Source of the DNA: a candidate division TA06 bacterium
GTDB taxonomy: Bacteria; Hydrothermota; DG-26; E44-bin18
Assembly: GCA_004376575.1 (NCBI GenBank)
Contig: SOJN01000012.1
Location: forward strand, 1-47,832
Direction: 5' to 3'
Length of the DNA: 47,832 nucleotides
Shown here: in pieces, positions 1 through 47,832 of the stretch
Layout: each line of letters starts with the position of its first letter
Numbering within the stretch: position 1 is the first letter of the stretch
Notes under the pieces: generated by a model
Seen by the model: only the letters and a program-made list of their open reading frames with translations
Database searches by the model: none
What the model was told of the DNA's origin: nothing
Translations under genes and position numbers: made by a program

Positions 1-33
1 ATTGAACGGGGAGTGGCGGTGAAGAGGGTGGGG
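1..33. repeat. Dispersed repeat fragment after guaA
   Basis: The first bases (ATTGAACGGGGAGTGGCG, then TGAAGAGGG) recur at 33743-33772 with one or two differences, so another repeat island probably begins just outside the window, 3' of guaA. Confidence 0.55.
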
Positions 34-1590
34 TTACTCCCACTCTATCGTGGCGGGGGGCTTTGTGGACACGTCATAGACGACGCGATTCACATTCTTC
101 ACTTCATTGATTATCCTGGTGGAGATTCTGGCAAGTACATCATGCGGAATCCTGAGCCAGTCGGCGGTCATGTAGTCCTCAGTGGTCACTGCACGCAGCG
201 CCACAACATTCTCATAAGTTCTTCCATCTCCCATGACACCAACGCTCTTGACTGGCAAGAGGACTGCAAAGGCCTGAGCGACCTTCTTCGACCTCAGGCC
301 TGACCTTTCAAGCTCCTCGAGGAAGATGGCATCTGCTTCCCTCAATATATCTAACCGATCCCTGGTTACCTCACCGACCGTCCGCACTGCGAGACCAGGA
401 CCCGGAAAGGGCTGCCTTTCAACAATCCCCTCCGGCAGACCAAGCTCCCTTCCCACCGCTCTAACTTCGTCCTTGAACAGGTCCTTTAGAGGCTCTATGA
501 GTTTCAGTCTCATAAGCTCAGGAAGACCTCCTACATTGTGGTGGGTCTTTATTGTCGACGATGGACCGTGGACTGAGCTAGACTCGATCCTGTCTGGATA
601 CAGCGTGCCCTGGGCCAGATAGTCTACCTTACCCAGCTTTTTCGCCTCTTGCTCAAATACCCTTATGAACCTCTCTCCTATTATCCTTCTCTTGTCCTCG
701 GGATCGGTGATAGATTTCAATCTGCTCAAGAAGCCTTTTTCATCGTCTACATATATAAGGTTCATTTTAAACTTGCTTTTGAATGTGGAAAGTACCTCTT
801 TCTCCTCCCCTTTTCTCAACAGCCCATTGTTCACGAAAATACACGTGAGCTGATCCCCAATCGCCTTGTGTATCAATGCCGCTGTTACTGCTGAATCCAC
901 GCCCCCAGAGAGGCCGCAAATAACTTGACCGGCACCAACCACCTGCCTGATGCTTTCAAGTGAATTCCTTAAGAAGGATTTCGGAGTCCACCCTCCTTCG
1001 CATCCACAAACGGAAAATAGAAAGTTCTTGATTATGTCGTTCCCTCTGGGAGTATGGACCACTTCCGGATGAAACTGAATCCCATATATCTTCCTATCCA
1101 GGTCGCCAATCGCAGCATAAAGCGAGTTGGTGCTGTGCGCCAGTTGTTCGAAACCAGCGGGAATCCCGGAAAGCCTGTCTCCATGACTCATCCATACTTG
1201 AATCTCTGGAGGTAGACCTTTGAAAAGCCTTGCTCTCTTGTCAATCAAAAGCTCAGCTCTTCCATACTCTCTCTGTACAGTGGCCGCCACCTTTCCTCCC
1301 AGGAGAGAGGCTATCACCTGCATACCATAGCAAATGCCCAGAACGGGTTTACCCATATCGAAGATGTGCTTGTTGGGAAGCGGGGAATTCTTGTCGTATA
1401 CGGAGGAAGGCCCCCCGGACATCACAAACCCTTTTATGTTCCCATCTTCTGTGCTGTCGATCTGGAAATCGAAAGGAACAATCTCACAGAAAACAGAAAA
1501 CCCTCTGATTCTTCTTGCTATGAGCTGGGTATACTGAGAGCCAAAGTCGAGTACGACTATCTTCTCTTCAACCATTGCCCGCTTGGTCAT
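34..1590 (-). CDS. guaA: GMP synthase (glutamine-hydrolysing)
   Basis: This cytosolic enzyme converts XMP, glutamine and ATP to GMP, the last step of guanine nucleotide synthesis. The 518 residues are the normal length. The N-terminal class I glutamine amidotransferase domain shows the nucleophile in GICYGMQ (Cys87) and the His/Glu pair in FHPEVVHT (His174, Glu176). The ATP pyrophosphatase domain has the PP-loop SGGVDS at 228-233, and the protein ends in the family signature TIEWE. The start at 1590 has GAAGGA nine bases upstream; a second ATG at 1575 is possible but poorly preceded. The first codons overlap the end of the HEAT-repeat gene by 23 bases, so the two are translationally coupled. 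It is the last gene of the long minus-strand run; no terminator is visible in the 33 bases that remain. Confidence 0.97.
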   Translation of the reverse strand: MTKRAMVEEKIVVLDFGSQYTQLIARRIRGFSVFCEIVPFDFQIDSTEDGNIKGFVMSGGPSSVYDKNSPLPNKHIFDMGKPVLGICYGMQVIASLLGGKVAATVQREYGRAELLIDKRARLFKGLPPEIQVWMSHGDRLSGIPAGFEQLAHSTNSLYAAIGDLDRKIYGIQFHPEVVHTPRGNDIIKNFLFSVCGCEGGWTPKSFLRNSLESIRQVVGAGQVICGLSGGVDSAVTAALIHKAIGDQLTCIFVNNGLLRKGEEKEVLSTFKSKFKMNLIYVDDEKGFLSRLKSITDPEDKRRIIGERFIRVFEQEAKKLGKVDYLAQGTLYPDRIESSSVHGPSSTIKTHHNVGGLPELMRLKLIEPLKDLFKDEVRAVGRELGLPEGIVERQPFPGPGLAVRTVGEVTRDRLDILREADAIFLEELERSGLRSKKVAQAFAVLLPVKSVGVMGDGRTYENVVALRAVTTEDYMTADWLRIPHDVLARISTRIINEVKNVNRVVYDVSTKPPATIEWE

Positions 1591-3859
1591 CAGTCTTCAT
1601 CCTTCTAAGGGCAGACTGAGCGGCAATCTGTACTGACCTGCTCTTGTCATCTACTGCTTTCTCAACTACCGACCTGGCAGCATCCCCCCCAATTTTGGCG
1701 AGCGCAAAGAGTGCATTGACTCTCACAGCATCGGGATACTTAGGCCTCCCCATAAAGGCAGTCTCTTCTATGAGTTTGGTCAGACCCTCGACTGCCGCCA
1801 CATGCCCCATCTGTCGCAGGCTCCCGCATATTGTTTTCTGAAGGTCCTCATCTTCCAATTGGAGGGCCATATCGCAAAGCGCAAGTGCTCCCTTCTCACC
1901 GGGAACCTTAGCCAGAAGCTTGATGACAGTGTCTCTCACTTTTGTGACCGGATCACCCAGCGCCTCTATTAAGATCCTTTCAGCTTCGGGATCCTTTGTC
2001 CTCGCGATTCCCTCAAGCGCAATCTCCCTTGTCAGTAGTTCCTTATCCTTGCTCAGCATCTCCAACACTTCAATCGCCCTTGGATCTTCAAACTCAGAAA
2101 GAATAGTTGCCACATCGCGCCTGATAAACCAGCTCTCGTCACGGGCTGCTTCAACAAGGTGCGGCATTGCATCGGCACCAATGTTTGTTATCAGGTCAAT
2201 CATCCTCCTTCTCAGGAGCTTGTCCTCAGCCTCACGGAATATCTCCATGACGAGTGGCATGGCTTCCTTGCCCATGTTCACAATTGCGTCTCTCACTTCC
2301 TTGTAGATGCCCGACTCCCATAACGCGGACAAAAGACTGATAAGAGCATCTGTGCCGCCAACCTTGCCCAAGGCCTGCACAGCCCTTTTCCTTTTCTGCT
2401 CCGATGAAATCTGCTCTGTGAATGTGGCCTGTATCTTCTCGGCTATATCGGTTCTCCCTGCCTCTCTCATCTTCCTGGCTATCTTCTCCAGAACAGACAC
2501 ATAAGCCAGGTATACTTCGAAACTGTCCTCCTTGTCCATTTTTCCTCTGAGGATCTTGATCGACTTTTCGGCAAGCAAGAACTTCTCTTTGTCGATGAGA
2601 CCTAGCAGCATCTCACCAAGGCTTTCGGCACCCCTCTTTCTCACGTCCGGCAAAGAATCGTCAAGCGTTTTCATAAAAGGTTCTATCATCAAGTCGATAT
2701 CTCTCCTCCCCAGAGTGCCTGATGCTTTTTGCTTCAGCTTTTCCAGAGAGTCTTTTGATGTGACAATTGCATCCTCCTCAACTATTCGCACAGTCCCCTC
2801 ACCACTGTCTCCCGCTAATAGTCTTCCCTGTAGCTTCTCCAGAAGGTCGTCCTTCCTGTCTTCTTGGATCGAGAGTGCATCCAGAAAAGCACGCGCCTCC
2901 TTGACTACGTCCTCGCTTTCAGTGGCACCTTTCTTGGCAGCCATTTCCATCATAAGGTCAATTATTTCAGAATCTGAGAGTGTTTGCAGGTTATTTCTTA
3001 TCATCTCGGCCATCTTCGATTCGAAAGTCTTCTTGTCTTCAAGCTTCGCTTCGATTGCCGGCTTCACTCCAGCTACAAACTTTGCAAACCACTTTGTGAA
3101 GTCTTTTCTCCTGTCATCCCCGTATAGAGACAGCATCTTGGATACAACCTTCTGCATGTTCGTAAAGGCAATCTCACCGTCGGTTCCACCACCAACACCA
3201 CCACCGGCACCACCAGCTTCCCCTCCACCAACACCACCACCGGCACCAGCCTTCCCTGAAAGAACAAGTTCTGCAATCATCTCAGGGCTTCCCCAAACTG
3301 AAGGGCCATCTACACTTAAAGACTGCATAAAAGAGTCCCAGTCAAATGTTCCCGAGCCAAAACCTGGACCGGTGTCACCACCTTTCCTCGACACAATACC
3401 GTATTCAACCTCATTCAACCCAACCCCCTTCACATCCGCATCCCTGAATGCCTCCGTTGCACCGCCAGCCTCCTGCAAACGGAGCTTATCCATGGCCAGA
3501 ACCTGGAACAGCCCCTGAAGGTCTATGGGCCTGACAGCCGGAGAAAATGAGATAGATCTGATGTCTGTCCTGGCCAGATCTCTGGACAACCCCTGTACAG
3601 CAGGGACTGATACTTTGTCCACCTTATACCCTTCTATCATAAGCGTATTCTCGAACAAGACCATAACAAGTTCTTTCCTTCCTTCCAGGGCCTGTATCAG
3701 AAGTTCGTGAGTCTCGCTCGTACTCTTAATCACAAAAGGGTGGCCAGCGGGATATGAACGCACATTCCTCAGAGAGCGAGCGAGATGCTTCACAATCTCC
3801 TTGACCAATCTTGCAAACTCCGGATCCTCTCCAGACTTTTCCCTCGTATCATCAAACAT
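1568..3859 (-). CDS. HEAT-repeat protein with Gly-rich linker
   Basis: A 763-residue protein of unknown function with no signal peptide or membrane segment. The first ~200 residues form a helical/mixed domain (around residues 15-130, including RSYPAGHPF) of a kind I associate with HEAT-repeat scaffold proteins in deltaproteobacteria-like genomes. A glycine-rich linker follows at about 202-228. The rest is alpha-helical, and from about residue 380 to the end it shows successive HEAT-type repeats of about 30 residues (for example around DPRAIEVLEML and DPEAERILIEAL). HEAT arrays usually bind proteins, so a scaffold role is inferred. AGGTGG lies seven bases before the ATG. The gene sits 26 bases after purH and overlaps guaA. 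Confidence 0.8.
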   Translation of the reverse strand: MFDDTREKSGEDPEFARLVKEIVKHLARSLRNVRSYPAGHPFVIKSTSETHELLIQALEGRKELVMVLFENTLMIEGYKVDKVSVPAVQGLSRDLARTDIRSISFSPAVRPIDLQGLFQVLAMDKLRLQEAGGATEAFRDADVKGVGLNEVEYGIVSRKGGDTGPGFGSGTFDWDSFMQSLSVDGPSVWGSPEMIAELVLSGKAGAGGGVGGGEAGGAGGGVGGGTDGEIAFTNMQKVVSKMLSLYGDDRRKDFTKWFAKFVAGVKPAIEAKLEDKKTFESKMAEMIRNNLQTLSDSEIIDLMMEMAAKKGATESEDVVKEARAFLDALSIQEDRKDDLLEKLQGRLLAGDSGEGTVRIVEEDAIVTSKDSLEKLKQKASGTLGRRDIDLMIEPFMKTLDDSLPDVRKRGAESLGEMLLGLIDKEKFLLAEKSIKILRGKMDKEDSFEVYLAYVSVLEKIARKMREAGRTDIAEKIQATFTEQISSEQKRKRAVQALGKVGGTDALISLLSALWESGIYKEVRDAIVNMGKEAMPLVMEIFREAEDKLLRRRMIDLITNIGADAMPHLVEAARDESWFIRRDVATILSEFEDPRAIEVLEMLSKDKELLTREIALEGIARTKDPEAERILIEALGDPVTKVRDTVIKLLAKVPGEKGALALCDMALQLEDEDLQKTICGSLRQMGHVAAVEGLTKLIEETAFMGRPKYPDAVRVNALFALAKIGGDAARSVVEKAVDDKSRSVQIAAQSALRRMKTDDQAGNG

Positions 3860-3885
3860 CTTAGACCACCTGAAATGTTGTTGGC

Positions 3886-5442
3886 CTAATGCCTAAAGTG
3901 CCTTCTCTTCGTAAATATCATCGCAATGTCATTCCTATTGCAAGCATCAATCACGTCTCTGTCCCTTATGGATCCCCCCGGCTGGATTATGACGGTTGCG
4001 CCGGCTTTAGCTGCTACCTCAACAGAGTCTGCGAAGGGGATAAAACCGTCCGAAGCCATGGCCGTCCCCACAGTGTAGGAGCCAACGCCCCTCGCTTTCT
4101 ACAGAGCCAGTTCAGCAGAATCCACACTACTCATCTGCCCCGCGCCTATTCCTATCGTTCTGTCCTGTGTACCGAATACTATTGAATTAGACTTAACATG
4201 CCTGACCACTTTCCATGCGAATGTGGCAGCCTCCATCTCCTTCTCATCAGGCTTTCTATGCGTCACAATCTCCCATGCACGAGCATTGTCTTCGTCATCA
4301 TCTGCGTCTTGAACCAAAAAACCTCCTTTGATTCTCTTGAAATCCAGACTTCTCGATGCGCTCCTGCCGCCCAGCGAAGGAAGCTCCATCACCCTCAAGT
4401 TCTTCCTTTTCTTGAGCTTCTCCAGAGCCGCACCATCGTACGAAGGTGCGATCAAGCATTCAACAAAAGTGCCGGCTATCTCCTCGGCCGCCTCCGCATC
4501 AACCTTTCTGTTGAGGCTTATTATCCCGCCGAAGGCAGACACAGGATCCGTGAGGTGGGCACGCCTGTAAGCGTCCACAGCACTCTCTCCGAAGGCGACT
4601 CCACAAGGGTTAGCATGTTTTACGACCGCACAGGCGGGTCTGTCAAACTCTGAAACGATGGCCACCGCAGCATCCATGTCCATGATGTTGTTGAAAGAAA
4701 GCTCTTTGCCCTGGATCTGCTTTGCAGAAGCCAGAGAGTATTCAGAAGAAAACTCCTCCCTGTAGAATGCTCCCCTTTGATGGGGGTTCTCCCCGTACCT
4801 TAAATCCTTTACCTTTTCAAATACCAGCCAGAGAGTCCTGGGGAACTCCATGTCCTTCTTTGACCCCTGTAAATACTTGTATATCGCTGAATCATAGACG
4901 GAGGCCAGTCTAAAAGCCCTCCTTGCGAACTCCAGCCTCATCTCATCAGATACGTCGCCGTCTCCTGTTATCTCCTTCAGGACGTCATCATATTGATTGG
5001 GGTCGGTCACCACCAGCACACCTTCATGATTCTTGGCAGCCGCCCTTATCATAGCGGGTCCGCCGATGTCCACATTCTCCATAGCCTCCTTCATCCCGCA
5101 CCCACCCGCCACCACCTCCGGAAAAGGATACAGGTTGCAGACCACCATGTCTATGGGCGAAATCTGATTTGCCGATAGCTCCTTTTCCTGCGACGGGTCG
5201 TCTCTTACTGCAAGTATTCCCCCGTGTATAACAGGATGGAGAGTTTTTACCCTCCCGCCCAGAATCTCCGGAAAGCCCGTGAGCGAGGAAACCTCCACAA
5301 CCTCAACCCCGGCATCCCCCAGGCACAACGCTGTGCCTCCGCTGGCTATTAGCTCAACGTTCAGGTCCGTGAGCCCTCGGGCGAAATCGGCTATCCCAGT
5401 CTTATCATAAACGCTTAGCAGCGCCCGCTTGATTGTCAACAA
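3886..5442 (-). CDS. purH: PurH (AICAR transformylase/IMP cyclohydrolase), interrupted by an in-frame TAG
   Basis: This bifunctional enzyme makes the last two steps to IMP, formylating AICAR with 10-formyl-THF and then closing the ring. The whole frame is 518 codons, the usual length. The N-terminal IMP cyclohydrolase domain (about 1-200) and the AICAR transformylase motif KHANPCG are intact. A TAG at 4099-4101 follows ...[15 protein letters not shown]. After it the same frame continues with [29 protein letters not shown] and the family ending RHFRH to a terminal TAG at 3886. The last 71 residues are thus well conserved yet cut off if the amber codon stops translation; they belong to the transformylase domain. 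Point mutation, sequencing error and readthrough are all possible. The start is TTG at 5442 or 5439; GGGAGG is best spaced for 5439. Confidence 0.85.
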
Positions 5443-5471
5443 AACCTCCCATCTACTCAGAAACCCAAAGT

Positions 5472-6689
5472 CTATGCACCAAATTTATCTAACTTGCCTG
5501 CATGGGCAAGCATCAACCCCATCCCATATTTGGCCTCAAACACGCCCAGGCATCCTCTGGCACATTCCCCCTCTGTGAACCTGTCGGCAGAATCGATCCT
5601 CGCACCTATTGATTTTATCATAAATGGGTTGGGATGCCATGAATGTTTTTTCATGGAAGCAGGGGTCGAGTGATCACCTGTGACCACAAAAACATCGGGC
5701 TTCAGCTCTAATATTCTATCCACAGCTCCGTCAGCCTCTTCGATGAAACCTACCTTCTTTTCGAAGTCCCCATCCTCTCCGGCCATGTCCGTCAATTTAT
5801 AATGTATGTAGAAGAAGTCGTAGCGGCCAAATAACTCCTCCAGCGCCGTCACCTGGCTTCCCCAGGTGCTTTCGCACCCGATTATATCCATACCGACGAT
5901 ATTAGCAATACCTTTATACATCGGGTAGGTGGCAATAACGGCAGGTCTTAAATGGTAAAGATCTCCGAGCGTGGGTATCTCAGGCCTGCCCGAAAACCCT
6001 CTCAGGATGATGCCCGTCGCTTCCTTCTCCCCGGTCAGGACATCCAGAACAGTCTCCATCAGGGAGTTCACAACGCGTGCGGTCATTTCGCCCTCCGGGT
6101 CAGAAGCGGTACACTCTGCATAGTGCTTCATCTCCTCATGAGGGTCAGTATCGAACAACTTAGAACTCAGGCCCTTGCCCGTAAGTATGAGGACAAACCT
6201 GTGTTCCTTTCCAGGAACAAATTCAACGCCCACCCCGTCCACTTCCCCTATCCTCTCGTTCAGGTGCGCGCACAGCCTTGCATTCTCCTCGGTCCTGAGT
6301 CTCCCAGCCCTTCGGTCTCTTACCACCCCGTCCCCGTCTATCTTGCAGAAGTTTCCTCTTGCGCCGATCTGTTGATCTGACAGGGTCTTTCCCACACCGT
6401 ACACCTCGAGCGCACCCCTGCTGATTTCAAAGACCAATGGGTCGTAGCCAAAAAGAGCGAGATGGGCCGGCCCACTCCCTGGTGTAATTCCAGGCAGGAC
6501 TGGAACGGATAGGCCGCATGACGCACCACACGCCAAGCTGTCCAGATTCGGAGTCCTGGCAGCCTCCAGCTCAGTCTTCCCGTCCTTGGCCAGCCCGCCT
6601 ACCCCATCAAGGACGAGAAGGACAATCCTGGAACTGCTCTTCCTTGCCAGCGAAGATAACAGATTCAAGTAGGCGCTCTTAGATGGCAA
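5472..6689 (-). CDS. apgM: Archaeal-type 2,3-bisphosphoglycerate-independent phosphoglycerate mutase
   Basis: This enzyme interconverts 3- and 2-phosphoglycerate in glycolysis and gluconeogenesis. It belongs to the ApgM branch of the alkaline phosphatase superfamily, which is about 400 residues long (405 here) and distinct from GpmI (about 510). Visible family features are LLVLDGVGG near the N terminus (metal-binding Asp28), ARTPNLD, the phospho-acceptor serine in TPGSGPAHLALFGYDP (Ser72), and the metal site VTGDHSTP followed by HSWHPNPF. The start is TTG at 6689, with AAGGGA upstream; it overlaps the stop of the PHP gene by 11 bases. The gene is co-transcribed with purH, 30 bases downstream. 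No gpmI or gpmA is seen in the window. Confidence 0.93.
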   Translation of the reverse strand: MPSKSAYLNLLSSLARKSSSRIVLLVLDGVGGLAKDGKTELEAARTPNLDSLACGASCGLSVPVLPGITPGSGPAHLALFGYDPLVFEISRGALEVYGVGKTLSDQQIGARGNFCKIDGDGVVRDRRAGRLRTEENARLCAHLNERIGEVDGVGVEFVPGKEHRFVLILTGKGLSSKLFDTDPHEEMKHYAECTASDPEGEMTARVVNSLMETVLDVLTGEKEATGIILRGFSGRPEIPTLGDLYHLRPAVIATYPMYKGIANIVGMDIIGCESTWGSQVTALEELFGRYDFFYIHYKLTDMAGEDGDFEKKVGFIEEADGAVDRILELKPDVFVVTGDHSTPASMKKHSWHPNPFMIKSIGARIDSADRFTEGECARGCLGVFEAKYGMGLMLAHAGKLDKFGA

Positions 6690-7524
6690 CGATATTTTCC
6701 CTTGCTGACTTCAACTCTTCGAGTATCTTATACGGAACTTTAACTTTTCCGAGAAGTGGCCCATTCTGCCTTTCACCATGGCAGTCGGAGCCACCAGTCA
6801 TGATCAGATCATAGGATTTGGCTATTCTGGCAAGCCTCGTTGAAGTTGAGGAATCATGCTTCGAATGCCAGACCTCTATGCCTTCCAGCCCCTGCCTGAC
6901 AAACTCAGGTATGATCTCATCCCTGCCCACCGTTCCCGGATGGGCAAAGACGGGGATGGCGTCCACAGACTTCAGAAGGTCGAAGGCCTCTCTTGGGCTC
7001 ATCTCCATCTTGGGAACATATGCAGGTGAATGGTAGCCGATGTATCGGACAAAAGCCTCGCCGAAATTCTTGACGTAGCCGTTCTTCACCAGGACCTCGG
7101 CAATATGAGGGCGGCCAACTGCACCACCGCTGGCCAGATGTTCGACCTCAGCCATACTAAGCTCTACTCCCAAACCCTTTAGCTTCTTCACCATCTTTAC
7201 AGCGCGGTTGAATCTCTCCTCCCGAACCCTGGATAGCATTTCGAGAAGGCCTGTGTCCGTGTAGTCCACATAGTATCCCAGAATGTGAATATCGAGTTCA
7301 TAGGCCGTGCAACTGAGCTCCACAGCAGGGACCACCTCAATCTCTTTCTCAGCCGCAGCACTCACCGCCTCCTCAATCCCAAGGGTCGAGTCGTGGTCTG
7401 CTATTCCAACAGCCGAGAGCCCCGCGGCCTCCGCTTTCTCTACGACCTGGGCAGGGGTGAAGGTTCCGTCGGAATAGGTGGTATGAACATGCAGGTCAAC
7501 GTATTTTCTGTGCATGAGCTGCAC
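6679..7524 (-). CDS. PHP-domain phosphoesterase (YciV/RNase AM-like)
   Basis: A 281-residue metal-dependent phosphoesterase of the PHP family. The metal-binding motifs are plain: DLHVHTTYSDG near the N terminus, ADHDS around residue 43, an E in PAVELSC, FAHPGT around residue 193, and GSDCHG near the C terminus. The closest known family members hydrolyse 3',5'-bisphosphonucleotides or trim RNA 5' ends; which of these applies cannot be told from sequence. The start is GTG at 7524, or ATG at 7515 in the same frame (MHRKYVDLHVHT); neither has a strong Shine-Dalgarno. It begins 15 bases after the ExeA-like ATPase stop and runs into apgM, so it is inside the operon. Confidence 0.88.
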   Translation of the reverse strand: MQLMHRKYVDLHVHTTYSDGTFTPAQVVEKAEAAGLSAVGIADHDSTLGIEEAVSAAAEKEIEVVPAVELSCTAYELDIHILGYYVDYTDTGLLEMLSRVREERFNRAVKMVKKLKGLGVELSMAEVEHLASGGAVGRPHIAEVLVKNGYVKNFGEAFVRYIGYHSPAYVPKMEMSPREAFDLLKSVDAIPVFAHPGTVGRDEIIPEFVRQGLEGIEVWHSKHDSSTSTRLARIAKSYDLIMTGGSDCHGERQNGPLLGKVKVPYKILEELKSARENIVAI

Positions 7525-7539
7525 TTTCTCTTCGACTTC

Positions 7540-8358
7540 TCAGGTTGTCATCCCCAGATCTTCGGCTGCCTCCTCAATCATTGACTCATCTATAGTCTCC
7601 CTCTTCAGGAGAAATCCTTCCAGAAGAACATTGTCGCACAGGAAGTTTATCAGACGCGGCTTTCCCTTAGAGTAATGGTGGACCAGCTCAATAGCCTCAT
7701 CACTGAATATGTTATTCTCGGCACCAGCAACGTTGACCCTGTATCTTATGTACTCCTTGGTCGACTCAACCGACAGGGGATGAAGATGGCACCTCATCCC
7801 TATTCTCTGAAACAGGGGTTCGTCGAGTCTCAGACGACCCTCCATCTCAGGCAGGCCAAATAGAATAAACGTGATGAGATGTCCTTCGGCATACTCGATA
7901 TTCAGCAGGCCACGCAATTCCTCCATTATGTCTTTGGTCTGAAGCATGTTCGCCTCGTCAATCAACACAACAGCCTTCTTGTTCTGGTCACTTATCTCAA
8001 CCAGTCTCTTGTAGAGTTGTGCAATTATATCTACTCTCCCGACCTCTCCGGGTTCCACCCCAAACTGCATAGCTATTTTTCTCAAAAGCCAGATGGGAGT
8101 GATTTCCGAGTGAATGATGATCAGCAGAGCCGTCTCGTAGTCCCTTTGCGATGAGAAGAGCCCAAGCATCCTTCTGGCTAGAGTCGTTTTTCCTGTACCT
8201 ATGTCTCCGGTTAGAATGGCAAGACCTCTCATCGTTTCCGCAGCATAGCTGAGCTTTATGATAGCTTTGGAGTGCTGCGGGCTGTCGTAGTAAAACCTGT
8301 CGTCATGTGTGTCGGAGAAAGGCTGTTCATTTAGGCCATAAAACTGAGTATAGTCCAT
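7540..8358 (-). CDS. ExeA/GspA-like AAA ATPase
   Basis: A 272-residue ATPase of the ExeA type, starting MDYTQFYGLNEQPF, the usual opening of this family. Walker A is GDIGTGKTT (about 51-59) and Walker B is VVLIDEA (about 130-136). The arginine-rich C-terminal helical part is present. ExeA proteins help place type II secretion or pilus secretins; in many genomes similar ATPases accompany pilus or transposition genes. No secretin or peptidoglycan-binding domain is encoded next to it here, so the partner is unknown. The ATG at 8358 is preferred over the GTG at 8364 because GAAGGTGG is well spaced only for the former. It follows the TPR gene by 23 bases. Confidence 0.85.
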   Translation of the reverse strand: MDYTQFYGLNEQPFSDTHDDRFYYDSPQHSKAIIKLSYAAETMRGLAILTGDIGTGKTTLARRMLGLFSSQRDYETALLIIIHSEITPIWLLRKIAMQFGVEPGEVGRVDIIAQLYKRLVEISDQNKKAVVLIDEANMLQTKDIMEELRGLLNIEYAEGHLITFILFGLPEMEGRLRLDEPLFQRIGMRCHLHPLSVESTKEYIRYRVNVAGAENNIFSDEAIELVHHYSKGKPRLINFLCDNVLLEGFLLKRETIDESMIEEAAEDLGMTT

Positions 8359-8381
8359 GCTCACCCACCTTCAAAAGGCTC

Positions 8382-10652
8382 TTACACGTAACTTATCTTA
8401 CCCTTCTTCTTTGGTGCTTTCTTCTCGGGCCGCTTCTTCTTCCGCTTCGGTTTCGGCGGAGCGGGAGCCTCAGCTTCTGCGGCAGCAGCCTCTACCTCCA
8501 CCGCAGGAGCCGGTTCGGCCTTTTCAGGCTGGACGCTCGCTACCCTTGCCTCAATATCCTCAAAATTCGGATCAAATCCCTTAACCTTCAAATATGCAGT
8601 AAGGGCATCCTTCTTCGCTCCCAACGCCTCATATGCCCTACCGATGTTATAGAAAAGACCGATCTGCTCCTCTGGGACCGACACCTTTGAGGAAAGCCCT
8701 GCCTTAAGATGGCCTACGGCTCCCTTGTAGTCTTTCTTCTCCAGGAAAACCCTTCCCAGCATTTCAAACGCCTTTGCGGCCATATCAGGGCTCTTTGATG
8801 TCTTTGTAAACTCCTCTACAGCTTCGTCAAGAAGACCCATCTCCTTGTATGTTATCCCAAGGTCATAATGGCTGGAGTAATCTCCAGCAGGTATGTTCTC
8901 CTCCACGCCACTCTTGAACTCCTGTAGAAGCTCCGCCATGGTGAGGAGTCCCGCTCTCTTTTTTGGCTCCTCCCCGACCTTGAACCTGGCCGGCCGTTCG
9001 GAGCTCACCTCTTTTATTATGTCATCAAAGTTCACATTACCGCCAGTCTGAACAGGTTCAGCCTCTACACGTAGTCTACCCTTCGTCCGCCCAGCGGCCG
9101 GAGCAGGCTTGGGTTTGGCCTCGGGCTTGGCCTCGACAGGCTCCTTGGCAGCAGGCTCTGCCACTTGCTCAACCGCGCCGGAAAGTTTGGCCTGTGCCAC
9201 ATCGTTCTGGGGGTCAAGCTTGAGCACCTTCTTGAAGATTGAAATCGCCTCTTTGGCTGCCCCCCTTGTCTCCAGGCAGTTGCCAAGACCAATATAGGCT
9301 TTTACCAGTTCTCCTGTATCGCCTTTCTTCTGCGCTGACTGCGCGATCCTCTGGCGGGGTCTCAGTTCCAGAGGTCTCATTTCAGCTATCCTTTCATAGA
9401 TCTCAGATGCCTCATCATACGATTTGTCTCCAAAATAGGAGTCAGCGGCATTGTAAAAGTATTCCAAAGCTTCTTCTTCGTTCCCTACGGAGAGGCACAA
9501 GTCAGCCAGCTCCACATAGCTAGCATAGTCTGTCGGAGAGCTCTTGAACATCGGTTCATATTTATCTTTCTTCAACCCTAGCACCGCTTCTGCTTCCTCC
9601 ACAGTCAGATCAGCAATATCTGTCTCTGCTTTTTCCAGTTCTAGTAATTCGGCCTCCGGTTTCTCTGCCTCAGCAGTGACCGCATCCGACGGCTCTGTCT
9701 CAACAGCAACCGGACCCGTCTTCTCTACCTCCAGCGCTACTGCTTCCGATGCCTCTGGCTCACCGGTGACAAGCTCTGGACCCATACTCGCTGGAGCCTC
9801 AGTCCTTTCTATCTCAAGGTCACTGGTGGTCTGTTCGAACGTTATCTCAGAACTCGGCGCAGCCTCCTCGGGAGCAGTTGCTGCGATTGGCTCCTCCACA
9901 GCTGGAGCCTCGACCTCTGTAGGCGCAGGTTGAGGCGGTGGCTCTGCTCCCGGCTCCCTTAATCCGGGAGGCAACTCCTGAACACCTGAAAAGGTAGTAC
10001 GAGTCTGCTTTCCTTCTTCCGTTATCGGCCCAGCCTTCACCACCTTCTCAGGCTCTATGGAACCACCCAGTGCCTTTATCCTCGCCTCAACACCTTCCGC
10101 ATCTTCAGTCTTGTCCTGCTCTCTGAAGAGCTTGGCCACTTCCCTCAGCTCTGATACGGCATCGCCACTTCTGTTTCGGGCAAGATACATATCGACAAGA
10201 AACAGTCTGACGTCTAGCTTCTTGGGCATGATCTCTTTTATCTTCTGGTAGGTGCGGAAGACCCTTTCCATCTCACCCTTTGCCTTCATACGGTCGCTAA
10301 ACTCGTTGTACTTGGCTACTGCCTCGCCCAAAAGCCCTTGCTTTGAATAGAGGTCGCCCATCTCCTCATATACAGTTGCCCGATCTGAGTCTGCCCTCAG
10401 TACCTTCTTGCAGACTGCAACTGCATTTGTAAAGAATGCCTCTTCTGTGTAAATCTCTATGGCCCTCTCGAATTCCATGATGGCCTGTTCCCTGTCACCC
10501 ATCTTGAGGTATATGTCTCCCATGAGGTTGTGCACGCTTGCATCGCTGTCGTTCTCTGCGAGAAGCTTGTTGTACTCCTGCAGCGCGAGCTCGTACTCTC
10601 CCCTCGCTGAGTGCTCAGCTGCTAACTGTTTTACTGCAGCCTGACTTGCCAA
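8382..10652 (-). CDS. TPR-repeat protein with acidic and lysine-rich low-complexity segments
   Basis: A 756-residue protein without signal peptide. The N-terminal ~190 residues are tandem tetratricopeptide repeats (for example ARGEYELALQEYNKLL and GDREQAIMEFERAIEIY). A Pro/Ala/Glu-rich disordered stretch follows to about 345, then more TPRs (about 350-480), a second Ala/Pro/Lys linker, further TPRs (about 570-700), and a C-terminal tail rich in KK and PK. This is a protein-protein scaffold; its partner may be the ExeA-like ATPase made from the next gene (inference from adjacency). The start is TTG at 10652, preceded by GAGGAGG nine bases upstream. I cannot assign a pathway. Confidence 0.85.
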   Translation of the reverse strand: MASQAAVKQLAAEHSARGEYELALQEYNKLLAENDSDASVHNLMGDIYLKMGDREQAIMEFERAIEIYTEEAFFTNAVAVCKKVLRADSDRATVYEEMGDLYSKQGLLGEAVAKYNEFSDRMKAKGEMERVFRTYQKIKEIMPKKLDVRLFLVDMYLARNRSGDAVSELREVAKLFREQDKTEDAEGVEARIKALGGSIEPEKVVKAGPITEEGKQTRTTFSGVQELPPGLREPGAEPPPQPAPTEVEAPAVEEPIAATAPEEAAPSSEITFEQTTSDLEIERTEAPASMGPELVTGEPEASEAVALEVEKTGPVAVETEPSDAVTAEAEKPEAELLELEKAETDIADLTVEEAEAVLGLKKDKYEPMFKSSPTDYASYVELADLCLSVGNEEEALEYFYNAADSYFGDKSYDEASEIYERIAEMRPLELRPRQRIAQSAQKKGDTGELVKAYIGLGNCLETRGAAKEAISIFKKVLKLDPQNDVAQAKLSGAVEQVAEPAAKEPVEAKPEAKPKPAPAAGRTKGRLRVEAEPVQTGGNVNFDDIIKEVSSERPARFKVGEEPKKRAGLLTMAELLQEFKSGVEENIPAGDYSSHYDLGITYKEMGLLDEAVEEFTKTSKSPDMAAKAFEMLGRVFLEKKDYKGAVGHLKAGLSSKVSVPEEQIGLFYNIGRAYEALGAKKDALTAYLKVKGFDPNFEDIEARVASVQPEKAEPAPAVEVEAAAAEAEAPAPPKPKRKKKRPEKKAPKKKGKISYV

Positions 10653-10675
10653 GAGACAAAACCTCCTCTATTCTT

Positions 10676-11299
10676 TTACATCTTCGATCTAACCAAATCC
10701 AGAATCGCCTTCGAATTCGATTCTACGAGTTCGCAGATACTATCCGCCTCAGCCTTAGCCCTGTTTCTGAAAGCCTCATCCTCAATGCCGGGAAGGTTTA
10801 TGAGCACATTCAGCATGGCGCCATTTACAGCAGTCTCAAGCTGAAGTGCCGCGACCCCGGCATCAGAAATGGAATTTTTGTTACCTTTGAGAGCAACCTT
10901 GGAACATATATCCGTACCCTCCAGACATCTCCTCATTACCTTCAGAGGAGTCTCAGTGGCAAGTTTTGTTGCAGTCTCAATCTTTTCCTTGCGCACCTGC
11001 TTCTCCTCCTCTGTCTCCTTGGGCATCTTGAATGCCTCCATAACCGAATCGAAAGATCTTGCATCCTCTTCAATGAGGGTCTCCATTTCCTTGCGGAGAT
11101 TCTCTGCACTGGAAAGCACCTCTTTCATCTCTTCTTCAACATCAGCGTACTTCTTCCTTCCAATGGTCAGGTTAGCTGCCATGGCCACCAGAGATGCTCC
11201 AATTGACCCCGAGAGGGCAGACACCGACCCTCCACCCGGTGTTGGAGCCTTTGATGCAAGCACATCCAGAAAATCACTCAGTGTTTGCCCGCTAAACAT
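10676..11299 (-). CDS. fchA: Formiminotetrahydrofolate cyclodeaminase family protein
   Basis: A 207-residue helical protein of the cyclodeaminase/cyclohydrolase family (the C-terminal half of vertebrate FTCD). It converts 5-formimino-THF to 5,10-methenyl-THF and ammonia. The family signature APTPGGGSVSALSG is at the N terminus, followed by the long helices with DVEEEMKEVL and the conserved DAGVAALQLETAVNGAMLNV segment. It sits 51 bases after the glutamate formiminotransferase gene, giving the pair of activities needed after imidazolonepropionase. The ATG at 11299 is preceded by GGGAGGA at close spacing; a GTG at 11302 is an alternative. Methenyl-THF cyclohydrolase activity is also possible in this family. 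Confidence 0.92.
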   Translation of the reverse strand: MFSGQTLSDFLDVLASKAPTPGGGSVSALSGSIGASLVAMAANLTIGRKKYADVEEEMKEVLSSAENLRKEMETLIEEDARSFDSVMEAFKMPKETEEEKQVRKEKIETATKLATETPLKVMRRCLEGTDICSKVALKGNKNSISDAGVAALQLETAVNGAMLNVLINLPGIEDEAFRNRAKAEADSICELVESNSKAILDLVRSKM

Positions 11300-11350
11300 C
11301 ACTCCTCCCTTCTCCAGAGCCTGAAGGGCTCTTCATGTCTATCCGCTTTT

Positions 11351-12385
11351 TCAGATCCGGTATTCAATTATCTTCTCCTGCGGTTTGAATGGAGCAAGCT
11401 GAGACAGGCCCAGCCCCTCAATGGCGGCCTGCACAAGCTTCTCCTCCGACGCCTCTGTGCTTTCCCCAGCCTTGCCCAGAAAGTACTTACCAGCCAGGAT
11501 CATCGGGGTCAAAGGAGTCATACCAACAATCTCGCTGCCAGTAGCTTTGACGTTGAGGCTCTCCGCCTCCTTTGAAACCTCCTCAAATGCGACATGTGGA
11601 GGCGTGATTTCATAGTTAACCAGGTTGATTGAGACCTGAGTTATGCCGTGCTCTTCGAGTGGAACTCCCATGGCCTTGACTGCTTTCAGAGACCCGGGTA
11701 TCCGCTTAGTCTTCCCTTTTTCGTCCTTAACAACCTTTCCCTGTTCATCTCTGACTGGTCCACCACTCTGCCTTATTCTCATCGCTATCTGATTTGCTAT
11801 CCCTACGTCGTCTGTCGCCAGGTTCACGTTGTATGCGATCAGGAAAACTCGAGCCCCTGTAGCCGTGGCCCCAGTAGTCGCATTGAATGAGGCAGGTCCG
11901 AAGTCAGGCTTCCAGGCAGGGTCCTTCAGCTTTTCGGCAAGTGCCTCGTATTCTCCCTTTCTGACAGCAGCAAGGTTCTTCCTCTCAGGTCTGGATGCGG
12001 CATATTCGTAGAGGTACACGGGTATGCGCAGTTTCTCGCCTACCTCCATGCCGTATTTTTTCGCAATCTCAACACAGTCATCCATTGAAACGCCCCTCAC
12101 CGGGATAAACGGCACAACGTCGGTCGCACCCATCCTTGGATGCTCACCCTTGTGCGCAGTCATATCTATGAGATTGGCAGCCTTCGCTGTTGCCGCGAAC
12201 GCTGCCTCCCATACTGAGGTGGTGTCGCCGACAAACGTCACTACCACCCGGTTGTAGTCACCGTTTGGGTCGACATCCAGAAGCTTCGCACCTTCTGTCT
12301 TCTCAATCTCATCTGTAATCGCTTTGATCACGGCCATATCTCTGCCTTCACTGAAATTCGGTACGCATTCGACTATCTTGTCCAT
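11351..12385 (-). CDS. ftcD: Glutamate formimidoyltransferase
   Basis: This enzyme transfers the formimino group of N-formimino-L-glutamate to tetrahydrofolate, releasing glutamate, the final carbon product of histidine breakdown. The 344-residue protein begins MDKIVECVPNFSEGRD, the diagnostic opening of the family (His/Asn region of the formiminotransferase N-subdomain). It also has HKGEHPRMGATDVVPF, which contains the conserved folate/formimino-glutamate site, and the C-subdomain GxGA-type segment ATGARVFLIAYNVNL. The length matches free-standing bacterial enzymes, without a fused cyclodeaminase, which is the next gene instead. The ATG at 12385 has GGAGGTGA directly upstream. It starts 15 bases after the PIN gene stop. 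Confidence 0.96.
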   Translation of the reverse strand: MDKIVECVPNFSEGRDMAVIKAITDEIEKTEGAKLLDVDPNGDYNRVVVTFVGDTTSVWEAAFAATAKAANLIDMTAHKGEHPRMGATDVVPFIPVRGVSMDDCVEIAKKYGMEVGEKLRIPVYLYEYAASRPERKNLAAVRKGEYEALAEKLKDPAWKPDFGPASFNATTGATATGARVFLIAYNVNLATDDVGIANQIAMRIRQSGGPVRDEQGKVVKDEKGKTKRIPGSLKAVKAMGVPLEEHGITQVSINLVNYEITPPHVAFEEVSKEAESLNVKATGSEIVGMTPLTPMILAGKYFLGKAGESTEASEEKLVQAAIEGLGLSQLAPFKPQEKIIEYRI

Positions 12386-12400
12386 CTCACCTCCAGCTTT

Positions 12401-12817
12401 TTAGTGCCTGTATCCAACAGAGTGTGCCTTTACGAAGTTCTCCGGAAGAGCGATTGTGATACGTCTGTAGGACTCAAGTCCAAGAAGATGCTCATCCTTC
12501 GTAATGAGAAAATCGGCCCCTCCTGCCACCGCACAGTCGAGGAACATGTCGTCGGTGGGATCCTCCCTGATAACGTCTACCCTCTTTGCTGACCCCACAG
12601 TTGAGACCCATGGACTCTCTGAAAAGAGACTGACAAACTCTTCCTTCTCCCTTGCCGTTGCCCCCATTTTGGACGCAATTGCCGCATACTCGCGCAAGAG
12701 GGGTTGAGAAACGCAGAGAATGATCTCTCCAGACTTCCACAGTCCAATGATAGCTCTGGCCGGTCCATCCCAGAAACTCTCAGCGAGAGTGCCCGTGTCA
12801 AGGACGAGCTTTACCAC
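12401..12817 (-). CDS. PIN-domain protein, putative toxin RNase
   Basis: A 138-residue PIN-domain protein of the 'putative toxin-antitoxin component' family. The acidic metal-binding residues expected of PIN nucleases are present: Asp7 (LVLDTGT), Glu43 (LLREYAAI), the DPTDDMFLDCA segment (Asp90, Asp94) and Asp108 (TKDEHLL). Active members cut RNA. The start is GTG at 12817, overlapping the stop of the HTH gene by seven bases. This coupling is typical of toxin-antitoxin pairs. It lies between hutI and ftcD but has no obvious role in histidine breakdown. Toxicity is inferred, not shown. Confidence 0.85.
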   Translation of the reverse strand: MVKLVLDTGTLAESFWDGPARAIIGLWKSGEIILCVSQPLLREYAAIASKMGATAREKEEFVSLFSESPWVSTVGSAKRVDVIREDPTDDMFLDCAVAGGADFLITKDEHLLGLESYRRITIALPENFVKAHSVGYRH

Positions 12818-13119
12818 GTGCTACCCCCCTCAGACCTTATCTCAGAAAGAAGGTCAGGGACCGACTCCCTGGTCAGTCCTGACCTTTCTGCCTTGGATCT
12901 TATCTTTTCCCAGATGCGGTCTACCCTTACCGAGAGTTCTCCCGTGTTGTTTTTCTGGCCAACTATCCACCTGTCTATGTCGTCCCTGTCAAACCGCCAC
13001 CTGTTCCCCACCTTGAAGCCGGGCAATTCACCTGTCTGGGCCTTTCTGCTCACAGTCTGAGGGTCAAGGCTCAGGTATTCGGCAACATCCCCTACAGTCA
13101 TAATACGTCCAGGCAGCAT
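12811..13119 (-). CDS. Excisionase/MerR-like helix-turn-helix protein, putative antitoxin
   Basis: A 102-residue DNA-binding protein. Residues about 6-52 match the HTH_17/excisionase type: MTVGDVAEYLSL, QTVSRKAQTGELPGFKVGNRWRF, then DIDRWI. The C-terminal half (SVRVDRIWEKIRSK, TRESVPDLLSEIR) is short and helical, as in antitoxins that wrap their toxin. The ATG at 13119 is preceded by AAAGGAGG and lies downstream of a promoter with a perfect palindrome, so a longer frame opening with TTG at 13170 would start near the -10 box and is rejected. It overlaps the PIN gene, its likely partner. Autorepression at the palindrome is an inference. Confidence 0.8.
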   Translation of the reverse strand: MLPGRIMTVGDVAEYLSLDPQTVSRKAQTGELPGFKVGNRWRFDRDDIDRWIVGQKNNTGELSVRVDRIWEKIRSKAERSGLTRESVPDLLSEIRSEGGSTW

Positions 13120-13160
13120 CTCCTCCTTTAAGGAATGAAGAGATTCCAAGTGTCTAACAA

Positions 13161-13189
13161 AAAATAACAAATCCAGGAGGATTTGTCAA
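13161..13189 (-). promoter_or_regulatory. Promoter with palindromic operator for the HTH/PIN pair
   Basis: On the minus strand TTGACA (13184-13189) is followed after exactly 17 bases by TATTTT (13161-13166). The spacer and the box edges are filled by a perfect inverted repeat, ACAAATCC-AGGA-GGATTTGT, at 13167-13186 (8-base arms). Upstream, 13195-13234 is A-rich on the transcribed-sense strand with two ATACAA copies, like an UP element. The HTH start codon is 42 bases below the -10 box. A repressor bound to the palindrome would block polymerase, the usual toxin-antitoxin logic. Confidence 0.75.
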
Positions 13190-13229
13190 GCGTTTTCTTG
13201 TATTTTTTTGTGTTTTGTTGTATTTTCTT

Positions 13230-14510
13230 CTACACGACCAATTTCCCGTTCTTCACCACCATCGCCACTGGATTGCTTCCAAACCAATACGGCACTTGAA
13301 GATAGCTCTCCAACCGCAATATCAGCACGTCAGCTTTCTTCCCCGGCTCAAGACTGCCCACTTCTTCTCCAAGACCAACAGCCCAGGCCCCGTTCACAGT
13401 TGACGCAGTTATCGCCTCGGCCGGAGTGAACCCGTAGAGAAGGCACGCCAGGCCAACCACTAAGGGCATATGGCTTATTGGTGAACTCCCGGGATTGAAG
13501 TCGGATGCGATTGCAACCGTAACCCCTGTGTCCACCATCTTTCTTGCTGGAGCCGCTGCCTTTCTCAGGAAAAACGAAGTACCAGGGAGAAGGACTGCCA
13601 CAGTTCCGGCCTCCTTCATCGCATTCATCCCCTCCCGGGACGCAAACACAAGATGGTCTGCGCTGACAGCACCCAGGTCCGCGGCAAGCTCAGCACCACC
13701 CGAAGGCTTCAGCTCGTCTCCGTGCAGTTTGAGAAGAAGACCATTCTTTGAAGCTGCCTCGAGTATCCTGCGGGACTCTTCAACAGTGAAAAAACCTTGC
13801 TCGCAAAAGACATCACAGAACCTGGCGAGCTTCTTTCTCGCCACGTCCGGGATAGCCTCTATCACCTGAACAACATAGGATTCCCTGTCATCTGAGAACT
13901 CCTCCGGCAAGTCGTGCGCACCTAGATATGTCGGAATCAGGTCAACTGGATGCCTGGCGTTGAGATCCCTGATTGCCTCCAGCATCTTCGTCTCAGTTTC
14001 ATTATTCAAGCCGTAGCCCGATTTGACTTCTGCAGTGGTGGTACCCCATCTAAGCATCTCATCCAGTCTCGGCTCAGCGAGATCTATCAGTTCATCTTTC
14101 GATGCCTGGCGAGTCTTCTTCACAGTTGATTTGATCCCGCCCCCCTTCTGTGCAATCTCCATGTAACTCGTCCCCTTCAGCCTCAGTTCGAACTCCTCCT
14201 CCCGGGAGCCTGCAAACACAAGGTGTGTATGCGAATCGACAAAACCGGGCATAACCACCCTTCCGCTCGCGTCTATCTCCCTTTCAGACTCAAACCGGCA
14301 CTCCTCTGTTTTCCCCGCGAAGACTATCCTCCCATCCTTTACGGCTACGGCACCGCCCTCAACTATTCCCAAATGAGACATGGCTTCGCCAGTCCTGGGT
14401 CCTTCTGGACCAGCGAGAGTGAGTAGCTGTCTTGCGTTCCTGATAAGGAGATCTGCCTTGCCTGAGTCTTTCACATCGCCTCGAGTCTTGTCTTGACTAC
14501 CATTCACCAC
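13230..14510 (-). CDS. hutI: Imidazolonepropionase
   Basis: This amidohydrolase opens the ring of 4-imidazolone-5-propanoate to N-formimino-L-glutamate, the third step of histidine degradation. The 426 residues fit the family. The metal site is seen as [10 protein letters not shown] (HxH, about residue 92), with further ligands in KLHGDEL and [19 protein letters not shown] carries a conserved catalytic-site histidine. The N-terminal and C-terminal beta-sandwich pieces ([22 protein letters not shown]) are present. The start is GTG at 14510 or 14507, overlapping the end of hutU by 14 bases. About 60 bases of A/T-rich DNA separate its end from the HTH/PIN promoter. Confidence 0.97.
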
Positions 14511-16170
14511 TGTCGCCCTTCCAACTCATCGGTATTTTTACCCCTTTCTCCTTAGCGGTTTTTCTGGCGAGGTCGTAACCCGCGTCGGCATGCCTCGCAA
14601 CACCTATGCCTGGATCGTTCGTCAGGACCCTTTCAAGCCGTACTGCCATCTCATCGGTGCCGTCAGCCACGATCACCTGGCCTGCATGAATCGAGTAACC
14701 TATTCCCACCCCTCCTCCATGGTGGACTGAAACCCAGGACGCTCCTGAGACCGCATTCAAAAGGCCATTCAGAATGGGCCAGTCTGCAATCGCATCTGAC
14801 CCGTCCTTCATCCCTTCGGTTTCACGATGGGGCGATGCCACAGAGCCGGAGTCTAGATGGTCTCTCCCGATCACAATTGGCGCCTTCAACTCTCCCCTGG
14901 CCACCATGTCATTTATCAACTTCCCGAACCTGTCTCTCTCTCCATATCCAAGCCAGCAGATCCTTGCAGGAAGACCCTGGAAAGGGACCTTTTCCCTGGC
15001 CAGCCTTATCCATCTTGAGAGGCCTTCATCTTCAGGAAATAGCTTCAGAACCGCCTCATCGGTCTTATAGATGTCCTCTTCGTCACCCGACAGGGCAGCC
15101 CATCTGAAAGGCCCCTTACCTCTGCAGAACATGGGCCTTATGAATTCAGGAACAAAGCCAGGCATGTCGAATGCGTTCTTCACGCCAGCCTTCTTTGCCT
15201 GACCCCTTATGTTATTCCCGTAGTCGAATGCGACCGCACCCCTCCTTTTCATCTCAAGCATTGCATCCATCTGCTTGGCCATCCATTCGTATGAACGTCT
15301 TATGTACTCCTTTGGGGCTTTCCTTCTCAGCTCGAGTGCTTCCTCAAAAGGGATTCCGCCTGGTACGTACCCGTTCAGTTCATCGTGCGCTGAAGTCTGG
15401 TCCGTCAAGACATCCGGGTTTACCCCCCGCCTCACCAGTTCAGGGTGAGTCTCGGATGCATTGCCCACCAGTCCCACAGAAAGCGGTTGCTCTTTTTTCA
15501 CCGCATCCTCAACCATTTTCAATGCCTCATCCAGGTTCTCCACCATCACGTCGCAGAAACCCTGTTCTATTCTCCTTTGTATTCTCCTCTTGTCCACTTC
15601 GACATCGAGTACGACCCCTTCGTTCATGGTAACGGCGAGGGGTTGGGCTCCGCTCATCCCACCCATTCCAGCAGTGAGAAGCCACTTGCCTTTCAATGAG
15701 CCCCCAAAGTGCTGCCTTGCGCATTCTCCAAGAGTCTCGTAGGTTCCCTGAAGAATCCCCTGCGTGCCAATGTATATCCAGGATCCGGCGGTCATCTGAC
15801 CGTACATTATCAGCCCCTTTGCTTCCATCTCCCTGAAGTAGTCACCAGTGGCCCAGGCCGGCACAATCATGGAGTTGGCGATCAGAACCCTGGGTGCAAA
15901 GTTGTGGGTCTTGAATGTCCCGACGGGCTTCCCTGACTGGACGAGCAGAGTCTCGTCATTCTCCAGCTCCTTGAGAGACTGGACTATGGCCCGATAACAT
16001 TCCCAGTTTCTGGCCGCCTTGCCCGTCCCGCCGTATACGATCAGATCCTCAGGTTTCTCCGCAACCTGTGGGTCAAGATTGTTCATGAGCATTCTCATCG
16101 CAGCTTCCTGGTGCCATCCTTTGCAGGAGATTGTGTTCCCTGTGGGCGCTTTTACTGGCTCGTACTTCAT
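14497..16170 (-). CDS. hutU: Urocanate hydratase
   Basis: This NAD-dependent enzyme hydrates urocanate to 4-imidazolone-5-propanoate. The 557 residues match the family length. Visible signatures are [15 protein letters not shown] near the N terminus, the NAD-binding [12 protein letters not shown] stretch, the conserved [13 protein letters not shown] and [13 protein letters not shown] segments, and [15 protein letters not shown] near the C terminus. The ATG at 16170 is chosen because GAGGAGG lies nine bases upstream; it follows the helicase stop codon by one base. A longer frame opening at 16200 would lie inside the helicase gene and add ten basic residues atypical of the family. The gene for histidine ammonia-lyase (hutH), which supplies urocanate, is not in the window. 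Confidence 0.97.
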
Positions 16171-16171
16171 T

Positions 16172-19024
16172 TCAAGAAGCCTCCTCTTCTTTTTTCTCAT
16201 CCTCTTCCCTCCAGAATTCGTCTATTTTCTCTATCACTTCATGTTCTGTTGAACAGAATTGCACGTCAACCGGTACCGAATCGAGAAAAAGCTCACCGTA
16301 TGATGCTGATCCTATTCTCGAGTCTGCGATTATCACGACACCTCTGTCGCTCTTGTTCCTTATGAGCCTGCCAAAACCCTGTCTGAACCTCACCACCGCC
16401 CGGGGAACCATGTAGGAAGAAAACGGATCAAGAGACTGCTGCTGCAGGGCCTCGGCCCTCGCCTCTGTAATTGGCTCGTTTGGAACAGGGAAAGGGAGTT
16501 TTCCTATGACCACCATCTCCAGGGATTCCCCTGGAACATCCACCCCTTCCCAGAAGCTGTCCGTTCCAAACACCACCGAACTCCTGTCTGCTTTGAACTC
16601 CTCCAGCATCCTGGTCCTCGATCCGGATTCACCCTGCACAAGAACAGTTATTCCATTGTCTACAAGTTTCCCAGAAACTCTGGAGGAGAGCTCGTTCAAC
16701 ATCGCATATGAAGTTACTAGCACGAGTGTCCCTCGCCTCGTCCTGAGTATCACCTTTTCAAGAAGTCTCGCGGCCACATCCTTGAATTCTGGGCTCTGCG
16801 GCGATGGAAAATACCTGGGAAGAATGGCAAGTACCTGTTCGGAGAAATCGAAGGGCGAGCCCAGAAGAAGAGTCCTCACCCTTTCCCCCGGGCACTTCGT
16901 CAATCCACTCCTTTCAAGGAAGAAGTCGAACCAGGTGGCAACTGTCAAAGCGGCAGAAGTGAATATCAGTGAGTCCACATTTTCATAAAGCATATCACAA
17001 AGAGCCTGCCCCACGTCAATCGGCGCGGACCTCATCTCGCATATCCGATTCGAATCCCTCCCAATCATCTCAGTCCAGTAACAGTGATTCTCATCCCGAG
17101 CGGCGACAAGGAATTCGATGTCGTCTGAAGTTTCAAGGAGATCCACCTCACGCGCTGCAAGTGACTCTAAAATATCATCAAACTTTCCGGCACCCTCTCC
17201 TTCCGCGGCCCTGATCCACGCGGCAAGACCAGAAAGACCATCCTTCAGTTGCTTCAGCCTTGAGGCGAGCTCCATACCATCTGGCATGACCGCGGCGATT
17301 CTGTCCTCGCCCTTTCCATATCTTCTCCTTCCGAAGTCTGAAGCCTTTGATGTCATTCGGCCCAAATCGTCGAAGAACCGACGCGCAAACTGCCTCGCTT
17401 CAGAAGTCACCCTTTTCAACCCCTCAACACTCTTTGTCAGAGCTTTCTTTTTGGTCCCAAGCCGCCTCTCTATTCGGCCCAGAAGACCCCCTGCGTAACC
17501 ACGGTCAGGGGATATGATATCCAGCATGCCCCCTATGCTCGCGTAACTCGCTTTTCTTCCCATGTGCTCAGTTGCAGCCTTCTCCAGATTGTGAGCCTCA
17601 TCGATGATCAGTCTGTTGTAGCTCCCTATGGCCCTGCTCTTGGCCATAAGATCAGAAAGAAGAAGAGAGTGGTTCACAACGACAATGTGCGAATCGGCAG
17701 CCGCATCCCTCACCCTGTTCAAGAAGCACTGGGAATGGAAGGGACACTTCTTCTTGAGACAGTAATTCCACTCACAGCAAATCGCATTGAGGGTACCCCA
17801 GTAATCCCTGGCTCTGAATCCAGTACACTCAGAGAACTCGCCGGTTTCAGTCTCTTCTAGCCAGGCGAAGATGGGCAGGACTCCGATTCTCTCCTCACAA
17901 GCGAGATTAGCCTCTGGCTCAGAGATCAAAGACTGCCACTTCGTCTTGCATAGATAATTACCCCTCCCTTTCAGGAGTGCCGCTTTGAAATCGAAGAAAA
18001 GAGACTCTGATAGAGACGGTATGTCCTTGTTGAACAATTGGTCCTGGAGGTTCTTGGTGTTTGTGGAGACGATCACCCGCTCACCGTTCTTCACGGACCA
18101 CAGTATCGCAGGCAGAAGATAGGCGAGTGACTTGCCCGTGCCTGTACCAGCCTCCACAACAAGGAATCCATCCTCATCAAAACTTCTGGCACAGGCTTTG
18201 GCCATACTCACCTGTTCAGGCCTGTGTTCAAATCCCGGGAGCGTGCTCGCCAGCTTCCCTTTCTCCCTGAAATAGAGAGAAACAACCTCCTCCCCCAGAT
18301 ATTTCTTTTCTTCCTCTTCCTTCGATTCAGCCTTTCCCTTTCCAAAGATATTTCTGTGTCTATTCTCGTAGTCTGGTGAGAACTGAACGCCATCCACAGA
18401 AAGGAGAGCGGACTTCAAAGCAAGTTTTTCAGCTTGAAGAAATAAGTCCTTCTCGCTCCATGTACAGTCCTGTACCATCCTGTTGATACTGTTGAGAACA
18501 GCCGGTCCCATTCCCTTCATCCTCTCGCAGAGACAAAGAAACAATTTCGCAACTGAGGAGGCGTCTTCACCGGCTCTGTGTGAGACGTCTGAATAGAGGC
18601 CGAACCCCTTCAACAGCGTCTCCAGCCTGTGATTCCTGGCTCTGGGGATGACAATTCTTGAGATGGCCAGCGTGTCGTAGATAGGGCCTTTGACCTCATA
18701 ACCACTGGCCTTGAGGAATCGGATGTCAAATTGGGCGTTGTGGGCAATGACCGGCAGATCGCCAGCAAAATCCTTTAGGCGTGGAAGTACGTCGCTCAGC
18801 GGAGGACTCCCCACCAGGTCTTTCTCGGTGATCCCTGTCAACTGCCTTACCCTGTAGGGAATCTCCTTGTCAGTCGAAACTAACTGCTCAAAAGTCTCAA
18901 CAACCTCGCCCAACTCGACCTTCGCTGCGCCCACCTCTATGATGTCGTCTTTGGCATAGTCAAGGCCGGTCGTTTCGAGGTCTAAGGCCACGAAACGGTC
19001 CAGAATGAAATCTCGTTCAGCCAT
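16172..19024 (-). CDS. dinG: DinG-family helicase with N-terminal DEDDh exonuclease
   Basis: A 950-residue fusion. Residues 1-170 are a DnaQ/PolC-type 3'-5' exonuclease: ALDLETTG (Asp15, Glu17), HNAQFD (Asp100), and HRAGED (His149, Asp154). Residues 260-930 are an XPD/DinG-type superfamily 2 helicase: Walker [10 protein letters not shown] (291-299), DEAH (475-478), and motifs V/VI in [13 protein letters not shown] and [13 protein letters not shown]. Between Walker A and DEAH lie cysteines (about 359, 417, 422, 427, 433) suited to the Fe-S cluster. The arrangement resembles Firmicutes DinG. There the exonuclease may act alone, but here both halves keep their catalytic residues. Likely role: processing of nucleic acid structures in repair. 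The ATG directly follows the thiC stop (TAGATG). Confidence 0.93.
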
Positions 19025-20296
19025 CTATTTCTTTCTGAGAGTGCTGCGAAGGTTCTTGAGGGAGCAGAACTCGCCGCACATGGAGCAGACATCATCGATA
19101 CTGCTGGGAGTTGAAGCCTTCAGGGCTTTGGCCCTCTGTGGATCTATGGCCAGACCGAACATTCCAGGCCAGTCAAGACTCTTCCTCTTCCTGGACATCT
19201 CCAGGTCCCACTCCTTGGCCCCAACTACGCCTTTTGCGATGTCTCCTGCGTGAGCGGCAATTCTTGAGGTGATGACCCCTTCCTTCACATCTTCAATGTC
19301 TGGAAGCCTTAGGTGCTCAGAGGGCGTTACATAGCACAGAAAATCCGCACCGGCAGCCGCGGCAAGGGCTCCACCTATGGCTCCTGTGATGTGGTCGTAG
19401 CCAGGGCACACATCTGTCACAATGGGGCCAAGAACATAAAATGGGGCACCATTGCATATCCTCTTTTCCATGAGAACATTCGCCTCCACCTGGTCAATGG
19501 GGATATGCCCCGGACCTTCGACCATCACCTGAACTCCAGCATCTCTTGCTCTGACAACCAGCTCACCCAGAGTCACCAGCTCATCCATCTGCGCCTTATC
19601 CGATGCATCTGCAATACATCCGGGCCGCATCCCATCACCCAGACTGAGCGTAACATCGTTCTCTTTCGCCATGTCCAGGATTTCATCGTACCTCTCATAG
19701 AGCGGATTCTCTCTGCGGTTGTGGCACATCCACTCAAAAATGAAGGTGCCTCCCCTGCTCACCACATCAGTCACCCTCTTTTCTCTGGAGAGTATGTCCA
19801 CAGACTTGAGGGTGACACCACAGTGGATTGTGACAAAATCAACTCCGTCTTCGACGTGGGTCCTGACCGCCTGAATCATCTCATCTCCGGTAACCTCAAC
19901 CAGGGGCCGGCCGCTCTTGATGCATTCAATCCAGGCCTGATATATGGGAACCGTGCCCACAGGAACAGGAGATTCATCCAGGATTGCTTTTCGGATCTCA
20001 TCTATGTCGCCGCCAGTCGAAAGGTCCATGACGGTATCTGCGCCAGCCTCAACCGCCGCCTCTACCTTCCTCAGCTCAAGCTGGACATCGGCCCTGTCCT
20101 GGGAAGTCCCCAGATTTGCGTTCACCTTTGTCCTGAGGCCTTTGCCAATGGCAACAGGCTTTATTCTTCTTCTCCTGGTGTTCTTGGGCAGAACGATTTC
20201 ACCAGAGGCTAGACCGCTTTCTATCAGCTTGGGGTCTACTCCTTCAGCTTCTGAAGCCATCAAAGTGAGGGCATGCTTTTCGTCTGTCTGTGCCAT
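19025..20296 (-). CDS. thiC: Phosphomethylpyrimidine synthase
   Basis: This radical-SAM Fe-S enzyme rearranges aminoimidazole ribotide to HMP-phosphate, the pyrimidine half of thiamine. The 423 residues are typical of the short form. Family segments are KVNANLGTS, VMDLSTGGDID, TIHCGV, GDGMRPGC, VEGPGHIP and DYVTP-like CYVTPSEHL. The cluster-binding cysteines are in CSMCGEFC near the C terminus, with one residue fewer between the last two cysteines than in E. coli ThiC. The ATG at 20296 is chosen: AAAGGA precedes it and the promoter lies at 20333-20361, so the in-frame extension up to 20368 cannot be translated from that transcript. It is the first gene of the 15-gene run. Other thi genes are absent from the window. 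Confidence 0.96.
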   Translation of the reverse strand: MAQTDEKHALTLMASEAEGVDPKLIESGLASGEIVLPKNTRRRRIKPVAIGKGLRTKVNANLGTSQDRADVQLELRKVEAAVEAGADTVMDLSTGGDIDEIRKAILDESPVPVGTVPIYQAWIECIKSGRPLVEVTGDEMIQAVRTHVEDGVDFVTIHCGVTLKSVDILSREKRVTDVVSRGGTFIFEWMCHNRRENPLYERYDEILDMAKENDVTLSLGDGMRPGCIADASDKAQMDELVTLGELVVRARDAGVQVMVEGPGHIPIDQVEANVLMEKRICNGAPFYVLGPIVTDVCPGYDHITGAIGGALAAAAGADFLCYVTPSEHLRLPDIEDVKEGVITSRIAAHAGDIAKGVVGAKEWDLEMSRKRKSLDWPGMFGLAIDPQRAKALKASTPSSIDDVCSMCGEFCSLKNLRSTLRKK

Positions 20297-20332
20297 GCTA
20301 TGTGTCCTTTTGCGCTCCACTCCCAACCATTT

Positions 20333-20361
20333 AATATAGCCCATTCCTCCCCCCAAGTCAA
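20333..20361 (-). promoter_or_regulatory. Promoter of the thiC-guaA gene run
   Basis: Minus strand: TTGACT (20356-20361), a 17-base spacer, then TATATT (20333-20338). Transcription should begin near 20326, leaving a leader of about 30 bases before the thiC ATG. That is too short for a TPP riboswitch, which needs roughly 80-100 bases, and no THI-box motif is seen. Confidence 0.7.
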
Positions 20362-20388
20362 TGCCCATCCTCGCTATACCCTTACACG

Positions 20389-20512
20389 CGAAATTCCACC
20401 CAACACCCTCACACCCCTTCGAAATTCCACTCCACCCTCTTCCCCACCTTCGAAATTCCTCCCGACCCCCCCACCCACCTTCGAAAATAGAAAATCGAAA
20501 ATCGGTACCGCA
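20389..20512. repeat. 31-bp-periodic CGAAATTCC array (island 1)
   Basis: Cores CGAAATTCC begin at 20389, 20420 and 20451, and a variant CGAAAAT begins at 20482: three successive intervals of exactly 31 bases. The fill between cores is C/A/T with almost no G on the plus strand. After the last core comes the A-rich variant block GAAAATAGAAAATCGAAAAT. The array lies just upstream of the thiC promoter, with the G-rich strand reading towards thiC. Confidence 0.75.
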
Positions 20513-20513
20513 T

Positions 20514-20685
20514 GGGGACAGGCACCGGGTTGTTGCGTTATGGACAGTGTGTGAGCTGACACCCTGTAGGGGCAGGGTCTCCCTGCCCTTCGGGAAAGGG
20601 CGCGGAAACCGCGCCCCTACAACTCATCCCGGCAATCTTCGATCTTAGATCTGCGATCTTAGATGTAGAGGCGCCTGTCCCCGTG
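20514..20685. repeat. Inverted-repeat-bounded hairpin module (island 1)
   Basis: The module is bounded by TGGGGACAGGCACC (20514-20527) and, inverted, GGCGCCTGTCCCCG near 20672-20685 (12 of 14 matching). Inside, two perfect 8-bp hairpins with 3-base loops follow each other: GGGCAGGG-tct-CCCTGCCC (20570-20588) and GGGCGCGG-aaa-CCGCGCCC (20598-20616). They are enclosed by an outer GTAGGGGC/GCCCCTAC pair. Next comes a run of GATCT-type words (20638-20665). There is no coding capacity. The hairpins also lie downstream of the surface-protein gene and could help stop transcription, though no long T-run follows. Confidence 0.65.
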
Positions 20686-20695
20686 ACTCGGGTTT

Positions 20696-23600
20696 TTATT
20701 TACCCATAGTCTCTATTTTGGCTTCTAACGCTTCAATGCGCTCTTGCTGTTCCTGGACCACTTTGGTCAGGACCGCCACAATATCCATAGGCGACACGCC
20801 TTTTCTGTCTTTAGTCGCTACAAGATCGGGGACATCCTCAGCTATGAAGCCCACGAATGTTTCATCTTTGTCAGATTTGTAATTGTATCTAACAGGAGTC
20901 AATCTACTCACTGCTTCTATGGCTTCTTCTGAAGTAAGCTCAACAATCTGTTCCTTGTATTCCCTGCTCGATCCGTCTACCCAAGTGAAGCCATTACAGT
21001 AAGCGCCATTTGTGCCCACATCCAATAAATGTGTTGGTGCCGTGTTTCCAATGCCAACTCTGACCGGGCCGGGCGAGTGGTAGAATATGACCGCATTAGC
21101 AGTTGAAGTCGTGAAGTTCCGTCCAAATCCGAACGTGTAGTCAGCGGTTACCCTGACCTGTCGGCCTGCGGCAAATGAGTGCCATCCGGTGACTGTATCA
21201 GCCTCTCCACCAGCCACAGTCGCATAGTACCCGCTGGCGATGTTGTTCCATCCCCCGCCCACAGTCGCACCAAAACCGCTGGCAGTGTTGTTCAATCCTC
21301 CGCACACCGTCGTATAGAGGTCGCTAGCAGTGTTATCCTGTCCTCCGCCGATGGTCGTACAGAGCTGGCTGGCAGTGTTGTCCCGTCCTCCGCCCACGCT
21401 CGCCCCGGTGCCGCCAGCATTGTTGCTATCTCCTCCGGCCACGGTCGCGTAGTCGCCACTGGCTGTGTCCGCATATCCGCCTCCCACGGTCGCATATTGG
21501 CCGCCGGCCGTGTTTTGCTCTCCACCGCCCACAGTCGCGAGATTGCCGGCAGCGGCATTATCCCATCCTCCACCAATCGCAGCCCAGTCACCGTTGACCA
21601 CATTCATGCCTCCACCACCAATGGCGGCGCCGTTACCGCTCGCTGTATTGTCTCGGCCACCACCAACGACGGCGTACTGGCCAGTCGCGCTGCTCTTTTC
21701 TCCACCGCTCACAGTACCATGATAACCGCCCGCGGTATTGCCACTTCCGCCACCAACAGCCGCATAGTCGTAGCTGGCGGTGTTGCCATATCCGCCGCTC
21801 ACGGTGCAGAATGCACGATTTTGCCCTGAAGTACCAGTAGTGCAAGCGATACCAAGGTTTACGTGTGTAGTATCATAGACACCGTAAAGGACATTAAAAC
21901 TGCGCATTGCAAGGCCGTAGCTGGAACTTGGATGAAGCACACTGCCAGTTATGGTCCAGTCATTGTCGCCGGCAGCAGCCTGCCAGGCCCCCTGACCAGA
22001 AGCATCTGAAGTCAGAACATAACCAGTTGCCGCACCTGCAGGCAAACTGAAACCCGTCATCTGAACAGTACCATCAACATCCAACCTCTCTGTAGGGCTC
22101 ACCGTTCCTATGCCGACGCTGATTGGATCGACCGAGTTATGAAATATGACTGCGTTAGGCGTTGAAGTTGTGAAATCCCGTCCAAATGCGAACGTGTAGT
22201 CTGCGGCTCCAGCGACCCTGACCAAGTTGCCTGCGGCAAAAGAGTAGTCTCCGGCTACTGTATCGGCATATCCTCCGCCTACGGTGGCCCAGCTGCCGCT
22301 AGCAGCGTTGTATCCTCCCCCAGCTACCGTGGCACCGTAGCTGCTAGCGCTGCTGTAACCTCCACCGCTCACGGTGGCACCGGGTGAGCCGGCGGTGTTG
22401 AAAGCTCCACCAGCCACGGTGGCACCCGAGCCGTTGGCGGTGTTGGAACCTCCGCCACCTACGGTCGCAGCCGTGTCTGTGGCCGTGTTGAAAGCTCCAC
22501 CAGCTACCGTAGCACCCGAGCCGCTGGCGGTATTACCAAATCCGCCACCCACAGACGAATAAACCGCAACCGCTGCATTGTCCGAGCCGCCGGCCACGAC
22601 GGCGGCAGTGTCTTCAGGCTGATCACCGGCAATGTTATGACGGCCTGACAGGACTGCACCATAAACAGCCCTTGTTGTATCAGCATATCCCCCACCCACC
22701 GTCGCATGGCTGCCACTGGCAGTGTTGTTTTGTCCTCCGGCAATTGTCGCAAACAAAGCACTGGCGACATTGCTTTCTCCCCCGCCCACGGTCCCCCTAT
22801 TGCCGCTGGCAGTGTTGTTTTGTCCTCCCCCAACGGTCGCATACCAATCACTGGCGACATTGCCTGCTCCGCCACCCACGGTCGCATACCAGTCGCCCGC
22901 ACTGTTGCTCAGTCCGCCGCTGACTGTGCAGTATTTGTAATTCTGACCCGACATGCCCGTAGTGCAAGCAATCCCAAGGTTCACATGTGTGCTATCATTG
23001 GTGCCATAGAGCACATTAGAACTCCGCATCGCAAGCCCATAGTCTGCACTTGGATGAAGCACACTGCCAGTTATGGTCCAGTCATTGTCAGAACCAACAG
23101 GAGCCGCGAAAGCATAATCCGCAGTATCCGCATAAGGGGCTTTGAACGCAGCCTCAGCATCGCCTCTTACTATAGTCCCATCAAGGATCATACCGCTCGT
23201 AATCGCATCTGTCTGCCCCTCGTTCACATATTGTATATCCCCGGCCGAAAGCGGGAAGAGATCGCTCGCCCCAGGCGTCGCGCTCGCATCAAACCCGTCC
23301 ACCATACCAGCATCATCAGCACTGTCTGCCTTGACAGCACGATAGGCATAGCCGACACTCGTAATCTCTGTCCTGGGAGAAAGAGTCTGGGCTACTATTG
23401 TCAGCTCGAGCCATCGCGATTGTCCGGCCCCGAAGACATCCGATGGTATGGGTGTCGTAGAACCCAGGACTACATTGAAAAGACCTTCCTCAACAACTAC
23501 ATTCCCATTCTCATTCCACAGCTCGCTTCCAGCGCCTGGATCATCCCAGATTCCAAAGGTCATGCTCAGAGTGTCATTTATGGGATTGCCCGCATCATCT

Positions 23601-23794
23601 GTAAGGTATCCCTGATAGTTTATGTGCCAGGGAACGACCAGCATCCGTGCGGGCTTCATAACATGCGACTCCGTTCTCTTCACCTCGACTTTACCCAACC
23701 TGGCCCCATCAATCGCCTTTCTCTGTTGTGCCACAGCAACAGCGCATACAGCAAAGGCTGCCAGAACTATTACGATCAATATCCTCTTTGACAT
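20696..23794 (-). CDS. Repeat-built surface protein with YadA-like head repeats and C-terminal S74 chaperone domain
   Basis: A 1032-residue exported protein. A signal peptide (about 1-22, ending near AVAVAQ) is followed by a beta-rich domain (about 50-180) opening HINYQGYLTDDAGNP. Two similar modules then each start with DNDWTITGSVLHPS. Each has a long run of 15-residue repeats of the form TVGGGxxNTASGxxA (about 291-515 and 665-871), and each closes with DYTFxFGRxFTTST and VGIG. The repeats resemble the left-handed beta-roll heads of trimeric adhesins. The last ~100 residues form a Peptidase_S74-type chaperone: SSREYKEQI (Ser and Lys five apart, the self-cleavage dyad), FVGFIAEDVPDLV, and a terminal coiled coil EQQERIEALEAKIETM. 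A trimeric, self-processing surface fibre is inferred. It lies 35 bases after the next secreted-protein gene. Confidence 0.85.
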   Translation of the reverse strand: MSKRILIVIVLAAFAVCAVAVAQQRKAIDGARLGKVEVKRTESHVMKPARMLVVPWHINYQGYLTDDAGNPINDTLSMTFGIWDDPGAGSELWNENGNVVVEEGLFNVVLGSTTPIPSDVFGAGQSRWLELTIVAQTLSPRTEITSVGYAYRAVKADSADDAGMVDGFDASATPGASDLFPLSAGDIQYVNEGQTDAITSGMILDGTIVRGDAEAAFKAPYADTADYAFAAPVGSDNDWTITGSVLHPSADYGLAMRSSNVLYGTNDSTHVNLGIACTTGMSGQNYKYCTVSGGLSNSAGDWYATVGGGAGNVASDWYATVGGGQNNTASGNRGTVGGGESNVASALFATIAGGQNNTASGSHATVGGGYADTTRAVYGAVLSGRHNIAGDQPEDTAAVVAGGSDNAAVAVYSSVGGGFGNTASGSGATVAGGAFNTATDTAATVGGGGSNTANGSGATVAGGAFNTAGSPGATVSGGGYSSASSYGATVAGGGYNAASGSWATVGGGYADTVAGDYSFAAGNLVRVAGAADYTFAFGRDFTTSTPNAVIFHNSVDPISVGIGTVSPTERLDVDGTVQMTGFSLPAGAATGYVLTSDASGQGAWQAAAGDNDWTITGSVLHPSSSYGLAMRSFNVLYGVYDTTHVNLGIACTTGTSGQNRAFCTVSGGYGNTASYDYAAVGGGSGNTAGGYHGTVSGGEKSSATGQYAVVGGGRDNTASGNGAAIGGGGMNVVNGDWAAIGGGWDNAAAGNLATVGGGEQNTAGGQYATVGGGYADTASGDYATVAGGDSNNAGGTGASVGGGRDNTASQLCTTIGGGQDNTASDLYTTVCGGLNNTASGFGATVGGGWNNIASGYYATVAGGEADTVTGWHSFAAGRQVRVTADYTFGFGRNFTTSTANAVIFYHSPGPVRVGIGNTAPTHLLDVGTNGAYCNGFTWVDGSSREYKEQIVELTSEEAIEAVSRLTPVRYNYKSDKDETFVGFIAEDVPDLVATKDRKGVSPMDIVAVLTKVVQEQQERIEALEAKIETMGK
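21180..21800. repeat. 45-bp tandem repeats, second head module
   Basis: Coding-strand repeats of about 45 bases encode the 15-residue TVGGGxxNTASGxxA units of the surface protein. About 14 units lie here. Copies differ at synonymous and variable positions, so the array is old, but the shared GGCGG-type cores could still recombine. Confidence 0.8.
22240..22925. repeat. 45-bp tandem repeats, first head module
   Basis: A second block of 45-base units, homologous to the one at 21180-21800. It is separated from that block by a ~300-base linker that also has a counterpart at the end of the protein. Whole-module duplication is the simplest origin. Confidence 0.8.
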
Positions 23795-23829
23795 TGTTCC
23801 TCCTCATAGCGCATGATGTGAATACCCGG

Positions 23830-24369
23830 TCATCTCAGGATGACCATCTTCCTGGTACGGATGAAGCCTCCTGCTCTTATCCGATAGAAGTAAACACCAC
23901 TGGGCAGTTGATCCCCGGAAACCCCTCGCAGGTCCCAATTGATCTTGTAGTATCCCGGCTCCTGATTCTCGTGAACAAGGGTCCTGATCTGCTGTCCAGC
24001 ACTGTTGAAGACTCTTATGTCAACCCTGGACTCCTGGGGTAGGCCGTATTTTATGGTAGTTGTATGAGTGACTGGGTTCGGGTAATTCTGAGATAGACTG
24101 AAGACTATGGGAATAGACCTGGAAAAGAGCAAATCCTCTTCGATTCCCGGACCAACAGGATAGGGATGCCAGAACCCGATGTAGGCAATGTAGTTGGCAC
24201 TTGATATCTTGCCGATTGTCGGCTGTCCGAAGCTCCCCCTGAGCACGTAGCCGGCTGAAGACATCTTGGTCCCGCCATCGTCAATTACATCGTTCTTCAG
24301 CACATAGGTCTGAGCGAAAGAGACGCTCACACAGAGCGACAAAAGCAAAACTACGAAGACGAATTTCAT
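23830..24369 (-). CDS. Secreted protein with C-terminal FlgD/Por-type sorting domain
   Basis: A 179-residue protein with a signal peptide (MKFVFVVLLLSLCVSVSFAQ). A short N-terminal part contains KMSSAGYVLRGSFGQP and SSANYIAYIGFWHP, a beta-rich motif I have seen only in uncharacterised secreted proteins. The C-terminal ~80 residues are a sorting-type domain: LSQNYPNPVTHTTTIKYGLP, RVFNSAGQQIRTL, GVYFYRIRAG, and the ending KMVILR. In Bacteroidota such tails direct type IX secretion; in related candidate phyla they occur widely without proof of the same route. AAAGGAGGTGA precedes the ATG. It is probably co-transcribed with the large surface protein. A stem TCCGCTCC/GGAGCGGA (24415-24442) lies in its leader region. 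Confidence 0.8.
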   Translation of the reverse strand: MKFVFVVLLLSLCVSVSFAQTYVLKNDVIDDGGTKMSSAGYVLRGSFGQPTIGKISSANYIAYIGFWHPYPVGPGIEEDLLFSRSIPIVFSLSQNYPNPVTHTTTIKYGLPQESRVDIRVFNSAGQQIRTLVHENQEPGYYKINWDLRGVSGDQLPSGVYFYRIRAGGFIRTRKMVILR

Positions 24370-24651
24370 GATGATTCACCTCCTTTCATATGACCTTAAT
24401 AGCACACAAAAGAGTCCGCTCCGATATAGATAATGGAGCGGATCTTATTCCGTTCCGGAACCTCTGCTTGAGGTTCAATTTCTTGGATAGGAATTCTACG
24501 CATCCCGGATTGGCCCCAAATCTATTGACAGCGTACTACCGTTCGCTGTCATCTATCATAGCAGGATGATTCTAGGAAGACAAGGCCGAATTAAGCGTTC
24601 GGAATTCAGAATGAAGAGTGCAAAACGGGAAAGTCAAAGTGAAGAACTACA

Positions 24652-24795
24652 GGAGATTGCTTCTGCTCGCTTCGCGAGCATCGCAATGACATGTTTTTCT
24701 CTCGGGAGAGAGTGGTGCGTGCTTCCGGAATTTGATGTGGTGCTTCGCGTTACTCAGTGCACCATCATAGGTCTCAGATCATCAATCTTGAATGG
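24652..24795 (+). repeat. Composite dispersed repeat, copy 1
   Basis: Order of parts: GGAGATTGCTTC, a hairpin (GCTCGC-ttc-GCGAGC), TCGCAATGACA, GTTTTTCTCTCGGGAGAG, GTGGTG..., GATGTGGTGCT, then words of the AGATCATCAATCTT type. Copy 2 with the same order is at 33399-33555. Only the hairpin stem is replaced, by a different but equally paired sequence. Confidence 0.7.
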
Positions 24796-24851
24796 TAAGA
24801 CCGCCCCCTACACTCCGCCCGGGCACAGGGTTCTGACCGCACCTGCCTTTA

Positions 24852-24879
24852 GTAGGGGCGTATTGCAATACGCCCCTAC
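24852..24879. repeat. Perfect 28-bp palindrome
   Basis: GTAGGGGCGTATTG is followed at once by its exact reverse complement, giving 14-base arms with no loop. The GTAGGGGC arm is shared with the hairpins of island 1 (20566-20620) and with single arms at 32967, 33250 and 33558. Confidence 0.85.
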
Positions 24880-24942
24880 AGAAATCTGTGGCCCGTGGCC
24901 AAAAGTTTATAAGTTTATGCCTGTCCCCACGAGTCACGAGTC

Positions 24943-25374
24943 GAATTTCGGAGGGGTTGCGGGGCGTTGGGTGGAATTTCGCAATTTCTGCGGCTCGGGA
25001 AAGGGCGGAAGGGAATTTCGTTATTTGCAGCCTTGGGTTGGGCTATTTTCATTTTCGATTTTCGAAGGTCGGGCTGGGGGGTGGATGGGAAGTTCGAAGG
25101 TTCGGCGAGTGGGGGTCGATATTCTATTTTCGAAGGTGAGTGCGGGGTCGGGTGGAATTTCGCAATTTCGAAGGTCGGGCTGGGAGTGAACGGGAATTTC
25201 GAATGTGGGTGGAAGGGCTGTGAGGAATTTCGGGTGTGTCGGGGATGATGAGAGGGGAATTTCGTAATCTTCCGTCTTGGGATGGGTTTAGGTGTGATTT
25301 CTCAATTTCCGGGCTGAGGGAAGGACTGGGCGGAATTTCCCATTTTCCAATTTCTGGAGTCGGGGAAGGCAGGG
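24943..25374. repeat. 31-bp-periodic GGAATTTCG array (island 2)
   Basis: Cores GAATTTCG or close variants begin at 24943, 24974, 25013, 25089, 25125, 25155, 25194, 25225, 25257, 25295 and 25333, with a diverged block near 25045-25068. Most intervals are 30-32 bases. Where the core is doubled (GAATTTCGCAATTTCG, +8 bases) the interval is 38-39. The fill is G-rich on the plus strand. The array stops against the stop codon of the aldolase gene. Confidence 0.75.
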
Positions 25375-25998
25375 TTAGGCTCTAAAGATTGCCTGCGCTC
25401 TCGCAATCTGTTCTCTGGAAAGCTTCCTGAGGCCTCCCATTTGCCTGGCGATTGATGCTACCTGGGCGACAAACTCTAATCTCTCCGCAGTCAGAAACGC
25501 ATCCTTCATCGATTTTCCCACCACCAGCGCCCCATGATTTCTCAAGAGTATCGCATCGTGATTCTCCACCAGGCTGGATACTGCATGAGCCAGCTCTTCA
25601 GTCTGCGGTGGGGCATACCACGTCTTGGGGATTGATCCTCCAAAGATTGCAAGCTCAGAAAGTATTGGCTCCAATTCGTCACCGATGGCCGAGAAAGCAG
25701 TAGCATAGGGAGAATGGGTGTGGATAACCGCATTAACATCTTTCCTGCGCTTGTACGCCTCCACATGTATCCTGAATTCTAACGACGGCAGCGCCTTGCC
25801 TTGAAGTATGTTTCCCAGGAAATCTATCTTTGATATTTCACCTTCATCGATTGTACCGAAGCAGCAAGAATCAGAAGTTATCAGAATCTGTCCTCCCGCC
25901 ACCTTCGCAGAGAGATTGCCATCTGACGAGACTGCTAGCTTTCGGTCGTAGAGCAGCCTGCAGTACCTGACCATTTCCTGTTTGATCTTATCTTGCAT
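25375..25998 (-). CDS. Class II aldolase/adducin-family protein
   Basis: A 207-residue protein of the L-fuculose-phosphate aldolase family. The zinc site and catalytic acid align with that enzyme: SLEFRIH (Glu74, catalytic), HTHSPYA (His93, His95) and NHGALV (His155), with SSDGNLSAK binding the phosphate near the N terminus. Possible substrates include fuculose-1-P, ribulose-P or 5-deoxy-sugar phosphates from nucleoside or SAM by-products. The nearby deoB and cdd genes make a sugar-phosphate salvage role attractive but unproven. The ATG at 25998 has GAGGT upstream; a GTG at 26010 is possible. It is separated from serS by 284 bases that look structured. Confidence 0.88.
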   Translation of the reverse strand: MQDKIKQEMVRYCRLLYDRKLAVSSDGNLSAKVAGGQILITSDSCCFGTIDEGEISKIDFLGNILQGKALPSLEFRIHVEAYKRRKDVNAVIHTHSPYATAFSAIGDELEPILSELAIFGGSIPKTWYAPPQTEELAHAVSSLVENHDAILLRNHGALVVGKSMKDAFLTAERLEFVAQVASIARQMGGLRKLSREQIARAQAIFRA

Positions 25999-26054
25999 AA
26001 GACACCTCACTAGACCAACTCAAATAGTGAAGACTACGACGATCCGGACAAAAC

Positions 26055-26250
26055 GTGCCTTGTACAGGGACACCAGACCAGGAATTTGAATCCTCTTCAG
26101 ATGGGAAACCTAAGTGGTGGGGAAATCGCCCAACCTCGGCCCCTATCATTCCCTCGGGCTTGGGGACTTACAGCCTTATGTGTGTGGTGCCCTCAGCGTG
26201 ACGGCACTACAACACTACCACAGGTCCTGATTCGTTTCAAATATTTTTTT
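26055..26250 (+). other. Stem-rich spacer, possible structured RNA
   Basis: Between serS and the aldolase gene, four stems follow in series. They are a 6-bp stem at 26055-26073; AGGA/TCCT with a 7-base loop (26080-26094); an 11-position stem with one mismatch (26129-26139 with 26154-26164); and a 12-bp stem with one bulged A (26180-26191 with 26203-26215). Seven T residues follow on the plus strand at 26244-26250. No known RNA family could be recognised. It may instead be the untranslated leader of the aldolase gene on the minus strand. Strand and function are open. Confidence 0.3.
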
Positions 26251-26282
26251 CAAGAATTTGTGCGGAGATCCAACCCGTCGGA

Positions 26283-27551
26283 TCAGCAGATTTTCTCCAG
26301 GCCATTCATGTACGGCCGGAGAACCTCAGGAACCACCACGGTGCCGTCTTTCTCCTGATAGTTCTCGATTATTGCGGCGAATGTCCTGGGGGTAGCCAAT
26401 CCAGACCCATTCAGCGTGTGCACATACTCTGAGGGAGCACCTTTTTCTCTTCTAAACTTTATCTGCGCCCTCCTTGCCTGGAAGTCTGTACAGTTGGAGA
26501 CCGAGGAAACTTCCAGCCATTTTCCAACACCGGGCGCCCACGCTTCGATATCATAGGTCTTGGCTGAGGCAAACGAAATCTCGCCTGTTGAAAGGGAATA
26601 AACCCTGTATGGTATTTCTAAGAGTTGGAGAACCTTTTCTGCGTGATTGAGTATTATCTCCAGCTCTTCATAAGATTTTTCAGGTTCAATGATGGAAATG
26701 AGTTCGACCTTATTGAACTGGTGAACTCTCAAAAGCCCTCTCGTCTCTTTGCCGTAGGATCCCGCCTCTCTTCTGAAGCACGCGGTGTACCCCACGTATC
26801 TGATGGGCAGGTCCTCTGTTTTCAATATCTCATTTCTGTGCAGATTGATCAGAGGTGTCTCTGCAGTCGGATCGAGAAAGAGATCGTCAACCTCACACCT
26901 GTACATGTCCTCCTCATACCTGAGCTGCGCAGTACTGAACATCGAATCCCGATTTACAAGATAGGGAGGGAACATCTCCTTGTATCCGTGCTCGTTCACA
27001 TGCAGGTCGAGCATGAAGTTGACGAGTGCCCTCTCCAGTGTCGCTCCAGCCCCACAGTAGGACGCGAAGTGTGCTCCTGATATTTTGGCTGCCCTTGGAA
27101 AATCGAGTATCCCCAGAATCTCACCAACCTCCCAATGAGGAAGGGGGTTCTCGCAGAGCGGTTTCTTCTCACCCCACTCTTTCACTACCACATTCGCAGC
27201 GCTGTCCCGGCCAACAGGGACCGATTCATGAGGGACGTTCGGGATCACAACCATAATCTCCCTTATATCACCCTCGAGCACGCGCGCCTCTTCCTCCATT
27301 TTCTTTATTCTTTGCGATACTTCTTTCATTCTCTTTATTTCGGTGCTTGCATCCTTCCCCTTTTTCTTCAAACCGGCTATTCTTTCCGAAGCAACATTTT
27401 TCTCATGCTTCAGCTCGTCAATCCTGGACACCAGCGAGCGCCAGCTTGCGTCCATTTTCAGCAGTCCATCGACATCAATCTTCTCAGCCCTGTCCTCCAT
27501 TGCTTTCTTGAAGACTTCGGGACTCCCCCTCAGGGCTTTCATATCATGCAT
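26283..27551 (-). CDS. serS: Seryl-tRNA synthetase
   Basis: This enzyme charges tRNA-Ser with serine. The 422 residues show the N-terminal coiled-coil arm (about 30-105) and the class II catalytic core. Motif 2 is in GYTACFRREAGSYGKETRGLLRVHQF and motif 3 in TPRTFAAIIENYQ; TAETPLINLHRNE is the serine-binding TxE region. The ATG at 27551 is chosen because GGAG stands six bases upstream. It overlaps the cdd stop by eight bases, and a further ATG at 27542 is possible. The gene belongs to the deoB-cdd-serS operon. Confidence 0.97.
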   Translation of the reverse strand: MHDMKALRGSPEVFKKAMEDRAEKIDVDGLLKMDASWRSLVSRIDELKHEKNVASERIAGLKKKGKDASTEIKRMKEVSQRIKKMEEEARVLEGDIREIMVVIPNVPHESVPVGRDSAANVVVKEWGEKKPLCENPLPHWEVGEILGILDFPRAAKISGAHFASYCGAGATLERALVNFMLDLHVNEHGYKEMFPPYLVNRDSMFSTAQLRYEEDMYRCEVDDLFLDPTAETPLINLHRNEILKTEDLPIRYVGYTACFRREAGSYGKETRGLLRVHQFNKVELISIIEPEKSYEELEIILNHAEKVLQLLEIPYRVYSLSTGEISFASAKTYDIEAWAPGVGKWLEVSSVSNCTDFQARRAQIKFRREKGAPSEYVHTLNGSGLATPRTFAAIIENYQEKDGTVVVPEVLRPYMNGLEKIC

Positions 27552-27933
27552 CTTTAGCTCCAAACGGCTCAGGCAGAAGTTCAGCGACTGTTCTGATCTT
27601 TCTGTCACCCGCGGCATTCACCATGATTACTTTTATATCACCTGAGAACTCCATAAGAACCTGTCTGCACGCCCCGCACGGCGGTCCAGGGGGTTTCGAC
27701 GTAGAGGAGATCACAATCGCAACAAAATCCCTTTCACCATCGCTGATAGCGGCAGAGACGGCGTTCCTCTCAGCGCACACTGTCAGTCCGTATGACTTGT
27801 TCTCCACATTTGATCCAGTATACACCCTGTCAGTCTTTGTCAGAAGTGCTGCACCAACCTTGAACTTGCTGTATGGCGCATACGCTTTCTCCCTGGCCTT
27901 GTGGGCCATCCTGATCAGTTCCTGTTCATCCAT
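27544..27933 (-). CDS. cdd: Cytidine deaminase
   Basis: This enzyme deaminates cytidine and deoxycytidine in pyrimidine salvage. The 129 residues are the short tetrameric type. The zinc site is complete: CAERNA (Cys53, catalytic Glu55) and PCGACR (Cys86, Cys89). The N-terminal APYSKFKVGAAL segment binds the nucleoside. The start overlaps the end of deoB by 19 bases, so expression is coupled with ribose-phosphate salvage. Confidence 0.97.
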   Translation of the reverse strand: MDEQELIRMAHKAREKAYAPYSKFKVGAALLTKTDRVYTGSNVENKSYGLTVCAERNAVSAAISDGERDFVAIVISSTSKPPGPPCGACRQVLMEFSGDIKVIMVNAAGDRKIRTVAELLPEPFGAKDA

Positions 27934-29093
27934 AGTTCCTCCAGGAATGATGTTCCATTCTTCAGCTCTATGCCGAAAACCTCCCCCACTGTTGCACCCA
28001 GGTCTGCGAAGCTGTCTCGCGTACCCAGATCGCAGCTCTTTCTGTTTTCAGGGGCGAAAGCAATCAGAGGCACATACTCTCTTGAGTGATCCGTACTGGG
28101 AGTGGTCGGATCGTTCCCATGGTCTGCTGTCAAAAAAAGTATGTCGCCTGAACGCATCCTATCTTCCACTTCAGGTAATCTCCTGTCAAACTGCTCAAGA
28201 CCGGATTTGAAGCTTTCAACATCGTTTCTGTGTCCCCACAGCATATCGAACTCAACGAAGTTGGCAAATATGAGACCCTCGCTGGTCTTCTCCATAGCAT
28301 TCAAAGTGTAGTCTATGCACTCCATATTTTTGACCGAATGATAGCTTTCGGTCAACCCCCTTCCAGCAAAGAGGTCATCAACCTTTCCCACCCCGATCAC
28401 AGGAACCCCACTCTTCTTGAGAAGATCAAGGAGGGTATCATCCGGTGGCGTAAGGGAAAAATCCCTTCTGCGCTCTGTTCTCCTGAAACTCCCAGGCTTT
28501 CCCACAAATGGCCTGGCAATAACCCTCGCTACCCCATGCTCCCCGGTCAGGATGGACCGGGCCATCTCACAGTAGTGATAGAGTTCTGTCGGCGGAACCA
28601 CATCTTCATGGGCCGCAATCTGAAACACAGAATCCGCCGAGGTGTATACGATGAGACTCCCATCCCTCATATGCTCTTCACCAAGCTCCTCTATGATGAT
28701 GGTTCCAGAAGCAGGCCGGTTTCCAATCGCCTTCCTGCTGGTCTTGCGTTCGAATTCAGAGATTATCTCAGAAGGAAATCCTTTTGGATAGAGCGGCAAG
28801 GCTTTATCCAGCACTATTCCGGCAATTTCCCAATGGCCAGAGGTGGAATCCTTACCTTTGGAAGCTTCGGCCATTTTCCCGTAGCAGGTTCCTGGATTTC
28901 TCGATGGTAGCACACCTTCTATGTCCATTATATTGCCAAGGCCGAGACGACCAAGATTTGGAAGATGCAAACCGCCGCAGGCCTTTGCCAGATTCCCCAA
29001 GGTGTTGCTTCCTACATCTCCATAGTCTGCAGCGTCGGGAAGCTCGCCCGCGCCGACACCGTCAAGAAGAAGTATTATGGCCCTTTTGAACAT
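27915..29093 (-). CDS. deoB: Phosphopentomutase
   Basis: This enzyme interconverts (deoxy)ribose-1-phosphate and -5-phosphate, linking nucleoside breakdown to central metabolism. The 392-residue protein is of the alkaline phosphatase superfamily. It begins with LLLDGVGAGELPDA (metal ligand Asp) and has GSNTLGN (phospho-acceptor Thr), DSVFQIAAHE, FVEFDMLWGHRND and LTADHGNDPTTPSTDHSRE (metal site). The ATG at 29093 follows a promoter at 29137-29164. First gene of the operon with cdd and serS. Confidence 0.97.
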   Translation of the reverse strand: MFKRAIILLLDGVGAGELPDAADYGDVGSNTLGNLAKACGGLHLPNLGRLGLGNIMDIEGVLPSRNPGTCYGKMAEASKGKDSTSGHWEIAGIVLDKALPLYPKGFPSEIISEFERKTSRKAIGNRPASGTIIIEELGEEHMRDGSLIVYTSADSVFQIAAHEDVVPPTELYHYCEMARSILTGEHGVARVIARPFVGKPGSFRRTERRRDFSLTPPDDTLLDLLKKSGVPVIGVGKVDDLFAGRGLTESYHSVKNMECIDYTLNAMEKTSEGLIFANFVEFDMLWGHRNDVESFKSGLEQFDRRLPEVEDRMRSGDILFLTADHGNDPTTPSTDHSREYVPLIAFAPENRKSCDLGTRDSFADLGATVGEVFGIELKNGTSFLEELWMNRN

Positions 29094-29136
29094 GACCTAC
29101 TTTCTGTTGACACCACATGCCCTTACAGGACAAAAC

Positions 29137-29164
29137 ATTCTATTGCATGACCGGGTATTGTAAA
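29137..29164 (-). promoter_or_regulatory. Promoter of deoB-cdd-serS
   Basis: Minus strand: TTTACA (29159-29164), 16 bases, then TAGAAT (29137-29142). The predicted leader is about 37 bases. The -35 box overlaps the T-tract end of the kelch terminator, so one transcript ends where the next begins. Confidence 0.65.
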
Positions 29165-29194
29165 GAAAAAAATGGGGCGCCGTTCAGGCGCCCC
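29162..29194 (-). terminator. Rho-independent terminator after the kelch lipoprotein gene
   Basis: Minus strand: GGGGCGCC, a 5-base loop TGAAC, GGCGCCCC (29174-29194), followed by ATTTTTTTCTTT. The stem is perfect (8 bp, all but none A/T) and lies 22 bases after the stop codon. Confidence 0.93.
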
Positions 29195-29216
29195 ACTGGA
29201 TAATGCTGGCAATAGG

Positions 29217-30197
29217 TTACTGGAACGTACCCTCTTCCACAGTTCCCACAGTTTGATTGCTACCGTCCACACCGCCTACGGCATAGAGCTTGTCATTCAG
29301 GGTGACAACACCCAGATAATAACGCGCCCCGCTGAGGGGTGTGGATTGGGACCAGGTCCCGTTCGTCTGATTGTACCTCTGCACGTCTGCCGTACGTCCG
29401 GCGCTGGTCACGCCACCAACGACGAAGACGTAGTTACCCAGACCAACTGCTCCAGCACGATCCCGGCCCTGAGCAAGCGGGGTCTTAGTGGTCCACGCAT
29501 TGCCCCCTGCATTGTACTCCTCAGTCACACTTGACCAAGTAGTGGTCCATCCCGCCACTGCAACCAGTATTGAATTGGAGACTCCTGCACACAGGTCATA
29601 CCTCGCAGTAGTCATGGGAGCCCGAAGGTTCCAGCTATTTGTGGTCGGATCGTATTCCTCCATTGTGTTGACATTCGCCGTGCCGTCGTAGCCTCCTGCA
29701 ACATATATCTTTCCACTCACCCCACCCGATGCCATCCCAGCCCTCGCAGACGACATGGAAGAACGAGTGGACCATGAGTTGGTAGATGGGTCATATTGCT
29801 CCACGACGTCGGAGTAGTTGCCGAGTGTGTCACGCCCGCCAATCACGTATATCTTCCCACTAACTGCTTGTGCTGTAGCCCAGGTCCTCGGCTCATTCAT
29901 GGGCGCTTTGGCTGTCCAATTTCCCGTGCCGGGATCCCATTCTTCAACATCGCCTACTACTGCCCCCAACGTGTCAACACCGCCTATCGCGTATATCTTC
30001 CCGCCTGCAACTACAACGGCCATGGTCCACCTGGGAGAGGAGAGCGGACTTATCACTGCCCATGAGAGGACGCCCTCTCCTCCTCCTCCGCCCCCGTTAC
30101 CGGGGCCGGTCGGTTCATCTCCGCCCCCACATCCTGTCAGCGCGAGCGAGCTCACCATTAAGGCCAAAACTATTGCAAAAGGAATTCTGTTTCTCAT
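29217..30197 (-). CDS. Kelch-repeat lipoprotein
   Basis: A 326-residue lipoprotein. The signal peptide ends in the lipobox LALTGC (Cys23), followed by a glycine-rich spacer (about 24-40). The rest consists of about six kelch repeats of 47-50 residues with the GKIYxIGG and W-x-P motifs, predicting a complete beta-propeller attached to a membrane, probably the outer one. Ligand unknown; such propellers bind proteins or sugars. The ATG at 30197 has GGAGGGTGAA directly upstream. A second Shine-Dalgarno (AAAGGAGGTGA) precedes an in-frame GTG at 30251, which would put 18 residues before the signal peptide and is therefore not used here. Confidence 0.88.
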   Translation of the reverse strand: MRNRIPFAIVLALMVSSLALTGCGGGDEPTGPGNGGGGGGEGVLSWAVISPLSSPRWTMAVVVAGGKIYAIGGVDTLGAVVGDVEEWDPGTGNWTAKAPMNEPRTWATAQAVSGKIYVIGGRDTLGNYSDVVEQYDPSTNSWSTRSSMSSARAGMASGGVSGKIYVAGGYDGTANVNTMEEYDPTTNSWNLRAPMTTARYDLCAGVSNSILVAVAGWTTTWSSVTEEYNAGGNAWTTKTPLAQGRDRAGAVGLGNYVFVVGGVTSAGRTADVQRYNQTNGTWSQSTPLSGARYYLGVVTLNDKLYAVGGVDGSNQTVGTVEEGTFQ

Positions 30198-30275
30198 TTC
30201 ACCCTCCTTAAGGGTAGCATAATTCTCGCAGCGAAAACCTCCAGATTCCACTCACCTCCTTTCGTACACTATTTT

Positions 30276-30304
30276 ACCTTAACACAAGATAGAGGTCTTG
30301 TCAA
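30276..30304 (-). promoter_or_regulatory. Promoter of the kelch lipoprotein gene
   Basis: Minus strand: TTGACA (30299-30304), 17 bases, TAAGGT (30276-30281) preceded by TGT, which makes an extended -10. The -10 match is weak (TAnnnT), but the -35 is perfect. Confidence 0.5.
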
Positions 30305-30316
30305 AGACTTTTAGAG

Positions 30317-31735
30317 TCAATCCTGGAGGTCAATCCCGACCACCCTGATCTCCGTCATCTCTTGAACTGCATACCTTGGGCCTTCCCTCCCCAAACCACT
30401 GCCTTTTACACCGCCGTAAGGCATCAAATCCGCCCTGTAGGTGGGAATCTCATTTATCATAATTCCGCCCACCTCGATCCTTTTCGCCGCCTCAAACGCC
30501 GACTTCAAATCTTTTGTGAATATTCCTGCCTGGAGCCCATACTCTGAATCGTTCGCTGCTTCTATTGCCTCATCCAGGGTCTTGAAGGGATTGACGACAA
30601 TAAGTGGCGCAAATGCCTCCTTGAACCAGACCTTGCAATCTCTGGATACATCCCTGAGTATGGTAGGCTCAAAAATGGTTTTGACCCTGTTACCACCCAT
30701 CACAATCTTTGCTCCCCTGGCCTTGGCTTCACCAACCCATTCCTGCACCCTTGCCGCGGAAGCCTCATCGATCATTGGCCCCATATCCGTGGAATCATCA
30801 AGAGGATTTCCGGTTTTGATCGATTGGACCTCCTTCTTGAGCATATCCAGGAATCCCTCAAATACATCTTCCTGAACGAGCACTCGTTGAACCGAAATGC
30901 ACACCTGGCCGGCAAGAGCATATCCTCCAATCCGGATCCTCTCTGCAGCCCTTTCCAGATTCGCATCATTCATCACTATGCAGCATGAGTTGGAGCCCAG
31001 TTCCATGGTGAGCTTCTTAAGGCCCGCATTGGCAGCAATATCCTTTCCCACTTCAAGACTTCCCGTAAAAGTGACCATCCTCACATTCTCATTTCTTACA
31101 AGCTCTATTCCAATTGTCCCGCCGGAACCTGTAATCACATTCAGGCAGTTCGGCGGAAGACCTGCCTCCAACAGAACTTCAGCCAGAAGGAGTGCAGAAA
31201 GGGGAGTTGCTGAGGCAGGCTTTAAGATAACCGAGTTCCCGGCGGCTAAAGCGGGCCCCACCTTGTGGCACACCAGATTGAGCGGAAAATTGAAAGGATT
31301 TATCGCAGCAATCACACCAACCGGCACTCGCATGGCAAAACCCATCTTGTGCTGTCCTCCTGGAGCTGCATCAAATGGGATCGTCTCTCCATAAATCCTT
31401 TTTGCTTCTTCAGATGAGAGTGTGATCGTTTGAACAGCGCGTGAAACTTCACCCTTAGCTTCCTTCAGCGTCTTTCCCACTTCCTTGCTCATGGTGGTTG
31501 CCAGTTCATCAGCTCTTTTCCTGATTAGGTCCGCGGCCCTGGACAGAATCTGGGAGCGATCGTAGCTGGAGATGGTCGAAATTTCCTTCAGGCCAATCTG
31601 AGCACTGTTGATGGCGCGGTCTAGGTCCTTAGCATCAGCACGCGGGACAGTATCCACAACAGATTGATCGTATGGGTTCAGAACCTCTATCTTTTCTTTC
31701 TTTTCAATCCACTCTCCGCCAATCAGCATCTTCAT
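30317..31735 (-). CDS. Aldehyde dehydrogenase family protein
   Basis: A 472-residue NAD(P)-dependent aldehyde dehydrogenase. The catalytic residues are clear: Glu245 in TMELGSNS and Cys279 in AGQVCISVQR. The Rossmann motif is in FTGSLEVG, and INPFNFPLNLVCHKVGPALAAGN matches the cofactor-binding region. Overall it looks like the lactaldehyde/phosphonoacetaldehyde/GapN-like branch; the exact substrate cannot be told. The ATG overlaps the stop of the nitrilase gene (ATGA), and GGAAGG precedes it. Pairing with a carbon-nitrogen hydrolase suggests breakdown of a small aldehyde and an amide product. Confidence 0.9.
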   Translation of the reverse strand: MKMLIGGEWIEKKEKIEVLNPYDQSVVDTVPRADAKDLDRAINSAQIGLKEISTISSYDRSQILSRAADLIRKRADELATTMSKEVGKTLKEAKGEVSRAVQTITLSSEEAKRIYGETIPFDAAPGGQHKMGFAMRVPVGVIAAINPFNFPLNLVCHKVGPALAAGNSVILKPASATPLSALLLAEVLLEAGLPPNCLNVITGSGGTIGIELVRNENVRMVTFTGSLEVGKDIAANAGLKKLTMELGSNSCCIVMNDANLERAAERIRIGGYALAGQVCISVQRVLVQEDVFEGFLDMLKKEVQSIKTGNPLDDSTDMGPMIDEASAARVQEWVGEAKARGAKIVMGGNRVKTIFEPTILRDVSRDCKVWFKEAFAPLIVVNPFKTLDEAIEAANDSEYGLQAGIFTKDLKSAFEAAKRIEVGGIMINEIPTYRADLMPYGGVKGSGLGREGPRYAVQEMTEIRVVGIDLQD

Positions 31736-32541
31736 CTTTTCCTTCCTTTCTTTAGCTCTGTATACAGATCTGTCCTCCTGTCTCTGAAGATGTGATTTAG
31801 AAGTGTCACTTTCTTGTCTCTTGCTTCTCTCAAGCTTATCTTAGCAGTAATCGCAGTCTCCTCTTTCTCAAGAGCCTTCGCCAGGATCTTACCTCTTGGG
31901 GAGATTATCTCACTCCCGCCCGTGAATGTGAGACGTTCTCCTCTCCTCTTTTCATTGCCTACTCTATTTGCCAGGATTATGAAAATACGATTCTCCAGGG
32001 CGCGCGTCACCATCGCATCCTGGCAGTAGGGCAGGATAAGGTTTGATGGATGAGCTATGATGTCTGCGCCCTTCAAGGCCAGTTCCCGGAAAGGCTCTGG
32101 GAAAATCCAGTCAAAACATATGAGCATGCCGACTCTTGCTTCGCCGACACGGTGAACCTGATAAGGACCCTTTCCTGAGTCAAAGAGAAGCTTTTCGAAG
32201 AGAAATAGATGCGTCTTTCTATACTTTCCAATCCTGCCGTCCGGCTTTATCAACATGGCAGTGTTGTAGATCTTTTTTCCTTCGCGTTCCGCTATCCCGG
32301 CCACAATAGAAGTCCTCTTGGTTTTGGCATAATCCATCAAAGCCTGCGTCGTCTCTCCCCTCCCAACCGGTTCAGCGAGATCCCGCACCTCACTTTTGTC
32401 TTTGAAACTGTATCCGGTGTTGAACAATTCAGGAAGGACGTACAGGTCAGCTCTCTTCTTGTTCATGAGAGTGATAGCCCGCTCTATATTATGCCTCTTT
32501 TTCCCAAAAAGTGGTCGGAATTGAATTGAGCCTATCGTCAC
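31732..32541 (-). CDS. Nitrilase-superfamily carbon-nitrogen hydrolase
   Basis: A 269-residue amidase of the nitrilase superfamily. The Glu-Lys-Cys triad is Glu38 (LPELFNTGY), Lys109 (YRKTHLF) and Cys142 (ICFDWIFPE). The start is GTG at 32541, with GGAGG six bases upstream and a promoter at 32564-32592. Upstream frame to 32637 lies across that promoter and has no family similarity. Specificity is not clear; omega-amidase, carbamoyl-putrescine and N-carbamoyl-amino-acid hydrolases are all in this superfamily. It is the first gene of a two-gene operon with the aldehyde dehydrogenase. Confidence 0.9.
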   Translation of the reverse strand: MTIGSIQFRPLFGKKRHNIERAITLMNKKRADLYVLPELFNTGYSFKDKSEVRDLAEPVGRGETTQALMDYAKTKRTSIVAGIAEREGKKIYNTAMLIKPDGRIGKYRKTHLFLFEKLLFDSGKGPYQVHRVGEARVGMLICFDWIFPEPFRELALKGADIIAHPSNLILPYCQDAMVTRALENRIFIILANRVGNEKRRGERLTFTGGSEIISPRGKILAKALEKEETAITAKISLREARDKKVTLLNHIFRDRRTDLYTELKKGRKR

Positions 32542-32563
32542 GCCGTCCTCCTGGTGGAACTGG

Positions 32564-32592
32564 ATTGTACACGGCAGACGATGACCATTCAA
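32564..32592 (-). promoter_or_regulatory. Promoter of the nitrilase/aldehyde dehydrogenase pair
   Basis: Minus strand: TTGAAT (32587-32592), 17 bases, TACAAT (32564-32569). The leader would be about 16-17 bases and includes GGAGG. It decides the start codon at 32541. Confidence 0.65.
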
Positions 32593-32638
32593 CCCAAAAG
32601 GAAACTGACTGCTAGGCTGTACGCCATACTCTGACATA

Positions 32639-32700
32639 CGAAATTCCCTTCACCCCCCAATCCAACCTTCGAAAATGGTCTGAAGCATTTGGGCGCACCC
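32639..32700. repeat. 31-bp-spaced cores, C-rich on plus strand
   Basis: CGAAATTCC at 32639 and CGAAAAT at 32670, 31 bases apart, with C/A-rich fill. The G-rich strand reads towards the nitrilase gene. Confidence 0.6.
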
Positions 32701-32840
32701 CCTAATTTCTGCGGGGCAAACCCTCCTTCGCTAAAGCTTCGAAGGGCAGGCATATCAAAATGCAGAATGCAAACTGTCGAAGATCGTGAGAGGAATCGAA
32801 GGGCAAAAATCAAATTGCCCCACCCTTTCCCTTCTATGTC

Positions 32841-32932
32841 AAGCTCGGAGGAGTAGCCGAGCTTGCTCGGCGCACACACGTGACAAGGAACGCGCCACCC
32901 CGTGCGACGGGGCAGGCAAGTGGCGCTACTCC
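32841..32932. repeat. Multi-arm inverted repeat
   Basis: AAGCTCGG/CCGAGCTT (32841-32848 with 32857-32864), GGAGTAGC/GCTACTCC (32850-32857 with 32925-32932), GCGCCAC/GTGGCGC (32892-32898 with 32920-32926), and a perfect hairpin CCCCGT-gcg-ACGGGG (32898-32912). Some stems exclude others, so alternative folds are possible. Confidence 0.6.
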
Positions 32933-33036
32933 GAATACTTTGCCCGGTCTTGTGCGCAGGCCATGTGTAGGGGCATCTTGCGGTATAGCACTGGTATTTT
33001 GAGATGGGGGTAGGATATTCTCTGTTCTCGATTTTC

Positions 33037-33120
33037 TATTTTCGTAGGTCCGGGGAAGGGTGGATAGGAATTTCGTAATTTCGAAGGGGGGATAAATGGG
33101 GCTGGGAATTTCGGAGGTGA
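33037..33120. repeat. 31-bp-spaced cores, G-rich on plus strand
   Basis: Cores begin at 33037 (TATTTTCG), 33068 (GAATTTCG, doubled at 33076) and 33106; intervals are 31 and, from the doubled core, 30 bases. The G-rich strand reads towards the D-aminoacylase gene. Confidence 0.6.
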
Positions 33121-33398
33121 GTGGAAGGATCTCAACATTTCAGATCGTAGATCGCAGATCTAAGATTGAAACATAAGGATTGAGGGTCGAGATGAAGAAC
33201 AGTGTGGGCGGTTCGCCCTTCGACTATCGCTCAGGACAAGCTCACTCACTGCCCCTACAACTCAACCCGCAATCTGAGATCTGAAATCTGCAATCGTAAA
33301 TGGTTAGGCCGCGCCCGGCCCATCTTGTCAAAAGTTCACGTCTGCCTGCCCGGGGCGTTCCACGGTCCCTCGTTTCACGAGGTCACCGTGCATGTCCG

Positions 33399-33555
33399 GA
33401 GATTGCTTCGTCGCCCCTCGATTAACTCGGGGCTTCTCGCAATGACAGGTTTTTCTCTCGGGAGAGTGTGGTGGGAACTTCTGAAAACTGATGTGGCACT
33501 CCCCCTGCTCAACCCGCGATCATAGATCTTAGATCATCAATCTTAGATGATTAGG
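33399..33555 (+). repeat. Composite dispersed repeat, copy 2
   Basis: GGAGATTGCTTC, a hairpin (CCCCTCGATTAACTCGGGG type), TCGCAATGACA, GTTTTTCTCTCGGGAGAG, GTGGTGGGAACTT, GATGTGGCACT, then AGATC/ATCTT words. It is colinear with the copy at 24652-24795. Confidence 0.7.
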
Positions 33556-33837
33556 CCGCGCCCCTACAATTCTCTCGGCGCCGAGCAAGCTCCCCCCGAC
33601 GGAGTTTATGCTTGGCGAAGCTGAGTGCGAAGGAGGCCGTGAAACGGTCCGGGCAGGCGGCTACTCCAGATTAGCTAGGGAGCGGCAAGATTGTTCAACA
33701 TTGAACCATATTGAACCGGGGACGGGCGCGTGGGACGCGGGATTGAACGGGGAGTGGCGATGAAGAGGGCGGAGTGGGGACAGCCCCCCAATTTTACAAT
33801 TTTGAAAAAGTCCCCCTCTTCCCTCGGACGAAAGAAC

Positions 33838-33932
33838 TTGTCATTGCGAGACTCGCGGAGCGAGTCGAAGCAATCCCCCTCATTTGACATGTTTTAGATT
33901 GCTTCGCGCCCTTCGGGCGCTCGCAATGACAA
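33838..33932. repeat. Nested inverted repeat
   Basis: Outer arms TTGTCATTGCGAG (33838-33850) and CTCGCAATGACAA (33920-33932) are perfect. Inner arms GAAGCAATC (33868-33876) and GATTGCTTC (33897-33905) are perfect too. Each side also holds its own hairpin (ACTCG/CGAGT; GCGCCC-ttc-GGGCGC). The composite repeat's TTGCTTC...TCGCAATGACA unit is thus present twice in opposite orientation. Confidence 0.75.
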
Positions 33933-33983
33933 TTGGCTGGTTTGCTTGGCCCAGCGGCGGGCTTGTTTTGGGTCAGGGCGGTG

Positions 33984-34025
33984 TAATTTCGAAGGTGAGT
34001 GGAAGGGCGGAGTGGAATTTCGGGA
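33984..34025. repeat. 31-bp-spaced core pair before the D-aminoacylase gene
   Basis: TAATTTCG at 33984 and GAATTTCG at 34015, exactly 31 bases apart, with G-rich fill. The second core ends 26 bases before the -35 box. Confidence 0.6.
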
Positions 34026-34047
34026 GTTCGGCCCGGGCCTATTTCGT

Positions 34048-34076
34048 TTGACATGATCATGTTATTGGCCTAAGAT
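34048..34076 (+). promoter_or_regulatory. Promoter of the D-aminoacylase gene, with palindrome in spacer
   Basis: TTGACA (34048-34053), 17 bases, TAAGAT (34071-34076). The perfect palindrome ACATGATCATGT (34051-34062) covers the end of the -35 box and part of the spacer and may be an operator. The predicted leader is only about 11 bases and consists mostly of the ribosome-binding site GGAGGGAG. Confidence 0.65.
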
Positions 34077-34093
34077 TTCGGCCGGAGGGAGAT

Positions 34094-35674
34094 ATGGAAG
34101 TGGATATTCTCATAAAAGGCGGAGACATCATTGACGGGACAGGCAAGGCAACCTATCAGGCAGACCTTGCCATTCTCAAGGGGAGAATATCACGAATCGG
34201 CGCACTGAATGATATCCAGGCCACGGAGACAATCGATGGCCACGGAATGGTCATCTGTCCCGGCTTCATTGACATTCACGGACACTCAGATATCTCCCTT
34301 CTAGTTTGCCCCACAGCAGACAGCAAGATCATGCAGGGGATAACGACTGAAGTCGCAGGAAACTGCGGAGAATCAGCGGCCCCTGTTTCTAAGAGAATGA
34401 TGGACGATCTAGCCGCGGACGCAAAAAGATTTGAAGTGGAGCTGAGTTGGGGAACCCTGGGCAGTTTCCTGGATATGCTCGAGGGAAGAATATCAATTAA
34501 CTATGCAACTCTTGTGGGACTGGGCACCATAAGAGGTGGGGCAATCGGTACAATTGACAGGCCAGCAAGCCCCTCCGAACTGTCAAGGATGCAGGACATG
34601 GTGAAGGAGGCCCTGGACCAAGGGGCTCTGGGAATCTCAACCGGTCTTATGTATCCTCCAGGTATGTACGCAGATATGCAGGAGATTGTAGAACTCGCGA
34701 AATGTGCTGCGAGCAAGTCAGGCATCTACGCCTCTCACATAAGAGGGGAAGGCAAAAATCTTGCCCCTGCAGTCGAAGAAGCAATCCAGATCGGCAGAGA
34801 GGCGAGCATTCCCGTTCAGATATCTCACCTGAAGGCGTCGGGCGAATCAAACTGGGGAAGAATGGCCAGCATTTTGTCAGGAATAGAAGATGCATCAAAA
34901 GATGGTGTGGATGTGATGGCCGACAGATACCCATACATAGCCGGAGCCACAAGCCTCGCGGCCATTTTCCCGGCCTGGTCGCACGAGGGTGGAAGAAAGG
35001 CATTTCTCACCCGCCTAAAAACAGCTGACCACACACCGAATCTGAAAAAAGCAATTGATGAAAGAGTCGCGGATGTGGGATGGGGAAAGATCATTCTGAC
35101 AAACGCCTGGTCTGCGCAGAACACTGAGCTTGAAGGAAAATCCATTGCCGAGTGTGCCGCCAGAACCAACGTGGATCCCTATGATATCCTGGTCAAGTTG
35201 ATTCTCGACAGCGAGGGGCTGGCATCCATGGTTTCATTCACACAGGATGAGAACGACATGTTAATAACACTGACCCACCCCAAGGTCATGGTATGCTCAG
35301 ACAGCGGAGTGAAATCCCCTGAAGGTAAGCTTGGTGAAGGCAAACCGCATCCTAGATGCTACGGCGCATTTCCAAAATTTCTCAATCTATTCGTGCGTCA
35401 AAAGGGGTTGCTCACCATAGAAGAAGCAATACGAAAGATGACCAGCATGCCTGCGAAAAGGCTCAAATTGGAAAGCAGAGGGACATTGAGTGAAGGGTTT
35501 TTTGCAGATATCGTAGTGCTCAATCCGTCAAGGATCGAGGATACTGCCACCTACCAGAATCCCCACAGCTATCCCCAAGGCATAGAGTACGTCATTGTCA
35601 ATGGGGAGTTGGTTGTCAACAAAGGCATTCACACAAAAGCAGCGCCCGGGATGGTCTTGAGAAGACAGGGGTAA
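34094..35674 (+). CDS. D-aminoacylase (N-acyl-D-amino-acid deacylase)
   Basis: A 526-residue amidohydrolase that frees D-amino acids from N-acyl derivatives. Family marks are IHGHSD (His62, His64), GITTEVAGNCGESAAP with the metal-ligand cysteine (Cys91), SHIRGEG, QISHLKASG, DRYPYIAGATSL, and VCSDSGVKSPEG (catalytic Asp), then RCYGAFPKFL. The C-terminal beta-domain piece GFFADIVVLNP is present. No signal peptide. GGAGGGAG precedes the ATG. It heads a plus-strand operon with a CAP-domain protein and a GalT-like protein. Cleavage of D-amino-acid-containing peptidoglycan fragments is a plausible natural role, but dihydropyrimidinase-like substrates cannot be excluded. Confidence 0.9.
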   Translation: MEVDILIKGGDIIDGTGKATYQADLAILKGRISRIGALNDIQATETIDGHGMVICPGFIDIHGHSDISLLVCPTADSKIMQGITTEVAGNCGESAAPVSKRMMDDLAADAKRFEVELSWGTLGSFLDMLEGRISINYATLVGLGTIRGGAIGTIDRPASPSELSRMQDMVKEALDQGALGISTGLMYPPGMYADMQEIVELAKCAASKSGIYASHIRGEGKNLAPAVEEAIQIGREASIPVQISHLKASGESNWGRMASILSGIEDASKDGVDVMADRYPYIAGATSLAAIFPAWSHEGGRKAFLTRLKTADHTPNLKKAIDERVADVGWGKIILTNAWSAQNTELEGKSIAECAARTNVDPYDILVKLILDSEGLASMVSFTQDENDMLITLTHPKVMVCSDSGVKSPEGKLGEGKPHPRCYGAFPKFLNLFVRQKGLLTIEEAIRKMTSMPAKRLKLESRGTLSEGFFADIVVLNPSRIEDTATYQNPHSYPQGIEYVIVNGELVVNKGIHTKAAPGMVLRRQG

Positions 35675-35682
35675 TTCATCTA

Positions 35683-36501
35683 GTGAAACCTCAGCACACA
35701 TTTGTATTTCTCATTTTACTTGGATTCTTCTCTTCATCGCAAATTGCCTTTTGTCAGGTTCATTTCGAAAAAGAACTGGAAGACAGCATGTTCGCCATCA
35801 CAAACGCACAGCGTCGCGAACATAAGCTTCCACCTTTACTCAGGTCGCAGTCTATCGCAGTGGCCGCAAGAAAACACAGCCTTGACATGTCCAAAAGAGG
35901 CTTCTTTGGGCACATCAATCCTGACGGATGGGGTGTGGCTAAGAGGCTAAACAACGCTGGTATCTGGTATGTCTCGTGTGCGGAGAACGTCGCCAAAACC
36001 TTCAGCATCATAAATGCGCACAAGGGGTTCATGGAGAGCAAAGGACACCGAGATAACATGCTCGACCGATCCTCCACTCACATTGGAATTGGAGTCTACA
36101 GGGGTTCAGACGGTTTCTTGTGTATCACTCAGAACTACATACAAGCGGCAGACACAATTAATGTCGACTCCGCAGCCAAGTTCATCGAGAAGAAGCTCAA
36201 CAGGAAAAGAATCTATCGTAACCGTTCCTATCTTAGAAGGCAGGCTACAATTGACAGTATTGCCACCCGTCATTCTCTGAAGATGTTGAAATCCCAAAAC
36301 CCAAGAATCGCTCAAGATTTCGGAAACATTGACGCGAGCGCCAGCGCCTTTCATTTCGTAACACCCGGGTTGAACGATATCTTTGGTGACGCAAAGATGA
36401 TTCGGTGCAGGGGTACACGGATGGGGATCGGCATAGCGCAAGGTAGCTCCCGCAAGTACGGTAACGGCCTGTTATGGATAACCATAATCATTGCCGAATA
36501 G
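35683..36501 (+). CDS. Secreted CAP-domain (SCP/YkwD-like) protein
   Basis: A 272-residue exported protein. The signal peptide (about 1-25) ends near IAFCQ. The CAP domain covers about 30-150, with the cavity residues His77 (FFGHINPDGWG), Glu101 (CAENVA) and His122 (ESKGHRDNML). The following ~120 residues (about 155-272) are basic at first, then resemble a second, degenerate CAP-like half (RQATIDSIATRHS, HFVTPGLND, GTRMGIGIAQG, LLWITIII). That duplication is my inference. CAP proteins in bacteria bind envelope components; enzymatic action is unproven. The start is GTG at 35683, eight bases after the D-aminoacylase stop. Confidence 0.82.
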   Translation: MKPQHTFVFLILLGFFSSSQIAFCQVHFEKELEDSMFAITNAQRREHKLPPLLRSQSIAVAARKHSLDMSKRGFFGHINPDGWGVAKRLNNAGIWYVSCAENVAKTFSIINAHKGFMESKGHRDNMLDRSSTHIGIGVYRGSDGFLCITQNYIQAADTINVDSAAKFIEKKLNRKRIYRNRSYLRRQATIDSIATRHSLKMLKSQNPRIAQDFGNIDASASAFHFVTPGLNDIFGDAKMIRCRGTRMGIGIAQGSSRKYGNGLLWITIIIAE

Positions 36502-36527
36502 GACCCCATCTCGTAAAGGAGAAGATT

Positions 36528-37607
36528 ATGGAACTGGCAGACTTGAAAAGACGGATCAAGGCGTCTCAGTTTCAGCAGTTCAAGCCGAAGAGTCTCTTCA
36601 GAGTCGAAGACCCCATAACTGGCCGGATTGTCCTCGTAAGCCCAAACAGAGAGACAAGGCATGCGGAGATACACAGAGAAGATGCTGGGACGACGAGGAA
36701 AAGAGAAGATTGCTATTATTGCAGTGGAAAAACGCCCTCAACCCTTTTCTATGTAGACAACAACAACAAACTGAAGCTTTTGGAAGAGACCCGGTCAATG
36801 GAGACAGCTCTCGCCTCCCTTAAGGGCAAGGACAAAAGCAAAGTGAGCACCTACTACAAAATGCTAGAAAACATGCCCAGCCACACTTTTCCAAAGGAGA
36901 GGTGGGCGGCAAGAACATTTCTCAACCTTGTACCTTCCCTTACAGACGATCCTGAACTCAGTCTAGTCATCTCAATCAGCCCCGCGGATCACTACAGGCA
37001 CATGCACCAGCTCCCGAAACGCGTCGTAAGCGCCATAGTCGTCTCGTGGCAGGCAATCGAAAAACTTGCCTCCTCAAATCGATTGGTGGCTGTCCCATTC
37101 ATAAACGGCGGCAAGAGAGCTGGAGCGGGACAGAGCGTCTCCTGCTTTCACAGCCAGGTATACATCACAAAGACCCCTCTCCTCTACAAGCAGATAGCAC
37201 GAAGGAGAAAAAAACACGGATGTGGAGTTTGCAGCATTTTGAGGAGTCGTTCGCTTACTGTGTACACCAACAGGGAGTTTAAGGTCATGGCGCACCCTGC
37301 CCCAGTCAGGAATCACTCCCTTCTCATCGCACCCAGGCAGTGCGTGCCACAACTCGAGACAATAGATCCTGACGCATTCGCTGATGCACTCAAGGTCTCA
37401 TTGAGGGCTATCAAATCATTAACAGGTGTCGTTCCCGGCTACAATGTGGCGGTGAGATGCGGGAAATCGATAGGTCACATCCACGCCGAGTTTGTGCCCA
37501 AAACGGAGACAAACACCCCAGCAGGGTTCGAAGAAGCGACCGGCCTTACCTTGGTAACAGAAGCGCCCCTCAAGGTCTCTAAACTTCTCAGGAAACTCTT
37601 ATCCTGA
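36528..37607 (+). CDS. GalT-like nucleotidyltransferase (HIT superfamily)
   Basis: A 359-residue protein distantly related to galactose-1-phosphate uridylyltransferase. Supporting motifs are a zinc-type CYYC (Cys62, Cys65), the active-site region GQSVSCFHSQVY (aligned to HPHxQ, here C-F-H-S-Q with His208 as nucleophile), a second CGVC (Cys232, Cys235), and the C-terminal GHIHAEF followed by AGFEEATG. The first histidine of HxHxQ is replaced by cysteine (Cys206), which could still bind zinc. Substrate is unknown; sugar-1-phosphates or adenylylated compounds are candidates. The ATG at 36528 has AAAGGAGAAG upstream and is favoured over an ATG at 36474 inside the CAP gene. Its end overlaps the convergent CNNM gene by 20 bases. 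Confidence 0.75.
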   Translation: MELADLKRRIKASQFQQFKPKSLFRVEDPITGRIVLVSPNRETRHAEIHREDAGTTRKREDCYYCSGKTPSTLFYVDNNNKLKLLEETRSMETALASLKGKDKSKVSTYYKMLENMPSHTFPKERWAARTFLNLVPSLTDDPELSLVISISPADHYRHMHQLPKRVVSAIVVSWQAIEKLASSNRLVAVPFINGGKRAGAGQSVSCFHSQVYITKTPLLYKQIARRRKKHGCGVCSILRSRSLTVYTNREFKVMAHPAPVRNHSLLIAPRQCVPQLETIDPDAFADALKVSLRAIKSLTGVVPGYNVAVRCGKSIGHIHAEFVPKTETNTPAGFEEATGLTLVTEAPLKVSKLLRKLLS

Positions 37608-38808
37608 CCTTATCCACCTTTCTGTCGCTTGAATCAAGAACGACAACGGTGACCTGCCCAAATTTGAAGATCCTGCCCACCTTCGGAATCTTCCCAGCAC
37701 TCTCGATTAGCAATCCGCCTATCGTTTCATATTCTCCTTTTGGCAGGTTTATGTGGAAGTGTTTTTCAATGTCCGCAATCCTCGCACTCCCGTCCGCCAG
37801 GATTGTGCGCCTTGCCACCTTTCGAAACCGTCTCAACTCCTTGTCGTGTTCATCCCTGATCTCGCCAATCAATTCCTCAACCAGATCTTCAAGCCCCACC
37901 AGACCAGAAGTTCCCCCGTATTCATCAACAACAATAGCCATGTGTGTATAGTCCTTTTTTAGTTCATCAAGGAGGCTAGCGCAGCTTTTTTCTTCTGGAA
38001 CGAACGTGACAGACCGCATCACCTTTTTCGCGTCCCAACCCTCCTTCTCGAGCAAGTCGACGGCGACGACAACTCCCTTGATGTTGTCTACATTCCCTTC
38101 ATAAACTGGAATCCTGGAATGGCCCGTGTCAGCTAGAAGGCGCGCTATCTCTTCATAACTGACATCTACAGGAGATACAACCATTTCCATCCTGGGAACC
38201 ATAATTTCCCGTATGGGCTTTCTCCAGAAGTCAAGCACTGTAGATATGATTCGCCTGTCTCTTGCCCCCAGCAGCCCCTCATCCTCCCCGGCTTCAATGG
38301 CAGACTCGAATGTCCCTCTGCTAAAAATGGGTATCACCTCTTTGGGACTGAATCGGAACAGAAACAGGAGAGCTCTTGCTCCCCAGTTGGAAAGGACTAT
38401 CAGTGGAAAGAGAACTTTTCTTGCAGAAACGATCGCTGGCGACACTGAAATTCCAACACGTTCGGGCCTGACTCGAGCAAACGACTTGGGGATCATTTCA
38501 CCTAGAATCAATATGGCAAAGCCTACGATGAACGGGGACGCAAGCCTTCCCGGCTCTCCGAATCTTAGATACAGCAGCCTGGTTGCCAGAAAAGTGCAGG
38601 CCACCACGCTCAGGTTTGTCCCCACCAGGATTGTGGTGAGAAAGATCTCCGGCTTGGCCAAAAGGTCAAGAGCATTTCTTGCCCCTCTGGAACCAAGCTT
38701 CCGAAGATGCCTCAGTCTCACCCTGTTTGCAGAGATAAGAGCCATCTCACTGGCCCCAAAGAACCCCACCATAAGAAGAAAGAAGATCGCGATAATAGCA
38801 CCCATCAT
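37588..38808 (-). CDS. CNNM/CorC-like protein (DUF21, CBS pair, transporter-associated domain), copy 2
   Basis: A 406-residue membrane protein of the hemolysin C/CorC family. The DUF21 part (about 1-190) has an N-terminal membrane helix and further hydrophobic segments. A CBS pair follows (about 205-325, with VPRMEMVVSPVDVSYEEIARLL and HMAIVVDEYGGTSGLVGLEDLVEELIGEI). The C-terminal domain (about 330-406) ends in RIRVS. Family members move or sense magnesium or other divalent ions. It lies three bases after its paralogue. Its stop overlaps the convergent GalT-like gene. Confidence 0.9.
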   Translation of the reverse strand: MMGAIIAIFFLLMVGFFGASEMALISANRVRLRHLRKLGSRGARNALDLLAKPEIFLTTILVGTNLSVVACTFLATRLLYLRFGEPGRLASPFIVGFAILILGEMIPKSFARVRPERVGISVSPAIVSARKVLFPLIVLSNWGARALLFLFRFSPKEVIPIFSRGTFESAIEAGEDEGLLGARDRRIISTVLDFWRKPIREIMVPRMEMVVSPVDVSYEEIARLLADTGHSRIPVYEGNVDNIKGVVVAVDLLEKEGWDAKKVMRSVTFVPEEKSCASLLDELKKDYTHMAIVVDEYGGTSGLVGLEDLVEELIGEIRDEHDKELRRFRKVARRTILADGSARIADIEKHFHINLPKGEYETIGGLLIESAGKIPKVGRIFKFGQVTVVVLDSSDRKVDKVRIRVS

Positions 38809-38811
38809 GGC

Positions 38812-40065
38812 TCATCCTGCCTTTACTATCCTCACCCTGGATATCCTGGTCCCCTGGATTTCCTGAATGGTGTAGGTCGCTCCCCGATACTCAAAACTCT
38901 CTCCTTCGACGGGAATTCTTCCAGCAAGATCGTAAATTAGGCCTGAAAGCGTGTCGAACTCCTGAACAGGCAGGTCCAGGCCGGTCCTTTTCTTCAGGTC
39001 GTTAAGGCTGACATATCCATCTGCCACCAGTTCTTTCTCATTGATAACAACAATCTCAGGCCTTTCCCCGGTACGTGACTCTTCTGTAATGTCACCGACA
39101 ATCTCCTTCAAGACATCGTCTAAGGTGACCAGGCCAACCGTCCCACCATGCTCATCCACTACCATGGCAAAGTGCATCCGCCGCCTCTGAAATTCCTCCA
39201 GGAGTCCTCCTATTCTCATCGTCTCGGGCACAAAATACGCTGGCTTGAGAAGATTGAGCACCGAGTCTCTCTCTGACACTCTGGCAGTCAGAATGTCTTT
39301 TAAGTAAAGAATACCCACAATGTCGTCAAGATTGTCATCGTAGACCGGCATTCTAGAATGGCGCTTTGTCCTGGCCAGATCTCTCGCCTCGGAAACGGAC
39401 AGATCTTTTGAGATGGAGAACATTTCAGTTCTAGGGGTCATTGTCTCTCTGACAACAGTGTCAGAAAAATCAAAGACATTTCCTATTATCTCCTGTTCAA
39501 AATCTCTTAGAGTCTTGGTCTTCCTGCCCAGCTCAAGCATCGCTTTTATTTCATCCATGGTTACCAGGCTTCTTCTGTTCATACCGAACTGCCCGAAGCG
39601 GATGAAGAGTTCCAAAATGTAGGATACAGGAAGAAAGATTGTGGAAACAAGATTGAGTATTGGCGCAGTTCTCAGTGAAACCCTCTCTGCCCTCTCCAGG
39701 CTATACCACTTAGGACTGATCTCTCCGAAGACGAGAAGGAGGAATGTCGTAACACCTATGCCCACGGCTGCGCCCGCGGTTTCACCAACTCCAATCAGTT
39801 TTGCCACCCTGAAGGCCAGGAGCGCGGCAAAAAAGCTTGTACCCACGTTGGCCAGCGTATTACCAAGAACTATACTGATGAGGGTTCTCTGGGGATTTGA
39901 AAGCAACCGCGAGAGATGACCAGAGAATCTTACCCTCTCAGAAACTAACCTTCTCACTCGCAGAGGGGAAAGTGAAAAGATGGCTGCTTCAGAGCCCGAG
40001 AAAAAGGCAGAAAGAACAAGCAATACAAGAATACCCGCAAGGTGGAGGAGAATCGCGCTCCTCAA
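38812..40065 (-). CDS. CNNM/CorC-like protein (DUF21, CBS pair, transporter-associated domain), copy 1
   Basis: A 417-residue paralogue of the next gene, with the same order of DUF21 membrane part, CBS pair (TPRTEMFSISKDLSVSEAR; HFAMVVDEHGGTVGLVTLDDVLKEIVGDI) and C-terminal domain. The start is TTG at 40065 with GAGGGGG about nine bases upstream. This gene pair commonly follows ybeY in bacteria. Sequence divergence between the copies is high apart from the CBS signatures, so the duplication is old and the proteins may form a heterodimer (inference). Confidence 0.9.
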   Translation of the reverse strand: MRSAILLHLAGILVLLVLSAFFSGSEAAIFSLSPLRVRRLVSERVRFSGHLSRLLSNPQRTLISIVLGNTLANVGTSFFAALLAFRVAKLIGVGETAGAAVGIGVTTFLLLVFGEISPKWYSLERAERVSLRTAPILNLVSTIFLPVSYILELFIRFGQFGMNRRSLVTMDEIKAMLELGRKTKTLRDFEQEIIGNVFDFSDTVVRETMTPRTEMFSISKDLSVSEARDLARTKRHSRMPVYDDNLDDIVGILYLKDILTARVSERDSVLNLLKPAYFVPETMRIGGLLEEFQRRRMHFAMVVDEHGGTVGLVTLDDVLKEIVGDITEESRTGERPEIVVINEKELVADGYVSLNDLKKRTGLDLPVQEFDTLSGLIYDLAGRIPVEGESFEYRGATYTIQEIQGTRISRVRIVKAG

Positions 40066-40177
40066 GCAAACATACCCCCTCTAAAATCAAATCACAAATT
40101 CCAAACTCCAAACAAATTCCAAGTGTTTTGTCGTACAGCGTGTAGCGTACAGCTTCAGTAGTCTGACATCTTATATC

Positions 40178-40630
40178 TTACATCTTACGTCTGGAGCGTG
40201 ATTTGTTTCTAATAGGTAGAATAGCCAGTTCTTTTTCCAGACGTTCTATTTTCTTGGGCATGGATTTGTGATCATATCCAAGGAGATGGAGAAGCCCGTG
40301 GAGGACCAGGAAAAGGAGCTCCCTTCTAAAGGAGTGTCCGAGCTCTTTGGCCTGCTCTCGCGCTCTGTCCAAGGAGATGAATACATCCCCTAGTACGTGG
40401 CCAGAGTACTCAGAGTCTTTCCCCTCCCGCGCGGAAAAGGCAAGTACGTCTGTTGTACCTTCTCTTTTTGTGTATTGGTGATTCAGGGCGGACATGGCTG
40501 CATCATCAACAAAGATGACAGCCAGCTCACAATCTACTTCCTCTTTTGTCAGAACGTGTCTAGCGATTTGCTTTACGTCCCCCGGTTTCACTCCGCACCT
40601 TTCCGGAAGACCTTTTACGTAGATTTCCAT
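40178..40630 (-). CDS. ybeY: Endoribonuclease YbeY (16S rRNA maturation)
   Basis: This zinc-dependent RNase acts in 16S rRNA 3'-end maturation and ribosome quality control. The 150 residues are standard. The zinc site HGLLHLLGYDH (His111, His115, His121) and the family segment NHQYTKREGTTDVLAF are intact. The ATG at 40630 is inside the 3' end of the HD gene, overlapping it by 71 bases out of frame; an in-frame TTG lies at 40645. The phoH-pgpH-ybeY-corC order seen here is conserved over many phyla and links RNA metabolism with envelope functions. Confidence 0.95.
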   Translation of the reverse strand: MEIYVKGLPERCGVKPGDVKQIARHVLTKEEVDCELAVIFVDDAAMSALNHQYTKREGTTDVLAFSAREGKDSEYSGHVLGDVFISLDRAREQAKELGHSFRRELLFLVLHGLLHLLGYDHKSMPKKIERLEKELAILPIRNKSRSRRKM

Positions 40631-42842
40631 TCTTATCCCGCTCAACCGAAGGGTATCCGATTCTTGGATGGAAAATACCTATGAGAACAGGAAGGAACCT
40701 TTCAGAAATCTTGTGCAGGTCCCTCATGGTCAGATCAGTCTCATCAAGCTGACCTTCTTTCAATCTGTCATCTATTATTTCCTTTACCACTCCCTGGAAC
40801 CTGTTCGGAGTTGGAGACTCTATCGACCTCGCCCTGGCCTCCGTCGAGTCGGCAAGCATGACTATGCCTGCCTCTCTGCTTTGGGGCTTTGGACCAGGAT
40901 ATCTGAAGTGAATGTCACTGATTCCATCATCTAAATAGTGCGCCAATCCCTTATCATAGAACCAGACCATCAACCCAGTACCGTGATGCTGCGCCACAAT
41001 ATCAATTATTGTCTTTGGAAGGCCTGCCTTTTTCGCCAGCTCTATTCCATCTTTTATGTGAGACATTACTATCAGACTGCCCATCTTAGGTGCCAGCTCA
41101 TCATGGGGGTTCTTCTTTCCAGTCTGATTCTCAATGAAATAGTCAGGTCTTGTCATTTTACCTATGTCATGATAGTAAGAACCAACACGCGCAAGCAGGG
41201 AATTGGCGCCCACAGCTTCTGCTGCTGCCTGAGCAAGATTGCTCACCACGATGCTGTGGTGAAACGTTCCGGGGGCCTTCATGGCCAACTCCCTGAGGAG
41301 CGGCCTATTGAGATCAGACAGCTCAAGCAGTCTTATGTCCGTGGTAACTCCGAACGCATGTTCGCATAGAGGAAGAAGTCCAATAGCAACAAAGGTGGAG
41401 GCAAATGCGTTCAGTACACCAAAACCGGAAGCTCTCAGAATCTGTGCCATCGGCGTCAGTCGGAATAGTTCGAGACCAAGGATGCATAAGACGTTAGCCA
41501 GTGAAACGAAAAGCACTGCTCTGTAAAACTCATACCTTCTTGTGATACTCCTGACGCTGTAGACAGCAGCCAGCCCGCCGGACAGCGCTACGAGCATCAC
41601 TGGCACCCTCAATCCCGTAAACACTGCAAAAAGTACGGAGAGCGCAAGCGTCAGAGCCACACCAATCTGAGCATCCAGAAGCACGCAAGCCAATATGGAA
41701 GTAATAGCAATAGGAACAAGATATACGGATCCGGCGTCAAGCCTGAGGATGACTGCAGAGAGAGCCACGGCAACAGTGAAGAGCAGCGACAGCAGGACGA
41801 GCATAGAGTAGTTTTTGAAGAATACACCCTTGAAGAGAAACAGATATGCTGACAGTACACCAAGAACTATGCAGTAGAGGATGTTGCGGCCTGCAGCAGA
41901 AGAAATCATGCTCGAAGGAATGGGCATCCCGCCTTTATTCAACTCCAGGGATCTCAGTTTTTCGGCAACTTCGGCGGTAACTACATCGTGCGCCCTCACT
42001 ATCATTTCACCTTTGAGGACGGTCCCCTTTGTGGTGGCAACCCCAAGCTTTGCCTCTTCTTTCCTGCTGTGAGTCTCTTTCACATTTATGGCAATATTGG
42101 GGGCAATGAAGCTGGATACAGCCTCAACAAATGTCTCCATTCTTAGCTGACCGCTACCTGCAAGTTGGGTGGCAAGCTCTTTGATTAGATTGGTGGCTGA
42201 TATGCTATCTAGGATAGTTTCGACTCCCCTTGTAATCTCCTTGCCACGTTTGACCACAGCCACCTTGCTGCCACCGCTGAGGGCCAGTTCCTCCCTGCTG
42301 GCAATAACACCTCTGTCCAAAACATCCTTCAGGACGCCTGTCATTGCCTTGTCGAATTTGGCATCTCTATTCTTGATCAGCCCTGAAATGCCCTCCGCCG
42401 ACATAGCAGGATTGAGCGAGTTGATCTCATCAATAGCCTTTCGAATCGGCCTGCCCTCCTTTGCTATGGAAGAAACCTTGGAGAGAAATGACCTAAAGTC
42501 AGAGACTATCTTACTTGTCCTGTCTGAGTCAAAATCGAGAACAGTGGGAACAGCTTCGATTACTGCCTTCCATTCGCTTTCCAGCTCCGCGTGCGATTTC
42601 TCAATGAAGAATGTGAAAGGCGCAATCACGTCTTCCCTGGCTATGTCTCCCTCCTTTGGAACCTTCTGAAGGGCCGGTTTGGCCGGATAGAGCACGTTGA
42701 CCATGGCCAGGACTATCAGAAACATGGCGGCTCTTTCAATCCAGAAGCCCAGACTGCTACGATGCCACCTGACCAGGGACTTCCGGAACACCTTCAGGGT
42801 CGCGTTAGTCCTGCTTTTTCTCGCTGTAGGTTTCATAGGCAT
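40560..42842 (-). CDS. 7TM-HD phosphohydrolase (PgpH-like)
   Basis: A 760-residue membrane protein of the PgpH family, members of which break down cyclic di-AMP in Firmicutes. It has an N-terminal membrane helix (about 36-55), an extracytoplasmic 7TMR-HDED domain (about 60-320), and about seven membrane helices (about 325-505). The cytoplasmic HD domain shows FHHSIVVSN, YYHDIGKM (the HD pair), NPHDE, SHIKDGIELA and VAQHHGTG. The C-terminal ~30 residues are basic and overlap ybeY. Whether c-di-AMP is made here cannot be seen from the window. It overlaps phoH by 38 bases. Confidence 0.92.
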   Translation of the reverse strand: MPMKPTARKSRTNATLKVFRKSLVRWHRSSLGFWIERAAMFLIVLAMVNVLYPAKPALQKVPKEGDIAREDVIAPFTFFIEKSHAELESEWKAVIEAVPTVLDFDSDRTSKIVSDFRSFLSKVSSIAKEGRPIRKAIDEINSLNPAMSAEGISGLIKNRDAKFDKAMTGVLKDVLDRGVIASREELALSGGSKVAVVKRGKEITRGVETILDSISATNLIKELATQLAGSGQLRMETFVEAVSSFIAPNIAINVKETHSRKEEAKLGVATTKGTVLKGEMIVRAHDVVTAEVAEKLRSLELNKGGMPIPSSMISSAAGRNILYCIVLGVLSAYLFLFKGVFFKNYSMLVLLSLLFTVAVALSAVILRLDAGSVYLVPIAITSILACVLLDAQIGVALTLALSVLFAVFTGLRVPVMLVALSGGLAAVYSVRSITRRYEFYRAVLFVSLANVLCILGLELFRLTPMAQILRASGFGVLNAFASTFVAIGLLPLCEHAFGVTTDIRLLELSDLNRPLLRELAMKAPGTFHHSIVVSNLAQAAAEAVGANSLLARVGSYYHDIGKMTRPDYFIENQTGKKNPHDELAPKMGSLIVMSHIKDGIELAKKAGLPKTIIDIVAQHHGTGLMVWFYDKGLAHYLDDGISDIHFRYPGPKPQSREAGIVMLADSTEARARSIESPTPNRFQGVVKEIIDDRLKEGQLDETDLTMRDLHKISERFLPVLIGIFHPRIGYPSVERDKNGNLRKRSSGKVRSETGGRKANR

Positions 42843-43761
42843 CTATTATATCACAAACGAGCCTGTGGCGCACTACATCTTTGCCGGACAGTCTTACGAA
42901 CTTTATACCGCTTATGTTCTTCAGTATTTCTATTATCTCTACAAGACCTGACTGGGTCCCATCTTGAAGGTCTATCTGCGTAATATCCCCTGTTATCACA
43001 GCCTTTGACTTGAAGCCAAGTCTCGTCAAAAACATTTTCATCTGCATGCTCGTCGTATTCTGAGCCTCGTCCAGAATGACAAAAGAATCGTTCAGGGTCC
43101 TCCCTCTCATGTAGGCAAGGGGCGCGATTTCAATCGTTCCGTTCTCCATCAACCTGCGCATCCTCTCTGGAGGTATCATCTCCCTTAGCGCGTCATAGAG
43201 AGGTCTCAGATAGGGGTCGATCTTCTCTCTGAAATCACCAGGGAGGAACCCCAGGCTTTCGCCAGCTTCGACTGCTGGCCGGCAGAGTATGATTCTGTCC
43301 ACACTTCTCCGGTTTAGCTCAGATACTGCCTTGGCAACAGCCAGATATGTCTTCCCTGTGCCGGCCGGACCTATGCTCACGACCATATCGTACTTGTGGA
43401 TGGCCTCCACATAGACCTCTTGCCCCTTTGTCTTGGCCCTTATCGCGCCTCTGGGAGTACTTATTAGTGCTGAGGACCCCTTATGCTCTTCCTTCAACTC
43501 TCCTTCATCCCTGATGATGTCTATGGCATACCTCACATCCAAGTCGCCTACCGCGGTCCCACTCTCCACCTTTGATACGAGGTGCCTGAATAGCCTGTCA
43601 ACAAGTTTCACATCATCGGCCGGCCCCGTGATTGTGATCTTCTCTCCCCGGACACTTATCTTGCTCTCAAAGCTGTCTTCTATTAGCCTGAGATTGGCGT
43701 CCTTCTCACCCAGAAGATCAAGCCAGTCTATTCCTTCAATCTCTATGGTTCTTTTGCTCAA
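42805..43761 (-). CDS. phoH: PhoH-family ATPase
   Basis: A 318-residue PhoH/YbeZ-type protein, an ATPase thought to act on RNA with YbeY. An N-terminal KH-like part (about 1-100) precedes the P-loop GPAGTGKT (131-138) and Walker B VILDEAQN (about 225). The helicase-like motifs TRLGFKSKAVITGDITQID follow. The start is TTG at 43761, with GAGGT six bases upstream. It begins the phoH-pgpH-ybeY run. A strong stem-loop lies just upstream. Confidence 0.93.
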   Translation of the reverse strand: MSKRTIEIEGIDWLDLLGEKDANLRLIEDSFESKISVRGEKITITGPADDVKLVDRLFRHLVSKVESGTAVGDLDVRYAIDIIRDEGELKEEHKGSSALISTPRGAIRAKTKGQEVYVEAIHKYDMVVSIGPAGTGKTYLAVAKAVSELNRRSVDRIILCRPAVEAGESLGFLPGDFREKIDPYLRPLYDALREMIPPERMRRLMENGTIEIAPLAYMRGRTLNDSFVILDEAQNTTSMQMKMFLTRLGFKSKAVITGDITQIDLQDGTQSGLVEIIEILKNISGIKFVRLSGKDVVRHRLVCDIIDAYETYSEKKQD

Positions 43762-43779
43762 AGTCTACCTCAAAACTAG

Positions 43780-43818
43780 AGCCCTTGGCCGCTGATGCTA
43801 AAGCCAAGGGCTAGTATA
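43780..43818 (-). promoter_or_regulatory. -10 box and 5' stem-loop upstream of phoH (or weak terminator)
   Basis: Minus strand: TATACT (43813-43818) with no convincing -35 box, followed at once by the perfect stem AGCCCTTGGC (43803-43812) / GCCAAGGGCT (43780-43789) around a 13-base loop. If transcription starts near 43806, the stem is at the very 5' end of the phoH mRNA. Alternatively it is a terminator for the LysM gene, followed only by a short TTTT. Confidence 0.4.
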
Positions 43819-43909
43819 ATCTCCAAGTTTTCACTCGTCCTTGGGAATCTATTCAGCAGGGTAATCACCTAACTGCTGTGACAGCTCCGCTCAGCCCAGA
43901 ATAGTCCCT

Positions 43910-44353
43910 CTAGTCTTTCCCGCTGACAGTCCGTGGAATGAACAATACCTGGCCAGGATAAATCAAATTCGGGTCCTTTATCTTGTCCTTGTTGGCCCTA
44001 TAGATTCTGGGCCACCACGCATAGTTGCCATGACCGTAGATTTCAGGATACTCAGCCAGCTTCGCCAGCCAGTCGCCATTCTTCACAATGTAGGTGGAAG
44101 CTCTCATGCCCTTCAGGTCCGCGATTTCCCTCTCTAGTGCCCCTATCTTCGTATCGAGATTCTTGAGGGTCCCCTCCAGGTCCCGTACATCACCCTCAAG
44201 GTCGGAAGCTCTATCTTTGCAGTCCTTTAGCTTCTGCTTGTAGCCCTCAATCATCTCCTGGGCCTCTTCCCTGCTAATGTCCCCCTGGGCCAACAGCCCA
44301 ACCGGAACGCCGAGGAGAGCGATCGCCACAAGGGCAGTAATAATCGACCTCAT
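43910..44353 (-). CDS. Exported coiled-coil protein with C-terminal LysM domain
   Basis: A 147-residue protein with a signal peptide (about 1-23, ending GLLAQ). A heptad-rich coiled coil follows (about 28-85, EEAQEMIEGYKQKLKD to ALEREIADL). The LysM-type domain comes next (about 88-142: STYIVKNGDWLAKLAEYPEIYG, WPRIYRANKDKI, NLIYPGQVLFIP). It probably sits in the periplasm and holds peptidoglycan. The ATG at 44353 has AAAGGAG nine bases upstream. Co-transcribed with the small lipoprotein 32 bases before it. Confidence 0.88.
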   Translation of the reverse strand: MRSIITALVAIALLGVPVGLLAQGDISREEAQEMIEGYKQKLKDCKDRASDLEGDVRDLEGTLKNLDTKIGALEREIADLKGMRASTYIVKNGDWLAKLAEYPEIYGHGNYAWWPRIYRANKDKIKDPNLIYPGQVLFIPRTVSGKD

Positions 44354-44385
44354 TGTTCCAACTCCTTTCACATCAATAGGTTAAA

Positions 44386-44658
44386 TTACTTGACCAATCC
44401 GAGCTCGGCCTTCAGCGCATCTCTCTCTTCGGTGAGTGACTCGAGCCTGGATTCCTTCGCTGTCTTTTCCCTCTCCCTCTCCGCCTTCTGCCGTTCCAGG
44501 TTCTTGACGTTGTTGTCACAAGCCTCTGAAGCAGCCTTCAACTCCCCGAGCTCATCCAGAAGCTCCTGAGGGGTACCCTTCGGCCCGCACCCAGAAACGA
44601 ATACAATTGATACGGCAAACGCCAAAAGCAACACAAGAGATGATAGTTTCCGTAGCAT
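44386..44658 (-). CDS. Small coiled-coil lipoprotein
   Basis: A 90-residue lipoprotein. The lipobox is VSGC (Cys24). The mature part (about 25-90) is one charged coiled coil (ELLDELGELKAASEACDNNV to LTEERDALKAEL). It resembles Lpp-type spacers between outer membrane and wall in size and form but lacks sequence identity with Lpp and does not end in lysine-arginine; the last residue is Lys. It may pair with the LysM coiled-coil protein encoded next. AAAGGAGGTG precedes the ATG. Confidence 0.82.
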   Translation of the reverse strand: MLRKLSSLVLLLAFAVSIVFVSGCGPKGTPQELLDELGELKAASEACDNNVKNLERQKAEREREKTAKESRLESLTEERDALKAELGLVK

Positions 44659-44696
44659 CTCTTACACCTCCTTTCCCTTTTCTTAAACTTTCAGAT

Positions 44697-44725
44697 AGGC
44701 TATCAAAAGCAACTGTGAGTGTCAA
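44697..44725 (-). promoter_or_regulatory. Promoter of the lipoprotein/LysM pair
   Basis: Minus strand: TTGACA (44720-44725), 17 bases, TAGCCT (44697-44702). The -35 box overlaps the stop codon of the DUF885 gene. The -10 match is weak, so this is a candidate only. Confidence 0.45.
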
Positions 44726-46353
44726 GAGAAAAAAGACTCAGGGAAAATGAGCCCCACCGGAACCGAACCATGACTCAGAACCCAATCGTGGAAACGGTCT
44801 AGCTGGAAGCCTTCGGGCTTCATCGACTTGACGCGCTCCCGCAGGGACCTTATCTCCTCTCTGCCAACAAGGTAACTCATCGGCTGGGTCGGTGATAGAG
44901 TATAGCGGCTCACCTCTTTCTCAGCATTGAGTCTCTCCAGTCCAGCCTCCTTCGCCAGGAAGTCGCACGCTTCAGTGAATGAGATGAGATTGAGATGAAG
45001 TTTGACATCAAGCACCACCCTGCAAGCCCTCCAGAGTGTATCCTTCAGTTGAAAGAGCCTGGTAGTTGCATCCGGATAGAACCCTTGTTCGTACATCATC
45101 TCCTCGCAGTAAAGTGCCCAACCCTCCACAAACACGTTGTTTCCGTAGAGTCGTCTGATCTTTGAGGGGTGAGTATTAGACGTTGTCAACTGCAAGTGGT
45201 GCCCCGGATATGCCTCATGGAGGGCCGTAATCCCAGCCTTGTATCTATTATGTCCTCTAAGCTGCTGCTTTTTCTGTTCGTCATCGAGCCTCTCATCGAC
45301 AGTAGTGACGTAGAAAAAGCCCTTCTGCTCTCTTTCAAAAGGGGCAGGAGGCATGTAGGCTGCATAAGGAAGGAAAGGCCTTTCAAACTCAGGCGTAGGT
45401 ATGACCTCAAGGGACTCCTCTTCCGGCAGCGTGACGAGGCCATTGTCCACCACGAAACGTTTTGCCTGCTCAATCTTTTCTTCATAGAAGCGAAGTAACT
45501 CACCAGGCTCTGGATGCTCATCCTTGTGCATCTCAACAATGTCCCTCCAATGCTTGCTTGGATCAAGCCGGTTGGCGACTAGAGTTAGCTCTTCCTCCGT
45601 CTTCGAGATTGAGCTCTCCCCGAACGCGAGAAGAGAATCCGCGTCAAATTCCAGCATGTGGTCCTCTCCGAGCAAAAAATCAAACCGGCCCCTTCCTATT
45701 CCGAAAGCTCCAGAAGAACTTGCGAGCAGAGCATCTTTCAAAAACTTGATGTACCCCTCAACGGCTGCCAGAGCCTGAGTACTGGCTTTTTCGAAATCTT
45801 TCTTCAGCTTGGGAACCTGTTCAAAGAGAGGGGGAAGTGCACCTTTCACGAACATGATGGCCCCTTCTGCTGACTCGACTGCGAGGTTTGTCCAGATACG
45901 AGGTGGATTTGAGAGATTGGCCCTCCCCTCTTTGAGCACACCAGGAATGAGCGAAAGCCTCTTCACCACTGAATTGAGTCTCTCCTCAATTCCAGCATAG
46001 GTTCTAACACACGGTACATAGCAGCCGTAGATACAAATCTCTGGATAGGCGACCGGGTTCTTCTTAAGTATTTTCATTTCATCCAGGAAGAGGAGTCTGG
46101 TGCGTATCATGGCAATGGTGAGTTTGAGGTCTTCCACTTCCATTTTCGACAGAGAATTCGAGTCGAGTCCTTCAAATTTGGAGAGTTGCGTCTTTAGCCA
46201 GCGCGTGTCATCTTCGATAGCAGGACTGCTAAGATCTCCCAGTTCGGTATCATAGTCGTGAACACCCACAGCAGTAGCCTCAACGGGATTTCTTCTCCAC
46301 AATTCCTTCAAGAACTGATCTACTGCCGCATCAAGAGTGTCCCTCTTGGGCAC
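44722..46353 (-). CDS. DUF885 protein, putative metallopeptidase
   Basis: A 543-residue protein of the DUF885 family. The zinc-peptidase motif HEAYPGHH (about residues 378-385, an HExxxHH/HExxH-like pattern) and the downstream VEGWALYCEEMMYEQGF glutamates fit a gluzincin-like metallopeptidase. It has no signal peptide, so it is probably cytosolic. Substrate unknown; related proteins are called carboxypeptidase-like or dipeptidyl-peptidase-like. It starts four bases after hflX and is presumably co-transcribed with it. Confidence 0.88.
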   Translation of the reverse strand: MPKRDTLDAAVDQFLKELWRRNPVEATAVGVHDYDTELGDLSSPAIEDDTRWLKTQLSKFEGLDSNSLSKMEVEDLKLTIAMIRTRLLFLDEMKILKKNPVAYPEICIYGCYVPCVRTYAGIEERLNSVVKRLSLIPGVLKEGRANLSNPPRIWTNLAVESAEGAIMFVKGALPPLFEQVPKLKKDFEKASTQALAAVEGYIKFLKDALLASSSGAFGIGRGRFDFLLGEDHMLEFDADSLLAFGESSISKTEEELTLVANRLDPSKHWRDIVEMHKDEHPEPGELLRFYEEKIEQAKRFVVDNGLVTLPEEESLEVIPTPEFERPFLPYAAYMPPAPFEREQKGFFYVTTVDERLDDEQKKQQLRGHNRYKAGITALHEAYPGHHLQLTTSNTHPSKIRRLYGNNVFVEGWALYCEEMMYEQGFYPDATTRLFQLKDTLWRACRVVLDVKLHLNLISFTEACDFLAKEAGLERLNAEKEVSRYTLSPTQPMSYLVGREEIRSLRERVKSMKPEGFQLDRFHDWVLSHGSVPVGLIFPESFFS

Positions 46354-46356
46354 CTC

Positions 46357-47649
46357 TCACCTCCAGGGTTTTACTTCGCCCCCTGCTTCAAGCGTAAGCT
46401 TCTTTATCTTTTCAAAATCCGATTTGTGTAACCTGGCATTCAGTTCCACATATCCACCCTCGCAGTTGGTCTCAAGGACCTCACCCAGTTCGTGCACCAC
46501 AGATATTAGCCTCCCATTCTTCAGAGGCAACCTGAATTTTCCTTCAACCACCTCTCTCTCCATCTCTGCCTCCAGGGCGAATAGAAGCCTGTCCATACCC
46601 TCGCCAGTAAGGGCTGAGACGCAAAGGCATCCAGTGTATCTGCGAGACAACCCGGAAAGCACTGCCCTGTCAAGAAGCCTGTCTATCTTGTTGAAAACGA
46701 GAATGCTCTTTTTGTCAAGGCATCCCAGGTCACGGAGTACAACCGAACCTGCGTCCATATGGGATTTAAACTCAGGATGGCTAACGTCCACTATTCGAAG
46801 CCTCAAGTCAGCTTCAATGGCCTCCTCGAGGGTGGATCTGAACGAAGCGACTAGATGGTGAGGAAGATCCCGGATGAAGCCTACGGTGTCCGTGATCAGG
46901 GCTTTTCTCCCATTCTCAAATTGGAGCAGCCGGGTTGTCGGGTCCAGAGTGGTGAAAAGAGCTTTTTCAGTCCTGACACCGGCCTTGGTGAGCGCATTCA
47001 TTATCGTTGATTTGCCGGCGTCAGTGTATCCGGTCAGGGCCACCCTGAACATCGAACGTCTTCGCTTTCTCTGGACCGCCCTCGCCTTCTCCACAGACCT
47101 CAGCTCATCCTTCAATTTCTTCATCTTCTCTCTCAGCCTTCTTCTCTCCACCTCAAGTTTCTTTTCTCCTGGACCCCTCGTTCCTATGCCTCCGCCCAGC
47201 TTTGAAAGATCTATGCCTTTACCGGTCAGTCTGGGTAGTCTGTATGAAAGCTGCGCGAGCTCCACTTCTATTTTCGCCTCCATCGTCCTCGCGTGAAGGG
47301 CAAATATGTCCAGAATCAGTTCAGTCCTGTCCAGGATTTTCGCCGCTATGATGCCTTCAAGATTTCTAATGTGGGCGGAAGAAAGCTCCTGATCGAACAC
47401 CACCGTGTCTACCTTGAGCTGTGTGCGTATTTCTTCTACCCTCCTGGCTTTCCCCTTGCCAATCATGGTGGCGGCATCGGGCCTTTCCCTTATGTGGAGC
47501 ATCTTCTCAGCCACTTCACCGCCTGCTGTTTCGACCAGCAGACCGAGTTCTTCAAGTGACTCTATCAATTCTTCCCTTTGGGATTTCGGCCCTGTGCCCA
47601 CCAGGAGAACCTTTTCTTTCCTCCTGCTCTCTTCCTCAAGATCATACAT
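46357..47649 (-). CDS. hflX: Ribosome-associated GTPase HflX
   Basis: This GTPase splits stalled 70S and 100S ribosomes under stress. The 430-residue protein has the HflX N-terminal domain (about 15-105), the glycine-rich KLGGGIGTRGPGEKKLE loop, a coiled coil, and a TrmE-Era-Era-like G domain: GYTDAGKST (G1), DTVGFIRDLP (G3) and FNKIDRL (G4). The ATG at 47649 is used, and an in-frame extension to 47688 is ignored. The only good -10 box, TATAGT (47660-47665), would leave a leader of about four bases, so the exact start or promoter is uncertain. Confidence 0.94.
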   Translation of the reverse strand: MYDLEEESRRKEKVLLVGTGPKSQREELIESLEELGLLVETAGGEVAEKMLHIRERPDAATMIGKGKARRVEEIRTQLKVDTVVFDQELSSAHIRNLEGIIAAKILDRTELILDIFALHARTMEAKIEVELAQLSYRLPRLTGKGIDLSKLGGGIGTRGPGEKKLEVERRRLREKMKKLKDELRSVEKARAVQRKRRRSMFRVALTGYTDAGKSTIMNALTKAGVRTEKALFTTLDPTTRLLQFENGRKALITDTVGFIRDLPHHLVASFRSTLEEAIEADLRLRIVDVSHPEFKSHMDAGSVVLRDLGCLDKKSILVFNKIDRLLDRAVLSGLSRRYTGCLCVSALTGEGMDRLLFALEAEMEREVVEGKFRLPLKNGRLISVVHELGEVLETNCEGGYVELNARLHKSDFEKIKKLTLEAGGEVKPWR

Positions 47650-47719
47650 TGCCGTCCCCACTATAAACCACCCATACACCCTGCGCAAGCCCCATCTTTC
47701 CCCATCTATCCCTCGACCA

Positions 47720-47832
47720 CGAAATTCCCATCATCTCCTCCCTGCACATTCGAAAATAGAAACTCCCTTCACCCATGGCCCACTCCTTCGAAATTCCACC
47801 CAACTCTACCCCACACCTTCGAAAATAGAAAA
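47720..47832. repeat. 31-bp-periodic CGAAATTCC array upstream of hflX (island 4, cut by window edge)
   Basis: Cores begin at 47720 (CGAAATTCC), 47751 (CGAAAAT), 47789 (CGAAATTCC) and 47820 (CGAAAAT). Intervals are 31, 38 and 31 bases, the longer one containing an extra seven-base A-rich piece. The fill is C-rich on the plus strand, so the G-rich strand reads towards hflX. The two core types alternate. Confidence 0.7.

Follow-up and report, generated by a model that had tools for sequence, protein, structure and literature searches.

Bacterial genomes commonly carry small interspersed repeats for which no mobiliser is evident, and such repeats are poorly understood. Several described families resemble the locus reported here. 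Neisserial intergenic mosaic elements (NIMEs) are mosaics in which a short conserved core is repeated hundreds of times between longer variable stretches (PMC9778887). The BOX elements of Streptococcus pneumoniae are modular, vary in the number of internal modules, cluster with other families, and have been judged parasitic (PMC3049150). In Xanthomonas and Nostoc, GGGNATC heptamers are G-rich, tandem, and dispersed, and lie mostly in noncoding DNA near genes (PMC4692102). In the Beggiatoaceae, TAACTGA heptamers make up numerous intergenic groups of short direct repeats close to genes (PMC4679880), and REP/REPIN sequences with their RAYT transposases are short dispersed extragenic repeats (PMC3116915).

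The DNA analyzed here (the window, 47,832 nucleotides) is one contig (C12) of a 3.0 Mb genome assembled in 150 contigs. The main array lies between two minus-strand genes, and the window holds five further members of the same repeat family. The six features are as follows.

20389–20510, minus strand: second array, three units with heptamers TTTTCGATTTTCTATTTTCG at the 5' end, G-rich on the minus strand
24943–25374, plus strand: main array of 31-bp units with cores doubled at 7 and 8 bp; the plus strand is the G-rich one
32639–32690, minus strand: one unit that forms the left half of a divergent pair, 2 bp away from the ORF at 31732–32637
33018–33113, plus strand: two units led by a heptamer, with the core doubled at 8 bp; right half of that divergent pair
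33985–34022, plus strand: single unit, 71 bp upstream of the ORF at 34094–35674
47720–47832, minus strand: three-unit array that runs to the contig end

Exact AATTTCG cores of the main array are located at 24944, 24975, 25014, 25156, 25164, 25195, 25226, and 25258. Variant cores (ATTTTCG, AAGTTCG, AATTTCC, and AATTTCT) lie between and after the exact ones, and degenerate cores continue to approximately 25355. Profile matches cover 24944–25020 and 25128–25264, with a weaker match at 25312–25339. The cores are spaced at 30–33 bp with a peak at 31, plus 7- and 8-bp doublings, which confirms the 31-bp core array of the preliminary description. The second array is 21 bp from a ThiC-like ORF and has a TRF period of 31 with 3.2 copies.

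A genome-wide 31-base peak had been set beforehand as the test of the array, and the peak was found. Statistics came from two samples, one of 435 kb that combined the window with stretches of large contigs and one of 791 kb, enriched for arrays, that contains 77 arrays with 150 units. The 435-kb sample has 12 AATTTCG pairs at exactly 31 bp, compared to 0 at spacings of 30–32 bp together in three Markov-1 random versions of it. Genome-wide, two AATTTCG cores separated by 20–28 bases occur 99 times, compared to 0 for the reversed control, and GGAATTTCGCAATTTCG with at most two mismatches occurs 130 times compared to 0 in the control. These data show that the array is real and far above chance, and that it is a single locus of a dispersed repeat family. 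Contig ends are enriched for arrays, with 12 of 59 lying within 700 bp of an end (approximately 4 expected, p = 7e-4). This enrichment resembles that of repeats that break assemblies, and the arrays seem to break this one, so their number and length are probably underestimated.

The consensus unit is roughly AATTTCGAAGGTGNGGGGRRGGGTTGRGNGG. Exact cores were required for unit selection, and the constancy of the core in the consensus is therefore partly a selection effect. Unit lengths in 95 units are 31 (59), 30 (15), 32 (11), 33 (8), and 29 bp (2). The filler is 58% G and 7% C. It had been described as G-rich and C-poor but different in sequence from copy to copy; the bias and the variation hold, but the fillers also share a strong column consensus. 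Their summed information is 20.6 bits compared to 10.7 ± 0.2 bits after each filler was shuffled, and pairwise identity is 57% compared to the 40% expected from composition. Subfamilies are present, and columns 24, 28, and 29 are linked. Changes at G columns go to T (83), A (57), and C (31), and the excess of G to T changes may hint at a compositional constraint. The preliminary description also held that spacing is conserved better than sequence. Substitution-dominated drift of a copied 31-bp unit would give the same pattern, so conserved spacing alone does not imply that spacing is under selection.

Adjacent core spacings were counted in the 791-kb sample with a relaxed core. The most frequent were 8 (116), 31 (97), 30 (32), 7 (30), 32 (21), 33 (11), and 39 bp (10), and core doublings by 7 or 8 bp are as frequent as 31-bp steps. 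Summed core distances of 38, 39, 47, 62, 69, and 70 bp are all common, and the longer distances are sums of 7, 8, and approximately 31. Arrays are built from a G-rich 31-bp unit with GGAATTTCG at its end, the 8-bp AATTTCGN, and the 7-bp ATTTTCN. An array is thus a string of three core-sharing modules rather than a single-phase lattice. Where module order was compared at array edges, few doublets were captured. Unit score showed no trend along the arrays that would indicate directional growth (rho 0.10, p = 0.39).

The arrays share a repeated short core, longer elements between the cores, and an intergenic location with NIMEs. The dRS3 of NIMEs, however, is a 20-bp inverted repeat, ATTCCC(N)8GGGAAT, that flanks elements of 50–150 bp, whereas the array core is the nonpalindromic 7-bp AATTTCG with a 31-bp period, one G-rich filler family, and a polarity. 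A dRS3-type inverted repeat is absent from the core. Like BOX, the arrays are small interspersed repeats of modular build in which the number of internal modules varies. BOX is further marked by terminal inverted repeats, target-site duplications, predicted RNA stem-loops, and an insertion sequence whose ends are similar; no such feature emerged from the analysis of the arrays. GGGNATC repeats differ in having a 7-bp instead of a 31-bp unit and the reverse orientation to the nearest gene, and the canonical G3 motif is found in a minority of the arrays. TAACTGA repeats are found for the most part immediately before start codons and recur in several phyla, whereas the arrays face starts as well as stops and are limited to one genome. 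REP/REPIN sequences are likewise dispersed and extragenic, and RAYT-like genes are present in this genome, but the arrays are neither palindromic nor RAYT-flanking. The earlier distinction from REP elements is borne out by a unit that has no inverted repeat and an RNA fold equal to that of shuffled sequence. RNA structure was rejected on the same comparison of the array fold with shuffles, and a known RNA family was also rejected. The distinction from CRISPR also stands: the fillers share a consensus instead of being unique spacers, and the 7-bp core alone is near-constant. Translations of the ORFs next to the array do not look like Cas proteins. The family is of an ordinary kind, a bacterial small interspersed repeat, in an unusual form that is tandem, G-rich, modular, and strongly polar toward gene edges. 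In its workings it comes closest to NIMEs and BOX, although their defining traits are either absent from it or not demonstrable.

Gene context was taken from a simple codon-usage gene finder. Three of the 77 arrays in the 791-kb sample overlap a called ORF, and the remainder are intergenic. AATTTCG density is 2.16 per kb in intergenic DNA compared to 0.10 per kb in coding DNA (21-fold), and array-bearing gaps have a median of 623 bp compared to 197 bp for other gaps (approximately 3-fold). The AATTTCG 3' edge is nearer a gene in 47 of the 56 arrays with both neighbors known (p = 1e-6, a somewhat generous value because arrays of one gap are not fully independent). Median distances to a gene are 104 bp for the 3' edge and 381 bp for the other edge (Wilcoxon p = 1.3e-6). 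This polarity is seen when the gene at the 3' edge is on the same strand (25/33) and when it is on the opposite strand (22/23). Opposite-strand arrays that share a gap are divergent in nine cases and convergent in none. Two other dispersed words from array-bearing gaps had no polarity. Since the polarity is indifferent to which way the genes read, it seems to belong to an inserted piece and not to transcription.

Unit similarity is 0.553 within arrays and 0.572 between arrays, compared to a composition expectation of 0.404; this lack of local homogenization is hard to reconcile with simple tandem duplication. For 74 of the 77 arrays, matches that touch the array were found elsewhere in the sample, and there are 991 inter-locus matches, many of which may reflect unit-to-unit similarity instead of block copying. 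Several reach into the flank with 83–90% identity over 147–208 bp, such as L017 versus L018 (86% over 199 bp) and L101 versus L102 (90% over 176 bp). A multi-unit block is present in two copies in the L089 region. The most economical explanation is that blocks were copied from locus to locus and then drifted, in which case the 31-bp spacing would be inherited; approximately one-third of the units are already off 31 bp by 1–2 bp. Neither an empty site nor a target-site duplication could be demonstrated because the nearest relative compared shares only the order, and the outer flanks of the nine divergent pairs, judged by eye, have no evident target-site duplication. The 9:0 ratio of divergent pairs and the outward polarity might point to terminal inverted repeats, but most loci carry arrays on one side only and no sharp ends were fixed.

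A profile search of the genome gave no match to DDE_Tnp_1, rve, Transposase_mut, IS110, or RVT_1, whereas the controls matched. Seven Y1_Tnp (HUH Y1, RAYT-like) matches are the only transposase-like genes found. The DNA around these seven loci contains no arrays and only single AATTTCG words, and a RAYT/REP link was rejected because the arrays do not flank RAYT-like genes. Some Y1_Tnp loci carry other repeats, GGGGACGGTGCTTGACATTTT and GGAGTAGC...GCGCTACTCC. Repeats of the GGGGACGGTGCTTGACATTTT type lie on both sides of the RAYT-like gene at L113 (contig C46, 40701–40991); TGGGGACGGTGC recurs in 12 gaps and, with the L113 repeats, is likely a RAYT-linked family. Thirteen tyrosine-recombinase matches were found, some of them decayed, and a link to them was rejected because AATTTCG is not enriched nearby, decayed fragments included. 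The short or stop-interrupted tyrosine-recombinase fragments at L163 and L165–L169 (contigs C108, C92, C19, and C141) suggest decayed integrated elements.

An overlapping unit pattern occurs 60 times in its own genome and 0 times in 146 other genomes of the phylum, and a stricter, related pattern is absent from viral contigs. In a collection of 84,980 named species, which may omit the window's own species, the sole match to the stricter pattern was rejected as chance, since it falls within an ORF of TIR-domain-like type from a Spartobacteria genome. AATTTCGAAGG was not found in an 87-kb sample of a same-order relative (GC 26%) or in a 312-kb sample of a same-class relative (GC 39%), which has other repeat words instead. 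A single array-like match in the same-class relative was set aside as it appears to sit in coding DNA. The family is confined to one genome among those searched.

The main array is a locus of a lineage-specific, noncoding, intergenic, modular dispersed repeat family that we consider probably selfish or neutral. Unit-bearing blocks would be copied and then inserted into intergenic DNA as composite inserts, the outer termini of which would be the AATTTCG ends. Arrays would lengthen by block duplication and by gain of units from elsewhere, followed by point-mutation drift. Such a family would need no sequence-specific host function and would be self-spreading or neutral DNA. The whole family is restricted to one lineage, in a genome without the common insertion-sequence transposases tested, and its strong gene-edge polarity, independent of gene direction, offers a handle on how such DNA inserts. 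It is possible, although unlikely, that the arrays represent a novel kind of interspersed element. It would be a modular repeat, tandem, G-rich, and strand-polar, capping intergenic inserts with outward 3' ends, in which units are exchanged between loci faster than they are homogenized within an array. That element would lack hairpins, sharp terminal inverted repeats, and a recognized transposase.

The preliminary description proposed that the cores face one side of the helix and serve a filament- or platform-forming protein. Regular spacing near three helical turns, an AT core amid G-rich DNA, and the intergenic placement are consistent with a platform for a nucleoid or filament-forming protein, but the module spacings argue against it. 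An 8-bp step is approximately three-quarters of a helix turn, so doublings of 7 and 8 bp that are as common as 31-bp steps break the phase. A period of 10.5 bp is not singled out (R = 0.25, compared to 0.31 at 10 and 0.36 at 7.5). The conservation of the G-rich filler by column, not of spacing alone, and the absence of a counterpart in the 146 genomes of the phylum also speak against a binding platform, and we regard it as quite improbable.

We assign a similarly low probability to G-quadruplex formation by the G-rich strand close to the ends of genes, as with the GGGNATC repeats of Xanthomonas and Nostoc. Across the arrays, the highest G4Hunter score over 25 nt has a median of 1.64 and reaches at least 1.2 in 71 of the 77 arrays, GGG runs are modestly above shuffles (2.25 compared to 1.95 per filler), and the arrays are intergenic and near genes. 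The canonical G3 motif (loops 1–7), however, is present in just 12 of the 77 arrays, RNA folding is equal to shuffles (z = 0.09 and −0.57, in a fold model without quadruplexes), and the orientation to the nearest gene is opposite to that reported (PMC4692102). The suggested structural use of the G-rich strand may apply but is not favored.

A C-rich strand acting as a Rho-utilization (rut) element that ends transcription after genes is very unlikely. The 3' edge facing an opposed gene lies a median of 53 bp past its stop, where the transcript would be C-rich and G-poor, but the polarity is also seen toward gene starts (25/33), and co-directional gaps hold about equal numbers of same-strand (19) and opposite-strand (16) arrays. 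Chi and uptake sequences are not known to be scarce in coding DNA, whereas the cores are rare there, and opposite-strand arrays lie 13–520 bp apart. It is hardly credible that the arrays serve the host as strand-directed signals of the KOPS, Chi, or DNA-uptake type, despite a short, abundant core and GGGNAGGG in 13 of 60 fillers; the KOPS-like octamer was rejected with a count little above the column-shuffled expectation of 8.6 ± 2.3.

Other repeats accompany the arrays. A perfect palindrome with 14-bp arms, GTAGGGGCGTATTG/CAATACGCCCCTAC, is located at 24852–24879 just upstream of the main array, and other gaps with arrays contain comparable GTAGGGGC...GCCC stretches. A hairpin-like element of the type TCATTGCGAG...GAAGCAATC / GATTGCTTC...CGCAATGACA is found in the window at 24655–24692 and near 33850, and at L101 near 4900; it occurs in at least 15 gaps and has no polarity. 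A large ORF at 20696–23794 of the window encodes glycine-rich TVGGG(G)xxNTA repeats of approximately 15 residues, with TRF repeats of 45 and 90 bp in its DNA, and its C-terminal region reads like an endosialidase chaperone.
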